A stretch of DNA of 64,000 nt from contig NZ_VRLT01000059.1 in NCBI RefSeq assembly GCF_008017835.1, positions 310,001 to 374,000 of the forward strand. Direction: 5' to 3'. The position numbers and the translations under genes were made by a program. Each line of letters begins with the position of its first letter. Position 1 is the stretch's first letter. The DNA comes from Mesonia sp. HuA40. GTDB lineage: Bacteria; Bacteroidota; Bacteroidia; Flavobacteriales; Flavobacteriaceae. Shown piece after piece: positions 1 through 64,000 of this stretch. The notes beneath the pieces were generated by a model. That model saw only the letters and a program-made list of their open reading frames with translations, was not told the DNA's origin and did no database searches.

Positions 1-2433
1 GCTTTTTCTATAAACCTTATCGCTAACCAAGTATTTTCTTTTTCCCTTTATGTTTCTGTAAACAGCAATACGCGTATCTCCATTCTTTAGCCTAGTAATA
101 TCAATAAAATCATCTTTATCTGTGGCGGTCACGATTGCCAGTTTGGCTATAAAAGCATAATAATTAATGGCTATTTCGGCTATATTATCTCTTCTTTTCT
201 TTAAGGTTTCTAGTATATACTTAGTTGATTCGTGTTGATATATTTCTTTAGGAAGTCTTTTAAAAGCTATTTCGATGTCTTCATCTTTCAAATTTTGTTG
301 AATAAATTTAGATTGTTGAATCCAAGCTCCTTTTCCTTGATTTTGAATTAAAGTACGGTCTAATCCGGCTGCAGCCGAATTAAACCAAGCTAAATCTTTA
401 ATCATGGGCTCATAAGTCCCAAATTGATTGGCAAAACCCGCTATTCCTCTAACCGTGGCAAAAAAAGCACCATCGTAATTAGAAAATACTTGATCGCGAT
501 CTCGTGGTATAGGATAAAAAACTTTATCACCATTTGGCATTTTATTTTCACCCCATCTCCATTGATCTTGGTGCCTATCCCAATCGCCCAAAAGCATATC
601 AAACAATCTGGCGCGTATATAAGCAGACTCGTCTAATTTATACTCTTCATCCCTTCTAAGGTGCTCAAATAAACCTGAACTGCTTTGAATATCTTTATTC
701 GGATTGTTGAATTTACCAGAACCTACCCAATCATCTTCAGGCCTTTCAACAAGCATATATATTTCATCGCCATACTCGTCATTATAGTTCCCTAAAGTGG
801 CTTGTTTTGGAATGTAAAACAATTTAGGATTGGTATGAGCTACACCAATAGCTTTAGCCAGTGTAGGCACAACAAGAAATCCATAAGGATGTGCAGCCGT
901 ATAAAAATCTTCAATAGCTTCTTGAGCTAAAGTATTTTTGAAATCATCTTTAATTTTTTTATCCTTAAAGGCGACCGTTTGTAAAAATTGAAGTGCATTC
1001 TTTTTTAATGCTCGTAAATTATAATCCCTTCCTTGTTTATCCTCCAATCGCAAAGATTTAGTCTGATGGCCACCTCCTGCACGAACAACTTTTAATCCGC
1101 CGTAGAGTGTATCTAGAAAAGCAACTGGCACTTGAATCTCCTGGTAATAGAGATCTCTGTAATGATTCCCCCAAATACTGGTGAATAATTTGTTTTTTTC
1201 TTTTTCTTGGTCTGCGTTTTTATAGATTGATGCTTTGATGAATTTTTGTTTATATTTTGTAAAATCTTTTATAAACCGATCTGGACTTTTTCTGGGTGGA
1301 AAAACTTCTTTTCGATAAATTTCATTTAACTTTCCTTCTTTTAAATTATAAAATCGAACAAAGGTAGAACCATCTTTAAAAATATCATATACCGCTATGC
1401 CTTGACCAGGATAGGCAAATAGCCCTGTATTTCTTAAGTTGGCATAAGATAATTTAGAACCAGATCCAGAAACTATTTGATGTACTCCCTCAAAAATATT
1501 GTACTGCAAATTGTGCTCATGCCCCGAAACAAAAATTACATTCTCGTATTCGTGAGCAATAGTAGATAAACGATCAACCATAGATTTATAACGCTCGTTT
1601 TGAGCGTCCTGAATACTTACTCCGCCAGTTGTGCGTATCAACGCAGCTAAAGAACCTAGAATGGGTAATGGTATGGTTTTTTGTGAAGGATAAAGATGCC
1701 TTTCAATTGGATAAGTACCGCCATGTACACCGTTAGTATAAAGCGGGTGGTGTGTAGCCACAACAACATTCTTATTTTGATTTTTCTTTAATTCTGATTC
1801 AAATTCTTGCAAGAAAGCCTCTCTTGTTTTAATTTCTGGGCAATTATCATTAATAGTAGGGCTTTTATCCCAGTTTTCTAAATACCATTGCGTATCTAAA
1901 ATAATTAAGGCCACATCATCTGAAATATCCCGCACCTCAAAACCACATCCTGTTTTGGGTGCCCAAGTATCTTTTTTATTGGGCATATGTTTGGCAATAA
2001 AATCACGCTGTTCTTTTAGGCTATGAATTCTGTTATGATACCAATCGTGATTTCCTGGTATGAATACTACCTCTCCAAGACTTGGTGTACTCGCCTCAAT
2101 TTGAACTCCCATACGATATTCAGCCTCATCTCTACCAGGATCTCCTACTTCTGGCATTCCGTCTGGGTATATGTTATCCCCTAAAAATAAAGTATGTGAA
2201 TTTTTTACATTAAATGCTTCTAAAGCTTGGCCAAAAACTTTCATACCATCAGATTTCCCATTTTCTTCGGCATAGCCAGCATCGCCAACAAGTAAAAAGC
2301 GATGCGCCAGTTCTTTATGAGCCGGATAGCTGGTGTCTAAAAATTCTTGTTGGTTTCTATATTTTGGTTCATAAGAGGCACAACCAAAAAGAAATAATAC
2401 GGAAATTGTTAGAAGTATGTTATTTTTATTCAT
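1..2433 (-). CDS. Metallophosphoesterase lipoprotein, large, C-terminus cut by window edge
   Basis: Exported calcineurin-like phosphoesterase, open to the left edge with 811 codons visible. I read the frame at several places and found no stop. The start at 2433 gives a lipoprotein signal (hydrophobic stretch, then FGC with the lipid cysteine at residue 18). Metallophosphatase motifs follow in order: GDAG (50-53), GDN (85-87), GNHD (127-130) and GHEH (304-307), which should bind a two-metal centre. The roughly 500 residues after GHEH are not phosphatase sequence. Long flavobacterial homologues of this type often end in an outer-membrane barrel, but that part is not in view. Substrate unknown. 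Family is certain, role is not. Confidence 0.85.
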   Translation of the reverse strand, partial: MNKNNILLTISVLFLFGCASYEPKYRNQQEFLDTSYPAHKELAHRFLLVGDAGYAEENGKSDGMKVFGQALEAFNVKNSHTLFLGDNIYPDGMPEVGDPGRDEAEYRMGVQIEASTPSLGEVVFIPGNHDWYHNRIHSLKEQRDFIAKHMPNKKDTWAPKTGCGFEVRDISDDVALIILDTQWYLENWDKSPTINDNCPEIKTREAFLQEFESELKKNQNKNVVVATHHPLYTNGVHGGTYPIERHLYPSQKTIPLPILGSLAALIRTTGGVSIQDAQNERYKSMVDRLSTIAHEYENVIFVSGHEHNLQYNIFEGVHQIVSGSGSKLSYANLRNTGLFAYPGQGIAVYDIFKDGSTFVRFYNLKEGKLNEIYRKEVFPPRKSPDRFIKDFTKYKQKFIKASIYKNADQEKEKNKLFTSIWGNHYRDLYYQEIQVPVAFLDTLYGGLKVVRAGGGHQTKSLRLEDKQGRDYNLRALKKNALQFLQTVAFKDKKIKDDFKNTLAQEAIEDFYTAAHPYGFLVVPTLAKAIGVAHTNPKLFYIPKQATLGNYNDEYGDEIYMLVERPEDDWVGSGKFNNPNKDIQSSSGLFEHLRRDEEYKLDESAYIRARLFDMLLGDWDRHQDQWRWGENKMPNGDKVFYPIPRDRDQVFSNYDGAFFATVRGIAGFANQFGTYEPMIKDLAWFNSAAAGLDRTLIQNQGKGAWIQQSKFIQQNLKDEDIEIAFKRLPKEIYQHESTKYILETLKKRRDNIAEIAINYYAFIAKLAIVTATDKDDFIDITRLKNGDTRIAVYRNIKGKRKYLVSDKVYRKS

Positions 2434-2488
2434 AAATATAAATATAGTTTACTTTTTTTGTACTTTGCTTACATAAACGAGGCATCTT

Positions 2489-3673
2489 ATGAAAGATTTA
2501 ATAGCACAAACAGAAACTTTTGTTTTTGATTTATTCGCTACAAAATTACCTAATACATTTGTTTATCACAATTTCAATCATACAAAGCGCGTTGTTAAAA
2601 GTACCAAAGAATTAATTGAAAATTCTGAAATTCATGTTAAAGAGCATCAGCCTCTTATCTTAGCTGCTTGGCTACATGACACTGGTTACACCCAGACTTA
2701 TAAACAACACGAGGATGAAAGTATCAAAATTGCTCGGGAGTTTTTAACTAAGGTAAAGGCAGATCCAGACTTAATAGAAAGCGTTTGTCATTATATAGAA
2801 CAAACAAAAAGCCATCTTGAACCTAAAAAACTAGGAGATAAAATTATAAAAGATGCCGATTATTCTCATCTAGCAAAAGACTATTTTGAAGATATAAGCG
2901 AATTATTAAGGCAAGAGCTCAAATTATTAAATATCAAGAACTGTTCGCCAACAGAATGGATTGCAGAAAACATCGAGCTTTTTACAATGAAACACCAGTT
3001 TTATACCCCATATGCCGTTAAAAACTGGAAAATACAAAAAGAAGAAAACCTTTTAAATCTGCTTCAAAGTCAGCAAAAGCTTAAAAAGAAATTAGACAAA
3101 GAAAGAGTTAAAGCAAAATTAAAAGCCAAATATAAAAGTAACAATCCAGACCGCGGAATTCAAACCCTATACCGCACGGCATTGCGCAATCATATAAAAT
3201 TAAGTGATATTGCAGACACAAAAGCTAACATTTTGCTTTCTGTAAATGCCATTATAATTTCATTAGCTCTTGCCAATATTATACCCAAATTAGATGCAGC
3301 TTCAAACCGCCACTTAATGATGCCTACTTTGGTTTTGGTTTGTTTTAGTGTCGCTTCCATGATTTTATCAATAATGTCTACTCGGCCCAATGTTGGTACA
3401 GGAGAATTCACCAAAGAGCAAGTAAAAAACAGGGAGGTAAACATCCTGTTTTTTGGTAACTTTCATAAAATGCAATTTGACCAATATAAATGGGCGATTG
3501 ACGAAATTCTAAAAGATAATGATTATATCTACGAGGCTCTAACCAAGGATCTCTATCTTTTAGGAATAGTTTTAAATAGAAAATATAAGCTATTACGATG
3601 GACTTATACCATATTTATGACTGGTATAATCATATCGGTTATAGCCTTTACCTTAGCTTTTAGCACAATTTAA
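2489..3673 (+). CDS. HD-domain protein fused to a Pycsar-type transmembrane effector domain (PycTM)
   Basis: 394 residues. The N-terminal half is an HD phosphohydrolase-like domain: first histidine at H31, HD pair at H63-D64, further His at 74 and Asp at 122, as expected for metal-dependent HD enzymes. A lysine-rich linker (about 195-220) leads to a C-terminal domain with the ALRNHIKLSDIADTKANILL start and three membrane segments (about 247-265, 277-295, 370-391), the pattern of PycTM/DUF5706. In known Pycsar defence systems this domain binds cCMP or cUMP and damages the inner membrane. No pyrimidine cyclase is adjacent, so the signal is unknown. The next gene is convergent. Domain calls are fairly sure; a defence role is inference. 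Confidence 0.82.
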   Translation: MKDLIAQTETFVFDLFATKLPNTFVYHNFNHTKRVVKSTKELIENSEIHVKEHQPLILAAWLHDTGYTQTYKQHEDESIKIAREFLTKVKADPDLIESVCHYIEQTKSHLEPKKLGDKIIKDADYSHLAKDYFEDISELLRQELKLLNIKNCSPTEWIAENIELFTMKHQFYTPYAVKNWKIQKEENLLNLLQSQQKLKKKLDKERVKAKLKAKYKSNNPDRGIQTLYRTALRNHIKLSDIADTKANILLSVNAIIISLALANIIPKLDAASNRHLMMPTLVLVCFSVASMILSIMSTRPNVGTGEFTKEQVKNREVNILFFGNFHKMQFDQYKWAIDEILKDNDYIYEALTKDLYLLGIVLNRKYKLLRWTYTIFMTGIIISVIAFTLAFSTI

Positions 3674-3761
3674 AATTAGCTTCAATCTAGCAAATAGAAA
3701 ATAAGTTTACTTAGTATTTAAATAATCAAGCTTTATGATTAAATTGGTTATTTAGTTTACT

Positions 3762-6155
3762 TTACGGATTTATTTCGTTCATCATATCTTCATAGGTGAA
3801 CTTAATTTGGTTGGGTTCATCTGGTAGATGATACAAAACTCTAACGCGTAAAGCTTTTAAACCAATTACTCCTTGCACGTCTTCAAGTTCTAGTTTTTCT
3901 ATTTCTTCGCCTAGATAACCCTTTTTTTGTAAATAATTGATATATCGTAGGTACTCTAACTCATCAGCCTTTTGCGAGTAAATTATGGCAATTTTACCCT
4001 TCTGTGTTATACGCTCTTCGGTGTTTTTAATAAATGCTTTATCTATTCGCTTTTTGATTATTTCATATCTGGCGTTGTAGGTACCGTCAACATCAAATTT
4101 TTTCTCATCCATTCTGTATTTGATCGATAAGGTTGAACTAAAAACCAGAATGAGTGATGCGGCGTCTAGTTTTAATGGCAAACCTTCTTGAATAGAATAA
4201 AATTTATTCTCCATCTCGCACATGGTTTGTAACTGCCAAAGCCTCAAATTATAAAGATAAACTTTATGAAATGGCTTATTATTTACCATAGCGGCTCCAA
4301 TGTACATATTATGCTCTACACCATCAGTTTTATAACGCTCAAAATAGTGAGGATACATTTTTTGGGCTTCTTGCTGTTGCCTGTCTAAATAGCGCGATAA
4401 ACTGCGATTAATGCGCTGTACAGTATCATCATAATTTTTTCTATGGTTATATATAACCCCAGATTGAGAGTTTAAATCTTCTTTATACTCATCTATTTCT
4501 GATCTTAAACTTTCTTCATTGTTATAAATGTGTTCTATCAAAGGATCTAACTCATCATAAATAAAATTCATAATGCGCTGTTCACTTGATGCATTTAAAT
4601 TTTCTTTTAATTCTTTTTTAAATTCATTAATCCTAAAAATAATTTGCTCATAAATAGGTATTGATTCTATTTCAAAAGCTTTTTCTACCAATTTAGTAAT
4701 GATTTGCAATTGACTCAATAGGTCTCTTTGGATAGCATTATTTCGTTCATCAGATGATCCTACAATATCGATTTGTCCGTATAACGGATAAATATCTTTG
4801 AATCCGATGTCTCTGAATGAAGCGATACCATCTTTTTCTAAATCACTAATATAGCGCTCAGCTTCTTGCTCAAATACCCAAAGAACACTTGGGTGAATAC
4901 TAGTACACTCCGATTGTATTACTGCTTTAACCCTATTTTCAAATTCTGCTTTATTCCGTTCAACAGCCATTACAATATAAGGTAGTATATCGTCTAGTTT
5001 TGAGGCATTAATACGGTTTAGCTCATTTTTACGCAACGAGCCTAGTTCAAGCACTCCCATTAAGTCATTACCTCGTGCTACAGGTGCAAAAATGCTACTT
5101 TTTATACCTTTAGCCAGTAAATTTTCGGCAAGTAAATTATGTTGGGTTTTGGTAGCGTATTGCTCAACATTTGCGATGACAAAATTTTCTTTTTTTTCTA
5201 TCAACTGGTCTATTCCTTGCTGACATAAAGCTTTTGGACAATTGACACAATCATCCTGATCTAAAATAAAACTATTGATATAAGAGCTTTTATCTTGGCT
5301 CATTCTTACAAACTTATTGTTTGCTTGGTCATATAAAGTAAAGCCTATTTGTAAATCTGGTATTTTAAAAATAGATCTAAAAATCTCTATTAGGCTCGCC
5401 ATTGTAGATTCTGGCAATTTCTTATTCAGCAATTCAGATTTCAAATCTGAAATACCGTCATCAATGGTTATATCTGTAAGATTCAATAAGGTAAAACCCT
5501 TAAAAATATAACTATTTGGCGGGAATTTTTCTTTCCAAATCTTGAGATCATCTGGGTTCAATAACAACTCATCTACATCGGCATCGGTAATTTTTGGAGC
5601 GCTATCGGTTTTATGAAACTGAATAAAGTCTGCATTTACAGATAAGCGGTAGGTTTTTATAATCCCTTCTTTATTTGGTATATCATAATAGATTGGTCGA
5701 CTAAAATCTATTTTATAGTTATAAAAAGTATTTAAGATAAGTACACAACCACTTACATAATCTAACTGCTTATCAAAATTTCTGGGTGTTAATTCAAAAT
5801 TTTTACCGGCCTCATTCAATATTCGTTCGAACCGAGCAGAAATAGCTAAGAAAATGTCGGTTTTAGGAACCGCTGCGGCTTTAATTTCATTTTCGGTTAA
5901 AAGATCTGGAAACAAATCGTCTAATAAGGTAATAATAGGTTGCTCATAATCAGATAGTCGCTCCAAGTCTTCAACGCCCGTTTCCAACTCCGGAAAATCC
6001 TCAATATAATCAAGTAATTCCTTTAAATATTTTTTAGCCAAAGGTTTCTTCTCGGTTGTTAACCGAGCCTTATATGCGTCTATAACCTTTTTAAAACCAA
6101 CTTGAATAGAAAATGGAAAATCTTCTTTTGTTTTTTGTCTCAAATTACCTACCAT
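3762..6155 (-). CDS. GAF domain-containing protein, flavobacterial conserved
   Basis: 797-residue soluble protein without signal peptide or membrane segments. A GAF-like sensory domain is visible around residues 250-400 (FRSIFKIPDLQIGFTLYD to GVLELGSL). It contains a cysteine cluster C303-x2-C306-x4-C311 that could bind a metal or sense redox state. The flanking helical regions (1-240 and 400-797) have no motif I recognise. There is no histidine kinase, GGDEF or phosphatase output domain, so what it transmits is unknown. It is convergent with the HD-PycTM gene and divergent from the TlpA-like gene. The family is common in Flavobacteriaceae; function is not established. Confidence 0.7.
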   Translation of the reverse strand: MVGNLRQKTKEDFPFSIQVGFKKVIDAYKARLTTEKKPLAKKYLKELLDYIEDFPELETGVEDLERLSDYEQPIITLLDDLFPDLLTENEIKAAAVPKTDIFLAISARFERILNEAGKNFELTPRNFDKQLDYVSGCVLILNTFYNYKIDFSRPIYYDIPNKEGIIKTYRLSVNADFIQFHKTDSAPKITDADVDELLLNPDDLKIWKEKFPPNSYIFKGFTLLNLTDITIDDGISDLKSELLNKKLPESTMASLIEIFRSIFKIPDLQIGFTLYDQANNKFVRMSQDKSSYINSFILDQDDCVNCPKALCQQGIDQLIEKKENFVIANVEQYATKTQHNLLAENLLAKGIKSSIFAPVARGNDLMGVLELGSLRKNELNRINASKLDDILPYIVMAVERNKAEFENRVKAVIQSECTSIHPSVLWVFEQEAERYISDLEKDGIASFRDIGFKDIYPLYGQIDIVGSSDERNNAIQRDLLSQLQIITKLVEKAFEIESIPIYEQIIFRINEFKKELKENLNASSEQRIMNFIYDELDPLIEHIYNNEESLRSEIDEYKEDLNSQSGVIYNHRKNYDDTVQRINRSLSRYLDRQQQEAQKMYPHYFERYKTDGVEHNMYIGAAMVNNKPFHKVYLYNLRLWQLQTMCEMENKFYSIQEGLPLKLDAASLILVFSSTLSIKYRMDEKKFDVDGTYNARYEIIKKRIDKAFIKNTEERITQKGKIAIIYSQKADELEYLRYINYLQKKGYLGEEIEKLELEDVQGVIGLKALRVRVLYHLPDEPNQIKFTYEDMMNEINP

Positions 6156-6251
6156 ATTTAAAATTAAAGCTCTTAAAAGAGATTACAAAAATAAGCGTTT
6201 AAAATTAACAAGAATTTATATCGTCAAATTTATATTGTACTTTAAAGTAAA

Positions 6252-6259
6252 TATATTTG
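6252..6259 (+). promoter_or_regulatory. Bacteroidota -7 promoter element TATATTTG
   Basis: TATATTTG matches the TAnnTTTG consensus and ends 22 bases before the ATG of the TlpA-like lipoprotein gene. The upstream TTG at 6235-6237 is only 14 bases away, closer than the usual 17-19, so only the -7 box is convincing. Confidence 0.45.
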
Positions 6260-6281
6260 CAAGAATAAAAATTTTACAACA

Positions 6282-7397
6282 ATGAAAAAACTATTTCTAC
6301 TCTTCACAAGTTTAGGCCTTATAGCTTGTGGTTCTAAAAATAATGATAACGATAATACTTTGATGGCTAGTATAGATGCTGAAGAGGGTTCTGCTGTATA
6401 TTTCTCTACCTTAAATGATAACGGTTCGCCTGAGCCAAAAGACACTGTACTGGTTAAAGATGGAAAGATTAATTTAGCTCTCCCTAAAACTGATTATCAA
6501 GGCCTAGGGATATTAAAGCTAGAAAATAATGCCAATGGGAACGTATTATTTGTTTATGAAAATGAGAAAATTGAGGGTGAAATACATGCCGATAGTTTAA
6601 GTAAAACTGACTTAAAAGGAGGTGATAACCAGGATTTGCTACAAGAGTATATGCATTTTCTTAATAAGCAACAAAAAGCTGGTAAAGCTCTATCTGAAAA
6701 GTTTAGAAACCCAGAATTACAGGAAAATCCAGCATTAGCGAGTCAGTTAAATGAAGAGCGTGATGCATTTATTGAAAAGGAAAGTAAGTTTAGAAAAGAG
6801 CTTATAAAGAATAACCCTAATTCATTGGTATCTGTAATGATACTTTCTGATATGCTCAATATGAACCGTTCTAGCCTTCCAGAAATCAAAAGTTTATATG
6901 AAGGGCTTTCAGACAAGGCCCAAAGCACACCAGCCGGTAAACGCATAGCAACTTTTATAAAAACTAATGAAGCTACCTCTGAAGGAAGTATGGCTCCTGA
7001 TTTCACCGCTAAAACACCAGAAGGCGAAGACCTTAGTTTAAAAGATGCAATGGGTGAAGTTACCCTGATTGATTTTTGGGCGGCTTGGTGTAAACCCTGT
7101 AGAATGGAAAATCCGAACGTGGTAAAAATGTATAATAAATACCACGATAAAGGTTTAAATATTATTGGAGTTTCATTAGATAAAACTAAAGATGCTTGGG
7201 TGAAAGCTATTGAAGATGACCAACTTGACTGGTACCATGTTTCTAATTTAAAATATTGGAATGACCCTATTGCTAAAATGTATCAAGTACGATCTATACC
7301 TTCTACCTTTCTCTTAGATAAGGATGGCAAAATTGTCGCCAAAAATTTAAGAGGCCAGGCTTTAGAAAATAAAGTTGCAGAATTATTAGGTGAATAA
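6282..7397 (+). CDS. TlpA-like thiol-disulfide oxidoreductase lipoprotein with DUF4369 domain
   Basis: 371 residues. Lipoprotein signal with the lipid cysteine at residue 16 (LIACGS). The N-terminal half (about 27-115) is DUF4369-like, followed by a helical linker. The C-terminal half is a TlpA/AhpC-TSA thioredoxin domain starting at APDFTAKTPEGEDLSL, with the redox motif WAAWCKPC (cysteines 270 and 273) and the cis-proline segment SIPSTF. It likely reduces or oxidises disulfides at the periplasmic face of a membrane; partners are unknown. A strong terminator follows directly, so it is probably monocistronic. Confidence 0.9.
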   Translation: MKKLFLLFTSLGLIACGSKNNDNDNTLMASIDAEEGSAVYFSTLNDNGSPEPKDTVLVKDGKINLALPKTDYQGLGILKLENNANGNVLFVYENEKIEGEIHADSLSKTDLKGGDNQDLLQEYMHFLNKQQKAGKALSEKFRNPELQENPALASQLNEERDAFIEKESKFRKELIKNNPNSLVSVMILSDMLNMNRSSLPEIKSLYEGLSDKAQSTPAGKRIATFIKTNEATSEGSMAPDFTAKTPEGEDLSLKDAMGEVTLIDFWAAWCKPCRMENPNVVKMYNKYHDKGLNIIGVSLDKTKDAWVKAIEDDQLDWYHVSNLKYWNDPIAKMYQVRSIPSTFLLDKDGKIVAKNLRGQALENKVAELLGE

Positions 7398-7420
7398 TTT
7401 GTTGAAATACTATTTAAATA

Positions 7421-7455
7421 AAAAGGCGCTTGTTACTTCAAGCGCCTTTTTATTT
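7421..7455. terminator. Intrinsic terminator between convergent genes, bidirectional
   Basis: Perfect 12-bp stem AAAAGGCGCTTG (7421-7432) with CAAGCGCCTTTT (7439-7450) and a 6-base loop. T-rich on one side and A-rich on the other, so it can serve both the TlpA-like gene and the gene on the minus strand. Confidence 0.85.
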
Positions 7456-7471
7456 TATGACCTTTAAGCTA

Positions 7472-8478
7472 TCACAAAAAGGGATAATCTTGCTCTGCAT
7501 AGCCGATCACCCAAGGCCAGTAATTGGGCTCTTTAACGCCGTGAAACCATAAACGCAATTTCCCATCTTGAATAATACCATCTGGAGCTGTTACTTCATT
7601 ATCCCAATAAAATTCAGGTTTTATAACAGCATTGGGGTACACTTCAAAATCTCCAAAAAAAGTTTTAGACCTAGCTAATCCTATACTTCTATCTGTAGAG
7701 AAGGGAATTAACCAATACCCATCTATTTTTGATTTTAGCAAACTTGCTTCATTAACATCTGGGCTAAAACCAATATCTGCACTAGTTAAAAGTGGCTCTC
7801 CTATTTTAGTCCATACCCTACCATCACTTGATGTTGCTCCTAAAATTCTTATACCAGCATTTGTAGCCGTCCAGTTTTGTGAAACATTCCAATCGGCATA
7901 TACCATGTAAAATAATCCTTCTTCAAAAATAACACCTAGACTAGTTAAAGCATGATGATCAAAAGCTGAAGGGTCTGTAATATTTCTATTAATTACAGGA
8001 CCATCCTCAGACGATGAAACTCTATCAAAGTCGAATCCGTTTTGAGAAGTTGCCAATCCTATTTCATAATTTTGAACATGTTCATTATCAGACTCTCCTT
8101 CCCTATAACCTGTATAGTACATATAAAACAAGTTATCCACTTTTACCACATCGGGAGTTTCTAAGGTATTATCCCATGCTGAGGATCTTTTTTTAAGCGC
8201 CAGATAATCATCAGTAATATTGTTACTGGGATTCACCCATGATTTACCATTATCTATTGAATAGACTACTGCAATTCCGCCTTCTGCGGTGAAATACATA
8301 AAAAGTGTATCTCCATAAGGACAGAATGATCGGCTGCTAAGCCAAAAGAACTTTCAAATACAGGCTCTGCGCTTCTATTGAATAAACCATCAAATTCTGT
8401 AATATTTTCATCTTCTTTTGTGCAGCCTGCACAAAAGAGAACTAAAATTAGGAGGCTGGAAACAGTAGGTTTAAACAT
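7472..8478 (-). pseudogene. Frameshifted lipoprotein with glycosidase-like (GH43/GH32-type) beta-propeller
   Basis: Two pieces in different frames. The first (start 8478, readable to 8266) has a lipoprotein signal with LFCAGC and runs to ADHSV. The second (in frame from about 8320 to the stop at 7472) carries PYGDTLFMYFTAEGG and then repeated propeller blades such as TPDVVKVDNLFYMYYTGY and ITDPSAFDHH, typical of five-bladed GH43/GH32-like proteins. One extra C at the CC of 8319-8320 would join them as HSV-PYGD, so a single-base deletion explains the break. It may be a true pseudogene or a sequencing error. The likely product would be a surface lipoprotein acting on glycans; substrate unknown. 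Confidence 0.7.
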
Positions 8479-8502
8479 TTTTTGTTATGGTATTAAAAAA
8501 TC

Positions 8503-8970
8503 TTACTTTTTCATCAAATAGTAAAAAGCAGCAAGATCTCCTTCAATTTCCTCTTTAGCTTGGTTCAACTGAATAAGCTTATTTTCTAAAACCCTATAAT
8601 AAGTGGGTCCGTCTTCTTCCTTAAGTTCAATTTCATTTCCATCTTTATTCCAAACAAACTTACCTGAAGAAATAAATGGTTCTTCATTTTCATCTAAATA
8701 AATTTCTTGCTTTTGATAGGTCATATCTTCATTTAGAATAATTGTCGTTTCTATCCCGCCACAATCTGCACAGGGTAAAACCCCTTCGTAGGTGGCAGCC
8801 CAATCTAATGAATTACGACTGGTATGCTCATCGATAGTCACTTCTGGTTCTTGCTCTTCAGGCTCGACCCCCTCAATACGGGCATCTTCAACACGAGAAT
8901 TTTTTTGATCTGTTTTGCAAGAAAACAAAAGAGCAATTAAAATAAATAATAATAAACTGTTAGATTTCAT
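8503..8970 (-). CDS. NlpE-like lipoprotein (copper resistance NlpE N-terminal domain)
   Basis: 155 residues. Lipoprotein signal with the lipid cysteine at 18 (LLFSCK), then an acidic linker (residues 28-50). The NlpE N-terminal barrel follows: the diagnostic YEGVLPCADCGGIETTI with the CxxC pair C67/C70, then a typical TYQKQEIYLDENEEPF strand. NlpE proteins in enterobacteria sense envelope and copper stress. In Bacteroidota single-domain copies are common and their role is unproven. It lies between the frameshifted lipoprotein gene and the rhomboid gene, on the same strand, with gaps of 24 and 41 bases. Confidence 0.85.
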   Translation of the reverse strand: MKSNSLLLFILIALLFSCKTDQKNSRVEDARIEGVEPEEQEPEVTIDEHTSRNSLDWAATYEGVLPCADCGGIETTIILNEDMTYQKQEIYLDENEEPFISSGKFVWNKDGNEIELKEEDGPTYYRVLENKLIQLNQAKEEIEGDLAAFYYLMKK

Positions 8971-9011
8971 AATTCAAAACATTTAGTTACTTATCTAAAA
9001 TAAACAGAAGA

Positions 9012-9659
9012 TTATAGTTTACCTATTCTTTTAAGAAAAAATAACAGAATTAAAGGAATTAATAACAATATAGCCATAAGTAAATTGGTTTGTAATAGGC
9101 TTGGTGCTAAAACAAGACTAATAAAGTAACCTGCCATAGCTCCACCAAAATGCGCATCATGCCCTATTAAATCATTTTGGGCCTTCATTCCGTAAAGGGT
9201 GTAGAGTAAGTACCCTATTCCAAAAACATATGCCGGAATGGGTATAATAAAAAATAAGCCCAACATCATATCTGGACGCAATAAAATAGCCGAATATAGC
9301 ACTCCCATAACCGCTCCACTTGCACCTACGGCACTATAATAGCTGTTATTTTTATGCATTATAAACGAGAATAAGTTACCCGCAATTAAACTACCTAAAT
9401 ATATTATAATAAAAGCAAATACACCAAGATCATAAATTACCACATTAGCAAAGAAATATAGGGTAAGCATATTCACCAGGAGGTGTGTAGGATCAACGTG
9501 TAAAAACCCAGAACTTAAGAAACGAATGCGTTCTCCATTTTGTAAAGGCCCTATCATAAATTTATAACGATTAAAAAAATTGGCATCTTGAAAGCCTTTA
9601 AAAGATACAATTACGTTGATGGCAATAAATAATAGGGTAACTAATTCTATACTATTCAT
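9012..9659 (-). CDS. Rhomboid family intramembrane serine protease
   Basis: 215 residues from the ATG at 9659 (MNSIELVTLL). A longer reading from 9719 would add 20 non-membrane residues and overlap the divergent gene, so I reject it. Six or so membrane segments. The catalytic serine sits in GASGAVMG (S114) and the histidine in GHDAHFGG (H170). The HxxxN oxyanion element HLLVN (H59, N63) is present, so the enzyme looks active. It should cleave membrane-spanning helices in the inner membrane; the substrate is unknown. It shares a short 54-base region with the divergent acyltransferase gene. Confidence 0.9.
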   Translation of the reverse strand: MNSIELVTLLFIAINVIVSFKGFQDANFFNRYKFMIGPLQNGERIRFLSSGFLHVDPTHLLVNMLTLYFFANVVIYDLGVFAFIIIYLGSLIAGNLFSFIMHKNNSYYSAVGASGAVMGVLYSAILLRPDMMLGLFFIIPIPAYVFGIGYLLYTLYGMKAQNDLIGHDAHFGGAMAGYFISLVLAPSLLQTNLLMAILLLIPLILLFFLKRIGKL

Positions 9660-9713
9660 GTAACATTGGTTTGTGTTCAAAGATAGCATATCTTTGCAAC
9701 AAAATGCGCCTAC

Positions 9714-10613
9714 ATGCAACGATTGATTTTTGTTTTTAGTTACCCTTTTTTATGGGTTCTAGCCATATTACCATTTCCATTACTTTATTTGATTTCTGAC
9801 TTTGTATACTTTTGGGTTTATCACATTATTAGGTATAGAAGAAAAGTGGTAGATTATAATCTTGCGTTAGCTTTCCCAAAATTATCAGTCAGGGAAAGAA
9901 ATAAAATCCGCAAAGAATTTTATCATCATTTTTGCGATTCATTTTTAGAAATGATTAAAACCTTAAAAATGAGCGACAAACAATTAAAAACCCGATTTAA
10001 GATTTTAAATCCAGAAGTGCTCAAAGAAATAGAAGCTCAGAAAAAAAGTTACATTTTATTAATGGGTCATTATGCCAGTTATGAGTGGGTTCACGCTTTG
10101 CATTTTCATGCTATTACTTTTAAAGCCTACGGTGTTTATAAGCCTATTAAAAATAAACATTTTGACAAGCTCATTCGCAAAATTAGAGGAAAATACAACA
10201 CCCACATGCTGCCTAGCAAAATAGTTCCTAAAATAATTTTGAAAAATAAAAAAAATCAAACCCTAAGCAGTTATGGTATGGTTGCCGATCAATCTCCTCG
10301 TCCCAAGAAAGCAAAACACTATGTAAACTTTTTCAATCATAAAGTCCCCTCTTTTGTGGGACCAGAATATCTTGCAAAAAAATTAAATCTTAGCGTAGTT
10401 TATCTCCACGTTAATAAAACCAAAAGAGGAAAATATGAGGCTCGATTACAACCTATAACTTATACCCCTTACCAATACGAAGATTTTAAATTAACGGATA
10501 TCTATTACGATTTGCTCGAAAAACAAATTAACGAAAATCCTGCTTATTACTTATGGACACACAAAAGATGGAAACACAAATTAAATGAACTTGATGCTAA
10601 AAATCCTGCATAA
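9714..10613 (+). CDS. Lysophospholipid / lipid A-type acyltransferase (LpxL/HtrB family)
   Basis: 299 residues. N-terminal membrane anchor (about 5-38), then the acyltransferase domain with the catalytic HX4E motif (H119 to E124 in GHYASYEW) and the later block GMVADQSPRP followed by VNFFNHKVPSFVGPEYLAKK. This family transfers acyl chains to lipid A precursors or related lipids at the inner membrane. Flavobacterial members are usually annotated as lysophospholipid acyltransferases; the exact acceptor cannot be told from sequence. Divergent from the rhomboid gene. Confidence 0.88.
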   Translation: MQRLIFVFSYPFLWVLAILPFPLLYLISDFVYFWVYHIIRYRRKVVDYNLALAFPKLSVRERNKIRKEFYHHFCDSFLEMIKTLKMSDKQLKTRFKILNPEVLKEIEAQKKSYILLMGHYASYEWVHALHFHAITFKAYGVYKPIKNKHFDKLIRKIRGKYNTHMLPSKIVPKIILKNKKNQTLSSYGMVADQSPRPKKAKHYVNFFNHKVPSFVGPEYLAKKLNLSVVYLHVNKTKRGKYEARLQPITYTPYQYEDFKLTDIYYDLLEKQINENPAYYLWTHKRWKHKLNELDAKNPA

Positions 10614-10670
10614 ATTTTTACTATTAAGTTAAAAATTTTTACATTCGACAACAACTAAACTTGAACTAAA

Positions 10671-12035
10671 ATGATTTTTAAAAACCACATTTGGAAAACG
10701 CTATTTTTTTGTTTTCTGGGCTTTACTGCTGTATTATTCTCTTGTAGTGATGATGAATCTTCCTCTGTTACCGAAGAAGATAAAACATTGGTAATTTCAA
10801 CTAATATTAACAGTTTAACTTTTGAAGACACTGAATTGGGAAGTAATAGTAATCGAAATTTTTCATTGCAATATGCAAACCTCAACACTCCTATTAAAAT
10901 TACAACGATGGGAGATTTCAAAATTGGATTTGATCTTGAAAATTTATCGCAAAGCATTGATATTTCAAATGAAGATAAAGAAACTACAAAAACTATTTAC
11001 GTACAATTTACACCTACCCAAACTGGCATACAAAACAGTGAGTTAAAAATTGTGAATGGTGATGAATTCGAAAAAATTATCACTTTGCAAGCAAAAGGGA
11101 AAGAGAAAACCATAACGATGAGCACCTTTTCAGATAAGCGGGTAGCTTTTGGTAATGGGCACGACCAATCAGCGGTTCAGAGTTTTGATTTTCCTACCGA
11201 TATTGATAAAGTTTCCCAAATTAAAATGTTTGTAAAATTAAGATGTCCAGCCGGTGGCTGTGATGAATGGGATGTTTTTGCTAATGTAAAGGTAAAAGAC
11301 CCTGCAACTGGTGAATTTTATGAAATGGGCAGGTTTATAACCCCTTACTGGAATGACAACAGCCAACTTCCTCGTGGTTTTGAATATGATGTTACCGATT
11401 TTAAATCTTTACTTACCGGAAATAATGAATTGCGTATTCGTACAGAATGTTGGAATAGTAAAGGTTACCTAGTATCGGTTGAGTTCGATTTTATTTATGG
11501 TACACCTGATTATAAATATTCAGCCATAGTACCGATTATTGCTTATGATGATTGGTCATCTTCGGGAGTTCCTTACGGAAAAGCACATAATTTTGATCTC
11601 GATAAGTCGGTAAGTATACCTAATGAAGCCGAAAAAATACATTTGCGCTCTACTATTTCTGGTTGGGGACATGCGACACCTTATGATAGTGGCGGAAGAG
11701 GTTGTGCAGAATGGTGCTACAGAACCCATTATATAAAAATAAATGGTACTCAAAAATATACGCACGATATGGGACCCATTGGTTGTGCACAAAACCCTGT
11801 AAGTAATCAAGAGCCAGGAAACTGGAAACCTGATCGCGCTGGTTGGTGCCCTGGTATGGAGGTTCCCATAAGAATTGATGAAATGGAAAGTACCTGGGCT
11901 GGTCAGTCCTTTAATTTTGAATATGATTATGAAAACTGGACCAACAACGGTGCTAATGGTGACGCTTTTTATGCCACCAACACCTTTGTCGTAGTACAAA
12001 GTAACAATCCAATTAGTCCCGCGATTGTGAATTAA
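10671..12035 (+). CDS. Peptide-N-glycosidase F (PNGase F) homologue, lipoprotein with extra N-terminal Ig-like domain
   Basis: 454 residues. Lipoprotein signal (lipid cysteine C25, LFSCSDD). Residues about 40-143 form an Ig-like (ASPM/hydin or DUF1573-like) domain absent from the classical enzyme. Residues about 148-454 match Elizabethkingia PNGase F closely: CDEWD, GRFITPYW, LPRGFEYDVTDFKSLL, YGTPDYKYSA, GVPYGKAH, STISGWGHATPYD, RGCAEWC, PDRAGWCPGM. The catalytic residues equivalent to D60, E118 and E206 are D201, E259 and E347, and the disulfide cysteines are kept. It should release N-glycans from glycoproteins by cleaving the GlcNAc-Asn amide bond, at the cell surface or in the periplasm. 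Followed by a terminator. Confidence 0.93.
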   Translation: MIFKNHIWKTLFFCFLGFTAVLFSCSDDESSSVTEEDKTLVISTNINSLTFEDTELGSNSNRNFSLQYANLNTPIKITTMGDFKIGFDLENLSQSIDISNEDKETTKTIYVQFTPTQTGIQNSELKIVNGDEFEKIITLQAKGKEKTITMSTFSDKRVAFGNGHDQSAVQSFDFPTDIDKVSQIKMFVKLRCPAGGCDEWDVFANVKVKDPATGEFYEMGRFITPYWNDNSQLPRGFEYDVTDFKSLLTGNNELRIRTECWNSKGYLVSVEFDFIYGTPDYKYSAIVPIIAYDDWSSSGVPYGKAHNFDLDKSVSIPNEAEKIHLRSTISGWGHATPYDSGGRGCAEWCYRTHYIKINGTQKYTHDMGPIGCAQNPVSNQEPGNWKPDRAGWCPGMEVPIRIDEMESTWAGQSFNFEYDYENWTNNGANGDAFYATNTFVVVQSNNPISPAIVN

Positions 12036-12056
12036 TCAACTAACTTATTATTCAAA

Positions 12057-12091
12057 AAAAAGCCTTTCGAAATGATCCCGAAAGGCTTTTT
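12057..12091. terminator. Intrinsic terminator, convergent PNGase F and glmM genes
   Basis: 13-bp stem AAAAAGCCTTTCG (12057-12069) with CGAAAGGCTTTTT (12079-12091), 9-base loop, with A and T runs on both sides. Works in both directions. Confidence 0.85.
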
Positions 12092-12109
12092 CCATCTTAA
12101 ATAGTATTA

Positions 12110-13492
12110 CTAATTTAAGCTTTCCAACTCTTTTATAAAACGCACTGCCAATTGATCGGCTTCTTTCTGCGTTTTGGCTTCGGTGTAAATTCGAATAATT
12201 GGTTCTGTATTTGATTTTCTAAGGTGTACCCAACTTTCTTCAAAATCAATTTTCACCCCATCTATGGTACTCACCTCTTCTCCGCTATATTGCTTAGCCA
12301 TCGTATCAAGTAAAGCATCAACATTTAATTCAGGTGTGAGCTGCGCTTTATTCTTGCTCATATAATAGCTCGGATAGGTTTTTCTAAGCTCCGAAAGACT
12401 AAGTTTTTTATTGGCCAAATGAGATAAGAAAAGGGCAATACCTACAAGGCTATCCCTACCATAATGCAAATTTGGTAAAATAATCCCTCCGTTGCCTTCT
12501 CCTCCTATAACCGCTTGTTTTTCTTTCATCAAAGCTACAACGTTTACTTCACCAACGGCACTGGCAAAATACGATCCCCCGTGTTTTTGAGTAATATCAC
12601 GCAATGCCCTAGAAGAAGATAAATTACTTACCGTATTACCTTTTTGTTTACCTAAAACATAATCCGCTACAGCTACTAGGGTGTATTCTTCACCAAACAT
12701 AGCACCATTTTCATCAATAAAAGCTAACCGGTCGACATCTGGATCAACAACAATTCCCATATCTGCATTTTCTTGAACCACCCTTTCGCTAAGGTCTGTC
12801 AAGTGTTCTTTTAATGGCTCTGGGTTATGCGGAAACTCCCCTGTAGGTTCACAAAACAATTTAACCGTATCAACCCCTAGGCGATCAAGTAAGCGAGGTA
12901 CCGCTATACCTCCTGTAGAGTTTACCCCATCTACTACAACTCTGAAATCTGCGGCTTTAATAGTTTCTACATCTACCCAATCTAAGGCTAAAATCTCATC
13001 GATATGCAAATCTATATAAGCTTGATTTTTGGTAATTTTCCCTAATTCTTCAACTAAGGCAAAAGTAAATGATTCATCTTCGGCAATCTCTAAAATTCGT
13101 TTACCATCAGTTGCATTTAAAAATTCACCTTTATAATTTAGTAATTTTAGGGCATTCCATTGTTTTGGGTTATGACTTGCTGTAAGAATTATGCCACCGT
13201 CTGCATGTTCTAATTTTACCGCCATTTCTACGGTTGGAGTAGTTGATAAATCTAGATCTATTACTTGTATCCCCAATCCTACTAAAGTATTCATGACCAA
13301 TTGCTGAATCATAGCCCCAGATATTCTGGCATCTCGGCCAATTACAACTCTATAAGTTTCTTTATTCCTATCTTCTTTTAGCCAGGTACCATAAGCAGCG
13401 GCATATTTTACGGCATCTATGGGGGTAAGATTATCTCCTACCCTACCACCAATTGTACCTCTTATTCCTGAAATTGATTTTATAAGTGTCAT
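12110..13492 (-). CDS. glmM: Phosphoglucosamine mutase
   Basis: 460 residues from the ATG at 13492 (MTLIKSISGIRGTIGG), the standard flavobacterial start. A 37-codon upstream extension would run over the promoter and is not credible. Alpha-D-phosphohexomutase family: phosphoserine loop TASHNPKQWNALK, metal loop DPDVDRLAF, sugar loop GEGNGG and the phosphate-binding block RKSNTEPIIRIY. It converts glucosamine-6-phosphate to glucosamine-1-phosphate for UDP-GlcNAc and so for cell wall and LPS. A good promoter lies just upstream. Confidence 0.9.
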   Translation of the reverse strand: MTLIKSISGIRGTIGGRVGDNLTPIDAVKYAAAYGTWLKEDRNKETYRVVIGRDARISGAMIQQLVMNTLVGLGIQVIDLDLSTTPTVEMAVKLEHADGGIILTASHNPKQWNALKLLNYKGEFLNATDGKRILEIAEDESFTFALVEELGKITKNQAYIDLHIDEILALDWVDVETIKAADFRVVVDGVNSTGGIAVPRLLDRLGVDTVKLFCEPTGEFPHNPEPLKEHLTDLSERVVQENADMGIVVDPDVDRLAFIDENGAMFGEEYTLVAVADYVLGKQKGNTVSNLSSSRALRDITQKHGGSYFASAVGEVNVVALMKEKQAVIGGEGNGGIILPNLHYGRDSLVGIALFLSHLANKKLSLSELRKTYPSYYMSKNKAQLTPELNVDALLDTMAKQYSGEEVSTIDGVKIDFEESWVHLRKSNTEPIIRIYTEAKTQKEADQLAVRFIKELESLN

Positions 13493-13515
13493 CGATTTTG
13501 TATTAATTAAAAAAA

Positions 13516-13545
13516 CAAATATACTGTTGTATTGTAAGCTTGCAA
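13516..13545 (-). promoter_or_regulatory. Bacteroidota promoter for glmM (TTG-N19-TATATTTG)
   Basis: On the minus strand TTG (13545-13543) is followed by exactly 19 bases and TATATTTG (13523-13516), an exact fit to TTG-N19-TAnnTTTG. The -7 box ends 23 bases before the glmM ATG, which supports that start. Confidence 0.75.
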
Positions 13546-13585
13546 AATACTTGTTTAAACAAAGCCTTTCACCTATCTTGTGCCT

Positions 13586-14209
13586 ATGAATTATTTGGCA
13601 CATATTTATCTATCTCAAGCAAGGCCAATGGTGGCTTTAGGCAATTTTATGGCAGATTCGGTAAAAGGTAATGACTATCAAAATTATAGCACCGCTATTA
13701 AAAAAGGAATTTTACTTCATCGTTCTATAGATAGTTTTACTGATAGTCATCCTGTTGTATATCAAAGTGCTCATAGGTTTTTTAACAAATTTAGACACTA
13801 TAATAAGGTGATTAACGATGTGCTGTACGACCACTTCTTAGCCGTTAATTGGGCCGAGTATAGCATTGTTAACCTAGATGATTTTATTGAGAATTTTTAT
13901 ATTTTACTTGACCAACATAAATCGGTTTTACCGCAAAAAGTGAATCAGTTTTACCCTATTATGATTAAGCAAAATTGGCTCAAAAGTTACCAAAGTATAT
14001 CGGGAATTACTCAAATACTAGATCAAATGTCACGTCGCATTCCTACCAAGGCACCATTATCAGAAGCCGTTCCCATTATGCAAAATCATTATTTACCTAT
14101 GCAGAATGAGTTTAAAATTTTCTTTACGGATTTAATACAGCACTCCCAAGAAAAGCTGGCACTTTTAGATAAAGAATATCCTGAGGGAATAAATGAAAAA
14201 TTTTATTAA
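13586..14209 (+). CDS. Acyl carrier protein phosphodiesterase family (AcpH, DUF479)
   Basis: 207 residues from the ATG at 13586 (MNYLAHIYLS); a GTG two codons upstream is also in frame. The family signature is clear: ALGNFMADSVKG near the start, then GILLHRSIDSFTDSHP and VLYDHFLAVNW, an HD-like metal-binding arrangement. AcpH removes the 4'-phosphopantetheine arm from acyl carrier protein. Bacteroidota homologues carry the same annotation without direct proof. Divergent from glmM, 66 bases before uvrA. Confidence 0.85.
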   Translation: MNYLAHIYLSQARPMVALGNFMADSVKGNDYQNYSTAIKKGILLHRSIDSFTDSHPVVYQSAHRFFNKFRHYNKVINDVLYDHFLAVNWAEYSIVNLDDFIENFYILLDQHKSVLPQKVNQFYPIMIKQNWLKSYQSISGITQILDQMSRRIPTKAPLSEAVPIMQNHYLPMQNEFKIFFTDLIQHSQEKLALLDKEYPEGINEKFY

Positions 14210-14275
14210 AGGTTTAAGATTGGTATTTTCACTATAAGCTAATATTGGCTAAATTAGCGGTCTGCAAAATTTGTT

Positions 14276-17122
14276 ATGAAGAACTCTGAAGATTTTATAG
14301 AAGTACTGGGCGCTCGAGTGCATAATTTAAAAAATATTGATGTCAAGATTCCGCGAGATCAATTGGTGGTAATAACCGGTCTCAGCGGTTCGGGTAAGTC
14401 ATCCTTGGCATTTGATACCATATATGCAGAAGGCCAACGTAGGTATATAGAAACGTTTTCGGCTTATGCCAGACAATTTTTAGGTGGTCTTGAAAGACCT
14501 GATGTAGATAAAATTGAAGGGCTTTCTCCTGTCATTGCTATAGAACAAAAGACCACGAGTAAAAGTCCCCGAAGTACTGTTGGTACAATTACCGAAATTT
14601 ACGATTTCCTACGACTTTTATATGCGCGAGCTTCTGATGCGTATAGTTATGAAACGGGAGAGAAAATGGTAAGTTATAGTGATGAACAGATTCAAGAACT
14701 AATTACTAAAAATTATCTAGGGCAACGTATTAACATTCTTGCTCCAGTTATCCGTTCCCGTAAAGGGCATTATCGTGAATTGTTTGAACAAATTGCTAAA
14801 CAGGGTTTTGTAAAGGTACGCGTCGATGGTGAGATTGTCGATATAGAAAAAGGCATGAAGCTAGATCGGTATAAAACCCATGATATTGAGATTGTCATAG
14901 ATCGATTAGCTATCGACGAAACAGAAAATACGCAAAAAAGACTATACAATAGTATACTCACTGCCTTAGACCAGGGAGAGGATGTACTCATGATTATTAA
15001 ACAGGGAGATAAAAAAGAGCGTTATTTTAGTAGGACTCTAATGTGCCCTACTACGGGTATTTCTTACCCTAATCCAGAGCCTAATAACTTTTCATTTAAT
15101 TCACCTAAAGGAGCCTGTCCTGTTTGCAATGGTATAGGCGAGTTGTATCAAGTAAACCAAGAAAAAATAATTCCAGACAATAAGAAGTCTATTCAAGCAG
15201 GCGGCTTAATACCTTATGGTGCTTACAAAAAAAACTGGGCTTTTAAACAGTTAGAACTTATAGCGCAACGCTATGATTTTAAACTTAACGATCCCATAAA
15301 AAAAATACCTCAAGAAGCACTCAATTTGATATTGCATGGAGGTAAAGAAAAATTCACCTCAATTTCTAAGGATTTAGGTGTTAAACGATCACATAAAATA
15401 GATTTTGAAGGTGTAATACCTTTTATAGATAAAACTTTTAACGACAACGATTCTAGGAAATTAAAAAGATGGGCCAAGGCTTTTATGGATAGAATTGGTT
15501 GTACCACTTGCGCAGGAACTAGGTTGCGTAAGGAGAGTTTATATTTTAAAGTCAATCATTTAAACATCGCTGAGCTAGCCCAAAAGGATATCGCTAGCCT
15601 AAGCCTATGGTTTGCTGAAATAAAACAACAGCTTAGTAAAAAACAAATTCAAATTGCCGAAGAAATTATTAAAGAAATTCAAACCCGCCTACAGTTTTTA
15701 CTTGATGTAGGGCTAGATTATCTTAATCTTAACCGAAGTGCGAAAAGTCTATCTGGTGGTGAGGCACAACGTATACGTTTGGCAACTCAAATAGGCTCGC
15801 AATTGGTCGGGGTACTCTATATATTAGATGAACCTAGTATAGGCTTGCACCAACGTGACAATGAAAAATTAATCAATTCTTTACTCAATTTACGAGACGT
15901 AGGTAACTCTGTAATTGTAGTTGAGCACGATAAGGATATGATTGAACGTGCTGATTATGTTATTGACATAGGTCCTAAGGCAGGTAGAAATGGCGGTAAA
16001 ATTATAAGCGAAGGAAGTCCCAAACAATTATTAAAACAGAATACCCTAACGGCATCTTATTTAAATGGAAAGGTTGCGATTGAAATACCAGAAAAAAGGA
16101 GAGATGGTAACGGCAAAAAAATAATCCTTAAAGGCGCCACGGGTAATAATTTAAAAAATATTACAGCTACATTCCCCCTAGGAAAAATGATTGTAGTTAC
16201 CGGTGTTTCAGGAAGTGGTAAATCAACCCTTATTAATGAAACGCTGTACCCCATCATGAATGCGCATTATTTTAATGGGGTTAAAGAACCAAAACACTAT
16301 AAAAACATAAAGGGGCTTGAACATATAGATAAGGTTATAGACATTAATCAGTCTCCAATAGGCAGGACACCACGATCAAATCCTGCGACTTATACAGGAG
16401 TATTTTCTGAAATTAGAAGTTTATTTGCTAAAACGCCCGAAGCCCAAATAAGAGGTTATAAGCCAGGAAGGTTTAGCTTTAACGTAAAAGGAGGAAGGTG
16501 CGAAACTTGTCGCGGAGCAGGTTTACGAGTTATCGAAATGAATTTTTTACCCGATGTTTTTGTGGAATGCGAAACCTGCCAAGGCAAACGGTTTAATAGA
16601 GAAACACTCGAAATTCGATACAAAGGAAAATCTATTAACGATGTTTTAGAGATGACCATCGATGAAGCTACAGATTTTTTTGAACCGGTTCCTAAGATTT
16701 ACAGGAAACTCAAAACCATTCAAGATGTAGGTCTAGGATATATCAGTTTAGGACAACAAAGTACTACCCTATCGGGTGGCGAAGCGCAACGTATAAAATT
16801 GGCTACAGAATTATCAAAAAGAGACACTGGTAATACCTTTTACATTCTAGACGAACCCACCACTGGACTGCATTTTGAAGATGTAAATGTATTGATGAAG
16901 GTGCTGAATAAATTGGTGAATAAAGGGAATACTGTATTGATTATAGAGCATAATATGGATGTAATTAAATTGGCAGATCATATTATTGACATAGGTTTTG
17001 AAGGAGGTAAAAACGGTGGTGAAATTGTAGCTACAGGTACTCCAGAAGAGATAGTAAAACAAAGTAAAAGCTATACTGCCCAATTCTTGGCAAAAGAGCT
17101 TAAAGCTAACAAATTAAAATAA
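14276..17122 (+). CDS. uvrA: Excinuclease ABC subunit A
   Basis: 948 residues, usual length. It is the damage-recognition ATPase of nucleotide excision repair. Two ABC modules: Walker A GLSGSGKS at about 35-42 and GVSGSGKST near 642, signature LSGGEAQRIRLA in both, Walker B with ILDEPSIGLH and ILDEPTTGLH. Zinc-binding CxxC pairs are seen near residues 282 (CPVC), 408 (CTTC), 742 (CETC) and 765 (CETC). Followed 13 bases later by a LOG-family gene on the same strand, a common flavobacterial arrangement. Confidence 0.97.
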   Translation: MKNSEDFIEVLGARVHNLKNIDVKIPRDQLVVITGLSGSGKSSLAFDTIYAEGQRRYIETFSAYARQFLGGLERPDVDKIEGLSPVIAIEQKTTSKSPRSTVGTITEIYDFLRLLYARASDAYSYETGEKMVSYSDEQIQELITKNYLGQRINILAPVIRSRKGHYRELFEQIAKQGFVKVRVDGEIVDIEKGMKLDRYKTHDIEIVIDRLAIDETENTQKRLYNSILTALDQGEDVLMIIKQGDKKERYFSRTLMCPTTGISYPNPEPNNFSFNSPKGACPVCNGIGELYQVNQEKIIPDNKKSIQAGGLIPYGAYKKNWAFKQLELIAQRYDFKLNDPIKKIPQEALNLILHGGKEKFTSISKDLGVKRSHKIDFEGVIPFIDKTFNDNDSRKLKRWAKAFMDRIGCTTCAGTRLRKESLYFKVNHLNIAELAQKDIASLSLWFAEIKQQLSKKQIQIAEEIIKEIQTRLQFLLDVGLDYLNLNRSAKSLSGGEAQRIRLATQIGSQLVGVLYILDEPSIGLHQRDNEKLINSLLNLRDVGNSVIVVEHDKDMIERADYVIDIGPKAGRNGGKIISEGSPKQLLKQNTLTASYLNGKVAIEIPEKRRDGNGKKIILKGATGNNLKNITATFPLGKMIVVTGVSGSGKSTLINETLYPIMNAHYFNGVKEPKHYKNIKGLEHIDKVIDINQSPIGRTPRSNPATYTGVFSEIRSLFAKTPEAQIRGYKPGRFSFNVKGGRCETCRGAGLRVIEMNFLPDVFVECETCQGKRFNRETLEIRYKGKSINDVLEMTIDEATDFFEPVPKIYRKLKTIQDVGLGYISLGQQSTTLSGGEAQRIKLATELSKRDTGNTFYILDEPTTGLHFEDVNVLMKVLNKLVNKGNTVLIIEHNMDVIKLADHIIDIGFEGGKNGGEIVATGTPEEIVKQSKSYTAQFLAKELKANKLK

Positions 17123-17135
17123 CTTTATTAAGTAA

Positions 17136-17831
17136 ATGAATATGAGAAACGAAAAAAGACACAAGGGATGGAATGAGATTAAAACCAATGATAGTTGGGC
17201 CATTTTTAAAATAATGGGTGAATTTGTTGAAGGCTATGAAAAAATGAGCCGAATTGGTCCTTGTGTTTCAATATTTGGATCGGCACGTACTAAAGAAGAT
17301 CACAAATATTACCAATTGGCACAAAGCGTTGCTGCCAAAATTGTAGAACACGGCTACGGTGTCATTACAGGAGGTGGACCCGGTATTATGGAAGCTGGAA
17401 ATAAAGGCGCGCACCAAGCGGGGGGCGTTTCGGTTGGTTTAAACATAGATTTGCCTTTTGAGCAGCATGATAATCCTTATATCGATAAAGATAAAAACTT
17501 AAATTTTGACTACTTCTTTGTTCGTAAAGTAATGTTTGTAAAATATTCTCAAGGTTTTGTAGTAATGCCAGGTGGTTTTGGCACATTAGATGAATTATTC
17601 GAAGCCATCACGCTAATACAAACCCATAAAATCGATAAATTTCCGATCATCTTAGTTGGACGCGAATTTTGGGGCGGTTTATTTGACTGGGTCAAAAAGA
17701 CATTGTTAGACTCTTTTAATAATATCAGCGCAGGCGACATGGATTTAATACAATTGGTTGACACCGAAGAAGAGGTTATTGAAATACTCAATAAGTTCTA
17801 CGATGAATTTAACTTAAGTCCGAATTTCTAA
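17136..17831 (+). CDS. LOG family protein (TIGR00730), long form
   Basis: 231 residues, Rossmann-type protein of the lysine decarboxylase-like/LOG family with the paired motifs GGGPGIMEAGNKGA and PGGFGTLDE that form the nucleotide ribose-phosphate binding site. LOG enzymes hydrolyse cytokinin-type and other nucleoside monophosphates; other members act on purine nucleotides. The substrate here is unknown. It probably shares a transcript with uvrA (13-base gap). A second, shorter LOG gene occurs in this window on the minus strand near 36.5 kb. Confidence 0.87.
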   Translation: MNMRNEKRHKGWNEIKTNDSWAIFKIMGEFVEGYEKMSRIGPCVSIFGSARTKEDHKYYQLAQSVAAKIVEHGYGVITGGGPGIMEAGNKGAHQAGGVSVGLNIDLPFEQHDNPYIDKDKNLNFDYFFVRKVMFVKYSQGFVVMPGGFGTLDELFEAITLIQTHKIDKFPIILVGREFWGGLFDWVKKTLLDSFNNISAGDMDLIQLVDTEEEVIEILNKFYDEFNLSPNF

Positions 17832-17883
17832 AAAAAATTTCTGGTACTTGCTTGTTATAAGTAAGTACCCATTGTTTTCTTTT

Positions 17884-20691
17884 ATGCACAAGCACCTCTT
17901 TTTTTTTCTTATTTTAATTAAAGGCTCTTCTATTTTTGCCCAGCACGAAATAACTGCTCAAGTTACACTTCATACTGCAGAAAAGAAAATGAGAGTTTCG
18001 CAAAACTTAACTTTTAAAAACAATTCAAAAGATAGTCTCGAGGTAATTTATCTTAATGATTGGATAAATGCTTTTAAAAATAAACAAACACCTCTTGCCT
18101 ATAGATTTAGAGAAGACTATCAGCGTAATTTTCACTACGCTAAAGCTTCAGAAAGAGGTAATACAAAAATTTTAAGTATACGAAATTTTGATTCTAATTT
18201 GAATTGGTTTCGACCCAAAAATCAACCTGACCTCTTGGTTATTCAATTAGAAAAAAAATTGCCTCCGCAAAAGCAAATTTCGATTAATCTCGAATATAAT
18301 TTGAAAATACCCCACAGTAAATTCACTCGCTATGGCTATAAAGATTCAGATTTTATTTTACGATATTGGTTGCTTACCCCTGCAGTATATACTCAAAGTT
18401 GGAAGGTTTATAGCCATAAAAATGTAGATGATTTTTATATGGCGCCTATAGATTTAACCGTTGATTTTAAGGTGCCCGAAAATTATTATATTTTTTCTCA
18501 TTTAAAAGAGGTACATAATAATCACTTAGCACAAACTAAAAATATCCGCCTTAGCGGAAAAAACCTCAGACAATTAGATATTCATCTTACCACTAACCCA
18601 GATTATGAGTATTTCGATACCGATTTAATGCAGGTGATTTCTAATATAGAAGATGACGAGGTACCCCAGCCTTTTCGAAATATTATTGTACACCGCATTT
18701 TACATTACCTAAATAAAAATCTGGGCCCTTTAAATCAAGATAAATTATTGGTTACGAGAACCGATTATGCCGATAACCCTGTATATGGTTTAAATCAACT
18801 CCCAAAATTCATACGCCCCTTCCCCGATGGTTTTCAATATGATATTAAAATGTTTAAAACCATTACCAATAAACTGTTTAAAGGACAATTAAATTTAGAG
18901 CCTAGAAAAGAAAATTGGATTAAAGAAGCTTTATTGGTGCATTTAATGATGAATTATGTAGAAACCTATTATGAAGACACCAAGCTTTTAGGCGCTTTTA
19001 GTGAACTTATAGGTATTCGTTGGTTCCATGCCTCCGAATTAGATTTTAATAAGCGGTATGCATTGTTGTACCAAAATATGGCACGCATTAATCTTGATCA
19101 AGCCATAACCACCACTCAAGATTCATTATTAAAATTTAATAAAAATATTGCAACGCCCTACAAAGCTGGTTTAGGATTAAATTATTTAAAAGATTATCTG
19201 GCCAATGAAGAAACGTTCAAAAAATCAATATCGGCATTTTATCAAAATAAACAAAAAGACTCTTTGGCCCTTTCCCAACTAAAGAGTGCATTTAAAACAT
19301 ATACAAAAAAGCCAATCGATTGGTTTTTTAATGAGTATATTGAAACTAATCTACCCATTGACTTTAAAATAAAAAAGATAACTATTAAAAACGATTCTTT
19401 ACAAGTAGCCGTAATTAGTAAAAATCATAAAAATTTACCCGTTCCCGTGTACGGATTAAATGGCAAGAAAATAGTTAGCAAACGTTGGTTAAAAATTAAA
19501 AACGGAGAAGGTAAGATTCATATTTCTAAAGACGCTATAGACCGGGTAGGTTTAAATCATGAACAAATTATACCTGAATATAATCAGAGAAACAATTATA
19601 AAAGTCTTAAAGGAGTTTTTAATAAGCCACCCCAAGTAAGGTTGCTTATGGATATTGAAGACCCCTATTACAAGCAGCTTTTTTTAATTCCAGAATTTGA
19701 TTATAATTTATATGATGGCTTCATTATAGGTCCTAAATTGCATAATCGTGCTGTTTTACCTCAAAATTTTAATTTTAATATTTCTCCAAAAATCGGTTTA
19801 AATAGTAATGCATTAATTGGTTCTATTGGTGTCTCTAGCAATACATTTTTTCAAAACCAAGAATTACATGCCATTCGGCTGGGGATAAGTGGTACCAGAA
19901 TGTCTTATGCTCCAGATGCTTTTTATTACCGTGTTGTACCTTACTTTAGTTTAAATTTTAGAAATCCTTATTTACGCAGTAACCAAAGACAATCGTTAAG
20001 CATTCGAAGTGTAAATGTTCGTAAAGACCAGAGCTTATTTGCCACCAATCAAAATCCTGATTATAGTGTAATGAATTTACAGTACAATTATAGCGATAGA
20101 AACTTTGCCGATTATTTTACTGCAAATTTTGATTACCAAGTGGCTAAGAAATTCAGTAAAATCTCAGTAACAACAAAGTGGCGTAAATTATTTTTAAACA
20201 ATAGGCAGTTAGAACTACGTGTGTTTGCCGGGGCGTTCTTGTTTAATGATACCCGTAATGAAGATTACTTTAGCTTTGCCCTTGACCGCCCGTCAGATTA
20301 TATGTTTGACTACAATTATTACGGCAGAAGTGAAACCAGCGGTCTATTTAGTCAGCAGTTTATTGCGGCCGAAGGCGGCTTCAAGTCAAAAATTCAACCA
20401 GGTTTTGCCAACCAATGGATAAGCACAATTAATGGAAGTTTTAGTATTTGGAATTGGATTCACGCTTACGCCGATGCCGGCATAGTCAAAAATAAAAATA
20501 AAGATGCCAAATTTCTATATGATTCTGGTATAAGGCTTAGTCTAGTCCAAGATTATTTTGAGGTGTTCTTCCCACTGCAATCGAGTTTAGGTTGGGAACC
20601 CAGTCAATACAATTACGATCAAAAAATACGGTTTATTGTTGCCTTAGATTTAAAAACACTTGTAAGCCTTTTTAAAAGACGTTGGTATTAA
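17884..20691 (+). CDS. M1-aminopeptidase-like exported protein lacking the zinc motif, with C-terminal barrel-like region
   Basis: 935 residues from the ATG at 17884, which gives a clean signal peptide ending SSIFAQ; a TTG 36 bases upstream is the only alternative. The N-terminal half looks like an M1 aminopeptidase (beta-saddle, then a helical domain), but the HExxH zinc motif is absent. The segment near NWIKEALLVHLMMNYVE stands where the second zinc ligand helix would be. The last 300 residues are rich in aromatic beta strands ending with RW-Y, as in outer-membrane barrels. Databases often call such proteins metalloprotease, but catalysis looks unlikely. Confidence 0.65.
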   Translation: MHKHLFFFLILIKGSSIFAQHEITAQVTLHTAEKKMRVSQNLTFKNNSKDSLEVIYLNDWINAFKNKQTPLAYRFREDYQRNFHYAKASERGNTKILSIRNFDSNLNWFRPKNQPDLLVIQLEKKLPPQKQISINLEYNLKIPHSKFTRYGYKDSDFILRYWLLTPAVYTQSWKVYSHKNVDDFYMAPIDLTVDFKVPENYYIFSHLKEVHNNHLAQTKNIRLSGKNLRQLDIHLTTNPDYEYFDTDLMQVISNIEDDEVPQPFRNIIVHRILHYLNKNLGPLNQDKLLVTRTDYADNPVYGLNQLPKFIRPFPDGFQYDIKMFKTITNKLFKGQLNLEPRKENWIKEALLVHLMMNYVETYYEDTKLLGAFSELIGIRWFHASELDFNKRYALLYQNMARINLDQAITTTQDSLLKFNKNIATPYKAGLGLNYLKDYLANEETFKKSISAFYQNKQKDSLALSQLKSAFKTYTKKPIDWFFNEYIETNLPIDFKIKKITIKNDSLQVAVISKNHKNLPVPVYGLNGKKIVSKRWLKIKNGEGKIHISKDAIDRVGLNHEQIIPEYNQRNNYKSLKGVFNKPPQVRLLMDIEDPYYKQLFLIPEFDYNLYDGFIIGPKLHNRAVLPQNFNFNISPKIGLNSNALIGSIGVSSNTFFQNQELHAIRLGISGTRMSYAPDAFYYRVVPYFSLNFRNPYLRSNQRQSLSIRSVNVRKDQSLFATNQNPDYSVMNLQYNYSDRNFADYFTANFDYQVAKKFSKISVTTKWRKLFLNNRQLELRVFAGAFLFNDTRNEDYFSFALDRPSDYMFDYNYYGRSETSGLFSQQFIAAEGGFKSKIQPGFANQWISTINGSFSIWNWIHAYADAGIVKNKNKDAKFLYDSGIRLSLVQDYFEVFFPLQSSLGWEPSQYNYDQKIRFIVALDLKTLVSLFKRRWY

Positions 20692-20795
20692 GTTTTACGC
20701 GCCCAAGTTACACATAACAAATCAAAATAATTAGAAAAATTAGTAGTGTGAAAATGCTAACAAATATTTGCGATTTTTAGAATTACGCAACAATT

Positions 20796-20843
20796 AAGGC
20801 TTTTTAAATTGTTTTTTTATGATAATTTTAATCAAAAAGCCTT
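20796..20843 (+). terminator. Possible terminator hairpin
   Basis: AAGGCTTTTT (20796-20805) and AAAAAGCCTT (20834-20843) are perfect inverted repeats separated by a long AT-rich loop of 28 bases. It lies about 100 bases after the protease-like gene. The long loop makes it weaker than the other terminators here. Confidence 0.4.
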
Positions 20844-20881
20844 TATTAGAAATTATTATTAATACCTCAAATCATTTTCTA

Positions 20882-20912
20882 TTGAAAATCTGATTCTAAT
20901 TTCTTATCTTCG
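20882..20912 (+). promoter_or_regulatory. Likely promoter for the 2-oxoacid dehydrogenase E1 gene
   Basis: TTG (20882-20884), 20-base spacer, TATCTTCG (20905-20912): one mismatch to TAnnTTTG. It ends 24 bases before the ATG. Confidence 0.5.
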
Positions 20913-20936
20913 TGCCGTTCTCAAAAAGATTTAAGC

Positions 20937-23348
20937 ATGCAGAAAGAAGTAAAAGAAAATATAGACCTTTCCTTTGAAGACTTTAAGTTAGAAGTTTTAA
21001 AAGACTATAAAACAGCCGTAATAAGCCGCGAATGCAGTTTACTCGGTCGTAGAGAAGTTTTAACAGGAAAAGCCAAGTTTGGGATATTTGGTGATGGTAA
21101 AGAAGTGCCTCAACTGGCCATGGCTAAGGCATTTAAAAATGGTGACTTTAGATCGGGTTATTACCGTGATCAAACCTTTATGATGGCGTTAAACCTATTA
21201 TCTGTAGAAGAGTTTTTTGCAGGACTTTACGGAAATACCGATATTGAACAAGAACCAATGTCGGGAGGGCGTCAAATGGGTGGACATTTCGGAACCCATA
21301 GTTTGCAAGAGGATGGCCAATGGAAACCTATAGTTAATCAAGCCAATTCAAGTGCAGATATTTCACCTACTGCAGGCCAAATGCCTCGCTTACTAGGATT
21401 AGCTCAAGCTTCTAAAATTTACAGAAATGTTGAAGGTATAGATCAAGAATTGTTTTCTAATAAAGGCAATGAAATCGCTTGGGGAACCATAGGAAATGCT
21501 AGTACAAGTGAGGGTCTTTTTTGGGAAACCATAAATGCCGCCGGCGTTTTACAAGTTCCTATGGTAATAAGTGTCTGGGATGACGAATATGGTATTTCTG
21601 TTCATGCAAAACATCAAACTACAAAACAAAACATCTCTGAAATATTAAAAGGCTTTCAACGCGATGAAAAAGGCGAGGGATATGAAATAATTTGCGTTAA
21701 CGGTTGGAACTACCCAGAATTAATTGAAGCTTATCAAAGAGCCGATAAAATTGCAAGAGAAGAGCATGTTCCTGTTTTAATTCACGTACGCGAACTCACG
21801 CAACCTCAGGGGCACTCTACTTCAGGGTCTCACGAGCGTTACAAATCAAAAGAGCGTTTAGAATGGGAAAAGGAATTTGATTGCAACGCACAAATGCGTC
21901 AATGGATTATTGCTAATAATTTTGCGAATGAAGAAGAGTTAGAAGCCATAGAAAAAGAGGCGAAAAAAACTGTGCGTGAAGGCAAAAAAGCTGCTTGGGA
22001 GAAAGTTATTGAGCCCGCTAAAACTGCTCAAAAGCAATTGATTGATATTTTAAATCAATTAGCTCCAGCATCACAAGCAAAGCAAAAAATTGAAGCGGTT
22101 ACAAAAAAATTAGCCTCTCATAAAAACCCTGAAAAACACCAGGTTTTACAGGCAGCCAGAAATGTTTTACGTTTGATAATAAAAGAAAACCCTTCACAAA
22201 AATCGACTTTATTAAATTGGACAAAAGAGTTTAGTTCTAAAACCCAATTGGACTATAGTAGTCATTTGTATAGTGAGAGCGCTTCAACAGCATTAAATAT
22301 TGAAGGTGTAGAACCAACTTATGATGAGGAGGCAGAGCTTGTTGATGCCAGAATAGTAATTCGAGATAATTTTGATGCTATTTTTGGTAGTAAACCAGAA
22401 ACCCTAATTTTTGGGGAGGATAGCGGAAACATTGGTGACGTTAACCAAGGCTTAGAAGGTTTGCAAGAAAAGTATGGCGAATTACGAGTGGCCGATGCGG
22501 GTATTCGCGAAGCAACAATTCTTGGACAAGGAATTGGTATGGCTATGCGCGGATTAAGACCTATTGCAGAAATTCAATACTTAGATTACTTATTGTATGC
22601 TCTGCAGATAATGAGCGATGATTTGGCAACTTTGCAATATAGAACAAAAGGAAAACAAAAAGCGCCACTAATTGTACGAACAAGAGGCCATCGATTAGAA
22701 GGTATATGGCATAGCGGATCACCTATGGGAGGTATTATTCACCTTTTAAGAGGAATTCACATATTGGTACCCCGAAACATGACCAAAGCTGCAGGATTTT
22801 ACAATACTATGCTAGCCAGTGATGAACCGGCTCTAATTGTTGAATGTCTTAACGGTTACCGCTTAAAAGAAAAGTTACCTAATAATCTTGGAGAGTTTAA
22901 AACACCTATTGGTGTAGTTGAAACCATTAGAGAAGGAAAAGATATTACCCTTGTTTCATACGGATCAACATTAAGGATAATTGAAGACGCTGCGGAATTA
23001 TTAAGTGAAATAGGTATAGATTGTGAAATTATAGATGTACAATCGCTACTACCTTTTGATTTAAATCACGATATTGTAAAAAGTGTGGCTAAAACAAACA
23101 GGTTATTGGTTATCGATGAAGATGTTCCAGGCGGAGCTTCTTCTTATATACTTCAGCAAATAGTAGAAAAACAAAATGCTTATGTTCACTTAGATAGTAA
23201 ACCGCAAACCTTGACCGCCAAAGCACATAGACCTGCTTACGGTACAGATGGGGACTACTTTTCTAAGCCTTCTGTTGATGATGTTTTTGATAAAGTATAT
23301 TCAATTTTTAATGAAGTAAATCCAAAACAATTTCCATCTATGCTATAG
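20937..23348 (+). CDS. Branched-chain 2-oxoacid dehydrogenase E1, fused alpha and beta subunits
   Basis: 803 residues. Residues 1 to about 330 are the E1-alpha thiamine diphosphate-binding half, with GGRQMGGHFGTHS and the GDGK/NASTSEGLFWETINAA region. The middle (about 330-450) is a lysine-rich helical linker. Residues about 455-803 are the E1-beta half, with FGEDSGNIGDVNQG, the EIQYLDYLLYALQ motif and DEDVPGGASSYILQQIVEK. It decarboxylates 2-oxo acids, most likely those from Val, Leu and Ile, and passes the acyl group to a lipoyl E2 encoded elsewhere. Fused alpha-beta E1 is normal in Bacteroidota. A strong terminator follows. Confidence 0.9.
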   Translation: MQKEVKENIDLSFEDFKLEVLKDYKTAVISRECSLLGRREVLTGKAKFGIFGDGKEVPQLAMAKAFKNGDFRSGYYRDQTFMMALNLLSVEEFFAGLYGNTDIEQEPMSGGRQMGGHFGTHSLQEDGQWKPIVNQANSSADISPTAGQMPRLLGLAQASKIYRNVEGIDQELFSNKGNEIAWGTIGNASTSEGLFWETINAAGVLQVPMVISVWDDEYGISVHAKHQTTKQNISEILKGFQRDEKGEGYEIICVNGWNYPELIEAYQRADKIAREEHVPVLIHVRELTQPQGHSTSGSHERYKSKERLEWEKEFDCNAQMRQWIIANNFANEEELEAIEKEAKKTVREGKKAAWEKVIEPAKTAQKQLIDILNQLAPASQAKQKIEAVTKKLASHKNPEKHQVLQAARNVLRLIIKENPSQKSTLLNWTKEFSSKTQLDYSSHLYSESASTALNIEGVEPTYDEEAELVDARIVIRDNFDAIFGSKPETLIFGEDSGNIGDVNQGLEGLQEKYGELRVADAGIREATILGQGIGMAMRGLRPIAEIQYLDYLLYALQIMSDDLATLQYRTKGKQKAPLIVRTRGHRLEGIWHSGSPMGGIIHLLRGIHILVPRNMTKAAGFYNTMLASDEPALIVECLNGYRLKEKLPNNLGEFKTPIGVVETIREGKDITLVSYGSTLRIIEDAAELLSEIGIDCEIIDVQSLLPFDLNHDIVKSVAKTNRLLVIDEDVPGGASSYILQQIVEKQNAYVHLDSKPQTLTAKAHRPAYGTDGDYFSKPSVDDVFDKVYSIFNEVNPKQFPSML

Positions 23349-23370
23349 TTTAAAACGGATATTATAAATT

Positions 23371-23402
23371 AAAAAGCCTTCAGTTAAACTGAAGGCTTTT
23401 TT
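23371..23402. terminator. Intrinsic terminator, bidirectional
   Basis: 14-bp stem AAAAAGCCTTCAGT (23371-23384) with ACTGAAGGCTTTTT (23388-23401) and a 3-base loop. Lies between convergent genes; the minus-strand stop codon overlaps its end. Confidence 0.88.
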
Positions 23403-24975
23403 ACATCCAAGCCTGTTGCGATGATTCTACACGATAGAGCAAATAATTCAATTGAGCACAATAACTCTTGGGAAGATAATTAAAACGTAAATCTCCAGCA
23501 GCGGTATGAAAAGTAATATGAACCAACTCTCTTTTCCTTAAGAAAATAGGTTCATGAACGCTAATAGCTTGTATCTTGAAAAGCTCAATATATTTTCTTT
23601 TTTTAAACCAAACACCTTCGCTTTTTATTATAAAATTTGGAGTAATAGCCAATTTAGAACGCTGAAAAATAAAAATTTGTAGTATTAACAGAATAAATCC
23701 AACAGGAATTAGAATTAGGGCCAGCAATTCTATTCTAAACCAACCTACAAAATAATTTAAAAAGAATGCACCCCCAGTTAGTAGTGAAATTATAACTAAT
23801 CGCTTAACCAGCCAAATAGGATTCATTCTAACGAATTCTCCTTTTTCTAATTTTACTGAAAACAAAAAGTTTTGAATTTGCAGCAACTTATTTAAAGTTA
23901 AACCAGGAATAATAAGACTATTTTTTTTTACCTGATCATCACTGCCAATTAGTGCTAATTGAAGCCGATGTAAATCGAACCGACTTTGTAATGGATTCGA
24001 GCTATGGGTTACTATTTGAACTCGATTCGGATTTAAACTCCATTTTGTATTGGTTTTTAAACCCATTTCAACTTCTAAAGATTCTTTTTTCTTGGTGATC
24101 TTAAGCTCAAAATATTTTAAAATAGTTTCTATAATACTTACTAGGATACTTAAGCCAAATAATATGAAAAAACTGAGAACCAATACCAAAGTTATTTCAA
24201 ATACACTAGTATACTCTTTTTCCAAATACTCCTCTGCCCCTTTCCAATATGCATTATCATCAACAAATTGAGAAAATTGACCATATACGGTACTTATAAA
24301 CACTATGATTAATCCTAGACCTCTGAAGTAGTTGCTGGTTAATCCCAATAATAATAACTTCTTAAGACCTAATTTATAAGTCCACTCGACATTATTCTTT
24401 AATAAAGAATCCTCGGCCTGTTCAAAATCATTTTCATTTAAATCTTCCTTTAACAAGTCATTACTTAATTCTTTATTTACAGAAGATTCTTCCGCTTTAA
24501 GCGCTAATAATTCTTGTTGTAAGGCCAATGCTTTATCTTCTGATAATGCCTTGATTTCAATTTCTTTATCTGAACTACCGGCAGACTCTACAACCAAACT
24601 ACAAACCCCTATAATTCGGTGAATAATCGACCTTTTAACATAAACTTGTTGTATTCTTTGTAAGGAAATATCTAGGGTATTCGTGGAAAAAACACCCTGT
24701 TTGAGAACAAACCTATAATTTTTATAATCAATATGAAATTTAAAATTCTTATAAGATAAGTAACTAAAAACCAACACTATTAAGAATAATAAACTTAAAC
24801 CCAAAGTGACATAAAACCAGTAATTACTTAGCTTTTGGGTGAGTGCACTATAAAGAAAAATGGCAATAAGGCCCCGAGTAAATTTGTATAAAGAATAAAG
24901 AAAAACAAACAAAATACCCAGTTTATTTTGGTTCTGTGGTATAGCAAAGAGCTTATTCTGTTCTTTCTTCGGCAT
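23401..24975 (-). CDS. PH domain membrane protein (DUF304 repeats, YdbT-like)
   Basis: 524 residues with several hydrophobic segments (about 18-70, 205-285, 395-435) and repeated bacterial PH (bPH2, formerly DUF304) domains. Each begins with a strand like FVLKQGVFSTNTLDISLQRIQQVYVKRS and holds a hydrophobic VVESAGSSDKEI or LVHITFHTAAGDLRF core. Function of the family is not settled; the B. subtilis YdbT/YdbS pair affects lantibiotic resistance. The start overlaps the end of the next upstream gene by 23 bases, so the two are translated from one transcript. Confidence 0.85.
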   Translation of the reverse strand: MPKKEQNKLFAIPQNQNKLGILFVFLYSLYKFTRGLIAIFLYSALTQKLSNYWFYVTLGLSLLFLIVLVFSYLSYKNFKFHIDYKNYRFVLKQGVFSTNTLDISLQRIQQVYVKRSIIHRIIGVCSLVVESAGSSDKEIEIKALSEDKALALQQELLALKAEESSVNKELSNDLLKEDLNENDFEQAEDSLLKNNVEWTYKLGLKKLLLLGLTSNYFRGLGLIIVFISTVYGQFSQFVDDNAYWKGAEEYLEKEYTSVFEITLVLVLSFFILFGLSILVSIIETILKYFELKITKKKESLEVEMGLKTNTKWSLNPNRVQIVTHSSNPLQSRFDLHRLQLALIGSDDQVKKNSLIIPGLTLNKLLQIQNFLFSVKLEKGEFVRMNPIWLVKRLVIISLLTGGAFFLNYFVGWFRIELLALILIPVGFILLILQIFIFQRSKLAITPNFIIKSEGVWFKKRKYIELFKIQAISVHEPIFLRKRELVHITFHTAAGDLRFNYLPKSYCAQLNYLLYRVESSQQAWM

Positions 24976-25480
24976 CGATTAACTGAATTATAAATTCTTT
25001 AATTTTTAAGGCTTCTTCAGGCAAAAGACCTACAATACTAATATCACTACCTGAACCTCCTGCGGTATATATCCTAAGCACAGCCAGCCCCAGTTTTTTA
25101 TCTAAAAAGCTTTGCTTTGATGCCACGTGTTGTATACGGTTAAAGGGAATGACAGTAGTTTTTTTCATCAACCAACCCCTTTGAAAAATCACATCTTTCT
25201 GTCTTAAAGCATAACCTATACTCCTATAGCGTTTAAAACTTAAAAAGACACCTAATAAAACAAGGAAAAAAGCAAAAAGACTGCTTATCTTGAAAACCCA
25301 TATAGGAATGCCCCAATTTAAATTAACAAGGGCTAATAAAATCAAGCTATAAACGAGGCAAAAGATGGCCCATTGCAAGACCATCTTTTTAAAATAAGTT
25401 TTTACACTCCCTTTTAAATAAACCGATTCAAAATCAGGTAAATCATCTAGGTCAATTGAATTATTTACAAAATCTTTCAT
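24953..25480 (-). CDS. PH domain membrane protein (YdbS-like)
   Basis: 175 residues, two membrane helices (about 34-75), then one bPH2/DUF304 domain with VIFQRGWLMKKTTVIPFNRI and LRIYTAGGSGSDISIVGL. Short partner of the downstream YdbT-like protein; the pair occurs together in many bacteria and probably forms a membrane complex. It lies three bases after menB on the same strand, so menB, ydbS-like and ydbT-like are likely one operon. Confidence 0.87.
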   Translation of the reverse strand: MKDFVNNSIDLDDLPDFESVYLKGSVKTYFKKMVLQWAIFCLVYSLILLALVNLNWGIPIWVFKISSLFAFFLVLLGVFLSFKRYRSIGYALRQKDVIFQRGWLMKKTTVIPFNRIQHVASKQSFLDKKLGLAVLRIYTAGGSGSDISIVGLLPEEALKIKEFIIQLIDAEERTE

Positions 25481-25483
25481 TAT

Positions 25484-26323
25484 TTAAGGCAACCATTTTT
25501 TATCAAAGTTTGGTTTTCTTTTTTCTAGAAAAGCATCTCTACCCTCTTTGGCTTCATCTGTCATATAAGCCAATCGAGTTGCTTCCCCTGCAAAAACTTG
25601 TTGACCTACCATTCCATCATCGGTTAAATTCATTGCGAATTTTAACATTTTAATAGAGGTTGGACTTTTTGCTAGAATTTCCTGTGCCCATTCATAGGCG
25701 GTATCTTCTAATTCATCATGCGGTACTACGGCATTCACCATTCCCATTTCAAAGGCTTCTTGAGCCGAATAATTACGCCCTAAAAAGAATATTTCGCGTG
25801 CCTTTTTTTGTCCTACCAATTTCGCTAAGTAAGCTGAGCCATAACCTGCGTCAAAACTGGTTACATCTGCGTCTGTTTGTTTAAAAATTGCGTGTTCTTT
25901 ACTAGCTAAAGTCATATCACATACCACATGTAAGCTATGTCCACCTCCTACTGCCCAGCCGGGTACCACACAAATCACTGCTTTTGGCATAAAACGAATG
26001 AGGCGTTGTACTTCAAGAATATTTAATCTATGGTACCCGTCCTCCCCAACATAACCTTGATGCCCTCGTGCTTTTTGGTCTCCGCCACTACAAAAGCTAT
26101 ACACACCATCTTTGGGTGATGGCCCTTCTGCAGACAGTAAAACTACACCAATACTCGTATCTTCTTGTGCATCGTGAAATGCATCTAAAAGTTCTGATGT
26201 AGTTTTGGGTCTAAACGCATTTCTAACCTCGGGTCGGTTAAATGCAATTCGAGCTACCCCGTTACTTTTCTTATAAGTTATATCTTCATATGTTTTTGCG
26301 GTCTGCCAATTTATTTTACTCAT
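25484..26323 (-). CDS. menB: 1,4-dihydroxy-2-naphthoyl-CoA synthase
   Basis: 279 residues, crotonase fold. It closes the second ring of menaquinone by Dieckmann-type condensation of o-succinylbenzoyl-CoA. Diagnostic segments: YKKSNGVARIAFNRPEVRNAF, the CSGGDQKARG loop, oxyanion-hole GWAVGGGHSLHVVCDMT, and TDADVTSFDAGYGSAYLAK, which separates MenB from other crotonases. menD and menF lie a few kilobases upstream on the same strand, with DUF2853 and CvfB-like genes between them. Confidence 0.95.
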   Translation of the reverse strand: MSKINWQTAKTYEDITYKKSNGVARIAFNRPEVRNAFRPKTTSELLDAFHDAQEDTSIGVVLLSAEGPSPKDGVYSFCSGGDQKARGHQGYVGEDGYHRLNILEVQRLIRFMPKAVICVVPGWAVGGGHSLHVVCDMTLASKEHAIFKQTDADVTSFDAGYGSAYLAKLVGQKKAREIFFLGRNYSAQEAFEMGMVNAVVPHDELEDTAYEWAQEILAKSPTSIKMLKFAMNLTDDGMVGQQVFAGEATRLAYMTDEAKEGRDAFLEKRKPNFDKKWLP

Positions 26324-26510
26324 GCTTAAATTTTTTTATAAGATTTAATTTTATTAATTCTAATATCAATTTACAAATGTCTTAAAAGTAATAACAATTT
26401 CATAAAGACTAGATAAATAGCAAAAATAGCTAATAATTAAGTACAGTTACTCTATTATTAATATCTTTAGCATAGTTTTTGCTTTAAAATTATTCCGCGA
26501 AAAGCTGATT

Positions 26511-27059
26511 ATGAAAAAATTTTTATTACTTCTTTTTATGTCAATAGCCATGTTTGTAAACGGGCAAGAGCTAAAACAAGCACAAAAGATTCCACAGGCA
26601 AATTACAACTTAGAATTGCCCTTGCGCTTGAAAAACCATAGCCTTGCATTAGGCACTTTTTTAAGCGCTATAGAATCAAAAGAACGTAACTTTAGTATAC
26701 CGCCAATAAAAATGCATCAATTTTCTACTTTTAAAAAGATTGATATGCTTGCTTTAGCTGAAGAAAAACACTATAATAAAAATAAGGCAAACTACTCTAT
26801 GCAATTGCCTACTAGACAGCTAGAGCAAATTAAACAAAGGGTTGAAGTCTATTATGACTCAAGAAGCAATTTTAAACGTCAAACGGAATTTAGTGTAGAC
26901 ACAGATCCTAGAAAAACTAGAGACGGAGGTATTAAAAATGAAGCTTACGAAGATATGAGTAGGCCCTTTATTCGAAATCCATATGGATATTTTTATAGAG
27001 GAAATTATATGGGCAACAAAAATGCAAGAGGTAGAAATTTCAATTTTTATCTTAATTAA
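26511..27059 (+). CDS. Exported hypothetical protein upstream of DUF4421 gene
   Basis: 182 residues. Clear Sec signal peptide (MKKFLLLLFMSIAMFVNGQE). The mature part has no domain I recognise. It is basic and the C-terminus is rich in Tyr, Asn, Arg and Gly. It ends two bases before the DUF4421 gene, so the two are co-transcribed and may work together at the envelope. Function unknown. Confidence 0.75.
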   Translation: MKKFLLLLFMSIAMFVNGQELKQAQKIPQANYNLELPLRLKNHSLALGTFLSAIESKERNFSIPPIKMHQFSTFKKIDMLALAEEKHYNKNKANYSMQLPTRQLEQIKQRVEVYYDSRSNFKRQTEFSVDTDPRKTRDGGIKNEAYEDMSRPFIRNPYGYFYRGNYMGNKNARGRNFNFYLN

Positions 27060-27061
27060 TT

Positions 27062-28027
27062 ATGTTTCAACGAGATTTACTTTGTATTCTAGTTTTAGCA
27101 TGTTCAACTATATTCTGTATTCGTGCACAGGACAGTCTATCCCAAACTCAATACTTTAGGCAATACCCAGATAAGGTTTTAATTAGAACCAATCTGATTA
27201 ATACGAGTAATGAATTTTCTTTATATAATGAAAAATTAAAAACTAATATTGAGGTTATACCAAATAGAAAAACAACTTTAGGTCTGTCTTTTAATTATGA
27301 TTTATTAGCATTTAGTTTTGGCTTCGCACCAAAAATATTTAATAGTAACCGAGATAAGGAAGATGGACAAATTTTTTCCTTTTCTTTAAATTTATATCCA
27401 GGACCGTGGATTCAAGAGATTGATTTCTATAAACAAAATGGTTTTAAGGTACGGGCAGTAGACAACGCTTCTTCTCATTTACCAAATGCCAGTTCGCTAA
27501 AAATAAAAGGTAAAACCGGATTTAATTTTAATCCTAATTTTTCTTTTCGGGCTAAAAATTTCGAAAATCAAAGACAAATGATTAGTGCTGGTAGTTTTAT
27601 ACCAGCCATTTCTTACTCGTTTACAGCACTACGTAAAATTCGGGTTTTAGATCAAATAGAAAATGCAAATTTTTACACCATAGCTATAAATCCAGCTTAT
27701 CACTATAATTGGGTTATTAATGAACACTTTTTAGTTGCCGGCGGATTTTCGTTAGGCTTAGGAGCCTTTCACACTAGTGACAGGGCGAGTAGTTCTACGC
27801 ATCTACTCACTACTAGTAGTTTAGACCTAAGTTTGGGGTATACAACAGATGCTTTTTACTCTGGTATTCGGGCTTATACCCAAGTTCAAAATCAATCAAG
27901 TAGTTCACACGCGAAAGTTGATGACGCTGTGCGCTACTTTTCTGTAGTTATTGGTTACCGATTTGATGCTCCTAAATTTCTTAAAAAAACCAATGAAGAT
28001 TTACGCCGATGGCTTAATTCTCTATAA
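27062..28027 (+). CDS. DUF4421 family outer-membrane-type protein
   Basis: 321 residues. Signal peptide ending IFCIRAQD, then the DUF4421 start FRQYPDKVLIRTNLINTSNEF, KTTLGLSFNYDLLAFSFGFAP and a run of alternating strands ending SVVIGYRFDAPKFLKK. This is a Bacteroidetes family predicted to form an outer-membrane barrel; no activity is known. Its last 14 bases overlap the end of the convergent CvfB-like gene. Confidence 0.82.
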   Translation: MFQRDLLCILVLACSTIFCIRAQDSLSQTQYFRQYPDKVLIRTNLINTSNEFSLYNEKLKTNIEVIPNRKTTLGLSFNYDLLAFSFGFAPKIFNSNRDKEDGQIFSFSLNLYPGPWIQEIDFYKQNGFKVRAVDNASSHLPNASSLKIKGKTGFNFNPNFSFRAKNFENQRQMISAGSFIPAISYSFTALRKIRVLDQIENANFYTIAINPAYHYNWVINEHFLVAGGFSLGLGAFHTSDRASSSTHLLTTSSLDLSLGYTTDAFYSGIRAYTQVQNQSSSSHAKVDDAVRYFSVVIGYRFDAPKFLKKTNEDLRRWLNSL

Positions 28028-28859
28028 GATAAATTCCTTCTGGCTTTATTTCTATCATTCGTTTTTTATAAAGCGTACCTATTGCGCGTTTGAAGCTTTT
28101 CTTACTCATAGCTAAAAACTTTTTTATTTGCTCAGGTTCTGATTTATCATGCAAAGGCAAGAAGCCATTTTGAAGCTGTAATTCGTGTATAATCTTATCG
28201 GCATTAGGCTCTATGCTTCTATAGCCTGGTCGTTTGAGTACAATATCAATTTTATTGTCTTTCCTTGTTTTTTTAACCCAACCTTTAAGCTTATCTCCAG
28301 TTTTTAAATCTTGGAAAACATCATCATGATAAACTAAGCCTTGATGTATATCATTTACAATTACATTAAACCCTAATTCCGTTTTATTGGCTATCCACAG
28401 GTCTACCTGCTCAAAAGGAGCTACAGTTAAAGATGAATTATCTAAAAAATGTAATACTTTACTTGAAGCAACCAACCTTTCTGAAGTTTCATCTAAGTAA
28501 CAAAAAACAAGATACCAATCTTCTTCTTTCATAGGATAGGCTTGCTCTTTAAAAGGTACAAATAAATGTTTTTCTAATCCCCAGTCTAGAAACGCACCTA
28601 GTTTATTTACTTCTACACATTTTAAATAAGCAAATTCATCTAAGGCTACATAAGGAGTCAAAGTAGTTGCTACTGGCCGCTCTTCGTGATCTAAATAAAC
28701 AAAAACCTCTATTTCATCACCAATTTCAAAATCTTCTGGCTTGTATTTGTTAGGAAGTAATACTTCGTTTTCTTTTAACCCAGAATCATCTCTTAAAAAA
28801 AGCCCAGGAGGGGTATCGCGATCTATAATAAGTTTGTGTGTTTGCCCAATTGCAAGCAT
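28014..28859 (-). CDS. S1-like RNA-binding protein, CvfB family
   Basis: 281 residues from the ATG at 28859 (MLAIGQTHKLIIDRDT), where family members start; the open frame continues 19 codons upstream without support. It has tandem S1-type barrels: PGLFLRDDSGLKENEVLLPNKY, KCVEVNKLGAFLDWG and VIVNDIHQGLVYHDDVF. It ends with a winged-helix: LQNGFLPLHDKSEPEQIKKF and KRAIGTLYKKRMIEI. CvfB proteins bind RNA and affect virulence and translation in staphylococci. In Bacteroidota the role is inferred only. Confidence 0.88.
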   Translation of the reverse strand: MLAIGQTHKLIIDRDTPPGLFLRDDSGLKENEVLLPNKYKPEDFEIGDEIEVFVYLDHEERPVATTLTPYVALDEFAYLKCVEVNKLGAFLDWGLEKHLFVPFKEQAYPMKEEDWYLVFCYLDETSERLVASSKVLHFLDNSSLTVAPFEQVDLWIANKTELGFNVIVNDIHQGLVYHDDVFQDLKTGDKLKGWVKKTRKDNKIDIVLKRPGYRSIEPNADKIIHELQLQNGFLPLHDKSEPEQIKKFLAMSKKSFKRAIGTLYKKRMIEIKPEGIYLIEN

Positions 28860-28915
28860 AGCTATAAATTTTGTACAAATGTACACATAATGATTTTGGT
28901 AAATTTCATTAAACA

Positions 28916-28943
28916 AAAAAAGAACCTAAAAAAGGTTCTTTTC
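28916..28943 (-). terminator. Intrinsic terminator after the DUF2853 gene
   Basis: On the minus strand AAAAGAACC and GGTTCTTTT form a 9-bp stem around a short loop, followed by a run of T. Lies 24 bases past the DUF2853 stop codon. Confidence 0.75.
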
Positions 28944-28966
28944 GTTCTTCTATGATTTAAACAAAA

Positions 28967-29305
28967 TTAATTGTAAACAGATTCTTTGTTAAAATGTTTC
29001 GTTAACAAGTAGTATACAACAGCTCTATATTTATTTGGTTTTGAACGTCCGTAGGCATCTATAACCTTGTTTATAGCATCCATCAAATCATCAGAATCAG
29101 GCAAACCTAACTTTTTAATTAAGAAGTTATTTTTAACGGTTTGTAATTCTTTATCGTCTGATCCTGATACTGTCGAAGCATCTCTATTATAAATAGATGG
29201 TCCTAAACCCTTTGCCACTTTACGTAATAGGTCGATGTCGTGATTACCTTCTATTTCGTCTAGGTGTTTGATGTAATCACCCATCTTTTCATCAAATTTA
29301 CTCAT
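28967..29305 (-). CDS. DUF2853 family protein
   Basis: 112 residues, small soluble helical protein without signal. DUF2853 features: MSKFDEKMGDYIKHL start, the VAKGLGPSIYNRDASTVSGSD middle, and a C-terminal helix SKPNKYRAVVYYLL. Known structures show an all-helical fold and no activity is reported. It sits between menD and the CvfB-like gene and has its own terminator. Confidence 0.88.
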   Translation of the reverse strand: MSKFDEKMGDYIKHLDEIEGNHDIDLLRKVAKGLGPSIYNRDASTVSGSDDKELQTVKNNFLIKKLGLPDSDDLMDAINKVIDAYGRSKPNKYRAVVYYLLTKHFNKESVYN

Positions 29306-29363
29306 AATTTTATTTGTTAGTATTTTAATATAATGCTCAAGATAAATTTATTTTTCTTTTTAA

Positions 29364-31112
29364 TCAAGTTTTTTTCAAATTATTCGTTTTGTATTTAAAA
29401 TAATTTTTTAACAAAACATCATTGGGCTCATTCCCTGTGAAAATTTCAACCAATTGGGGTTTATCATTTTGTTGAAAAACATTATACAAGCAGTCTGTCA
29501 ATGTTGTTTCTTCGTGCACCGGATGGTATTCAAAACCAAACATTTTACAAAGGTGAGATGCATTTAATTGATGTTTGGTTTCAAAAAATGTTTTAAAAGT
29601 AGGATTTTCTTGTGCTCCTGGTAAAATTTTAAAAATTCCGCCTCCACCGTTATTGATTAAAATAATTTTAAAATTATGCGGAATATAATTATTCCACAAA
29701 GCATTAGAATCATAAAAAAAACTGAGATCACCTGTGACTAGGGTCGTAGGATAACCACTAACAATGGCGGCGCCAATCGCAGTAGAACTGCTTCCATCAA
29801 TACCGCTTGTTCCCCGATTACAATAAATATATTGATGAGGTTTAAATTTAAAAAGTTGGGCGTATCGAATGATACTGCTATTAGAAAAATGAACCAGCTG
29901 TTTTTCGGGTAAAGTTTGTACCAATAACTCAAAAGCTTTCAAATCTGAAAAAGGTAAATTTTTCATATATTCCTTATGGTGAGTATCCCTTTGATTCTTT
30001 TTATTTATCCAAAACGCTTGATAATCACTTTCTACTTCTTTAACCATTGGAAAAAAAACACTAAAAAAATGATTTATGGTCACATCAAAATGTTTATTTA
30101 AACAAAAGTAGGTATTCAAGGCTTGGTTGGTTCCTACATGCCAATGCTCTTTAGGTTTATAGTTTCTTAGAAATGCTTTTACTTTCTTTGAAATAATAAG
30201 ACCGCCTAAACTAATTAAAATATCTGGTTGTAATTTTTCAAAAGCTTCAGCTGGATTAGGTATATTTTCAAGTGGTGCAATTAGCTTATCTATGCGAGAG
30301 ATTAAATTTGGGTGGTGCCAGTTTGATGTAGTTTCAGTAAAAATAAGCACCGACGAATCTTTCGCCAAAATTTCTAAATATTGCTGCTCTATGCTATTAG
30401 GCGGCAAAACGCCAACAATAATTAGTTTACGCTTGGCTTTGCTCCATTTATCTGCAAAAGGTTTCACCTCCTGCATCTCTAACTTTTTACTAGCTAAGTT
30501 GGGTTCAATTATCAAAGGAGCGACTGTAGGTTGATCTACCAGACCATATAACGGCTCATAAAAAGGTACATTGATATGAACCGGTCCATTCTTCTCAATA
30601 GCCGTATTTAAAGCTAAATTAATTTCACGCTGATTATGCAACTTCGCCTCTCCAAATTTTTGCTGAATTTTCTCATCGTTAGGGTATACATCTGTAACCA
30701 CCTCAGAATGTAAATTGGCTTCGTATAAAATGTGATTGCTAAAGACATTTTTTTGTCTAATGGTTTGCCCATCACCAATATCTATACGCTCTACGGGTCT
30801 GTCTGCAGAAATTACCACCAAAGGTACATCGCTATAAAAAGCTTCAGCTATAGCAGGATAGTAATTTAGTAAAGCACTACCAGAAGTGCACAATAACGCT
30901 ACAGGCTTTTTTATTTGTTGTGCCATCCCCAGAGCTACAAAAGCAGCAGATCTTTCATCTACAACACTAAAAGCTTTAATTTCAGGATGATTTGAAAAAC
31001 TTATAGTAAGCGGGGCATTTCTTGAACCGGGAGATATCACAATATGATTAATACCCTTTGACAAGCATAACAAGACAACCGACTGAGCTAATGGAATGCT
31101 CGAAATTTGCAT
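29364..31112 (-). CDS. menD: 2-succinyl-5-enolpyruvyl-6-hydroxy-3-cyclohexene-1-carboxylate synthase
   Basis: 582 residues. Thiamine diphosphate enzyme that adds 2-oxoglutarate to isochorismate in menaquinone synthesis. Seen: N-terminal SPGSRNAPLTISF, ERSAAFVALGMAQ with the catalytic glutamate, the SADRPVERIDIGDGQTIRQ block, and the C-terminal cofactor motif GDLSFFYDSNALWN to INNGGGGIF. 66 bases downstream of menF on the same strand. Confidence 0.96.
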   Translation of the reverse strand: MQISSIPLAQSVVLLCLSKGINHIVISPGSRNAPLTISFSNHPEIKAFSVVDERSAAFVALGMAQQIKKPVALLCTSGSALLNYYPAIAEAFYSDVPLVVISADRPVERIDIGDGQTIRQKNVFSNHILYEANLHSEVVTDVYPNDEKIQQKFGEAKLHNQREINLALNTAIEKNGPVHINVPFYEPLYGLVDQPTVAPLIIEPNLASKKLEMQEVKPFADKWSKAKRKLIIVGVLPPNSIEQQYLEILAKDSSVLIFTETTSNWHHPNLISRIDKLIAPLENIPNPAEAFEKLQPDILISLGGLIISKKVKAFLRNYKPKEHWHVGTNQALNTYFCLNKHFDVTINHFFSVFFPMVKEVESDYQAFWINKKNQRDTHHKEYMKNLPFSDLKAFELLVQTLPEKQLVHFSNSSIIRYAQLFKFKPHQYIYCNRGTSGIDGSSSTAIGAAIVSGYPTTLVTGDLSFFYDSNALWNNYIPHNFKIILINNGGGGIFKILPGAQENPTFKTFFETKHQLNASHLCKMFGFEYHPVHEETTLTDCLYNVFQQNDKPQLVEIFTGNEPNDVLLKNYFKYKTNNLKKT

Positions 31113-31178
31113 AAATTAAATTTTATTTCAAAATTAGTAAAATACCCTGTATAAAAAGATTAATAATTGCAAAGCTTA

Positions 31179-32309
31179 CTATAAAATAGAGGCTAGAGTA
31201 CTGGCTTTTTTTAAAGTCTCTTCCCACTCCATTTCTGGAACTGATTCATCTGTGATTCCTCCTCCTAAATACAGATGAACACAACCTTCATTTAATTTCA
31301 TACAACGTAAATTTACATATAAATCAGTTTCTTTACTCAAGCTTCTAAAAGCTGAATTTTCTACGTTACGCTTTCGCGGATTGCGGTCTTGGGTAACCGG
31401 TTTATTTATTTCTCCTAAATATCCTGCATAATAACTGCGTTTATAATTTTCGTTTTCGGCTAAGAAACAACTAGCTTCATCTTTTGGTGTTCCACAAACC
31501 GCAGGTGTAGGATGCAATTGCTTTATAATTTCTTTCATTTTTTCTGGATTAAACTTAGCACTGATATCAGTTTTTAAATGCGCAACTTTTCCCGCAACCT
31601 GCGTTTTTAGATTTGAAATTTCAATTTGCTCAACTCCATCGATAGTATTTAAGTTATCTTTTATAAAAGAAGTAACAAAGGCTTGCTCTTTTTTCTCCTT
31701 TTCTCCCCATACAAAAGTTGTTTGAGTTTCATTGGCACTTTGAGTTCCTGCCAAGGCCATTGTTTTTAATTTATTTCTATGCGTTCTAACTAAAACTTCA
31801 GGGGTAGCGCCTAACCATAGCCCTTCGTCGGGGTGGTACCACATATATACAAAGGCTGAGTCATACTTATAAAGCAAACGTTTAAAATAGGTTAATGCTT
31901 CACCTTTAGCCGCATATTTTGCGATTCGTGAAACTACGATTTTTTGGCAACCACCCTGCTTAATTTCATCAATCGCTGCAGAAACAAGTTTTATATGCTG
32001 CTGCTTTTGAAACAAAAGTTCTTGTTCTACTGGCAAGACTGTGGGCTCTACATAATCTATTGAAGATTTATCAAAACTAGTTAACTTCAAAATTTCGGCA
32101 TCTCTAATTGAAAAAAAGTAGCTGGCTTCATCTTTATAAAATGGTGCAAAAATAAAACCTTCTTGTTGATGCCGCTTAAAAGTTTGCTTTGCTAACTTCT
32201 GTTGTAATTGAGCGGTCACAAGGGACTGACCTGGTTTTCGATATACAACCAAAGGTTTTTGAGCCTTTAAATGCTTGGTTATAGAATTAAAGAAAAGGTT
32301 ACTTTCCAT
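31179..32309 (-). CDS. menF: Isochorismate synthase
   Basis: 376 residues, chorismate-binding fold. It converts chorismate to isochorismate, the first committed step to menaquinone. Motifs: KIVVSRIAKYA, WLGATPEVLVRT, MALAGTQ, HLKTDISAKF, LHPTPAVCGTPK, YAGYLGEI and YVNLRCM near the Mg-binding glutamates. It follows the thioesterase gene by three bases and precedes menD. A siderophore-type EntC is possible by fold but the men context argues for MenF. Confidence 0.92.
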   Translation of the reverse strand: MESNLFFNSITKHLKAQKPLVVYRKPGQSLVTAQLQQKLAKQTFKRHQQEGFIFAPFYKDEASYFFSIRDAEILKLTSFDKSSIDYVEPTVLPVEQELLFQKQQHIKLVSAAIDEIKQGGCQKIVVSRIAKYAAKGEALTYFKRLLYKYDSAFVYMWYHPDEGLWLGATPEVLVRTHRNKLKTMALAGTQSANETQTTFVWGEKEKKEQAFVTSFIKDNLNTIDGVEQIEISNLKTQVAGKVAHLKTDISAKFNPEKMKEIIKQLHPTPAVCGTPKDEASCFLAENENYKRSYYAGYLGEINKPVTQDRNPRKRNVENSAFRSLSKETDLYVNLRCMKLNEGCVHLYLGGGITDESVPEMEWEETLKKASTLASIL

Positions 32310-32312
32310 AAG

Positions 32313-32735
32313 TTATTTTTTAGGAATAGCTAGAGTTGTCAATTTAACTGCAGAAATTAATTGACCGTGCTCATTGGTTAATTTTATATCCCAAACTTGA
32401 GTGGTGCGGCCCTTATGTAAGAACTTAGCTTTAGCTTTGACTAGCCCTTCGCGAATACTTTTAACATGATTGGCCGAGATTTCTATCCCTCTTATATAAT
32501 AATTTTCCTTATCTAGGAAAATCATACTGGCCGCACTTCCTACACTTTCGGCTAAAGCCACCATTGCCCCACCGTGTAAGACACCGTCAGGTTGATAAAC
32601 TTTTGAGTTTACCGGCATTTCGGCTTCTAAGAAATCATCCCCAATTGCTGTGTAAACAATACTTAGTGTTTCCATCAAAGTATTTTCGCATCGAGCGTTT
32701 AATTCTGCCAATAACTTTGTTGTATCTATTTTCAT
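32313..32735 (-). CDS. Hotdog-fold thioesterase (PaaI/MenI-like), probable DHNA-CoA thioesterase
   Basis: 140 residues, single hotdog domain with the active segment VLHGGAMVALAESVGSAAS, in which the histidine-glycine pair and the glutamate match PaaI/YdiI/MenI enzymes. It is first gene of the thioesterase-menF-menD cluster, three bases before menF. This makes hydrolysis of 1,4-dihydroxy-2-naphthoyl-CoA, the product of MenB, its most likely role. The fold alone would also fit phenylacetyl-CoA thioesterase. Confidence 0.83.
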   Translation of the reverse strand: MKIDTTKLLAELNARCENTLMETLSIVYTAIGDDFLEAEMPVNSKVYQPDGVLHGGAMVALAESVGSAASMIFLDKENYYIRGIEISANHVKSIREGLVKAKAKFLHKGRTTQVWDIKLTNEHGQLISAVKLTTLAIPKK

Positions 32736-32802
32736 TTTTTTATGTAATTAAAATACGTTTAATTCGCATTTTGAAAAGGTAAAAATACAAAATGGATAAG
32801 AT

Positions 32803-33450
32803 ATGAGTAGTCATGAAAAAAAAGTTTCTTACCAACACACCAACACCTATTCTACCCTCAACCTTTTAGGACATCAGACTGAGCAGTTTTGGTATTGCTT
32901 CCATGGTATGGGTTACCTCAGCAAATACTTTGCTCGTTACTTTAATTCATTTGATCAGCAAAAGAATTACTTTATTGTTCCGCAAGCCCCTTCAAAATAT
33001 TATCAAAAATCAGACTTTAAACATGTTGGTGCCAGTTGGCTCACAAAAGAAAATACTTGGCTAGAATTAGAAAACTTATTTCAGTATTTAGATGCCGTTC
33101 ATAGAGTTGAAAATAAACAAAGTGAGTTGCCTTTAAATATTTTAGGATATTCTCAAGGGGTTTCTATAGCGCTGCGTTGGATAGCTAAACGAAAATTAAA
33201 TCCGAAGCAAATTTTTATTCATTCAGGGAGCATACCAGCGGAACTTGACGTCAAAGCGTTTTCACACTTGAGTGCAGAAACAAAAGTTTTCTTGATTTAT
33301 GGCAGACAAGACCAATACCTTACCAAAGAAAAACTTAATTTACAATTACAAAAAGCGAGAGCGCTATTCGGTAAAAAATTAAGTATTCACGCTTTTGATG
33401 GTAAACATGTTATGAATCCTGAATTACTGAAGGAACTCCACGGTAAATAA
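32803..33450 (+). CDS. Alpha/beta hydrolase, phospholipase/carboxylesterase family
   Basis: 215 residues, cytoplasmic. Nucleophile elbow ILGYSQGVSIALRW (GxSxG), acid region LIYGRQDQYLT and catalytic histidine in DGKHVMNPELL, the order seen in YpfH/carboxylesterase-type enzymes. Substrate unknown. Divergent from the thioesterase-men cluster and convergent with the aminopeptidase gene, five bases from its stop. Confidence 0.85.
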   Translation: MSSHEKKVSYQHTNTYSTLNLLGHQTEQFWYCFHGMGYLSKYFARYFNSFDQQKNYFIVPQAPSKYYQKSDFKHVGASWLTKENTWLELENLFQYLDAVHRVENKQSELPLNILGYSQGVSIALRWIAKRKLNPKQIFIHSGSIPAELDVKAFSHLSAETKVFLIYGRQDQYLTKEKLNLQLQKARALFGKKLSIHAFDGKHVMNPELLKELHGK

Positions 33451-33455
33451 CAGCA

Positions 33456-35378
33456 TTATTCTTTACGAATTTGCTCCTGCATAACCTCACCTGTTTTTAA
33501 ATGAACTTGAAGAATATATACTCCAACTGGTAAATGTTTTACATCTACAGAAGCTGATGAAGTTTTCACCAATACTCTACCCGACAAATCATACAACTTT
33601 AATTTTTTAAGCTTTTGCGGATTTGTAACATATAAAATTTCTTTTACCGGATTGGGAAAAACCTTTATTTCTTCTTTCTCTACTTTGCTTACCGATAGAT
33701 TTGCGGTATTATTTTTTGCAATTAAATCAAACTCTGGATTTATTTCAATTTGAGTAACTGTAAACGGAACATTAAACGTAAACATTTGATTATTTTGTTG
33801 ATGATCTGCTACCACATCTAGTACCTGATTATTACTACCTTTAAAACGTATAGGAACTTGTGCTTCGAAAAAACTAACACTGCTATGGCTTTGGGACTGA
33901 CTTAGGCTAAGTTGTACTTGATTAGCATTTTGAGTGGCATTTATGCTAAAGCTAGGATACCCCTCTCCATAAACCCAATCATTAAAAAACTCGGTTAAAT
34001 TTTGACCCGTGAATTGCTCTACAACTTGTTTAAAATCATCGGTTTTTGCGTAGTTATATTGTAAATTTGGATCATTTAAATAAGCATTTAACGCGCCAAA
34101 AAAATCGGTATCACCTAATTTCTTTCTTAGCATATGCAATACCATTGCGCCTTTACCATAACTTAACCTACTGCTAAAAACCCGATTAACACTTAGGGTG
34201 TCTTGGGCCGGTATGTAAACACTACCATCGGGGGCACTTGTAATTTGATTGACTTTTGAAGATTTCCAATTATTAAAATCGGCACTTCCATCAAAATCTT
34301 CTATAACCATACCCGACAAGTAAGTCGCAAAACCTTCATTTAGCCATATATCTTGCCAACTACCACAGGTTATTTGGTTTCCAAACCATTGGTGAGCTAG
34401 TTCGTGGGCTATTAATCTACGGCTAAAATTACCCATAAAAGATATGGTAGTATGTTCCATGCCACCTCCCCACCCAAATTGAGCGTGGCCATAATTTTCG
34501 TTTGAAAAAGGATAACTTCCAAACTTATTCGAAAACAAATCCATAATAAGAGGCGTCTGCTGTAACTCTACAGTTGCAGAAGCCAAATTTTCTGGATAAA
34601 CATAATCTATTAACGGGAAAGTAATCCCGTTATGGCTATAGTTATTTGAAATTGTGCTATAATTGGTTACCGCTACCGCAATTAGATAGGCTGGGATAGG
34701 GTATTTATGTTTAAAATGTGTTGTTTTTATACCGTTATTAACTACACTACTTTGCTCCACCCCATTGGTTACAGCTATATTTTCTTCATTAAAGGTATTA
34801 AATTTGGGCACATTAAGGTAAACATCTAAACTGTCTATTTTATCGTTTAAATCTTGTTTACAAGGCCACCAAGCTTTAGCACCATATGGCTCTGATAGCG
34901 TCCATATTATACCTCGATTATTATGAGTGGTTTGAGCAAAAGAACCAAAACCCGAACTTATTGGATTACCTTCATAATCGACCGTCAAACTTATACTTTG
35001 ACCCGCCATAAGTAAATTGGGAAGTTGAACAATTAATTCATCTCCCACTCTAGAAAAACTCAACGAAGCTCCATTAGTAAGGTTTACCGCGTTCACTTGC
35101 ATATTTGCGGCTAAATCAAATATAATTTGCATTGTATTTGAAGTAGCGGTTAGCTGAGTGGTAATTTCTCCCGAGATGTAGGATATATTTGGATCTAGAT
35201 CTAAATCTAGCATGTGGTAATTAATATCGTAGTTACCCGTATTTCCACTGGCTTTAAAATTTATATGCTTTTTTGCGGCTAACCTTTCTGCCTTGCAAAT
35301 TTCTAAATCTAGATCGTTTTGCGCTAAAAGATTAAAGCAACTTAAAAATATTATTAATAAAATAAAATTTTCTCTCAT
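33456..35378 (-). CDS. M1 family aminopeptidase with type IX secretion sorting domain
   Basis: 640 residues. Signal peptide ending FNLLAQ. M1 gluzincin core: GWGGGMEHTT (substrate-binding GGMEN-like loop), zinc motif HELAHQWFGNQ and, 18 residues on, the third ligand in WLNEGFATYLS. All catalytic elements are present. The C-terminus (about 565-640) is a type A T9SS sorting domain: VFPNPVKEILYV, LYDLSGRVL and LPVGVYILQV. So the enzyme is exported through the T9SS and either anchored or released at the cell surface, where it trims peptides. Confidence 0.95.
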   Translation of the reverse strand: MRENFILLIIFLSCFNLLAQNDLDLEICKAERLAAKKHINFKASGNTGNYDINYHMLDLDLDPNISYISGEITTQLTATSNTMQIIFDLAANMQVNAVNLTNGASLSFSRVGDELIVQLPNLLMAGQSISLTVDYEGNPISSGFGSFAQTTHNNRGIIWTLSEPYGAKAWWPCKQDLNDKIDSLDVYLNVPKFNTFNEENIAVTNGVEQSSVVNNGIKTTHFKHKYPIPAYLIAVAVTNYSTISNNYSHNGITFPLIDYVYPENLASATVELQQTPLIMDLFSNKFGSYPFSNENYGHAQFGWGGGMEHTTISFMGNFSRRLIAHELAHQWFGNQITCGSWQDIWLNEGFATYLSGMVIEDFDGSADFNNWKSSKVNQITSAPDGSVYIPAQDTLSVNRVFSSRLSYGKGAMVLHMLRKKLGDTDFFGALNAYLNDPNLQYNYAKTDDFKQVVEQFTGQNLTEFFNDWVYGEGYPSFSINATQNANQVQLSLSQSQSHSSVSFFEAQVPIRFKGSNNQVLDVVADHQQNNQMFTFNVPFTVTQIEINPEFDLIAKNNTANLSVSKVEKEEIKVFPNPVKEILYVTNPQKLKKLKLYDLSGRVLVKTSSASVDVKHLPVGVYILQVHLKTGEVMQEQIRKE

Positions 35379-35450
35379 TTGTAGTAAAATTATTCTTAAA
35401 GACAGATGAAAATAAATAAAATATGGTTTAATTCCTAGTTTGCGGGTCTT

Positions 35451-36230
35451 TTAGTCATTTTGTTTAGCTTCTTCCCAAAATACATCCATTTCATTTAAGC
35501 TCATTTGATGTAGACTTCTTTTATTTTCTTTAGCCTTATTTTCTATATAACCAAAGCGTTTGATAAATTTTTTATTGGTTCTCTCTAGTGCATTTTCTGG
35601 ATTTACTTTCAAAAAACGAGCATAGTTCACCAAAGAGAAAAAAACATCGCCAAGTTCATTTTCTATCTCCTTCTGCGACTTGTTATTTTTTGCATCCTCT
35701 AATTCTTGTAATTCTTCTTTTACTTTTTCAAAAACTTGTTCAGGCGTTTCCCAGTCAAATCCCACTCCAGCTACTTTATCTTGAATACGATTTGCTTTGA
35801 CCAATGCCGGCAATGTTTTAGGAACCCCAGAAAGTACACCTTTATTCCCCTCTTTTAACTTAAGTTTCTCCCAATTTTGTTTAACCTCTTCTTCGTTTTT
35901 AACCTTTACATCTCCATAAATATGAGGATGACGCGCTACTAATTTATCTGAAATGGCATGCGCTACATCGGCAATATCAAAGCTATTTTTTTCACTTCCT
36001 ATTTTAGCATAAAAAACAATGTGTAGTAAAACATCTCCCAATTCTTTTTTTAGCTCGTCTAAATTATTATCTAAAATCGCATCTCCTAGTTCATAAACCT
36101 CCTCAATAGTTAAATGTCTTAGACTTTCTAAAGTTTGCTTTTTATCCCAAGGACATTGCTCTCGCAAGTCATCCATAATATCCAATAAGCGGCCAAAGGC
36201 CTCTAATTTTTGTTCTTTTGTATTATTCAT
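35451..36230 (-). CDS. mazG: Nucleoside triphosphate pyrophosphohydrolase
   Basis: 259 residues with two MazG domains. The first has CPWDKKQTLESLRHLTIEEVYELGDAI and the ELKKELGDVLLH motif. The second has FEKVKEELQELEDA and ENELGDVFFSLVNYARF. The ExxE...ExxD residues bind Mg. It hydrolyses NTPs to NMPs and pyrophosphate and so cleans nucleotide pools or lowers ppGpp. Eleven bases from the LOG gene upstream, on the same strand. Confidence 0.95.
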   Translation of the reverse strand: MNNTKEQKLEAFGRLLDIMDDLREQCPWDKKQTLESLRHLTIEEVYELGDAILDNNLDELKKELGDVLLHIVFYAKIGSEKNSFDIADVAHAISDKLVARHPHIYGDVKVKNEEEVKQNWEKLKLKEGNKGVLSGVPKTLPALVKANRIQDKVAGVGFDWETPEQVFEKVKEELQELEDAKNNKSQKEIENELGDVFFSLVNYARFLKVNPENALERTNKKFIKRFGYIENKAKENKRSLHQMSLNEMDVFWEEAKQND

Positions 36231-36240
36231 TTATCTATAT

Positions 36241-36849
36241 TTAGGTTTGGTTTTTAGTGATCCATTTGGGTTTATTGGGTGGTACAAAAAGGTGCATCTT
36301 TTCTAATAACGAGGCTTCATTTTTAGCGACAACTATTAAATTTAAATTCTCTTGCTTCAAAAAACCAGATTCAACCATAGCTTTTATCATTTTCAAGAGA
36401 TCATCAAAATACCCTTCGGTATTCAAGATACCTATTGGCTTTTGATGTAAACCCAATTGTGCCCAAGTTAAAATTTCGAAAAACTCTTCTAAAGTACCAA
36501 ACCCTCCAGGAAGCATAATAAAGCCATCACTCAATTCTTGCATTTTTAACTTTCTCTCGTGCATATCTTTAGTTGTTATCAGTTTTGTAAGTTGAGTGTG
36601 AACTATCTCTTTGCTTTTAAGAAATTGCGGAATTACCCCATACACTAAACCGCCATGCTCTAGCGCTCCATTTGCTACCTGCCCCATTAAACCTAGTTTG
36701 CTGCCGCCAAAAACCAACTTAATATCGTTTTGTGCGAGATGAACCCCTAGCGCGTAACTTTTTTTAATTATTTTTTCTACACTTCCTGTATTGCTACCAC
36801 AAAATACAGCAATACTTTTAAGTTTATTTGGGCTATAATTTTTAATCAT
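36241..36849 (-). CDS. LOG family protein (TIGR00730), short form
   Basis: 202 residues with an N-terminal VFCGSN, FGGSKLGLMGQVANGAL and PGGFGTLEEFFE, the classic LOG phosphoribohydrolase motifs. It may hydrolyse a nucleoside 5'-monophosphate to the base and ribose phosphate. It overlaps the end of prmC by four bases (ATGA type), so translation is coupled. The window holds a second LOG protein beside uvrA which is longer and only distantly similar. Confidence 0.9.
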   Translation of the reverse strand: MIKNYSPNKLKSIAVFCGSNTGSVEKIIKKSYALGVHLAQNDIKLVFGGSKLGLMGQVANGALEHGGLVYGVIPQFLKSKEIVHTQLTKLITTKDMHERKLKMQELSDGFIMLPGGFGTLEEFFEILTWAQLGLHQKPIGILNTEGYFDDLLKMIKAMVESGFLKQENLNLIVVAKNEASLLEKMHLFVPPNKPKWITKNQT

Positions 36850-37685
36850 AAACTTGCTTTTATCATTCGGTCCTTACCGTAGAGGTCTTTTTTTAATTCA
36901 ACGTCTTTAAACCCGATTTTATGAAGTAAATCTAGCGTCTCTTTTGCTAAATATTCATTGATCTCAAAATATAAGCTACCGTTTTTCTTAAGATGCCTAA
37001 AGGCTAACCGACCTATTTTGTCATAAAATAAAAGCGGAGAATCGTCGGTTACAAATAGGGCTAAATCAGGTTCATAATTCAATACATTTTTCTGCATTTT
37101 TGACCGCTCTAATTCGCGCACATAAGGCGGATTGGATACAATGACCTGGTAATTTTGATTTAACGCTTGAGTCGACAATATATCTTGTTTTATAAAATTT
37201 ACCTTGGCTTGGTTTCTTTTTGCATTTTCTTTAGCAATTTTTAAAGCTTTCTCAGAGACATCTAAAGCTGTTACTCGAGCATTGCCCAAACTAAGCTCTA
37301 AGGCAATAGCAATGCAGCCACTACCCGTACCAATGTCTAATATATATCCGTCAACTTCTCTATAATCTTCTATAATCCATCGCACTAGGTCTTCGGTTTC
37401 TGGTCGTGGTATGAGCACTTCTTGAGACACAGAAAAAGGATAATCCATAAAATATGTTTCACCAAGAATGTACTGTATAGGTTCTTGATTTTTAAGCCGG
37501 TTTAAAGCAGCATCAAAATTTTGTTTCATTTCATCTGTTAGCTGATGCGGATTTAAAGCAAGTTCTATTCTTGTTTTGTTCAAATAGAATTCGGTTAACC
37601 AGCTCCAAAAACTCGAAATTTCAGTTTCAGGATAAATAGCGTTTAACTGATTAAAAAAATAATTCTTGTACTTATTTAATTGCAT
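36846..37685 (-). CDS. prmC: Release factor glutamine methyltransferase
   Basis: 279 residues. It methylates the GGQ glutamine of peptide release factors. N-terminal helical domain with IQYILGETYFMDYPF, then SAM-binding ILDIGTGSGCIAIAL and the catalytic NPPY in VSNPPYVRELE. Usual length. Four-base overlap with the LOG gene and three bases after the GNAT gene on the same strand. Confidence 0.95.
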   Translation of the reverse strand: MQLNKYKNYFFNQLNAIYPETEISSFWSWLTEFYLNKTRIELALNPHQLTDEMKQNFDAALNRLKNQEPIQYILGETYFMDYPFSVSQEVLIPRPETEDLVRWIIEDYREVDGYILDIGTGSGCIAIALELSLGNARVTALDVSEKALKIAKENAKRNQAKVNFIKQDILSTQALNQNYQVIVSNPPYVRELERSKMQKNVLNYEPDLALFVTDDSPLLFYDKIGRLAFRHLKKNGSLYFEINEYLAKETLDLLHKIGFKDVELKKDLYGKDRMIKASL

Positions 37686-37688
37686 ATT

Positions 37689-38171
37689 TTATAATTCTTT
37701 AAGCATATAAACCGTACATGCGTGATGCCCGGTTGCACCCATCGCTTGGTCTATAAAGTCAAAGCCGTATTGTCTGTACAAGTTTTGAGCAGGTAGCATT
37801 TGCGGCATGGTTTCTATATAACATTGTTTAAACGGTGCATTTTCGGCAAATGACAAACAAGCCTCAATTAACATTTTTGCAGCACCTTGCCTTCGCATAG
37901 TTTTACTAATGTACATTTTTTGAAGTTCACACACATCTACTGCATTGGGTAAAGGGGCGATTCCGACACCTCCAACAACATTTTTACCCTTGGTGGCTAC
38001 AAAATAGCAAGAATTTGAATCTTGGTAAAAGTCATATAAAGAATCTAGGCTTGAATCCGCGAAAGCAGTACCAGGCAAATCAGCTTTATTTTCTTTTAAA
38101 CAATTTCGAATAATCTGAGCCACAACCTCATTATCACTTTCCTGTATCCTTCTAATATTTATTGAGCTCAT
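37689..38171 (-). CDS. GNAT family N-acetyltransferase
   Basis: 160 residues from the ATG at 38171 (MSSINIRRIQESDNEVV). The open frame reaches 38375 but that extension runs through the ribD gene on the other strand, so it is rejected. GNAT fold with the acetyl-CoA loop ISKTMRRQGAAKMLIEA and C-terminal NLYRQYGFDFI. Substrate unknown. First gene of a GNAT-prmC-LOG-mazG run on the minus strand. Confidence 0.88.
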   Translation of the reverse strand: MSSINIRRIQESDNEVVAQIIRNCLKENKADLPGTAFADSSLDSLYDFYQDSNSCYFVATKGKNVVGGVGIAPLPNAVDVCELQKMYISKTMRRQGAAKMLIEACLSFAENAPFKQCYIETMPQMLPAQNLYRQYGFDFIDQAMGATGHHACTVYMLKEL

Positions 38172-38198
38172 TCCAAAAAAACTTAGTAATTTTAGACC

Positions 38199-39242
38199 GT
38201 GAATGTACACGAAAAATATATAAAACGCTGCATACAACTGGCAAAAAATGGCATAGGTCAAACCTATCCGAACCCAATGGTAGGAAGTGTAGTGGTACAC
38301 GAAGGAAAAATAATTGGAGAAGGTTGGCATCAAAAAGCTGGTGATGCCCACGCAGAAGTGCGGGCAATACATCAAGTTAAGAATGAAGAGTTACTCTCTA
38401 AATCGACAATTTACGTTAGTCTTGAGCCTTGTAGTCACTTTGGTAAGACACCCCCTTGCAGCGATTTAATTATCGCCAAAGGTATTAAAAATGTAGTAAT
38501 AGGTACTGTTGATCCATTCGCTAAAGTGGCTGGTAATGGTATAAAAAAGCTTATGGAAGCGGGTTGTAATGTTACCGTTGGCGTATTAGAAAAAGAATGT
38601 CAAGAGCTTAATAAAAGATTTTTTACCTTTCACCAAAAGCAGCGCCCATACATAATTATAAAATTTGCGCGAACAAAAGATAATTTTATTGCTCCTATAA
38701 ATCAAAATCAAAAAAAACCTGTATGGATTAGCAATGCGTTTAGCAAACAGTGGGCTCACCGTTTAAGAGCTAGAGAGCAGGCTATCTTGGTGGGAACAAA
38801 TACTGCCTTAAAAGACAATCCTAGTTTATCTACACGGTTGTGGTCTGGCGAACACCCAATTAAAGTTTTAATTGATGCCAAACTTAAAGTAGATTTGACT
38901 TCGGAAATCTTTAAAGACAATCAAAAAGTTATGGTTTTTACCGAAGATCCTAAAAAAGGTAATACCCAGAAGCACATTGAATATTTTAAAATTGATTTTA
39001 AAAAAAATGTTCCCGAGCAAATTACTAGCATATTACACGCTAACAATATACAATCTTTAATTGTCGAAGGTGGCACGCAAACAATCAACTCATTTATTTC
39101 ACATAACCTTTGGGATGAAACTTTTGAAATTATTGGAGCTAAAAACTTTAAATCTGGTATTGCCTCACCTATTGTAAAAGGTAATTTAAAGAAAGAATTT
39201 AAATTGGCAGATAATCGTATAAAATTATATACGAATGATTAA
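38199..39242 (+). CDS. ribD: Bifunctional riboflavin deaminase/reductase
   Basis: 347 residues. N-terminal deaminase: zinc ligands in HAEVRAI and EPCSHFGKTPPCSD. C-terminal reductase of the DHFR-like fold: WISNAFSKQWAHRLRAREQAILVGTNT and LIVEGGTQTINSF. It carries out the second and third steps of riboflavin synthesis. The start is a GTG at 38199, because no in-frame ATG precedes the deaminase domain. Only 27 bases separate it from the divergent GNAT gene. Overlaps the HAD gene by eight bases. Confidence 0.94.
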   Translation: MNVHEKYIKRCIQLAKNGIGQTYPNPMVGSVVVHEGKIIGEGWHQKAGDAHAEVRAIHQVKNEELLSKSTIYVSLEPCSHFGKTPPCSDLIIAKGIKNVVIGTVDPFAKVAGNGIKKLMEAGCNVTVGVLEKECQELNKRFFTFHQKQRPYIIIKFARTKDNFIAPINQNQKKPVWISNAFSKQWAHRLRAREQAILVGTNTALKDNPSLSTRLWSGEHPIKVLIDAKLKVDLTSEIFKDNQKVMVFTEDPKKGNTQKHIEYFKIDFKKNVPEQITSILHANNIQSLIVEGGTQTINSFISHNLWDETFEIIGAKNFKSGIASPIVKGNLKKEFKLADNRIKLYTND

Positions 39243-39843
39243 GCATATTGTATTTGACTTTGGAGATGTCTTCATTAACCTAAACAAAATGGCTACTCAC
39301 GATGCTTTAAGCCAATATCCTTGCAAAGCTAGTCTTAGCGAAATAAATCGAATTAATCACTTATACGAAACCGGGCAAATAAGCACCAAAGATTTTACCG
39401 CCTTTTATCTGAGTAATTTCAAGGGGCTATCACCATATCAATTTAAAACCGCGTGGAACCAAATTTTACAAGATATACCCAATCATCGTCTTCGATTTAT
39501 TCAAGCCTTATATAACGATAATCAATTTGAGTTAATCTTGCTAAGTAACACCAATGAACTTCATATCGATTTCATTAAAAATAATGAACCGAATTATACT
39601 GACTTTAAAGGCTGTTTTCACGGATTTTATCTTTCCCATCTTATAAATCTGCGTAAACCTAATGAAGATATATTTTTACACATACAACAAAAACATCAGA
39701 TTAATCCAAAGAAAGCTTTATTTATTGACGATTTACCAGAAAATATCGCCACAGCAGAGCAACTAGGTTACCAAACCTGGTTATTGGATAGAGCAAAAGA
39801 AGATGTCACCGAACTATTCAATATAAAAGCCGACTTATTTTGA
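39235..39843 (+). CDS. HAD family hydrolase (HAD-IA)
   Basis: 202 residues, haloacid dehalogenase fold with motif I FDFGDV, motif II LLSNTNELH, and motif IV FIDDLPENIATAEQLGY. Likely a small-molecule phosphatase. Similar to YihX-type sugar phosphatases in layout. Overlaps ribD upstream and shares TTGA with the DMT gene downstream, so it sits in the ribD-HAD-DMT-YigZ operon. A flavin phosphate substrate is possible from context but not shown. Confidence 0.87.
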   Translation: MIKHIVFDFGDVFINLNKMATHDALSQYPCKASLSEINRINHLYETGQISTKDFTAFYLSNFKGLSPYQFKTAWNQILQDIPNHRLRFIQALYNDNQFELILLSNTNELHIDFIKNNEPNYTDFKGCFHGFYLSHLINLRKPNEDIFLHIQQKHQINPKKALFIDDLPENIATAEQLGYQTWLLDRAKEDVTELFNIKADLF

Positions 39844-40709
39844 TCTATTTGCTTTTAAGTATTATAAGTTCAAGTTTAATTTATACCGTATTTAAACTTT
39901 TTGGTAAATTTAATATCAATACGCTATACGCTATTGTGATTAATTATTACACGGCATTTTTTGCAGGTTATCTTTTATTAGAAAGAGATTTTAAGGTAAC
40001 AGATTGGCTACAACAATCCTTCTTTTTAAGCGCGCTGTTACTTGGGGTTTTATTCATAAGCGTTTTTAAACTTATGGCAGAAACTACACGTATAAGCGGT
40101 TTATCTGCCGTTTCTGTAGCCAGTAAGATGAGTCTAGCCATTCCGGTGGTGTTTGTTATTATTTACTATCAAGAATCTTTAAACTTACTAAAGGTAATAG
40201 GGATTATTTCTGCTCTAGTTGCGGTTTATTTTAGTGCTTTAAAATCAAACAAAGTAAAAAATATAAGGTTAAAAACCCTGATATTTCCACTAGGGGTTTT
40301 CTTTGGAAGCGGAATAATTGAAACCCTAATAAAATTTGTAGAAGAGCATCAAGTAGCCAATAGTGATGTTGCCCTATTCTCGATGAGTATATTTTTCTTT
40401 GCAGCAATAATAGGTAGTATTGCCGGAACAATACAATACAAAAGAAAAGCCATACCTTTTAAAAAGAAAGACTTATTTGGAGGAATTGCACTGGGAATTC
40501 CTAATTATTTTTCGGTGTACTTTTTTGTGCTCGCTTTAAGGAGTTTTAAAGACGCTTCAATGGTATTTATTGTAAACAATGTTATCATTGTGCTATTATC
40601 AACACTTATTGGCATCATCTTTTTTAAAGAGAAACTCATACGTAAAAACTGGTGGGGAATTCTCTTGGCCATAATTAGTTTAATTTTAATCACCTTTACA
40701 AACCAATAG
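39840..40709 (+). CDS. EamA/DMT family transporter
   Basis: 289 residues, nearly all hydrophobic: about ten membrane helices in two EamA repeats. Start is the TTG at 39840 overlapping the HAD stop codon; no better start is in frame nearby. Drug/metabolite transporter superfamily; the substrate is unknown. Part of the ribD-HAD-DMT-YigZ run. Confidence 0.85.
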   Translation: MIYLLLSIISSSLIYTVFKLFGKFNINTLYAIVINYYTAFFAGYLLLERDFKVTDWLQQSFFLSALLLGVLFISVFKLMAETTRISGLSAVSVASKMSLAIPVVFVIIYYQESLNLLKVIGIISALVAVYFSALKSNKVKNIRLKTLIFPLGVFFGSGIIETLIKFVEEHQVANSDVALFSMSIFFFAAIIGSIAGTIQYKRKAIPFKKKDLFGGIALGIPNYFSVYFFVLALRSFKDASMVFIVNNVIIVLLSTLIGIIFFKEKLIRKNWWGILLAIISLILITFTNQ

Positions 40710-40711
40710 AT

Positions 40712-41323
40712 TTGAAAGAAGACGCTTACCTAACTTTGCTAGAGCCTGGAAAAGAAACCTTATATAAAGAAAAGGGAAGTAAATTTTACGGTTATGCTTT
40801 CCCTGTACAAAATGAAGCGCAAATTCAAGAAATCTTAACCGATTTAAAAACTAGACATCATAAGGCTCGTCATTGGTGTTATGCTTGGCAACTTGGTATA
40901 CGCTACGAAAATTACCGAGCTAACGACGATGGAGAACCAAATAACTCGGCGGGTATGCCCATTTACGGTCAATTACAGGCTTTTAATGTTACCCAAGTAT
41001 TAGTAGTTGTTGTTCGTTATTTTGGAGGCACCAAATTAGGTGTAGGCGGATTGATTAGTGCGTATAAAACAAGTGCGCAAATGGCTTTAGAAGCTTCAAA
41101 AATTATAAAGAAAACCATAAAAACCAGCTTTCAAATTAATTTTGAATATCCCTTAATGAACCAAGTTATGCGCATTTTAAAGGAGGAACAAATTGAACCC
41201 CTTACACAAGAGTTTCTTATTGCTTGTAAAATTACTTTTAGTGTAAGAAAAACGGAGAGTGAAAAAGTGTTTGAAAAATTCAACAAGGTTTATGGTGTTA
41301 AAATCAAAAAAATAAACGAATAA
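40712..41323 (+). CDS. YigZ/IMPACT family protein
   Basis: 203 residues. YigZ signature KGSKFYGYAFPVQNE near the N-terminus, then HWCYAWQLG and DDGEPNNSAGMPI, with VVRYFGGTKLGVGGLISAYK, as in the UPF0029/IMPACT family. The C-terminal half is the DUF1949 ferredoxin-like domain. Cellular role not well defined, possibly linked to translation. Starts with TTG two bases after the transporter stop; ends convergent with the YbgC-like gene, three bases away. Confidence 0.9.
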   Translation: MKEDAYLTLLEPGKETLYKEKGSKFYGYAFPVQNEAQIQEILTDLKTRHHKARHWCYAWQLGIRYENYRANDDGEPNNSAGMPIYGQLQAFNVTQVLVVVVRYFGGTKLGVGGLISAYKTSAQMALEASKIIKKTIKTSFQINFEYPLMNQVMRILKEEQIEPLTQEFLIACKITFSVRKTESEKVFEKFNKVYGVKIKKINE

Positions 41324-41326
41324 AAT

Positions 41327-41725
41327 TTAAAACCCCATAGCCTTTAAAATAGCATCTGGACACTTTATGGGGCGTTTGGTTTTAGCATCCATAAAGACCA
41401 ACGTTATATTTGCTTCGTGAATAATTTCTTTAAGATTATTACATATAGTATAGTCAAAAATAATCTTCACACCTGGCTTCTCACGTAAACGTGTTTCTAC
41501 CGTGATTTCATCGTCAAAAAAGGCAGATTTTATAAACTTTGAAGACAATTCGTAAACGGGTAAAAATATGCCCTCCTCTTCCATTTTTTTATAAGAAATA
41601 CCAAATTGATTTAACCAGTCTAATCGCGCTGCCTCCAAGTATAATGCATAATTAGCGTGGTGCACTACCCCCATTTGATCGGTTTCGGCATAGCGTACTT
41701 TGAAGCTACTTAATGATTTTTTCAT
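41327..41725 (-). CDS. YbgC/FadM-like acyl-CoA thioesterase
   Basis: 132 residues from the ATG at 41725; a TTG three codons upstream is the other option. Hotdog fold of the 4-hydroxybenzoyl-CoA thioesterase type: VRYAETDQMGVVHHANYALYLEAARLDWL with the catalytic aspartate and tyrosine positions. It probably hydrolyses short or medium acyl-CoA. Divergent from dnaA with about 190 bases between. Confidence 0.88.
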   Translation of the reverse strand: MKKSLSSFKVRYAETDQMGVVHHANYALYLEAARLDWLNQFGISYKKMEEEGIFLPVYELSSKFIKSAFFDDEITVETRLREKPGVKIIFDYTICNNLKEIIHEANITLVFMDAKTKRPIKCPDAILKAMGF

Positions 41726-41740
41726 AAAATACAATAGTAA

Positions 41741-41748
41741 TAAATTTG
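41741..41748 (+). promoter_or_regulatory. -7 promoter element TAAATTTG upstream of dnaA
   Basis: TAAATTTG fits TAnnTTTG. No TTG lies at the usual distance upstream (TTT instead). It would start a transcript about 17 bases before the small ORF at 41771 and about 170 bases before dnaA. Confidence 0.4.
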
Positions 41749-41770
41749 TTTATCATTTCTCTTTTTAAGT

Positions 41771-41896
41771 ATGGCGAAAAAAAACCAAATATTCAATAGC
41801 ATAATGGTTTTTTTATTAGCTTTTTTGTTCACATATTTGTTTTCCCAAATAAGTAAAAGGGGTTTTCCTGTAATTTACTTATTAGCATTAATTTAA
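41771..41896 (+). CDS. Possible small membrane protein upstream of dnaA
   Basis: 41 codons from ATG to TAA, in the 190-base gap before dnaA. The predicted peptide starts MAKKNQIFNS, has one hydrophobic helix (about residues 11-25), a basic SQISKRG turn and a second short hydrophobic end. This positive-inside, single-pass layout is what real small membrane proteins look like, but an AT-rich gap can give it by chance. A -7 promoter box lies 23 bases upstream. Function unknown. Confidence 0.35.
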   Translation: MAKKNQIFNSIMVFLLAFLFTYLFSQISKRGFPVIYLLALI

Positions 41897-41924
41897 GTAC
41901 TAACCTAAAATAAAAATAACAAGA

Positions 41925-43352
41925 ATGGGTAAAACTGCGCAATCAGTTTGGAATAATTGCTTGGCTTTTATACAAGACAACATTACACCTCAAGCATACA
42001 AAACATGGTTTGAGCCGATAAAAGCGATCAAATTAACAGATAATGCCTTGAGCATACAGGTACCCTCTAAGTTTTTTTACGAATGGTTAGAAGAGCATTA
42101 TGTAAACATATTAAAAGTTTCTCTCACAAAAGAATTAGGTAAGCAAGCCAAACTGGTCTATGTTATCAAGATGGAGAATACTTACGGCAATAAAAGTCCG
42201 TTTACCGAGAAGATTCCTAGTGCTCAGCGTTCAACTGTTTCTCCACAAGAAATAGATCGCCCCACAAAAAGCAAAAAGCCAGAGCTTAAAAACCCTTTTG
42301 TCATTCCGGGTATTCGCAACCTTAAAATAGACTCGCAGCTAAATGCTAATTATAGTTTCGAGAATTTTTTAGAAGGAGAATCTAACCGCCTAGCTAGAAA
42401 TGCTGGAATGGCCGTTTCAAACAAACCTGGAGGAACATCTTTCAACCCTCTTTTAATATTTGGTGGTGTAGGTTTAGGAAAAACGCACTTGGCCCATGCT
42501 ATAGGGGTAGAGGTAAAAGAAAAGTATCCTGAAAAAACTGTATTATATATTTCTGCCGAAAAATTCACCCAACAACATATAGAATCTGTTCGTAAAAACA
42601 ACAGAAATGATTTTATCCATTTTTACCAGATTATAGATGTTCTTATTGTAGATGATATTCAATTGTTATCGGGTAAATCGGGGACGCAAGATGTTTTCTT
42701 TCACATTTTCAACCACCTGCATCAAAATGGAAAGCAAGTAATTCTAACCAGTGATAAAGCACCGGTTGATATGCAAGATATTGAACAACGTTTATTATCG
42801 CGTTTTAAATGGGGCCTTTCGGCGGAATTACAAAATCCAGATTTTAAAACCCGCGTAAAAATAATTGAAAACAAACTGTATCGTGACGGTGTAGAAATGC
42901 CTCAGGATATAATTGAATATTTAGCCAACAATATACAAACCAATATTCGTGAATTAGAAGGAGCCATTATTTCTTTAATTGCTCACTCTTCTTTTAACAA
43001 AAAAGAAATCACCATAGATTTGGCACGTAAAATTGTTGAAAATTACGTAAAACACACCAAAAAAGAACTCTCTATAGATTACATACAAAAGGTGGTTAGT
43101 GATTATTTTCAAATGGATGTAGCTACTTTACAATCAAAAACCAGAAAAAGACATATTGTTCAAGCTAGACAATTGGCCATGTTTTTTGCAAAAAAATTAA
43201 CCAAAGCTAGTTTAGCTAGTATAGGCTCGCAAATTGGTAGACGCGATCATGCCACCGTACTTCACGCGTGTAAAACGGTAAATAATTTATCGACTACAGA
43301 TAAGCAATTTAAGAAATTTGTAGAAGAGCTTGATAAACGATTAACTATATAA
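41925..43352 (+). CDS. dnaA: Chromosomal replication initiator protein
   Basis: 475 residues. N-terminal helicase-loading domain (SVWNNCLAFIQDNITPQAYKTWFEPI). AAA+ core with Walker A GGVGLGKTHLAHA near 178, Walker B LIVDDIQLL near 240, and arginine-finger region QRLLSRFKWGL. C-terminal DNA-binding domain GSQIGRRDHATVLHACKTV. It opens the origin of replication. I see no cluster of DnaA boxes next to it, so the origin may lie elsewhere. Followed by a phosphatase gene one base later. Confidence 0.97.
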   Translation: MGKTAQSVWNNCLAFIQDNITPQAYKTWFEPIKAIKLTDNALSIQVPSKFFYEWLEEHYVNILKVSLTKELGKQAKLVYVIKMENTYGNKSPFTEKIPSAQRSTVSPQEIDRPTKSKKPELKNPFVIPGIRNLKIDSQLNANYSFENFLEGESNRLARNAGMAVSNKPGGTSFNPLLIFGGVGLGKTHLAHAIGVEVKEKYPEKTVLYISAEKFTQQHIESVRKNNRNDFIHFYQIIDVLIVDDIQLLSGKSGTQDVFFHIFNHLHQNGKQVILTSDKAPVDMQDIEQRLLSRFKWGLSAELQNPDFKTRVKIIENKLYRDGVEMPQDIIEYLANNIQTNIRELEGAIISLIAHSSFNKKEITIDLARKIVENYVKHTKKELSIDYIQKVVSDYFQMDVATLQSKTRKRHIVQARQLAMFFAKKLTKASLASIGSQIGRRDHATVLHACKTVNNLSTTDKQFKKFVEELDKRLTI

Positions 43353-43353
43353 G

Positions 43354-43815
43354 ATGATGCGTGTTTTAATGGTTTGCTTAGGAAATATATGTAGGTCACC
43401 TCTAGCCGAAGGCTTACTTAAAAGCAAAGTAGATTCTAATAAAGTTTTTGTAGACTCTGCTGGTACCTCAAATTACCACGTTAATGATGCGCCAGATAAA
43501 CGATCTATAGCCATTGCCAGAAAACACAATTTAGATATTAGTCAACAGCGTGGAAGACAATTTAAAGTAAAGGATTTTGACCGCTTTGATCTTATCTATG
43601 TTATGGATAACTCTAATTATAAAGATATAGTTAAGCTAGCAAGAACAAATGAAGATCAGGAAAAAGTACACTTAATTTTAAACGAGTTGTTTGTGGGTGA
43701 AAATGCTGATGTACCAGATCCTTATTATGGCGGAGATCATGGCTTCCAGCATGTTTACTCTTTATTGGATGAGGCTACAGATGAGATTGTAAAGAAAATA
43801 AATAAGGATTTTTGA
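43354..43815 (+). CDS. Low molecular weight protein-tyrosine phosphatase
   Basis: 153 residues. P-loop CLGNICRSP (C8, R14; CX5R) right at the N-terminus and the general-acid loop DVPDPYYGG. It removes phosphate from protein tyrosines or arginines in the cytoplasm; target unknown. A second ATG one codon in is equally possible as start. Sits between dnaA and an RsmI-like gene, its TGA stop overlapping the next ATG. Confidence 0.93.
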   Translation: MMRVLMVCLGNICRSPLAEGLLKSKVDSNKVFVDSAGTSNYHVNDAPDKRSIAIARKHNLDISQQRGRQFKVKDFDRFDLIYVMDNSNYKDIVKLARTNEDQEKVHLILNELFVGENADVPDPYYGGDHGFQHVYSLLDEATDEIVKKINKDF

Positions 43816-44540
43816 TGACAAAATCAGCGGCAGGTTTATATTTGATTCCTACTGGTTTAGGCAATGACGATTTAATCAATGTACTATCTCCACTAGTAAT
43901 TGAGCAAGTTAACAGAATTACTCATTTTATTGCCGAAAACGAGAAAACAGCACGAAGATTCATTAAGCAAATTGCTCCTAATAAAACTCAAGCAGAATTA
44001 AAATTTAAAGTTTTAAATAAATTTACCGATTCCTTAGATATACCTTATTTTTTAGAGGCTTGCCTTAGCGGCGAACCTATGGGGCTTATGAGTGAAGCAG
44101 GATGCCCAGGTGTAGCAGATCCAGGTGCACAAATTGTTAAACTGGCGCACCAGAAAAACATTCAGGTAATTCCGTTAGTTGGTCCGTCTTCCATCCTATT
44201 AGCCATGATGGCTAGTGGTTTAAACGGCCAAAATTTCGCTTTCAATGGATATTTACCCATTGATAAAGGTGAAAAAAAAGCGGCCATTAAACGATTAGAA
44301 AAACATTCTTTTGAGCATCAGCAGGCTCAAATTTTTATTGAGACTCCCTATAGAAACAACAAATTTTTAGACCAATTATTAAGTAGTTTAAACCCTAACA
44401 CTCAACTTTGTATCGCTTGCAATATCAGCACCAGCGAAGAGTTTATAAAAACCTTACCCGTAAAAGAATGGTCAAAACAAAAAGTGGACCTTCATAAAAA
44501 GCCCACTATTTTTATATTTCAAAAAGAACATTTTAATTAA
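43815..44540 (+). CDS. SAM-dependent methyltransferase, RsmI-related (tetrapyrrole methylase fold)
   Basis: 241 residues from the ATG at 43815, which overlaps the previous stop (TGATG). Motifs of the RsmI/COG0313 group: LYLIPTGLGN, then GLMSEAGCPGVADPGAQIVKLAH and PLVGPSSILLAMMASGLNGQNFAFNGYLP, and later IETPYRNNKFLDQL. RsmI methylates the ribose of C1402 in 16S rRNA. This is a shorter, divergent version, so the exact target is not certain. Confidence 0.85.
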   Translation: MTKSAAGLYLIPTGLGNDDLINVLSPLVIEQVNRITHFIAENEKTARRFIKQIAPNKTQAELKFKVLNKFTDSLDIPYFLEACLSGEPMGLMSEAGCPGVADPGAQIVKLAHQKNIQVIPLVGPSSILLAMMASGLNGQNFAFNGYLPIDKGEKKAAIKRLEKHSFEHQQAQIFIETPYRNNKFLDQLLSSLNPNTQLCIACNISTSEEFIKTLPVKEWSKQKVDLHKKPTIFIFQKEHFN

Positions 44541-45207
44541 TGTAAGCGGTAAAGTCTACGTCTAATTGTTTTAGATCTACCTTTGCCTTTCTATCGGGTT
44601 TCACAAAACTAGTATCATACCCAGCAAACTTTTTCATATAAAAAGAAATACTAGATCCAAAAGCATCTGAGAAACTATTTTTACCTTGAGACCGTAAAAA
44701 CTTTTTTACATTCCCTGGCCCAGCCAAATGAGCCGCAGCTAAAATACCCGATTCGGTTATATGTACTTGGTTAACCTTTTTTCCTACATAATTTTTTATC
44801 TCTCTACGAAGAATCCACTTATTGCGCGAAGCATTAGCATAAAATGCAGCTTCTTGCATAGCTGGAGAATTTAAGAAGCCAACGCTATCATAAACCCCTA
44901 CCAGTTTTAAAGTACCAGACCCAAATTGATATTTTCCTAAATAACCAAACTGATTAATTACCGAATAGTCGCCCCCAGATTCTTTAAATGCAACTGCTTC
45001 TTTAAATCCTAAATAACCCTTTCCTAAAATGGGATAATTTATTTTTCCTTGGGCTAACAATTCTTGAGAAGATTTTACCGTGTAATAATCTGGAAGATTA
45101 TCGGTTGAAGCCGTTAAACGGATTGCCTCTTTCTTTGTTGAAAAACTTAAAAATAACACAGCACCCAAAATAGCTACCGTGGTTAATTTTATCATCTTTT
45201 TCTTCAA
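44533..45207 (-). CDS. Exported lysozyme-like (transglycosylase-fold) protein
   Basis: 224 residues with an N-terminal membrane or signal segment (MIKLTTVAILGAVLFLSFS). The core has VAFKESGGDYSVINQFGYLGKYQFG, a lysozyme/SLT-like active-site region with a glutamate in the FKES motif, then ILAAAHLAGPGNVKKFLRS. It probably cleaves or binds peptidoglycan in the periplasm. Convergent with the RsmI-like gene; their last eight bases overlap. Confidence 0.75.
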   Translation of the reverse strand: MKKKMIKLTTVAILGAVLFLSFSTKKEAIRLTASTDNLPDYYTVKSSQELLAQGKINYPILGKGYLGFKEAVAFKESGGDYSVINQFGYLGKYQFGSGTLKLVGVYDSVGFLNSPAMQEAAFYANASRNKWILRREIKNYVGKKVNQVHITESGILAAAHLAGPGNVKKFLRSQGKNSFSDAFGSSISFYMKKFAGYDTSFVKPDRKAKVDLKQLDVDFTAYIN

Positions 45208-45274
45208 ATCTTAAAGTTTCAGAAGGACTTTTACTATCTATGAAAACCATAAACCGCCTTCTATTTTTGCCGTG

Positions 45275-45282
45275 CAAAGATA
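45275..45282 (-). promoter_or_regulatory. -7 promoter element TATCTTTG for the lysozyme-like gene
   Basis: Minus-strand TATCTTTG, exact fit to TAnnTTTG, about 68 bases before the ATG. No clear TTG at the -33 position. Confidence 0.45.
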
Positions 45283-45468
45283 TAACAAAATTACTGATAA
45301 GTCACATAGGTTAATTTAATATTTAATACAATTTTAACATATTGATTTTCAGTGTTTTGACTTTTTATGTGATTAAATGCAAGCCTAATTACCACTAAAA
45401 ATTTTTCATCTATATCTAAATATTAACGCTTGTTTTAGTTTAAAACAAAGTATATTTACGCTAAAAAA

Positions 45469-47838
45469 TTGAAAATCCTCCTATCTCTACTTTTATTCTA
45501 TTTTCATCTTAATTGTTTTGCCCAGAACAACCAAAAGAGTTATCAAATTTCTGGTAAAGTTATTGCCGCTTCCACACAAGAACCAATTTTGGGCGTAAAT
45601 ATAAGACCTGAAAATACGTCTAAAGGCGATGTAACCGATTTTGAAGGACAGTTTTCCTTTAGCCTTCCTAAAGGAAATTATAAATTAAAAATTTCTTGTT
45701 TAGGGTTCGACACAAAATATTTAGACTTAAACTTAAATCAATCGGTCAATCTTAATATAGAATTAACAGAGAACACTCAAGAATTAGGAGAAATTGTTAT
45801 TACCCAAGATGTTCGACAATCAAAATTAGAACAAGCTCAAATGAGCGTAAACAGTTTACAAGCAGAAGACCTAGAATCTATTCCTGTGGTATTGGGTGAA
45901 AAAGATTTCTTAAAGTCCTTAATTTTACTTCCAGGGGTTAGTAATACCGGAGAAGGCGCGGGCGGTTTTAATGTCCGCGGCGGTGCTGCCGATCAGAACT
46001 TAGTTCTTCTTGATGGCGCCACACTTTACAATGACTCTCACCTTTTCGGGTTTTTCTCTGTACTACAGCCTGATGCCATCCAAAGCCTTACCTTGTATAA
46101 AGGTGGGATTCCTTCAAAATTCGGGAATCGCGTTTCGTCTATTTTAAACATTACACAAAAAGAAGGTAATTTCAAAACATTACAAACCGAGGGTAGTTTA
46201 GGATTGGTGAGCAGCAAAATACTTATTAATGGTCCTATAAAAAAAGACAAAACCAGTTTTTTAATTGGAGGTAGAAGTTCTTATGCGCACTTGTTTTTAA
46301 AACTTGCCGATAATCCAAATAGTGCTTATTTTTATGATATCAATACGCAATTAACCCATATTTTTAATACTCGACATCAACTTTCAATAAGCTCGTATTT
46401 TGGTAGAGATGTATTTAATATAAATAATTCTTTTAAAAATATTTTTGGTAATTCTGTAATTAGCTTCAACCTTTTATCTACGTGGAGCGATACTCTCAAA
46501 GGCAATCTAAGAACCTATTTCTCTGATTATGTATACGATTTAAATTTAGATGTGATTGGCTTTAATTATAAAAACGGTATTACAGAATTTGGCTTGGGTT
46601 ACGATCTAAGCCATCGACTTAATGAAAAATTTAGCTTAGAATATGGTTTGCAAAGCAATTATTATCGTTTTAATCCAGGTTTTTTGGAAGCCTCTAGGCC
46701 AGATGCTGGCTTTAACACCACAGATTTAGTCAACAAATATGCTTGGCAAAATGCTATTTATCTAGCCAGCAACCAAAAAATCGGTAAAAAACTCACTTTA
46801 GAATATGGAGCAAGACTAAATACTTTTCATCGATTGGGTCAAGACCAAGTGGCTTTATACGCTAATAACAATCCGCTTATATTTAATGAAGACTTTGGAA
46901 TATATGAAGGGGCTCCGATAACAGCTTACCAAAAACAGAAAAAAAACGAAATTGTAAAAAGTTTTTTTCATTTAGAACCTAGATTTTCGGCCAGCTATCG
47001 CTTAAGCGAAACAGAATCGATTAAAGTTAGTTACCAGCGCATCAACCAGCATCTTCATCTTATAAGCAATAATGATGCTCCTACTCCACTCGATATTTGG
47101 GCACCAAGCGGCAGATATCTTCAACCACAAAAAAGCGATCAATGGGCTGGAGGCTTCATTAAGCTTTGGAATGATTTTAGTTTAGAAACCGAATTGTTTT
47201 ATAAGCAAGTTAAAAATAGAGTCGATTATATAGACGGCGCAAATTTAATTATCAATGACCAGATTGAGCGTGTAATTTTAACTGGCGAAGCACGCAGCTA
47301 CGGTTGGGAATTGCTTTTCAAAAAAACTAAAGGTAAATGGCAAGGATGGGTAGCCTACACTTTATCAAAATCTGAGCAGAGAACACCAGGAAGAACACCA
47401 ACAGAGACCGGGGTAAATAATGGTAAATGGTACAACACAGGTTGGGATAAAACACACGATCTTTCGGTAGTTGCTAATTATAATCTCAATGAACGCTGGA
47501 AATTCAATGCAAGCTTTGTATACCAAACTGGCCGGCCTACTACCTACCCAACAGGAAAATATGAATATTTAGGTTTATTGGTACCTAATTACGATACTCG
47601 AAATGCCAACCGTTTACCTGACTTTCATCATCTCGATTTTTCGGCTACCTTAACTCCTAAAAAAAACAGAGATAGAGCTTTTAAAAGTTCTTGGGTCTTT
47701 AGCATTTATAACATCTACGGAAGAAAAAATGCAGCTAACATTAGCTTCAGAGAAAATGAAGACTCTAGACGTAATGAAGCCGTTCAACTATCTATATTCG
47801 GAATAGTTCCGGCTATAGCTTATCAATTTAAATTCTAA
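45469..47838 (+). CDS. TonB-dependent receptor with carboxypeptidase-like N-terminal domain
   Basis: 789 residues. Signal peptide ending NCFAQN, then a CarboxypepD_reg-like domain (SGKVIAASTQEPILGVNI, about 28-105), a plug domain with EIVITQDVRQSKLEQAQ and FNVRGGAADQNLVLLDGA, and a C-terminal beta barrel ending in AYQFKF. It imports an unknown substrate across the outer membrane using TonB energy. Start is a TTG at 45469; no ATG gives a full signal peptide. Followed two bases later by a DUF4249 lipoprotein, a standard pairing. Confidence 0.93.
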   Translation: MKILLSLLLFYFHLNCFAQNNQKSYQISGKVIAASTQEPILGVNIRPENTSKGDVTDFEGQFSFSLPKGNYKLKISCLGFDTKYLDLNLNQSVNLNIELTENTQELGEIVITQDVRQSKLEQAQMSVNSLQAEDLESIPVVLGEKDFLKSLILLPGVSNTGEGAGGFNVRGGAADQNLVLLDGATLYNDSHLFGFFSVLQPDAIQSLTLYKGGIPSKFGNRVSSILNITQKEGNFKTLQTEGSLGLVSSKILINGPIKKDKTSFLIGGRSSYAHLFLKLADNPNSAYFYDINTQLTHIFNTRHQLSISSYFGRDVFNINNSFKNIFGNSVISFNLLSTWSDTLKGNLRTYFSDYVYDLNLDVIGFNYKNGITEFGLGYDLSHRLNEKFSLEYGLQSNYYRFNPGFLEASRPDAGFNTTDLVNKYAWQNAIYLASNQKIGKKLTLEYGARLNTFHRLGQDQVALYANNNPLIFNEDFGIYEGAPITAYQKQKKNEIVKSFFHLEPRFSASYRLSETESIKVSYQRINQHLHLISNNDAPTPLDIWAPSGRYLQPQKSDQWAGGFIKLWNDFSLETELFYKQVKNRVDYIDGANLIINDQIERVILTGEARSYGWELLFKKTKGKWQGWVAYTLSKSEQRTPGRTPTETGVNNGKWYNTGWDKTHDLSVVANYNLNERWKFNASFVYQTGRPTTYPTGKYEYLGLLVPNYDTRNANRLPDFHHLDFSATLTPKKNRDRAFKSSWVFSIYNIYGRKNAANISFRENEDSRRNEAVQLSIFGIVPAIAYQFKF

Positions 47839-47840
47839 TT

Positions 47841-48650
47841 ATGAAGCTCAAAAAATTATTCCTAATGGCATTAGCGCTATTACTCCTGTCTTGTGAAGAT
47901 GTGGTTGATTTAGCACTGCCACAAGCCAAGCAAGAATTAGTGATCGAAGCTAATGCTATACAGTATGCCAACAAAGCAAACGGTACTTTACGCGTTAAAT
48001 TAAGCTTGACAAATAATTTCTATGATGAGTTAACAATTCCTGTTAATGATGCCGAAATAATATTGCAAGTGAATAATTCTGCTCAAAACGTGCCTTTTAA
48101 AAATGACGGCCTTTACTCCCTACCCATTGCCTTTTATGAAAATACAGAGTATGAGCTTATAGTAAACTATCAAGCGCAAACTTATTCGGCTCGTACAAAA
48201 CTATTCAAAACTGTACCAATTGATTCCATTCAACTTACAGAAAGAAGCTTTACAGATGATAATATTGCTCTCAATGCTTTTTTTACAGATCCTGATACAG
48301 CGGGAGATTGCTATTTATTTCTTACTTCGGCTACCAACCAACTCAATGAGGTTAGCGTTACAGATGATGAACTTTTTAATGGCAATACCACTGCCGTATA
48401 TTATAGCGAAGAATTGAAGGCTACAGACACCGTTACCTTCAAAATTCAAGGAATAAGCCAAGATTATAAACGTTTTTTAAATATTTTATTGCAACAGTCT
48501 AATTCAGGAGCAGGCGGTAATCCCTTTTCTTCGCCTCCTTCAAAAATAAATGGTAATTTTGTAAACCAGGATAATCCAGAGAAAAGGGCTTTAGGCTTTT
48601 TTTCTATTTCACAAGAATATGAATTAGATTTTATCATCCCTAATGAATGA
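47841..48650 (+). CDS. DUF4249 family lipoprotein, partner of the TonB-dependent receptor
   Basis: 269 residues. Lipoprotein signal (LLLLSCEDVVDL). DUF4249 start VDLALPQAKQELVIEANAI followed by Ig-like strands. Genes of this family nearly always follow a TonB receptor; the protein probably sits on the outside of the outer membrane and helps substrate capture. Overlaps murQ by eight bases. Confidence 0.88.
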   Translation: MKLKKLFLMALALLLLSCEDVVDLALPQAKQELVIEANAIQYANKANGTLRVKLSLTNNFYDELTIPVNDAEIILQVNNSAQNVPFKNDGLYSLPIAFYENTEYELIVNYQAQTYSARTKLFKTVPIDSIQLTERSFTDDNIALNAFFTDPDTAGDCYLFLTSATNQLNEVSVTDDELFNGNTTAVYYSEELKATDTVTFKIQGISQDYKRFLNILLQQSNSGAGGNPFSSPPSKINGNFVNQDNPEKRALGFFSISQEYELDFIIPNE

Positions 48651-49461
48651 ATTTGAAAAATTAACCGAATCGGCTAGTTTGTACGATAATTTAGAAAAAA
48701 TGCCGCTAGCAGATATTTTAAAAAATATTAATCGGGAAGATCAAAAAGTAGCTCTAGCGGTTGAACAAGAATTAGAATCTATTGAGCGTCTTGCCCTTCA
48801 AATTAATAAACAATTACAAGAGGGTGGCCGATTGTTTTATATAGGTGCTGGCACCAGCGGTAGACTAGGTATTTTAGACGCTAGTGAATGTCCGCCCACA
48901 TTTGGTGTATCTGCCCAACTAGTTATAGGTATCATTGCTGGTGGTGATGAAGCTATAAGAAATGCTGTAGAGGGAGCCGAAGATGATACGCAACAGGCGG
49001 CTAAAGATCTTCAAAAATTTAATATCACCGCAAAAGATATTGTAGTTGGTATTGCGGCTTCAGGGACAACTCCTTATGTAGTTGGCGGACTTGAATTTTG
49101 TAATGAAAATAAAATTAAGACGGGAGCTATAAGCTGTAATCCCAACAGCCCGATTAGTAAAATAGTCAATTTTCCTATTACCGTTAAAGTTGGTCCTGAA
49201 TTTTTAACAGGAAGCTCAAGAATGAAAGCCGGAACCGCCCAAAAAATGGTTTTAAATATGTTAACCACCAGTGTTATGATTCAAATGGGAAGAGTTCAAG
49301 GAAATAAGATGGTAGATATGCAATTAAGCAATACCAAGTTAAAAAAGCGTGCTATAAAAATGATTTGTGATGCAACTAATGTTTCTCCAACAAAAGCCGA
49401 TGAAGTTTTAAAAAAATTCAAAAATGTGCGCCAAGCAATTGAAGCAATCCAAAAAAAATAG
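48643..49461 (+). CDS. murQ: N-acetylmuramic acid 6-phosphate etherase
   Basis: 272 residues, SIS fold. It cleaves the lactyl ether of MurNAc-6-phosphate to give GlcNAc-6-phosphate in cell-wall recycling. Motifs: GAGTSGRLGILDASECPPTFG (sugar-phosphate site and catalytic glutamate), GGDEAIRNAVEGAEDD, and SSRMKAGTAQKMVLNMLTT. It overlaps the DUF4249 gene upstream and is three bases before the small DUF6095 gene. Confidence 0.95.
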   Translation: MNEFEKLTESASLYDNLEKMPLADILKNINREDQKVALAVEQELESIERLALQINKQLQEGGRLFYIGAGTSGRLGILDASECPPTFGVSAQLVIGIIAGGDEAIRNAVEGAEDDTQQAAKDLQKFNITAKDIVVGIAASGTTPYVVGGLEFCNENKIKTGAISCNPNSPISKIVNFPITVKVGPEFLTGSSRMKAGTAQKMVLNMLTTSVMIQMGRVQGNKMVDMQLSNTKLKKRAIKMICDATNVSPTKADEVLKKFKNVRQAIEAIQKK

Positions 49462-49464
49462 TTT

Positions 49465-49692
49465 ATGACAAAAAGAACCAATAAAACCACTTTAATGCGC
49501 GGCGTACGCTATTTAGCCTTTGCGTTACCGCTAGCCTTTATAGGACCTTCGGTTATTTACTCTGCCTTTAATAATCAAGAAAACGATTTTTACATACCCG
49601 TTCTCCTTTTAGGTATTTTGGCTTGCGCCGGATCTGTATTTTTAATGTTCAGAGGAATTCTTACCATGGTAAAAGCGCTTTTTGATGAATAG
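49465..49692 (+). CDS. DUF6095-like small membrane protein
   Basis: 75 residues, two membrane helices (about 13-33 and 42-62) with a short extra-cytoplasmic loop. It resembles the flavobacterial DUF6095 family that follows murQ in many genomes. Function unknown. The terminator hairpin overlaps its last codons. Confidence 0.8.
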   Translation: MTKRTNKTTLMRGVRYLAFALPLAFIGPSVIYSAFNNQENDFYIPVLLLGILACAGSVFLMFRGILTMVKALFDE

Positions 49693-49722
49693 CGAGACAT
49701 CTAAAAAAGCGCTTTTATAATT
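49671..49722 (+). terminator. Terminator overlapping the 3' end of the DUF6095 gene
   Basis: Left arm AAAAGCGCTTTTTGATG (49671-49687) lies inside the coding region; right arm from 49698 ends GCGCTTTT at 49716, followed by an AT-rich run. The stop codon TAG (49690-49692) is in the loop. Confidence 0.65.
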
Positions 49723-49742
49723 TTTAAAATAGCTTTAAAAAT

Positions 49743-50336
49743 TTATTGACCCTGTTCATATGGGATATTGAATTTACCTTTGGTAACACTAATTAGTTTT
49801 GGGCTATCATCGTCTTCAAATTCTAATTCAGCATTAAATTCAAAAGTTCCTTTAATTATCTCATTGGTTCTATCAATTTCTGTAATGGTCAAAGTACCAC
49901 CATAAGTTTCATTTGTCGCCCAAGTTACAGGCGTTTCAAAACTCTGCATATCTTCTGTAAAAGTAACTGCTCCTGTTGCCCAAAAATCATTATTACCTAA
50001 ACCAGTTATACTTAATGGGTAGGAGCTCAACTGAACCATATTTACATCCTCTACCACTATCATAAAAGTCATCGAATTAGAAATGCGTCCATCATTTGCA
50101 TTTATTTGCACGACTTCACCCGGAGGCGTAGTTAGAGTAGGTATACTCCAAGCTTTAGCAAATGTAGCAGTATAAGGAACCCCATCTATCTCTGCTGAAA
50201 AGCTTCCAGAATTAGTGTTGTTTGGTGGGTTTAATTTACCGAATTCTCCCTCTAAAGGTTCAGTTTCACAAGAAGAAAAACCTAAACAAAGTGTTACAAT
50301 AAATAAAGATTTTAAAAGTAGGTTTATTTTTTTCAT
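49743..50336 (-). CDS. DUF6252-like lipoprotein
   Basis: 197 residues. Lipoprotein signal (CLGFSSCETEPLEG). The mature part is all beta, with FSAEIDGVPYTATFAKA near the start and GTLTITEIDRTNEIIKGTFEFNA near the end, the pattern of DUF6252 lipoproteins in Bacteroidota. No known activity. Same strand as the MFS gene, 52 bases downstream of it. Confidence 0.78.
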   Translation of the reverse strand: MKKINLLLKSLFIVTLCLGFSSCETEPLEGEFGKLNPPNNTNSGSFSAEIDGVPYTATFAKAWSIPTLTTPPGEVVQINANDGRISNSMTFMIVVEDVNMVQLSSYPLSITGLGNNDFWATGAVTFTEDMQSFETPVTWATNETYGGTLTITEIDRTNEIIKGTFEFNAELEFEDDDSPKLISVTKGKFNIPYEQGQ

Positions 50337-50388
50337 TAAGTTGAGTTTTATGGTAAAACAAACATAAATAAAATTTCTTAATATTTTG

Positions 50389-51705
50389 TTATTTTCTAGG
50401 AACTCTTGTTAGCAGTATTATCCCTAAAATAAAGAATAGAATTAAAAATAATATCGCCGAGCGTATGCTACCGGTTACTTGAGCTACAAAACCGTAAGAA
50501 AGCATACCAATAACAATTCCTATCTTTTCGGAAACATCATAAAAACTAAAGTAAGACGCAGTATCTTTTGCTTTTTCTGGGATAAATTTAGAATAAGTAC
50601 TTCTTGAAAGCGATTGAATACCCCCCATAACCAATCCTACACATGCAGCGGCAACGTAAAATTGTTGCGGTGTATTAATAAAATAAGCATAAACGCATAT
50701 TGCAACCCAAATAAAGTTTATACCCATTAAAACCTGTATATTTCCATATTTACGGGATAGCCTACTGGTTAAGAGCGCTCCTAGAACAGCGACTAATTGA
50801 ATTAGTAAAATGCTAATAATTAATCCTACGGTAGCATCTTGCCCTCCCCAGTCTAATTCTTCTATTCCAAAATAAGTAGCAATTAACATAATGGTTTGCA
50901 CCGCCATGCTATAAAGAAAAAACGCATAGAGATAACGGCGCAAGCTAAGGTTTTGTTTAATTTTAACTGCAATTAATTTTAACTCTCTAAATCCGTTTAA
51001 AAAAACATCTTTCTTTCGGGTGTATGCTTTTTTATTGCCTTGTGGCAAGTACAAATAGGTATATTGGCTAAAGCCGATCCACCAAACACCGGTTAAAATA
51101 AACGACAGGCGTGTAGGAAAATCCTTGCTTTCAAAACCCCATAATTCGTAAAACATTATGAGTACTAAACAAATGATTAAGAGAATAACACTACCAATAT
51201 ATCCCATGGCATATCCTTTAGCACTTACTTGATCTTGTTGTTTAGGAAAAGCAATATCTGGAAGGTAAGAATTGTAAAAAACTATACTACCCCAAAACCC
51301 GATTAAGGCCAAATAATAGCAAAATAAACCAAACCAAAGTATTTCTAGATTAAACCAAAATAAGCCAATACACGAGAAGGCGCCTAGATAATTAAAAAAA
51401 CGCATAAAACGTTTTTTATTGCCGAGATAATCGGCTATACCGCTAAGCAACGGACTTAAAATGGATATGGTTAAAAAAGCTAATGCAGTAACATAGCTTA
51501 TAAGGGTATCATTATTCCAAGTAAAACCAAGAAAATCAATTTGATCATTTAAAATGTTTCCTTGTTCGTCTTTTACTAAAGTAAGGGCTCCATAAAATAT
51601 GGGAAAAATGGCCGATGAGATTACCAAGCTGTAAACAGAATTAGCCCAATCATAAAATGCCCAAGCCCGCAATAATTTTTTATGTCCTTTAGGGAAGTGT
51701 TTCAT
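50389..51705 (-). CDS. MFS transporter, UMF1/Atg22-like family
   Basis: 438 residues, about twelve membrane helices. N-terminal AWAFYDWANSVYSLVISSAIFPIFYG and middle GGIQSLSRSTYSKFIP are typical of UMF1-type transporters, named for amino-acid effluxer-like proteins of yeast. Substrate unknown. A terminator stands just upstream of its start, separating it from the ABC-F gene. Confidence 0.87.
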   Translation of the reverse strand: MKHFPKGHKKLLRAWAFYDWANSVYSLVISSAIFPIFYGALTLVKDEQGNILNDQIDFLGFTWNNDTLISYVTALAFLTISILSPLLSGIADYLGNKKRFMRFFNYLGAFSCIGLFWFNLEILWFGLFCYYLALIGFWGSIVFYNSYLPDIAFPKQQDQVSAKGYAMGYIGSVILLIICLVLIMFYELWGFESKDFPTRLSFILTGVWWIGFSQYTYLYLPQGNKKAYTRKKDVFLNGFRELKLIAVKIKQNLSLRRYLYAFFLYSMAVQTIMLIATYFGIEELDWGGQDATVGLIISILLIQLVAVLGALLTSRLSRKYGNIQVLMGINFIWVAICVYAYFINTPQQFYVAAACVGLVMGGIQSLSRSTYSKFIPEKAKDTASYFSFYDVSEKIGIVIGMLSYGFVAQVTGSIRSAILFLILFFILGIILLTRVPRK

Positions 51706-51732
51706 AGCGCTATTTTGATTTGCCTAAAATAA

Positions 51733-51768
51733 AAAAATCCTTTCTTTATTTAACAAGAAAGGATTTTT
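51733..51768 (-). terminator. Intrinsic terminator downstream of the ABC-F gene and its 3' structured element
   Basis: 14-bp perfect stem (51733-51746 with 51755-51768), 8-base loop. On the minus strand the stem is followed by a run of seven T, so it is best oriented to end minus-strand transcripts. Confidence 0.85.
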
Positions 51769-51777
51769 ATTGTGCAA

Positions 51778-51872
51778 GGGGTAGCAGCGGCATCCTTTTT
51801 GGCTTTTCTTGCCAAAAAGATATAGCGGATGACCCGACCCGCTGGTAACTAATTACCAGCGGGTTGCACCCC
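51778..51872 (-). ncRNA. Structured intergenic element, candidate conserved RNA or dispersed repeat
   Basis: 95 bases, more GC-rich than its surroundings, directly after the ABC-F stop codon. Closing stem GGGGT/ACCCC (51778-51782, 51868-51872). A perfect 12-bp hairpin with loop CTAA (51837-51848, 51853-51864). A second nested stem: CATCC/GGATG (51791-51795, 51827-51831) enclosing CTTTTTGGC/GCCAAAAAG (51795-51803, 51811-51819). An intrinsic terminator follows on the minus strand, so minus is the likelier direction. I recall similar sequences in other Flavobacteriaceae gaps. It could match a known flavobacterial RNA family such as Flavo-1, but I cannot check. Confidence 0.6.
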
Positions 51873-51874
51873 AA

Positions 51875-53554
<1,680 letters not shown>

Positions 53555-53605
53555 TTAAGTTTTGTATTTAACGTCAGCTTAACAAAGCACTTTTAACGAA
53601 GACAT

Positions 53606-53613
53606 TATATTTG
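53606..53613 (+). promoter_or_regulatory. -7 promoter element TATATTTG
   Basis: Exact TAnnTTTG match 23 bases before the start of the thioredoxin-fold lipoprotein gene. No TTG at the usual spacing. Confidence 0.4.
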
Positions 53614-53636
53614 AAGGCTTAGTTAGTATGTAAATT

Positions 53637-55058
53637 ATGTGGCATTATTTTTATCGCGTTTTGTTAGTAGCTATATTAGTTGCTAGTTGTCAAGACAATA
53701 CAAAAACAAGTGAGATTACGGGTAGCTATTTGGGTGGTGAAATTGTAAACCCAAATCAAGATTTTTTGACCCTTGAGCGCAAAGGAGAGCTTATTGATAC
53801 TATCTTTCTAGATAAGAGAAATCGGTTTAAGTACGTTTTTAAAAATAATGATTTAGGCCTGCTTACCATTAGGCATCAGCCTGAAAGTCAAATTTTATTT
53901 GTTGAAGAAAATGACAGCATCTTACTTAGATTAAATACGCTTGAGTTTGATGAGTCTTTAATGTACTCTGGCAAAGGAGCTGAAAAGAATAATTTATTGA
54001 TGGAAATGTTCTTGCAAAATGAACAAAATAATGATCTTATTTTATCTTACTATAAAATTAGTCCGCAAGAATTTTTAAAAAAAACAGATTCTATACATCA
54101 AGAACGCTTGGCTAAATTGAATGCGCTAAATGAGGTTCATGAGTTCTCTGATGCTTTTCTCAATGTTGCAAAAAAAGGAATTGATTATGAATATTATGAC
54201 TTGCGGGAACGCTACGCTTTTTTAATAAATAAATACTTCACAGAATTTAGAAAAAAAATACCTCAAGACTTCTTTGATTACAGAAAACAGGTGAATTTTA
54301 ATGATGAAGATTTAACGAGTCATTACATTTACCAGCGATTTCTTGATAATTATTTAAAAAATAGATCTTTAGAATATTGTATTAAGCACAATTTAGGTAA
54401 ACCTTGTTTTAGTTTAAGCAATGTAGAAAATTTAGAGAGAAGACTTAAGCTTGCCGATTCGCTTTTTAAGAATGAAAATTTAAGGAAACACTTTATTAAA
54501 AAATTTGCAAAAAACCAGATTATATTTTCTGAAAATGACACGCAAATAAGTGGCACGCTTAGTCTGGTTGAAACCTTAGGCTTCTCTAATGATTTAATCA
54601 ATCAGCTCAAGGCACTGGGTAAGGTTCATCGCTCTTTTTTCATCGGTGAAAACATAAAAGACAAAGAACTTATTACCCCTAAAAATCAAAACAAAAGTTA
54701 CCAGGAAATTGTAAAAAGAAATAGTATCATATTTTACTGGTCGGTTTATTCATCCAACCATCATAAAGAACTACATCATACAATTAATGAGTTAAGAAAT
54801 AAGTACCCCGAAATTGATTTTATAGGAGTAAATATAGACGCAACAGAACCTACTATTTGGAAAAAGACAATTAAAAACTTTGATTACAATCAAGATTTTG
54901 AATACCAAATCAAAGAATTAAAGTGCGATAAAAGCTTATACAATAACTATCTTAATAAATTACTTTTTGTGAATAAAAAGGGGGAAATTGTAAGGGGTGA
55001 CATTCAAATAAATGATCCAGATTTTGAAAATTATGTTTTAGAATTTTTAAATTTATAG
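53637..55058 (+). CDS. Thioredoxin-fold lipoprotein without redox cysteines (DUF4369-like N-terminus)
   Basis: 473 residues. Lipoprotein signal (LLVAILVASCQD). Residues about 28-120 look like the DUF4369 domain of TlpA-type lipoproteins, followed by a long helical region. The C-terminal 130 residues follow the TlpA thioredoxin pattern (IIFYWSVYSSNHHKELHH, then FIGVNIDATEPTIWKKT and LLFVNKKGEIVRG), but SVYSSNHH stands where CxxC should be. So it is probably not a disulfide reductase; a binding or scaffold role is more likely. Convergent with nrdA. Confidence 0.75.
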   Translation: MWHYFYRVLLVAILVASCQDNTKTSEITGSYLGGEIVNPNQDFLTLERKGELIDTIFLDKRNRFKYVFKNNDLGLLTIRHQPESQILFVEENDSILLRLNTLEFDESLMYSGKGAEKNNLLMEMFLQNEQNNDLILSYYKISPQEFLKKTDSIHQERLAKLNALNEVHEFSDAFLNVAKKGIDYEYYDLRERYAFLINKYFTEFRKKIPQDFFDYRKQVNFNDEDLTSHYIYQRFLDNYLKNRSLEYCIKHNLGKPCFSLSNVENLERRLKLADSLFKNENLRKHFIKKFAKNQIIFSENDTQISGTLSLVETLGFSNDLINQLKALGKVHRSFFIGENIKDKELITPKNQNKSYQEIVKRNSIIFYWSVYSSNHHKELHHTINELRNKYPEIDFIGVNIDATEPTIWKKTIKNFDYNQDFEYQIKELKCDKSLYNNYLNKLLFVNKKGEIVRGDIQINDPDFENYVLEFLNL

Positions 55059-55080
55059 CTCAATTAAAAAATGTAATGCA

Positions 55081-55116
55081 TTTTAAACGAGAAGTTTAGT
55101 AACTTCTCGTTTAAAA
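55081..55116. terminator. Intrinsic terminator between convergent genes
   Basis: Perfect 16-bp stem (55081-55096 with 55101-55116) around loop TAGT, with T-rich 3' flank and A-rich 5' flank. Serves the lipoprotein gene and nrdA. Confidence 0.9.
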
Positions 55117-55128
55117 TTCTTTCACTCT

Positions 55129-56775
55129 TTAACCTTCACAACTAGCACAATTCACTAGGTTACCTACAAATTCTTTAGAAACACTTTGGCTTCTTTGGTA
55201 ATACAAGGTTTTAACACCTAATTTCCAGGCTTCAATTATCAATTTATTTACCTCTTTAATAGGTAAGCTCGCCGGAATGTTAATATTTAAACTTTGGGCT
55301 TGATCAATAAATTTTTGCCTAATAGAAGCTTGTTGTATTATTTCTAATTGACTAATTTCTTTAAAAGTTTTAAACACCTCTTTCTCGTGGGCAGTTAATT
55401 CGTCTAGATGTTGCACACTGCCGTGATTTAACATTATGCTTCTCCAAATCTCTTCATTATCAATGCCTTTTTTTTCTAGTAATGTCTTTAAATAACGGTT
55501 TTTACGCATAAAGTTTCCTTTTGATAAACCAGCTTTATAATAATTACTGCTGTAAGGTTCTATACCCGGAGAAACCTGTCCTAAAATAGCCGATGAGGAG
55601 GTAGTTGGGGCAATTGCCATTAAAGTTGTATTGCGCAATCCGTAACCTTTTAGTAGTTCCGGTTCTCCAAAAATAGCAGCCAACTCTTGTGAAGCAGCTT
55701 TGGCTTTCTTGCTAATATGCTCAAAAATTTTGTAATTTATTTGCTTAGCCTCTAAGCTTTCAAAAGCAATATTGTTTTTTTGTAAATAAGAATGCCAACC
55801 CATTGCTCCTAAGCCTAAAGCACGATGCCTCTTAGCGAAATTGTGAGCAGCCTTTAGGTAATGATTCTCTTTAGTTTTTACTATAAATTCTTCTAAGACA
55901 GCATCTAAAAAATATACCGCTAATTCTATGGTATTTGTATTTTTCCACTCCTCATAACGTTCTAAATTTAAAGAGGAAAGGCAACAGATAAAAGATTCTT
56001 CAGGCGTACTAGGTAGCATAATTTCAGAGCATAGATTACTAGCATTTATTGAATAGTTTTTATCTTTATATACCTGAGGCTTGCTTCTATTTACGTTATC
56101 TGTAAAAAAGAGATAGGGTAAACCTTTTTGCTGTCTAGACGCTAACACCTTAGCCCATATTTCTCTTTTTTGCATATCTCCGTCAATCATTTCTTGCATC
56201 CAATAATCGGGAACACAAACGCCATAAAATAAATTTTGCAGTGGATTACCGATATCTTTTATTTGCAAAAATTCGAGAATATCGGGGTGGTCTACGTCAA
56301 GATACGCCGCAAAGGCTCCTCTTCTTACCCCACCTTGCGAAATGGTATCCATGGCCGTATCAAAAAGCTTCATAAAAGAAACAGCACCACTACTTCTTCC
56401 ATTATCAGTTACAGTGCTACCTCTACCTCGTAGTGAACCAAAATAGCCAGAAGTACCACCTCCTATTTTGGTTTGCATAATAACTTCTCCCAATTTATGG
56501 GTAATCCCTTCAATGTTATCTGGCATATGTACATTAAAGCAAGAAATAGGCAAGCCACGCTCGGTACCCATATTAGCCCATATTGGTGAGCTTAGGCTCA
56601 TCCAGCCCTTCTCTATTATATTGATGAATTCTTTTTTTAATTCTGGCTTTTTTAATCGTTTGGCCGCTGCTGAAGCTATACGTTCTAAGGCTCCAGATAC
56701 CGTTTCTCCTTTTAGCAAATAGCCTCTATTTAATATTTGCTCACTTTCCTCGTTGAGCCACCATATATTTTTCAT
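55129..56775 (-). CDS. nrdA: Class I ribonucleoside-diphosphate reductase, alpha (large) subunit without ATP-cone
   Basis: 548 residues, short for NrdA because the N-terminal ATP-cone is missing. The chain starts at the catalytic region (NIWWLNEESEQILNRGYLLKG). Active-site features: C in LPISCFNVH, NLCSEIMLP (Asn, Cys, Glu), second redox cysteine in ICCLSSLNL, the tyrosine pair in KTLYYQRS for radical transfer, and the C-terminal shuttle pair CASC. It reduces NDPs to dNDPs with the NrdB radical. Third gene of the nrdB-thioesterase-nrdA operon, under the cobalamin riboswitch. Confidence 0.93.
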   Translation of the reverse strand: MKNIWWLNEESEQILNRGYLLKGETVSGALERIASAAAKRLKKPELKKEFINIIEKGWMSLSSPIWANMGTERGLPISCFNVHMPDNIEGITHKLGEVIMQTKIGGGTSGYFGSLRGRGSTVTDNGRSSGAVSFMKLFDTAMDTISQGGVRRGAFAAYLDVDHPDILEFLQIKDIGNPLQNLFYGVCVPDYWMQEMIDGDMQKREIWAKVLASRQQKGLPYLFFTDNVNRSKPQVYKDKNYSINASNLCSEIMLPSTPEESFICCLSSLNLERYEEWKNTNTIELAVYFLDAVLEEFIVKTKENHYLKAAHNFAKRHRALGLGAMGWHSYLQKNNIAFESLEAKQINYKIFEHISKKAKAASQELAAIFGEPELLKGYGLRNTTLMAIAPTTSSSAILGQVSPGIEPYSSNYYKAGLSKGNFMRKNRYLKTLLEKKGIDNEEIWRSIMLNHGSVQHLDELTAHEKEVFKTFKEISQLEIIQQASIRQKFIDQAQSLNINIPASLPIKEVNKLIIEAWKLGVKTLYYQRSQSVSKEFVGNLVNCASCEG

Positions 56776-56786
56776 ATCGTTAATAA

Positions 56787-57179
56787 TTAATCCAGTATAG
56801 GAGTTGGTTTTTTATTTTCATCTATGGCCACTAAAGTAAACAGGCCTTCTATTGATTTTTTTCGAGTATTTTCTTCATACATCTCTTCTTGATAAATGGT
56901 AACGTTTACCTTTATACTTGTTCGGCCAACGCGAACAACTTCTCCAACTAGTTCAATAATAGTATCGGCAGGAATAGGTTCATTAAAATCTATTTGACTA
57001 GAAGAAATGGTCACCATTTTTTTTCGACTGAACCGGGTAGCCGTTATAAAAGCAACCTCATCCATTAAATGCATGGCAGTACCTCCAAAAAGCGTATCAT
57101 AGTGGTTGGTGGTATTGGGAAAAACTACTTTAAACAGCTGCGTTCTTGATTTATAAATGCGTTCTTTTAAATTTTTCAT
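56787..57179 (-). CDS. Acyl-CoA thioesterase, hotdog fold (YciA/BFIT-like)
   Basis: 130 residues. Hotdog domain with VVFPNTTNHYDTLFGGTAMHLMDE, the asparagine-to-aspartate active-site pattern of YciA-like acyl-CoA hydrolases, and FNEPIPADTIIELVGEV. Substrate unknown. Odd position: between nrdB (29 bases upstream) and nrdA (11 bases downstream), so it shares their transcript and the riboswitch control. Confidence 0.88.
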   Translation of the reverse strand: MKNLKERIYKSRTQLFKVVFPNTTNHYDTLFGGTAMHLMDEVAFITATRFSRKKMVTISSSQIDFNEPIPADTIIELVGEVVRVGRTSIKVNVTIYQEEMYEENTRKKSIEGLFTLVAIDENKKPTPILD

Positions 57180-57208
57180 CTGTTTTTCTTTACGGATTTA
57201 TGTGATGT

Positions 57209-58183
57209 TTAAAATAAATCTAATGCGCTAATACGCTTATCGTGCTTGGTATAATCTACCGGTCGCTTTGCAAAGAAATCATCTAAAGAATTTGCAAATA
57301 TCTCTTCTTCAAACCATTGCATTGGGAGATATTCTTGTGCGGTTATATTAAAAATGGGGTTTATTCCTATTTTTTTTAGGCTATCGTCTGTCCTAAATTT
57401 CATGAAATTTAGTAAATCTGATTGGTTTAAATGCGTTACTGCACCTTCTGCAAAAATCCAGTTGAGAATTTCTGCCTCGACTTCAATTGATTTTTTAACA
57501 ATATCAGTAATTTCTTGTTTGGTTTCTTCCGTAAAGAAATCGGGAAACTCTTCTTTGATCTTGTTGATAATAAATATACCCGCATTGGCATGAATTTGTT
57601 CGTCTATAGAAGTCCAGGCAATGATATTACTTACATTTTTCATTAAGCCTCTAAATCGTGAAAATGAGAGAATGATGGCGAACTGACTAAATAAGGAAAC
57701 ATTTTCTATTAAAATGGCAAATAAGATTAAGGAGAAAAGGTATTTCTTTTTGTCTTTTTCTTGTGTAAATTGAAGTGCCTGAGATAGATATTCAAACCGT
57801 TTTTTGATAACAGGAACATTCATTAGCTCTTCAAAGGCTTGATTATAGCCTAAAACCGACAACAAACGCGAGTAGGCTTCTGAATGTCTAAATTCACATT
57901 CTGCAAAAGTGCTCCCCAAGCCATTAAATTCTGGTTTGGGCAAGTGGTGATACAAATCTCCCCAAAATGATTTTACAGCCACTTCAATTTGAGCAATTGC
58001 CAGTAAACTCTTTTTTAAAACTTGTTTTTCATTTAAGGTAAGTTGAGCCTGAAAGTCTTGTACGTCTGCGGTGAAATCTACCTCGGTGTGCACCCAAAAC
58101 GATTTGTTAATCGCCTCTGTAAATTCTATTACCTCTGGGTATTCAAATGGTTTGTAATTTACTCTTTTGTCAAAAATGCTCAT
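57209..58183 (-). CDS. nrdB: Class I ribonucleoside-diphosphate reductase, beta (small) subunit
   Basis: 324 residues, ferritin-like R2. Metal ligands: E67, E97, H100, E160, E195 and H198. The radical tyrosine is Y104 in ECEFRHSEAY, so this is a tyrosyl-radical, B12-independent enzyme. There is no N-terminal ATP-cone, so neither subunit carries the usual dATP off-switch domain. It makes the radical that NrdA uses. First gene of the operon; a 5' region of about 250 bases contains a cobalamin riboswitch. Confidence 0.95.
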   Translation of the reverse strand: MSIFDKRVNYKPFEYPEVIEFTEAINKSFWVHTEVDFTADVQDFQAQLTLNEKQVLKKSLLAIAQIEVAVKSFWGDLYHHLPKPEFNGLGSTFAECEFRHSEAYSRLLSVLGYNQAFEELMNVPVIKKRFEYLSQALQFTQEKDKKKYLFSLILFAILIENVSLFSQFAIILSFSRFRGLMKNVSNIIAWTSIDEQIHANAGIFIINKIKEEFPDFFTEETKQEITDIVKKSIEVEAEILNWIFAEGAVTHLNQSDLLNFMKFRTDDSLKKIGINPIFNITAQEYLPMQWFEEEIFANSLDDFFAKRPVDYTKHDKRISALDLF

Positions 58184-58273
58184 TGTGTATATTTATTTAA
58201 GTGAAACAAAAACACAAAAAACAAAATATACGTTATCTGCTTTTGGCTGAATTACCTTGAAACAAAAGACAAC

Positions 58274-58303
58274 GGAATTTGCTTTTTATGCGAAAACAAA
58301 TCC
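58274..58303 (-). promoter_or_regulatory. Hairpin after the riboswitch, possible expression platform
   Basis: Minus-strand GGATTTG-TTTT and AAAA-CAAATTCC can pair with one or two bulges. A T-rich but interrupted stretch (GTTGTCTTTTGTTT) follows. It could act as a terminator controlled by the aptamer just upstream; translation-level control is not excluded. Confidence 0.4.
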
Positions 58304-58304
58304 T

Positions 58305-58430
58305 CTTTGAAGAAGTTAGGTAATCTGACTTGACAGGTTTAATCCTGCTTACAGTTGCGCAACAGTTCGTGATTTTCACACGATTCCCCTAATGTACTTG
58401 AGTTTAAAAAACTTCGCTCTTCTTCAATTT
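58305..58430 (-). ncRNA. Cobalamin (adenosylcobalamin-type) riboswitch upstream of nrdB
   Basis: On the minus strand the conserved core GGGAATCGTGTGAAAATCAC (58387 down to 58368) continues into the aptamer segment GCGCAACTGTAAGCAGG, and then the B12 box AAGTCAGATTACCT (58331-58318), all in the right order. A closing stem pairs GAAGAAG (58425-58419) with CTTCTTC (58315-58309). These blocks match the cobalamin riboswitch consensus well. It lies 120 bases before nrdB, so cobalamin binding likely represses the nrdB-thioesterase-nrdA operon. Confidence 0.9.
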
Positions 58431-58437
58431 AGATGCT

Positions 58438-58445
58438 CAAAAGTA
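58438..58445 (-). promoter_or_regulatory. -7 promoter element TACTTTTG for the riboswitch-nrd transcript
   Basis: Minus-strand TACTTTTG fits TAnnTTTG. Transcription would begin about 6-7 bases on, just before the first riboswitch stem. No TTG at -33. Confidence 0.5.
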
Positions 58446-58519
58446 AACAAGATATCTCAGCTTGGCTAAAAAACTTTTTAACCGGTGTTAATAAGTTTTT
58501 TAAATGAGTTAGAATGCAA

Positions 58520-58553
58520 AAAAAAATCAGCCAAAATTTGACTGATTTTCTTA
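58520..58553 (-). terminator. Intrinsic terminator after the transaldolase gene
   Basis: Minus-strand AAAATCAGTCAAA and TTTGGCTGATTTT pair with one mismatch, then a run of nine T. Separates the transaldolase gene from the nrd promoter. With the riboswitch, this accounts for the 388-base gap between the two genes. Confidence 0.8.
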
Positions 58554-58571
58554 TTTCTTTAAAAAAAACTT

Positions 58572-59228
58572 TTATTGATTGCCTTTTTTATAGTCTGCTA
58601 GAAACTTTTCTAAACCAATATCGGTTAAAGGGTGCTTAAGGAGTCCATCAATAGAAGAAAGGGGTCCTGTCATAACATCGGCACCAATTTTTGCACAATC
58701 AATTACGTGCATGGTATGTCTTACCGATGCCGCTAGAATTTCGGTATCAAATGCGTAGTTATCATAAATATGTCTTATCTCGGCTATCAAATTAAGACCG
58801 TCTGTTGAGATGTCATCTAATCTTCCTATAAACGGAGAAACGTAAGTTGCTCCTGCTTTTGCTGCTAGTAATGCTTGTCCTGCCGAAAAAACAAGCGTAC
58901 AATTGGTTTTAATTCCTTTTTGACTAAAATAACGTATAGCCTTAATGCCGTCTTTTATCATAGGAACTTTGACCACAATTTGATCATGTAATGCGGCTAG
59001 TTCTTCCCCCTCTTTAATAATATTGTCATAATCTGTCGCAATAACTTCTGCACTTACATCGCCTGTTACAATTTCACAGATGGCTTGGTAATGCTTTTTA
59101 ATGTTATCTTCTCCTGTAATACCCTCTTTAGCCATTAAAGAAGGGTTGGTAGTAACCCCATCAAGAACGCCTAAGTCCTGAGCTTCTTTTATTTGATTTA
59201 AGTTTGCTGTGTCTATAAAAAATTTCAT
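58572..59228 (-). CDS. Transaldolase / fructose-6-phosphate aldolase family protein
   Basis: 218 residues, short single-barrel transaldolase type (TalC/FSA). Start [17 protein letters not shown] with the active aspartate, then [13 protein letters not shown], catalytic lysine in [12 protein letters not shown], and [29 protein letters not shown]. It is either a transaldolase of the pentose phosphate pathway or a fructose-6-phosphate aldolase; the SPFIGRLDD form favours transaldolase. Same strand as the SDR gene, 28 bases after its stop. Confidence 0.92.
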
Positions 59229-59256
59229 GTTGTGTTGTTTTTTAATTTTTACAAAT

Positions 59257-60063
59257 TTACATTTTATAATGTTTCATTAACATTTTTTCATACCATTTAT
59301 CTGGTAAAATATGTTTGAGAGCAATGCTAAATTTTTGCAGCCAATCGCCTACCTTATAGTGTATCGTAGGATTCTTTTCTTGCATAACAGCATAAACCTT
59401 TTTCGCCATAAATATGGGGTCTTGACCTTTATCTACGTGTTCATCCATCAAGGCTAAGGTTTCCTTATATTTTTTTTCATAGGGCGAACCAGGAATTACT
59501 GGCGCGTGGTATCTGCCTGCAGCAATATTGGTAGCAAAATCACCTGGTGCGATATTGGTCATTTTAATATTAAAAGTTTTTAGTTCCATCCGGTAGGCCT
59601 CGGTAGTCAGCTCAAGCGCTCCCTTTGTGGCCGAATAAATCCCCCGAAAGGGTAAACCCATATATCCTGCAATAGAGGTTATGTTGATTATAAAACCACT
59701 TTGTTCAGAACGCATATGCGGTAAAACGGCTTTAATCACCCGTAAAGCTCCAAAATAATTTGTATCGAATACTTTTTTTATCTCATGATCTGGCGTTTCT
59801 TCTAAAGGACCCGTAATTCCCATTCCTGCATTATTAATCAAATAATCTATTTGGCCCTCTTTTTTGATTAGCTCTTGAACTGCTAATTTTATACTTTCTG
59901 GTTGGGTAACATCGAGTTTTAAAAACTTAATGTCATCAAATTCATTTTCTTTAGGATTACGACTCGTTCCGTAAACCAGGTACCCTTTCTGCACTAGAAA
60001 CATACCTATAGATTTTCCTATTCCTGAAGACGCTCCTGTAATCAATACAACTTGCTTGCTCAT
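59257..60063 (-). CDS. SDR family oxidoreductase
   Basis: 268 residues from the ATG at 60063 ([20 protein letters not shown]); seven codons upstream are open but would put the nucleotide-binding loop unusually deep. Classical short-chain dehydrogenase: TGASSGIG cofactor loop, NNAGMG, catalytic serine in INITSIAGY and YSATKGAL for the Tyr-Lys pair. Substrate unknown. It lies just downstream of the SRP RNA gene on the same strand. Confidence 0.9.
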
Positions 60064-60166
60064 ATTTAAAATAATAGAGGGCAAATATCTACTTTTTTAA
60101 GAGAAAAATTAAAGAATTAGAATAAAATAAATGGAAGAAAAACTTTGACTTAAGTCATGAAAAAAT

Positions 60167-60264
60167 GGCAAGCTACCCACATCACACCGCTACGACCGTT
60201 TACCTTTGCTGCGTTCCCGCCCTGGAGGATTCAACAGGAGCTGGTTGTGTGGGACTTGCCGCTG
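60167..60264 (-). ncRNA. ffs: Signal recognition particle RNA, small bacterial type
   Basis: About 95 bases on the minus strand folding into one long hairpin: GGCAAG at the 5' end pairs with CTTGCC at the 3' end, and further complementary blocks (CCCACA... with TGTGGG). The apical part holds the conserved SRP domain IV features CCAGGGCGGGAACGCAGCAA, the GGAA-type loop with the Ffh-binding internal loops. A short T-run follows the 3' end, so the hairpin may terminate itself. It guides membrane proteins with Ffh to the membrane. Confidence 0.85.
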
Positions 60265-60294
60265 CAAATATACAAGGTTTATCTATTTTCGCAA
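60265..60294 (-). promoter_or_regulatory. Promoter of the SRP RNA gene (TTG-N19-TATATTTG)
   Basis: Minus-strand TTG (60294-60292), exactly 19 bases, then TATATTTG (60272-60265), immediately before the RNA 5' end. Perfect fit to the Bacteroidota housekeeping promoter. Confidence 0.8.
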
Positions 60295-60348
60295 GGATTT
60301 TTTTAATAGATTTGACTAAATTCGCTAACAAATTTAAAGCAAAATCTC

Positions 60349-61410
60349 GTGAAAACATTTAAAAACCTGACATTCATTTTATTAGCCACAAGCCTATTTT
60401 CTTGTTCGAGTTCAAAAAAAGAAGAAATTGCTAAAATGAGTATTCAAGTTAAAGCTGAAAACGACTTATTACAACGTGATAATCCGGTAAAATTCACCCT
60501 CAATAATCCTACAAACACTAGTTTTGATAGTATACAATTTTACTATTCGAATAAATATTTAGGTTCCTCAAAAACCAATCAATTATCTTCTAAACTCACA
60601 ACTCCGCTAGGAAAAAATGAGCTTAAAGCTGAAATATATTCAGCTGGCGAGAAATATGCTGTTACACAAGAAATTGTGCTACATAACAACAAGCCTCCAA
60701 AGATTTACACCTACAAAATCAAAAACAAATATCCGCACGATAACTTAGCATTTACACAAGGTTTAGAGTTTTATAAAGATACTCTCTACGAAGGCACTGG
60801 GCGCAATGGGTTCTCTAGTTTACGTAAGGTAGATTATAAAACGGGAAAGGTGCTAAAAAAAATTGAGATAGATAAACGTTATTTTGGCGAAGGTATAAGT
60901 ATACTAGACAATAAAGTTTACCAACTTACTTGGCATGCTGGTCAAGGTTTTATATATGATGTAAACCAACTCGAAAAACTAGGTACTTTTAAATATGGTG
61001 CCAGTAAAGAAGGCTGGGGAATTTGCAATGACGGAAAAAACTTTTATAAAAGCGATGGTACCGCAAAAATTTGGATGTTAGACGGTAAAACGCTTGAAGA
61101 AAAGAGCTACATACAGCCTGTAACACACAAAAGTTTGAGTACACGATTAAATGAGTTAGAATGGGTAAACGGAAAAATTTATGCCAATACTTGGCAAAAA
61201 GACGGTATTGCAATTATTAATCCAGAATCTGGAGCCATTGAAGGCTTAATTGATTTGCGCGGGTTGAAAAAAGAAAATGGAAATGCAGCACAATTAAATA
61301 ATGAAGATTTAGTTTTAAATGGTATAGCCTTTAACAACAACACAAATACTCTATTTGTAACGGGTAAACATTGGGATACTCTTTTTGAAATTGAAATTGA
61401 AGAAAGGTAA
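60349..61410 (+). CDS. Glutaminyl-peptide cyclotransferase lipoprotein (plant-type QC)
   Basis: 353 residues. Start is a GTG at 60349, the only one giving the lipoprotein signal (LATSLFSCSSSKK). Residues about 25-110 form an Ig-like part; residues about 120-353 are the five-bladed propeller of plant-type glutamine cyclotransferase, with NKYPHDNLAFTQGLEFYKDTLYEGTG, GEGISILDNKVYQLTW and LNELEWVNGKIYANTW. It turns N-terminal glutamine of exported proteins into pyroglutamate, a change common for T9SS and other secreted proteins of this phylum. Confidence 0.92.
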   Translation: MKTFKNLTFILLATSLFSCSSSKKEEIAKMSIQVKAENDLLQRDNPVKFTLNNPTNTSFDSIQFYYSNKYLGSSKTNQLSSKLTTPLGKNELKAEIYSAGEKYAVTQEIVLHNNKPPKIYTYKIKNKYPHDNLAFTQGLEFYKDTLYEGTGRNGFSSLRKVDYKTGKVLKKIEIDKRYFGEGISILDNKVYQLTWHAGQGFIYDVNQLEKLGTFKYGASKEGWGICNDGKNFYKSDGTAKIWMLDGKTLEEKSYIQPVTHKSLSTRLNELEWVNGKIYANTWQKDGIAIINPESGAIEGLIDLRGLKKENGNAAQLNNEDLVLNGIAFNNNTNTLFVTGKHWDTLFEIEIEER

Positions 61411-61436
61411 TTAAAATTAATTTAAACATAGCAGAA

Positions 61437-62981
61437 ATGAAAAAGGTATATGGGATTCTATTGTTTTTAAGCTTGATTTTTTGGAGTTCATGCAGAAAAG
61501 ATTTTGACACCATACCAAGCTCGGGGAATTTAAGCTTCTCTAAAGATACTGTTTACCTAGACACTGTTTTCACCCAAACCGCATCTAGCACCTACAGATT
61601 AACGGTTTACAATCGTTCAAAAGAAGATATTCATATACCCGAAATAAAATTAGCTCAAGGTGAAGCATCTAAATATAGACTTAACGTAGATGGCCTCCCT
61701 GGGAAAAAGTTTAGCAATATTCCTATTTATGCCAAAGACAGTATTTTTGTTTTTATTGAAACCACCGCAGCCATAAAAGATTTCACCAATAGTGCAAACC
61801 AATTTTTGTATACCGATGCCCTCGTTTTTTCGGGTACCGAGAAAGAGCAAAGTGTAGAACTGGTAACTCTAATTCAAGATGCACACTTCCTATATCCCGA
61901 GAAATTTGCCGATGGCAGTACAGAAACACTATCATTCGGTTTTGATGATGAAGGAAATGAAATATTAATTTCGGGCTTTTTTTTAGATGATACCGAGTTA
62001 AATTTCACCAATGAAAAGCCATACGTAATTTACGGATATGCTGCCGTACCCCCTCAAAAAACATTGAATATTGATGCCGGCGCAAGACTTCATTTTCATC
62101 AACAAAGCGGAATTTTAGTTGGTAATCAAGCTTCACTACAAGCCAAGGGTTTATTAAGCTCTGATTTAAAAAAAATGGAGAATGAAATCATTATGGAAGG
62201 AAACCGTCTTGAACCCGAGTTTAGTGAAGTACCAGGACAATGGGGGGCGTTGTGGTTTACCCAAGGAAGCACAAACAATATAATAGAACATACTACCATT
62301 AAAAATGCCAGCGTAGGAATACGTGTAGATGGAAATGATGGATCTAATACACCCACTCTAAAGGTGAACAACACCCAAATCTATAATGTATCTAATATTG
62401 GTTTATTAGCTAGAACGGGCTATGTTACAGCAGAAAATTTAGTTATAAATAATTGTGGCCAAATGGCTTTAAATTTAAGCCTGGGCGGAAATTACCAATT
62501 CAACAATTGTACTTTTGCTAATTATTGGCGACAAGGATTTCGGCAATTTCCTGCTGTATTTATAGAAAATGTCTTTGAAACACCCAGTCAGTTATTTTTA
62601 GCACCATTAGAAAAAGCAGATTTCACTAATTGTATCATTTATGGTAATGAGAGCCGAGAACTATTATTCAATGCTCATCCAGATACTGATTTCAACTTTA
62701 AATTTGAAAACACCTTAATTAAATTTAGAGACTACCAAAATAAGTATGCAGATGATCCTTTTTATGATTTTACCGATTCTAATTTGTACACCCAAATTAA
62801 ATTAAACGAAGATCCTGATTTTAAGGACTCTTCTCTAAATCAAATGGAGATTGGAGAGGAATCTGCAGCAAACGCTTTAGCCAACCCCGTAACTGCAGGC
62901 AATTTAGATCTTTTAGGAATACCCAGAGATGTCAATTTACCCGACAGCGGTGCATATGAAAGTACATCTTTTAGTGATTAA
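61437..62981 (+). CDS. Beta-helix lipoprotein, flavobacterial conserved
   Basis: 514 residues. Lipoprotein signal (LSLIFWSSCRKD). Residues about 30-155 look like an Ig-type domain (DTVYLDTVFTQTASSTYRLTVYN). From about 200 on, short repeats of the parallel beta-helix kind: NIIEHTTIKNASVGIRV, LKVNNTQIYNVSNIGLLA, LVINNCGQMALNL, YQFNNCTFANYW. Ends with GIPRDVNLPDSGAYE, a block seen in surface beta-helix proteins. No catalytic motif evident; likely surface or periplasmic. 26 bases after the glutaminyl cyclase gene and probably co-transcribed. Confidence 0.78.
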   Translation: MKKVYGILLFLSLIFWSSCRKDFDTIPSSGNLSFSKDTVYLDTVFTQTASSTYRLTVYNRSKEDIHIPEIKLAQGEASKYRLNVDGLPGKKFSNIPIYAKDSIFVFIETTAAIKDFTNSANQFLYTDALVFSGTEKEQSVELVTLIQDAHFLYPEKFADGSTETLSFGFDDEGNEILISGFFLDDTELNFTNEKPYVIYGYAAVPPQKTLNIDAGARLHFHQQSGILVGNQASLQAKGLLSSDLKKMENEIIMEGNRLEPEFSEVPGQWGALWFTQGSTNNIIEHTTIKNASVGIRVDGNDGSNTPTLKVNNTQIYNVSNIGLLARTGYVTAENLVINNCGQMALNLSLGGNYQFNNCTFANYWRQGFRQFPAVFIENVFETPSQLFLAPLEKADFTNCIIYGNESRELLFNAHPDTDFNFKFENTLIKFRDYQNKYADDPFYDFTDSNLYTQIKLNEDPDFKDSSLNQMEIGEESAANALANPVTAGNLDLLGIPRDVNLPDSGAYESTSFSD

Positions 62982-63067
62982 TTTGAGGCTTTAACAGACT
63001 TTGAGTAATAAAAAAAGATTAAAAATTAACAATTAGCTATTATTTCGTTAAAGTTTCTTAACAACGC

Positions 63068-63096
63068 TTGTCGAAGCGAAGTTTGTTTTAAATTTG
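63068..63096 (+). promoter_or_regulatory. Promoter for the NUMOD4/HNH gene (TTG-N18-TAAATTTG)
   Basis: TTG (63068-63070), 18-base spacer, TAAATTTG (63089-63096). Leaves a 5' leader of about 70 bases before the ATG, containing a GTTAGA/TCTAAC hairpin. A small CGCTT/AAGCG inverted repeat overlaps the -33 box. Confidence 0.65.
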
Positions 63097-63175
63097 AGAA
63101 TAGTTACCCGTAATGGTTAGAGATTTAATCTAACTAAAAGCCAATTATTTTCAATTAAAGCAAGACTCGAAGATC

Positions 63176-63736
63176 ATGACTATGATTAGAAATTTAAAAA
63201 ACGAAACGTGGAAAGTAATTGAATTCGACGAAAAAATATCTGAGAAAGAGAAATATAAAATCTCCAATTATGGTCGAATTCTAAATTGCAAAGGGCCAGA
63301 AGAGGTATTGGTTAAAAAATACTTTATCAATGGTTACCAAAACTTACCCGTAGTTCAAAAAAGCAATGGTAAAAAGACCAGTCGTTATGTTCACAAATTA
63401 GTGGCCCAACATTTTCTAGAAAAAAAAGAAGATGACCAATATGTAATTCATATCGATTACGACAAGAAAAACAATCAGGTGGATAATCTAAAATGGGCTA
63501 CGAAAAAGGAAAAAGAACGTCATCAATTCACCAACCCCGAATTTAAGAATATTAAGCGAAAAATACCCTCTCACGCTAAACTAACAGAATCTAAAGTAAA
63601 ATTAATCAAGCGAAAAATTAATGATCCTAATAGAAGGACTCGTATGAAAATGATTGCTAAACAGTTTGGAATTTCTGAAATGCAATTGTACAGAATAAAA
63701 AACGGTGAAAACTGGGGGTCTGTAACAGAGTATTAA
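63176..63736 (+). CDS. NUMOD4 and HNH-type endonuclease-like protein
   Basis: 186 residues, basic, cytoplasmic. N-terminal NUMOD4 module (TWKVIEFDEKISEKEKYKIS, YGRILN). Then an HNH_3-like region: RYVHKLVAQHF with the first histidine, YVIHIDYDKKNNQVDNLKWAT, where the usual Asn before His is replaced by Ile. The C-terminus (about 130-186) is a helix-turn-helix of the NUMOD/resolvase kind (MIAKQFGISEMQLYRIKNGENWG). Such modules occur in homing endonucleases, but there is no intron or intein here. It may be a DNA-binding regulator or a free-standing nuclease. An ATG one codon later is an equal start. Confidence 0.75.
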   Translation: MTMIRNLKNETWKVIEFDEKISEKEKYKISNYGRILNCKGPEEVLVKKYFINGYQNLPVVQKSNGKKTSRYVHKLVAQHFLEKKEDDQYVIHIDYDKKNNQVDNLKWATKKEKERHQFTNPEFKNIKRKIPSHAKLTESKVKLIKRKINDPNRRTRMKMIAKQFGISEMQLYRIKNGENWGSVTEY

Positions 63737-63774
63737 AAAAAGAGGCTGCAAATCACAAAGCAGCCTCTTTTTAG
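63736..63774 (+). terminator. Intrinsic terminator, bidirectional
   Basis: Stem AAAAAGAGGCTGC with GCAGCCTCTTTTT (to 63772), 10-base loop, T-rich tail. Lies between the NUMOD4 gene and the convergent DUF2059 gene. Confidence 0.87.
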
Positions 63775-63797
63775 TTATTGTAGAAATAAATTATGGC

Positions 63798-64000
63798 TTA
63801 ATCCTCTTCAACAACTGGTTGTTCGGCCATGAATTTCTGCATCAATGGGTAAAGTTTATTTACTCCCATTTGTTGCCCGATGGCTTGCGATTCCATCATA
63901 ATTTCAGAAGTCTTTCCTAAAATTCTTTTACCAGCAGGTGTTTCATAAAAGGCGAGTAACTTCTTTAAATCGGCTTCTGTACAATGCTCTTTATATACCG
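63798..64000 (-). CDS. DUF2059 domain protein, C-terminal part only (5' end beyond window)
   Basis: 67 codons and the stop are visible; the gene continues past the right edge. The reading ADLKKLLAFYETPAGKRIL and GKTSEIMMESQAIGQQMG is the DUF2059 motif, in which FYETPAGK is diagnostic. These are small exported proteins of unknown role. The end is acidic (VVEED). Confidence 0.8.
   Translation of the reverse strand, partial: VYKEHCTEADLKKLLAFYETPAGKRILGKTSEIMMESQAIGQQMGVNKLYPLMQKFMAEQPVVEED

Follow-up and report, generated by a model that had tools for sequence, protein, structure and literature searches.

The stretch of DNA analyzed here (64,000 nt from Mesonia sp. HuA40, hereafter the window) carries on its minus strand the genes nrdB and nrdA of a ribonucleotide reductase (RNR), with a gene for an acyl-CoA thioesterase between them and a cobalamin riboswitch (approximately 58427-58274, minus strand) upstream of nrdB. 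Coordinates of all features are collected in Table 1. The nrdB and thioesterase genes are separated by 29 nt, the thioesterase gene and nrdA by 11 nt; the family matches of NrdA begin at its residue 3-4. With such short gaps the three genes very likely form one operon, in agreement with the earlier suggestion that the thioesterase is under the same control. Orthologues of the thioesterase are repeatedly located under B12 riboswitches. Just 5′ of the aptamer lies the box TACTTTTG. The consensus of the flavobacterial −7 promoter element is TAnnTTTG, and exact copies of this pattern were found in 8 of 18 representative leaders, compared with 1.08 expected from mononucleotide shuffles. The box may be a promoter element of the leader, for which the pattern count is suggestive only.

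Table 1. Features of the nrdB-thioesterase-nrdA locus and its leader (positions of the window)
Feature	Position	Strand	Basis
Transaldolase-like ORF upstream of the leader	58572-59228		ORF list, identity by eye
Terminator-like hairpin and T run, 3′ of the upstream gene, parting this gene from the leader	58515..58548	-	by eye
TACTTTTG, candidate flavobacterial −7 element just 5′ of P1	58438..58445	-	pattern count
P1, outer stem by which the aptamer is closed	58427-58419 with 58315-58307	-	own-versus-swapped test, 18 leaders
Aptamer core: P3, P4, P5/L5, P6, short P7, B12 box AAGUCAG	58317..58391	-	Rfam, R1, covariation
L5, UGCG	58361-58358	-	within the aptamer core
P13 hairpin	58274..58303	-	alignment, covariation
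L13, CGCA, kissing partner of L5	58292-58289	-	complementarity
Anti-P13 strand, pairing with 58291-58277 (P13 3′ side and L13) as H2	58212..58227	-	comparison
Start-codon hairpin H3 (58217-58204 with 58198-58183), predicted OFF structure	58183..58217	-	comparison
nrdB, class Id RNR small subunit, 324 aa	57209..58183	-	PF00268, structure matches
Middle gene of the operon, acyl-CoA thioesterase of 130 aa with hotdog fold	56787..57179	-	PF03061, 62.7 bits
nrdA, large subunit, 548 aa	55129..56775	-	TIGR02510 (NrdE-prime), 717 bits

The core, the middle segment, and the B12 box appeared in the order given in the preliminary description, all on the minus strand. The distance of 120 bases to nrdB given there had to be revised: the nrdB start codon follows the end of P13 at a distance of 90 nt, and the B12 box is located approximately 135-150 nt upstream of this codon. 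Comparison with Rfam yielded a match to RF01482 (AdoCbl) at 58411-58271 (minus strand) with 51.9 bits (cut-off 50, E = 1.2 × 10−6). The proposed search for a cobalamin riboswitch was thus successful with this family, but not with RF00174, whose score of 31.0 bits fell just below the cut-off of 31.5; by covariance-model score, membership of clan CL00101 is obtained via RF01482 and not via RF00174. This thin margin is due to the aptamer being a compact subtype with a short P7 hairpin. The strands of P1 (UUGAAGAAG and CUUCUUCAA) were left unaligned by Rfam. Among 11 sister leaders, six exceeded a cut-off and five were missed (L012, L013, L031, L036, and L061). Because the sister leaders match RF01482, RF01689, or RF00174, the name of the Rfam family is no guide to the ligand.

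The comparison was then extended to other NrdB loci, of which 103 were found and the best 80 retained. A strict aptamer pattern missed variants, and a covariance model (R1), built from 25 nrdB leaders including that of the window, was used instead. R1 matches of at least 90 bits were located 5′ of nrdB in 24 of the 80 loci, and no R1 match preceded nrdB in the other 56. The scores of the 24 positive loci, like the 120 bits reached by the window leader, are partly circular, since these leaders are part of the model; the 56 negatives are not affected. At nrdB in five leaders without R1 match, no Rfam model passed its cut-off (0/5). Outside the sample used for the model, R1 matched with 89.7-108.6 bits upstream of five class Id-like nrdB genes (L208, L178, L182, L179, and L188), which belong to four other families.

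The aligned aptamers displayed compensatory changes. In the aptamer, 95.3% of the cells were paired (88.3 in shuffles), and two-sided changes affected 10 pairs and 44 cells, compared with 6.1 and 14.3 in shuffled alignments and with 13 cells in the best slid control. Further pair types were not above the shuffles (21 versus 19.0; 80/500). Four of five measures of covariation in the P3-P6 core with the B12 box were therefore above every shuffle, and one was not. For P1, the 5′ strand of each leader was combined with 3′ strands taken from the others, using 18 representatives that had been hand-picked from 28 leaders to thin out close relatives; pairing as good as that of the own strands was reached in 0 of 5000 permutations, i.e. 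P1 covaries as well.

A kissing loop between L5 and L13, as required for clan CL00101, was indicated by complementarity with compensated versions. Of 70 sites with the core pattern, 67 have a complement of the L5 4-mer no more than 90 nt 3′ of the B12 box; this is a raw count with duplicates of one place included, and we estimate the chance of a given 4-mer in a 90-nt stretch at about 1/3. Three main versions were observed: (i) UUGCG with CGCA, mostly upstream of nrdB; (ii) UCGCG with CGCG, upstream of PAS protein and other genes; and (iii) UCCCG with CGGG, the btuB type. The btuB-type riboswitch of the own genome has UCCCG and CGGGA, and the two riboswitches of this genome therefore differ from each other in a compensated way.

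The enzyme encoded by the operon differs from what had been assumed. The best solved relatives of NrdB are 6CWO, 8DQ4, 8DQ5, 6CWQ, and 6CWP, and its alignment with 6CWO is gapless over residues 1-324. According to PMC6754362, 6CWO is the class Id NrdB of Flavobacterium johnsoniae. Class Id enzymes contain a Mn2 III/IV center made with superoxide and no stable Tyr radical, and they are marked by a Glu replacing Asp (Tyr/Glu pairing), Lys71, and Thr191 in F. johnsoniae numbering, as described in PMC8463856. NrdB of the window carries these residues, with E67, K71, Y104, and T191; we read position 67 in the gapless alignment as the Glu of the Tyr/Glu pair. In class Ia, the class implied by the preliminary description, the first metal ligand is Asp and the Tyr radical is stable; here position 67 is Glu, and the closest solved chain is of class Id. 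The claim that NrdB keeps a tyrosyl radical and iron ligands was accordingly not supported. Judged by its class Id relatives, from which the cofactor is taken, NrdB is probably a dimanganese enzyme activated by superoxide, and it should be described as such rather than as an oxygen-requiring iron enzyme.

Two predictions concerning the rest of the genome (2.64 Mb, 99.76% complete, 62 contigs) were borne out. A class II reductase is encoded at C33:84183-85781 (NrdJ, TIGR02504, 573 bits, cut-off 399.95), and B12 uptake is represented by a 99.9-bit riboswitch 5′ of a gene for a BtuB-like TonB receptor of 609 aa, with a Peripla_BP_2 gene beside it and divergent FecCD-like and ABC ATPase genes, recognized by eye, at the same locus. 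PF02867 matched only NrdJ and the NrdA of the window, and NrdD (PF13597) gave no match in this genome; the RNRs found were NrdJ and the nrdB-thioesterase-nrdA operon only. B12-binding domains exceeded the cut-off solely in methylmalonyl-CoA mutase and an IcmF-like fused mutase, and therefore no MetH is evident by PF02310. A corrinoid adenosyltransferase is encoded as well. A search for MetE (PF01717) gave no match in the own genome, which by these two families has neither MetE nor an evident MetH (the latter judged by PF02310 only).

Between P13 and nrdB, we detected two helices that could serve as expression platform. In the 28 leaders, the 3′ side of P13 together with L13 can pair with a strand at approximately −50 to −28 that stops 20-36 nt short of the start codon (H2). 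Alternatively, this anti-P13 strand pairs with the start region from −17 to +3 (H3). H2 is mutually exclusive with P13 and with H3. Compared with shuffles, H2 had p < 0.06 in 24 of the 28 leaders and p > 0.1 in L031, L036, L040, and L044. In own-versus-swapped tests, H2 gave 0/5000, and again 0 when restricted to the anti-P13 window, and H3 gave 0.0002; the values for four control segment pairs were 0.54, 0.59, 0.43, and 0.78. Two leaders, L036 and L044, had only a weak H3, and in L023, L026, and L079 strands from other leaders paired about equally well. The out-of-sample test of the helices was valid for four leaders (L188 being excluded) and gave p-values for H2 and H3 of 0.000 and 0.010 in L208, 0.034 and 0.000 in L178, and 0.010 and 0.002 in L179; in L182, neither was significant (0.104 and 0.146). 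Sequence comparison thus supports both alternative helices.

Folding calculations were more ambiguous. Two constrained states were compared for the region from −13 to +5: one with P13 and L13 withdrawn, which mimics their being locked by ligand, and one in which H2 could form but the 5′ strand of P13 could not pair. Accessibility was lower in the former in 24 of 28 leaders (mean difference 0.164), whereas L024, L031, L036, and L040 showed no gain and the opposite sign. When the P13-to-ORF segment was folded without constraints (ensemble at 25 °C), accessibility of the start region was within 0.05 of the 'bound' value, or below it, in 18 of 28 leaders; for the window leader, it was 0.23, compared with 0.30 for the withdrawn state. 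Energy alone thus does not make ON the resting state, and on computed energies OFF is often the resting state of this segment. The minimum-energy fold of the whole window leader at 37 °C contains P1, H2, and an unpaired AUG, with upstream sequence holding the 5′ side of P13; the stability of the whole leader was not unusual compared with shuffles (z = −0.65).

These energies bear on a rival reading in which a genuine aptamer controls the operon by terminating transcription, a hairpin after P13 being an intrinsic terminator. The failure of computed energies to favor ON at rest in 18 of 28 leaders would fit such a mechanism, as would the U-rich stretch 3′ of P13 in the window leader and the closest tested precedent, which is transcriptional in the excerpted part of PMC10653944. 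The conserved H3, however, enters the start region together with the AUG and not a U tract, and the linker from P13 to the anti-P13 strand is not conserved among the aligned leaders. We regard termination as quite unlikely. A translational OFF switch appears to be the simplest reading; it is supported by the comparison of leaders, although folding energies alone do not settle the matter.

The presence of the riboswitch coincided with that of NrdJ, which exceeded its cut-off in 23 of 24 genomes with riboswitch and in 14 of 56 others (80 genomes). In L061, a MAG of 2.1 Mb, the riboswitch was present and NrdJ did not exceed the cut-off. When mapped onto a tree built from 81 NrdB proteins, the riboswitch label requires three changes and NrdJ 11, which means that only few events underlie the association with NrdJ. 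Among the three pairs that are independent, L023/L025 and L072/L069 agreed and L021/L066 disagreed (2/3). Given the three riboswitch changes, the association constitutes weak independent evidence and was dropped as strong statistics. The change counts rather indicate that riboswitch and nrdBA descend or move jointly as a cassette. Genomes with the cassette comprise Mesonia-like bacteria, Salegentibacter, Marixanthomonas, Polaribacter, Paenimyroides, and Saprospiraceae. Neither riboswitch nor NrdJ was found in Mesonia with another NrdB lineage (L032, L039, L052, and L065), and F. johnsoniae CI04 (L037) had no R1 match and no NrdJ above the cut-off.

Inheritance of the cassette as a unit would also be expected if the riboswitch were decayed or non-regulatory and merely carried along with mobile nrdBA genes, an explanation that would agree with the marginal Rfam scores and with leader L129, where the normal L5 has been lost to a degenerate version, yet NrdJ is present in the genome. 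It is difficult to reconcile with a core, L5, L13, and both alternative helices that are kept with compensatory changes in many genera, or with the Mesonia genomes in which the other NrdB lineage occurs with neither riboswitch nor NrdJ, and we consider it very unlikely.

In our view, it is likely that the compact cobalamin riboswitch represses nrdB-thioesterase-nrdA at high cobalamin levels through a helix at the start codon, and that the operon takes part in an exchange between NrdJ and the class Id enzyme. We infer the ligand, the direction, and the translational level of this control as follows. Plentiful intracellular cobalamin, probably AdoCbl, would repress the three genes. It would steady the L5-L13 kissing loop and hence the P13 hairpin; with P13 formed, the anti-P13 strand would be free to fold onto the nrdB start codon and translation would be blocked (OFF). 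Without cobalamin, the anti-P13 strand would take the 3′ side of P13 and L13 (H2), and the start region would be open (ON). The class Id RNR and the thioesterase would then be made, and the cell would move from the B12-dependent NrdJ to the Mn-dependent class Id RNR. The thioesterase would probably free CoA from acyl-CoAs that accumulate when the AdoCbl mutases (MutB and the IcmF-like enzyme) stop.

To place the thioesterase, whose best solved relative is 2gvh, we compared its occurrence across genomes. Its gene adjoins nrdBA in 11 of the 24 riboswitch loci (in one of them, L012, as a partial match of 55% only) and in none of the 56 others, within the stretches compared. Orthologues with at least 50% identity were detected in 38 of 199 Flavobacteriaceae genomes, and at least five of these 38 are located downstream of a cobalamin riboswitch on the same strand: in the own genome (G000) and G098, in G060 (with metE first), in G077 (directly), and in G069 (with a PAS protein first). 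Close orthologues occurred in 53 of 396 Bacteroidia genomes. The set examined further comprised 51 loci, leaving out the own genome and G161 (as L144, without R1 match). In 27 of the 51, the 5 kb upstream of the thioesterase gene contained a same-strand R1 match of at least 26 bits, and no misplaced R1 match was found at these loci. Rfam riboswitches of the cobalamin clan exceeded the cut-off in 27 of 48 loci (10/12, 12/12, 0/12, and 5/12 in successive batches; L226-L228 left out), adding L204 and L215 (R1 below 26 bits) and missing L212 and L194. The union of both searches places a B12 riboswitch upstream of the thioesterase gene in 29 of the 51 further loci.

The gene contexts of these 29 loci are diverse. 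They comprise (i) class Id-like nrdB-thioesterase-nrdA (six loci); (ii) metE before the thioesterase gene (eight); (iii) other, distantly related class I nrd genes (five); (iv) a PAS protein before the thioesterase gene (two); and (v) the thioesterase gene alone or with other genes (eight). The last group includes L194, where we take the ORFs after the thioesterase gene, by eye, to resemble CobT and CobS. In L187, L204, L220, L221, and L222, the riboswitch precedes the thioesterase gene and a distant class I nrd set (22-30% identity), which occurs in both gene orders. Cobalamin riboswitches were also observed at metE-like genes of Flavobacteriaceae (L135, L137, L141, and L145), with metE followed by the thioesterase gene in L137. 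The compact riboswitch was further located (58.7-75.7 bits) 5′ of a gene for a PAS-like protein of approximately 160 aa, recognized by eye (L126, L128, and L130-L134). This protein has what is presumably a LOV-like motif (GKKPxFLQG) without the photoactive Cys; a fragment of 90 aa gave no match in Pfam. A PAS-like gene stands directly before the thioesterase gene in L140, L142, L145, and L146, with a riboswitch match in front only at L140; riboswitch, PAS-like gene, and thioesterase gene follow each other in a row in L186 and L214.

Conversely, the thioesterase could be a mere passenger of such operons with no role related to B12. No riboswitch was found upstream in 22 of the 51 Bacteroidia loci, none was seen for 33 of the 38 Flavobacteriaceae orthologues among the matches listed, and the genus of G161 is represented by four loci, three without riboswitch (L144, L185, and L191) and one with it (L212). 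A passenger would hardly be expected, however, to stand downstream of a same-strand B12 riboswitch in 29 of 51 loci in several contexts, with none misplaced, or to neighbor nrdBA in loci with riboswitch exclusively, and we think this unlikely. With riboswitch-linked orthologues in so many gene contexts, the thioesterase most likely serves cells without B12, and it looks like a recurrent, probably undescribed member of a B12-starvation regulon. Since the genome encodes two AdoCbl mutases, release of CoA from stalled acyl-CoAs is our best guess for its function, the substrates being perhaps those acyl-CoAs that pile up when the mutases stop. Somewhat more speculatively, the thioesterase, made only at low cobalamin levels, may be a core member of a B12-starvation regulon of Bacteroidota, hydrolyzing propionyl-, methylmalonyl-, or isobutyryl-CoA from stalled AdoCbl mutases; it might form one package for B12 independence with class Id RNR and MetE, with the LOV-like PAS protein as a further member. 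We put forward this extended version only tentatively.

In Streptomyces, a cobalamin riboswitch precedes the class Ia genes nrdABS and represses this B12-independent RNR, and the genome also encodes a class II NrdJ. The locus in the window is alike in that a class I RNR without need for B12 stands behind a B12 riboswitch and NrdJ is encoded in the same genome. It differs in the class Id Mn enzyme, the compact aptamer, the order nrdB-thioesterase-nrdA, and the occurrence in Bacteroidota. Regarding the platform, mutations in Priestia megaterium metE demonstrated pairing between the P13 3′ side and the terminator 5′ side (PMC10653944, in excerpt). This corrinoid riboswitch resembles the one proposed here in that a L5-L13 kissing loop steadies P13, whose 3′ side has an alternative partner in the 5′ strand of the OFF hairpin; there, however, this hairpin is a transcription terminator, whereas the proposed OFF hairpin of the window covers the start codon. 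In E. coli btuB and env8HyCbl, as described in the same excerpt, translation is blocked by a hairpin whose formation the kissing loop favors, as we propose for nrdB; unlike in these riboswitches, the start codon of nrdB is approximately 90 nt away from P13, with a separate anti-P13 strand in between.

The enzyme itself is like the class Id RNRs of F. johnsoniae and Leeuwenhoekiella blandensis in the excerpts of PMC8463856 and PMC6754362, given its ungapped alignment with the former and the four residues named above. The words 'riboswitch' and 'cobalamin' have no occurrence in the main text of PMC8463856. That some RNRs are under the control of B12 riboswitches is stated in PMC8123684. Among the matches listed from the open-licence literature, no paper reports by title or abstract that a class Id RNR or this thioesterase is controlled by a B12 riboswitch. 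Control of a B12-independent RNR by such a riboswitch is a known idea, whereas the class of the enzyme, the platform, and the link to the thioesterase appear to be new. A single RNA switch would thereby tie the choice between RNRs with cobalt and manganese cofactors in Bacteroidota, and its proposed form yields predictions of the mechanism base by base. The recurrence of the thioesterase suggests that, when B12 is lacking, bacteria swap enzymes and also clear blocked pools of acyl-CoA, hinting at a little-noticed part of how bacteria cope with the lack of this cofactor.

Several minor observations were made. A further R1 match in the window (17766-17871, 23 bits) overlaps the end of an ORF and a terminator-like hairpin and was discarded. 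Genome G056 harbors two strong copies of the nrdB riboswitch, L123 (C5:112659-112778) and L124 (C6:61755-61875), one of which precedes a full nrdB and the other a truncated nrdB of 114 aa. A small SRP RNA of the Bacteroidales type (RF04183, 102 bits) is located near the operon at 60162-60268 (minus strand) of the window, and a Flavo-1 RNA (sRNA family, RF01705) was detected at 51765-51843 (plus strand) with 44.3 bits (cut-off 42).
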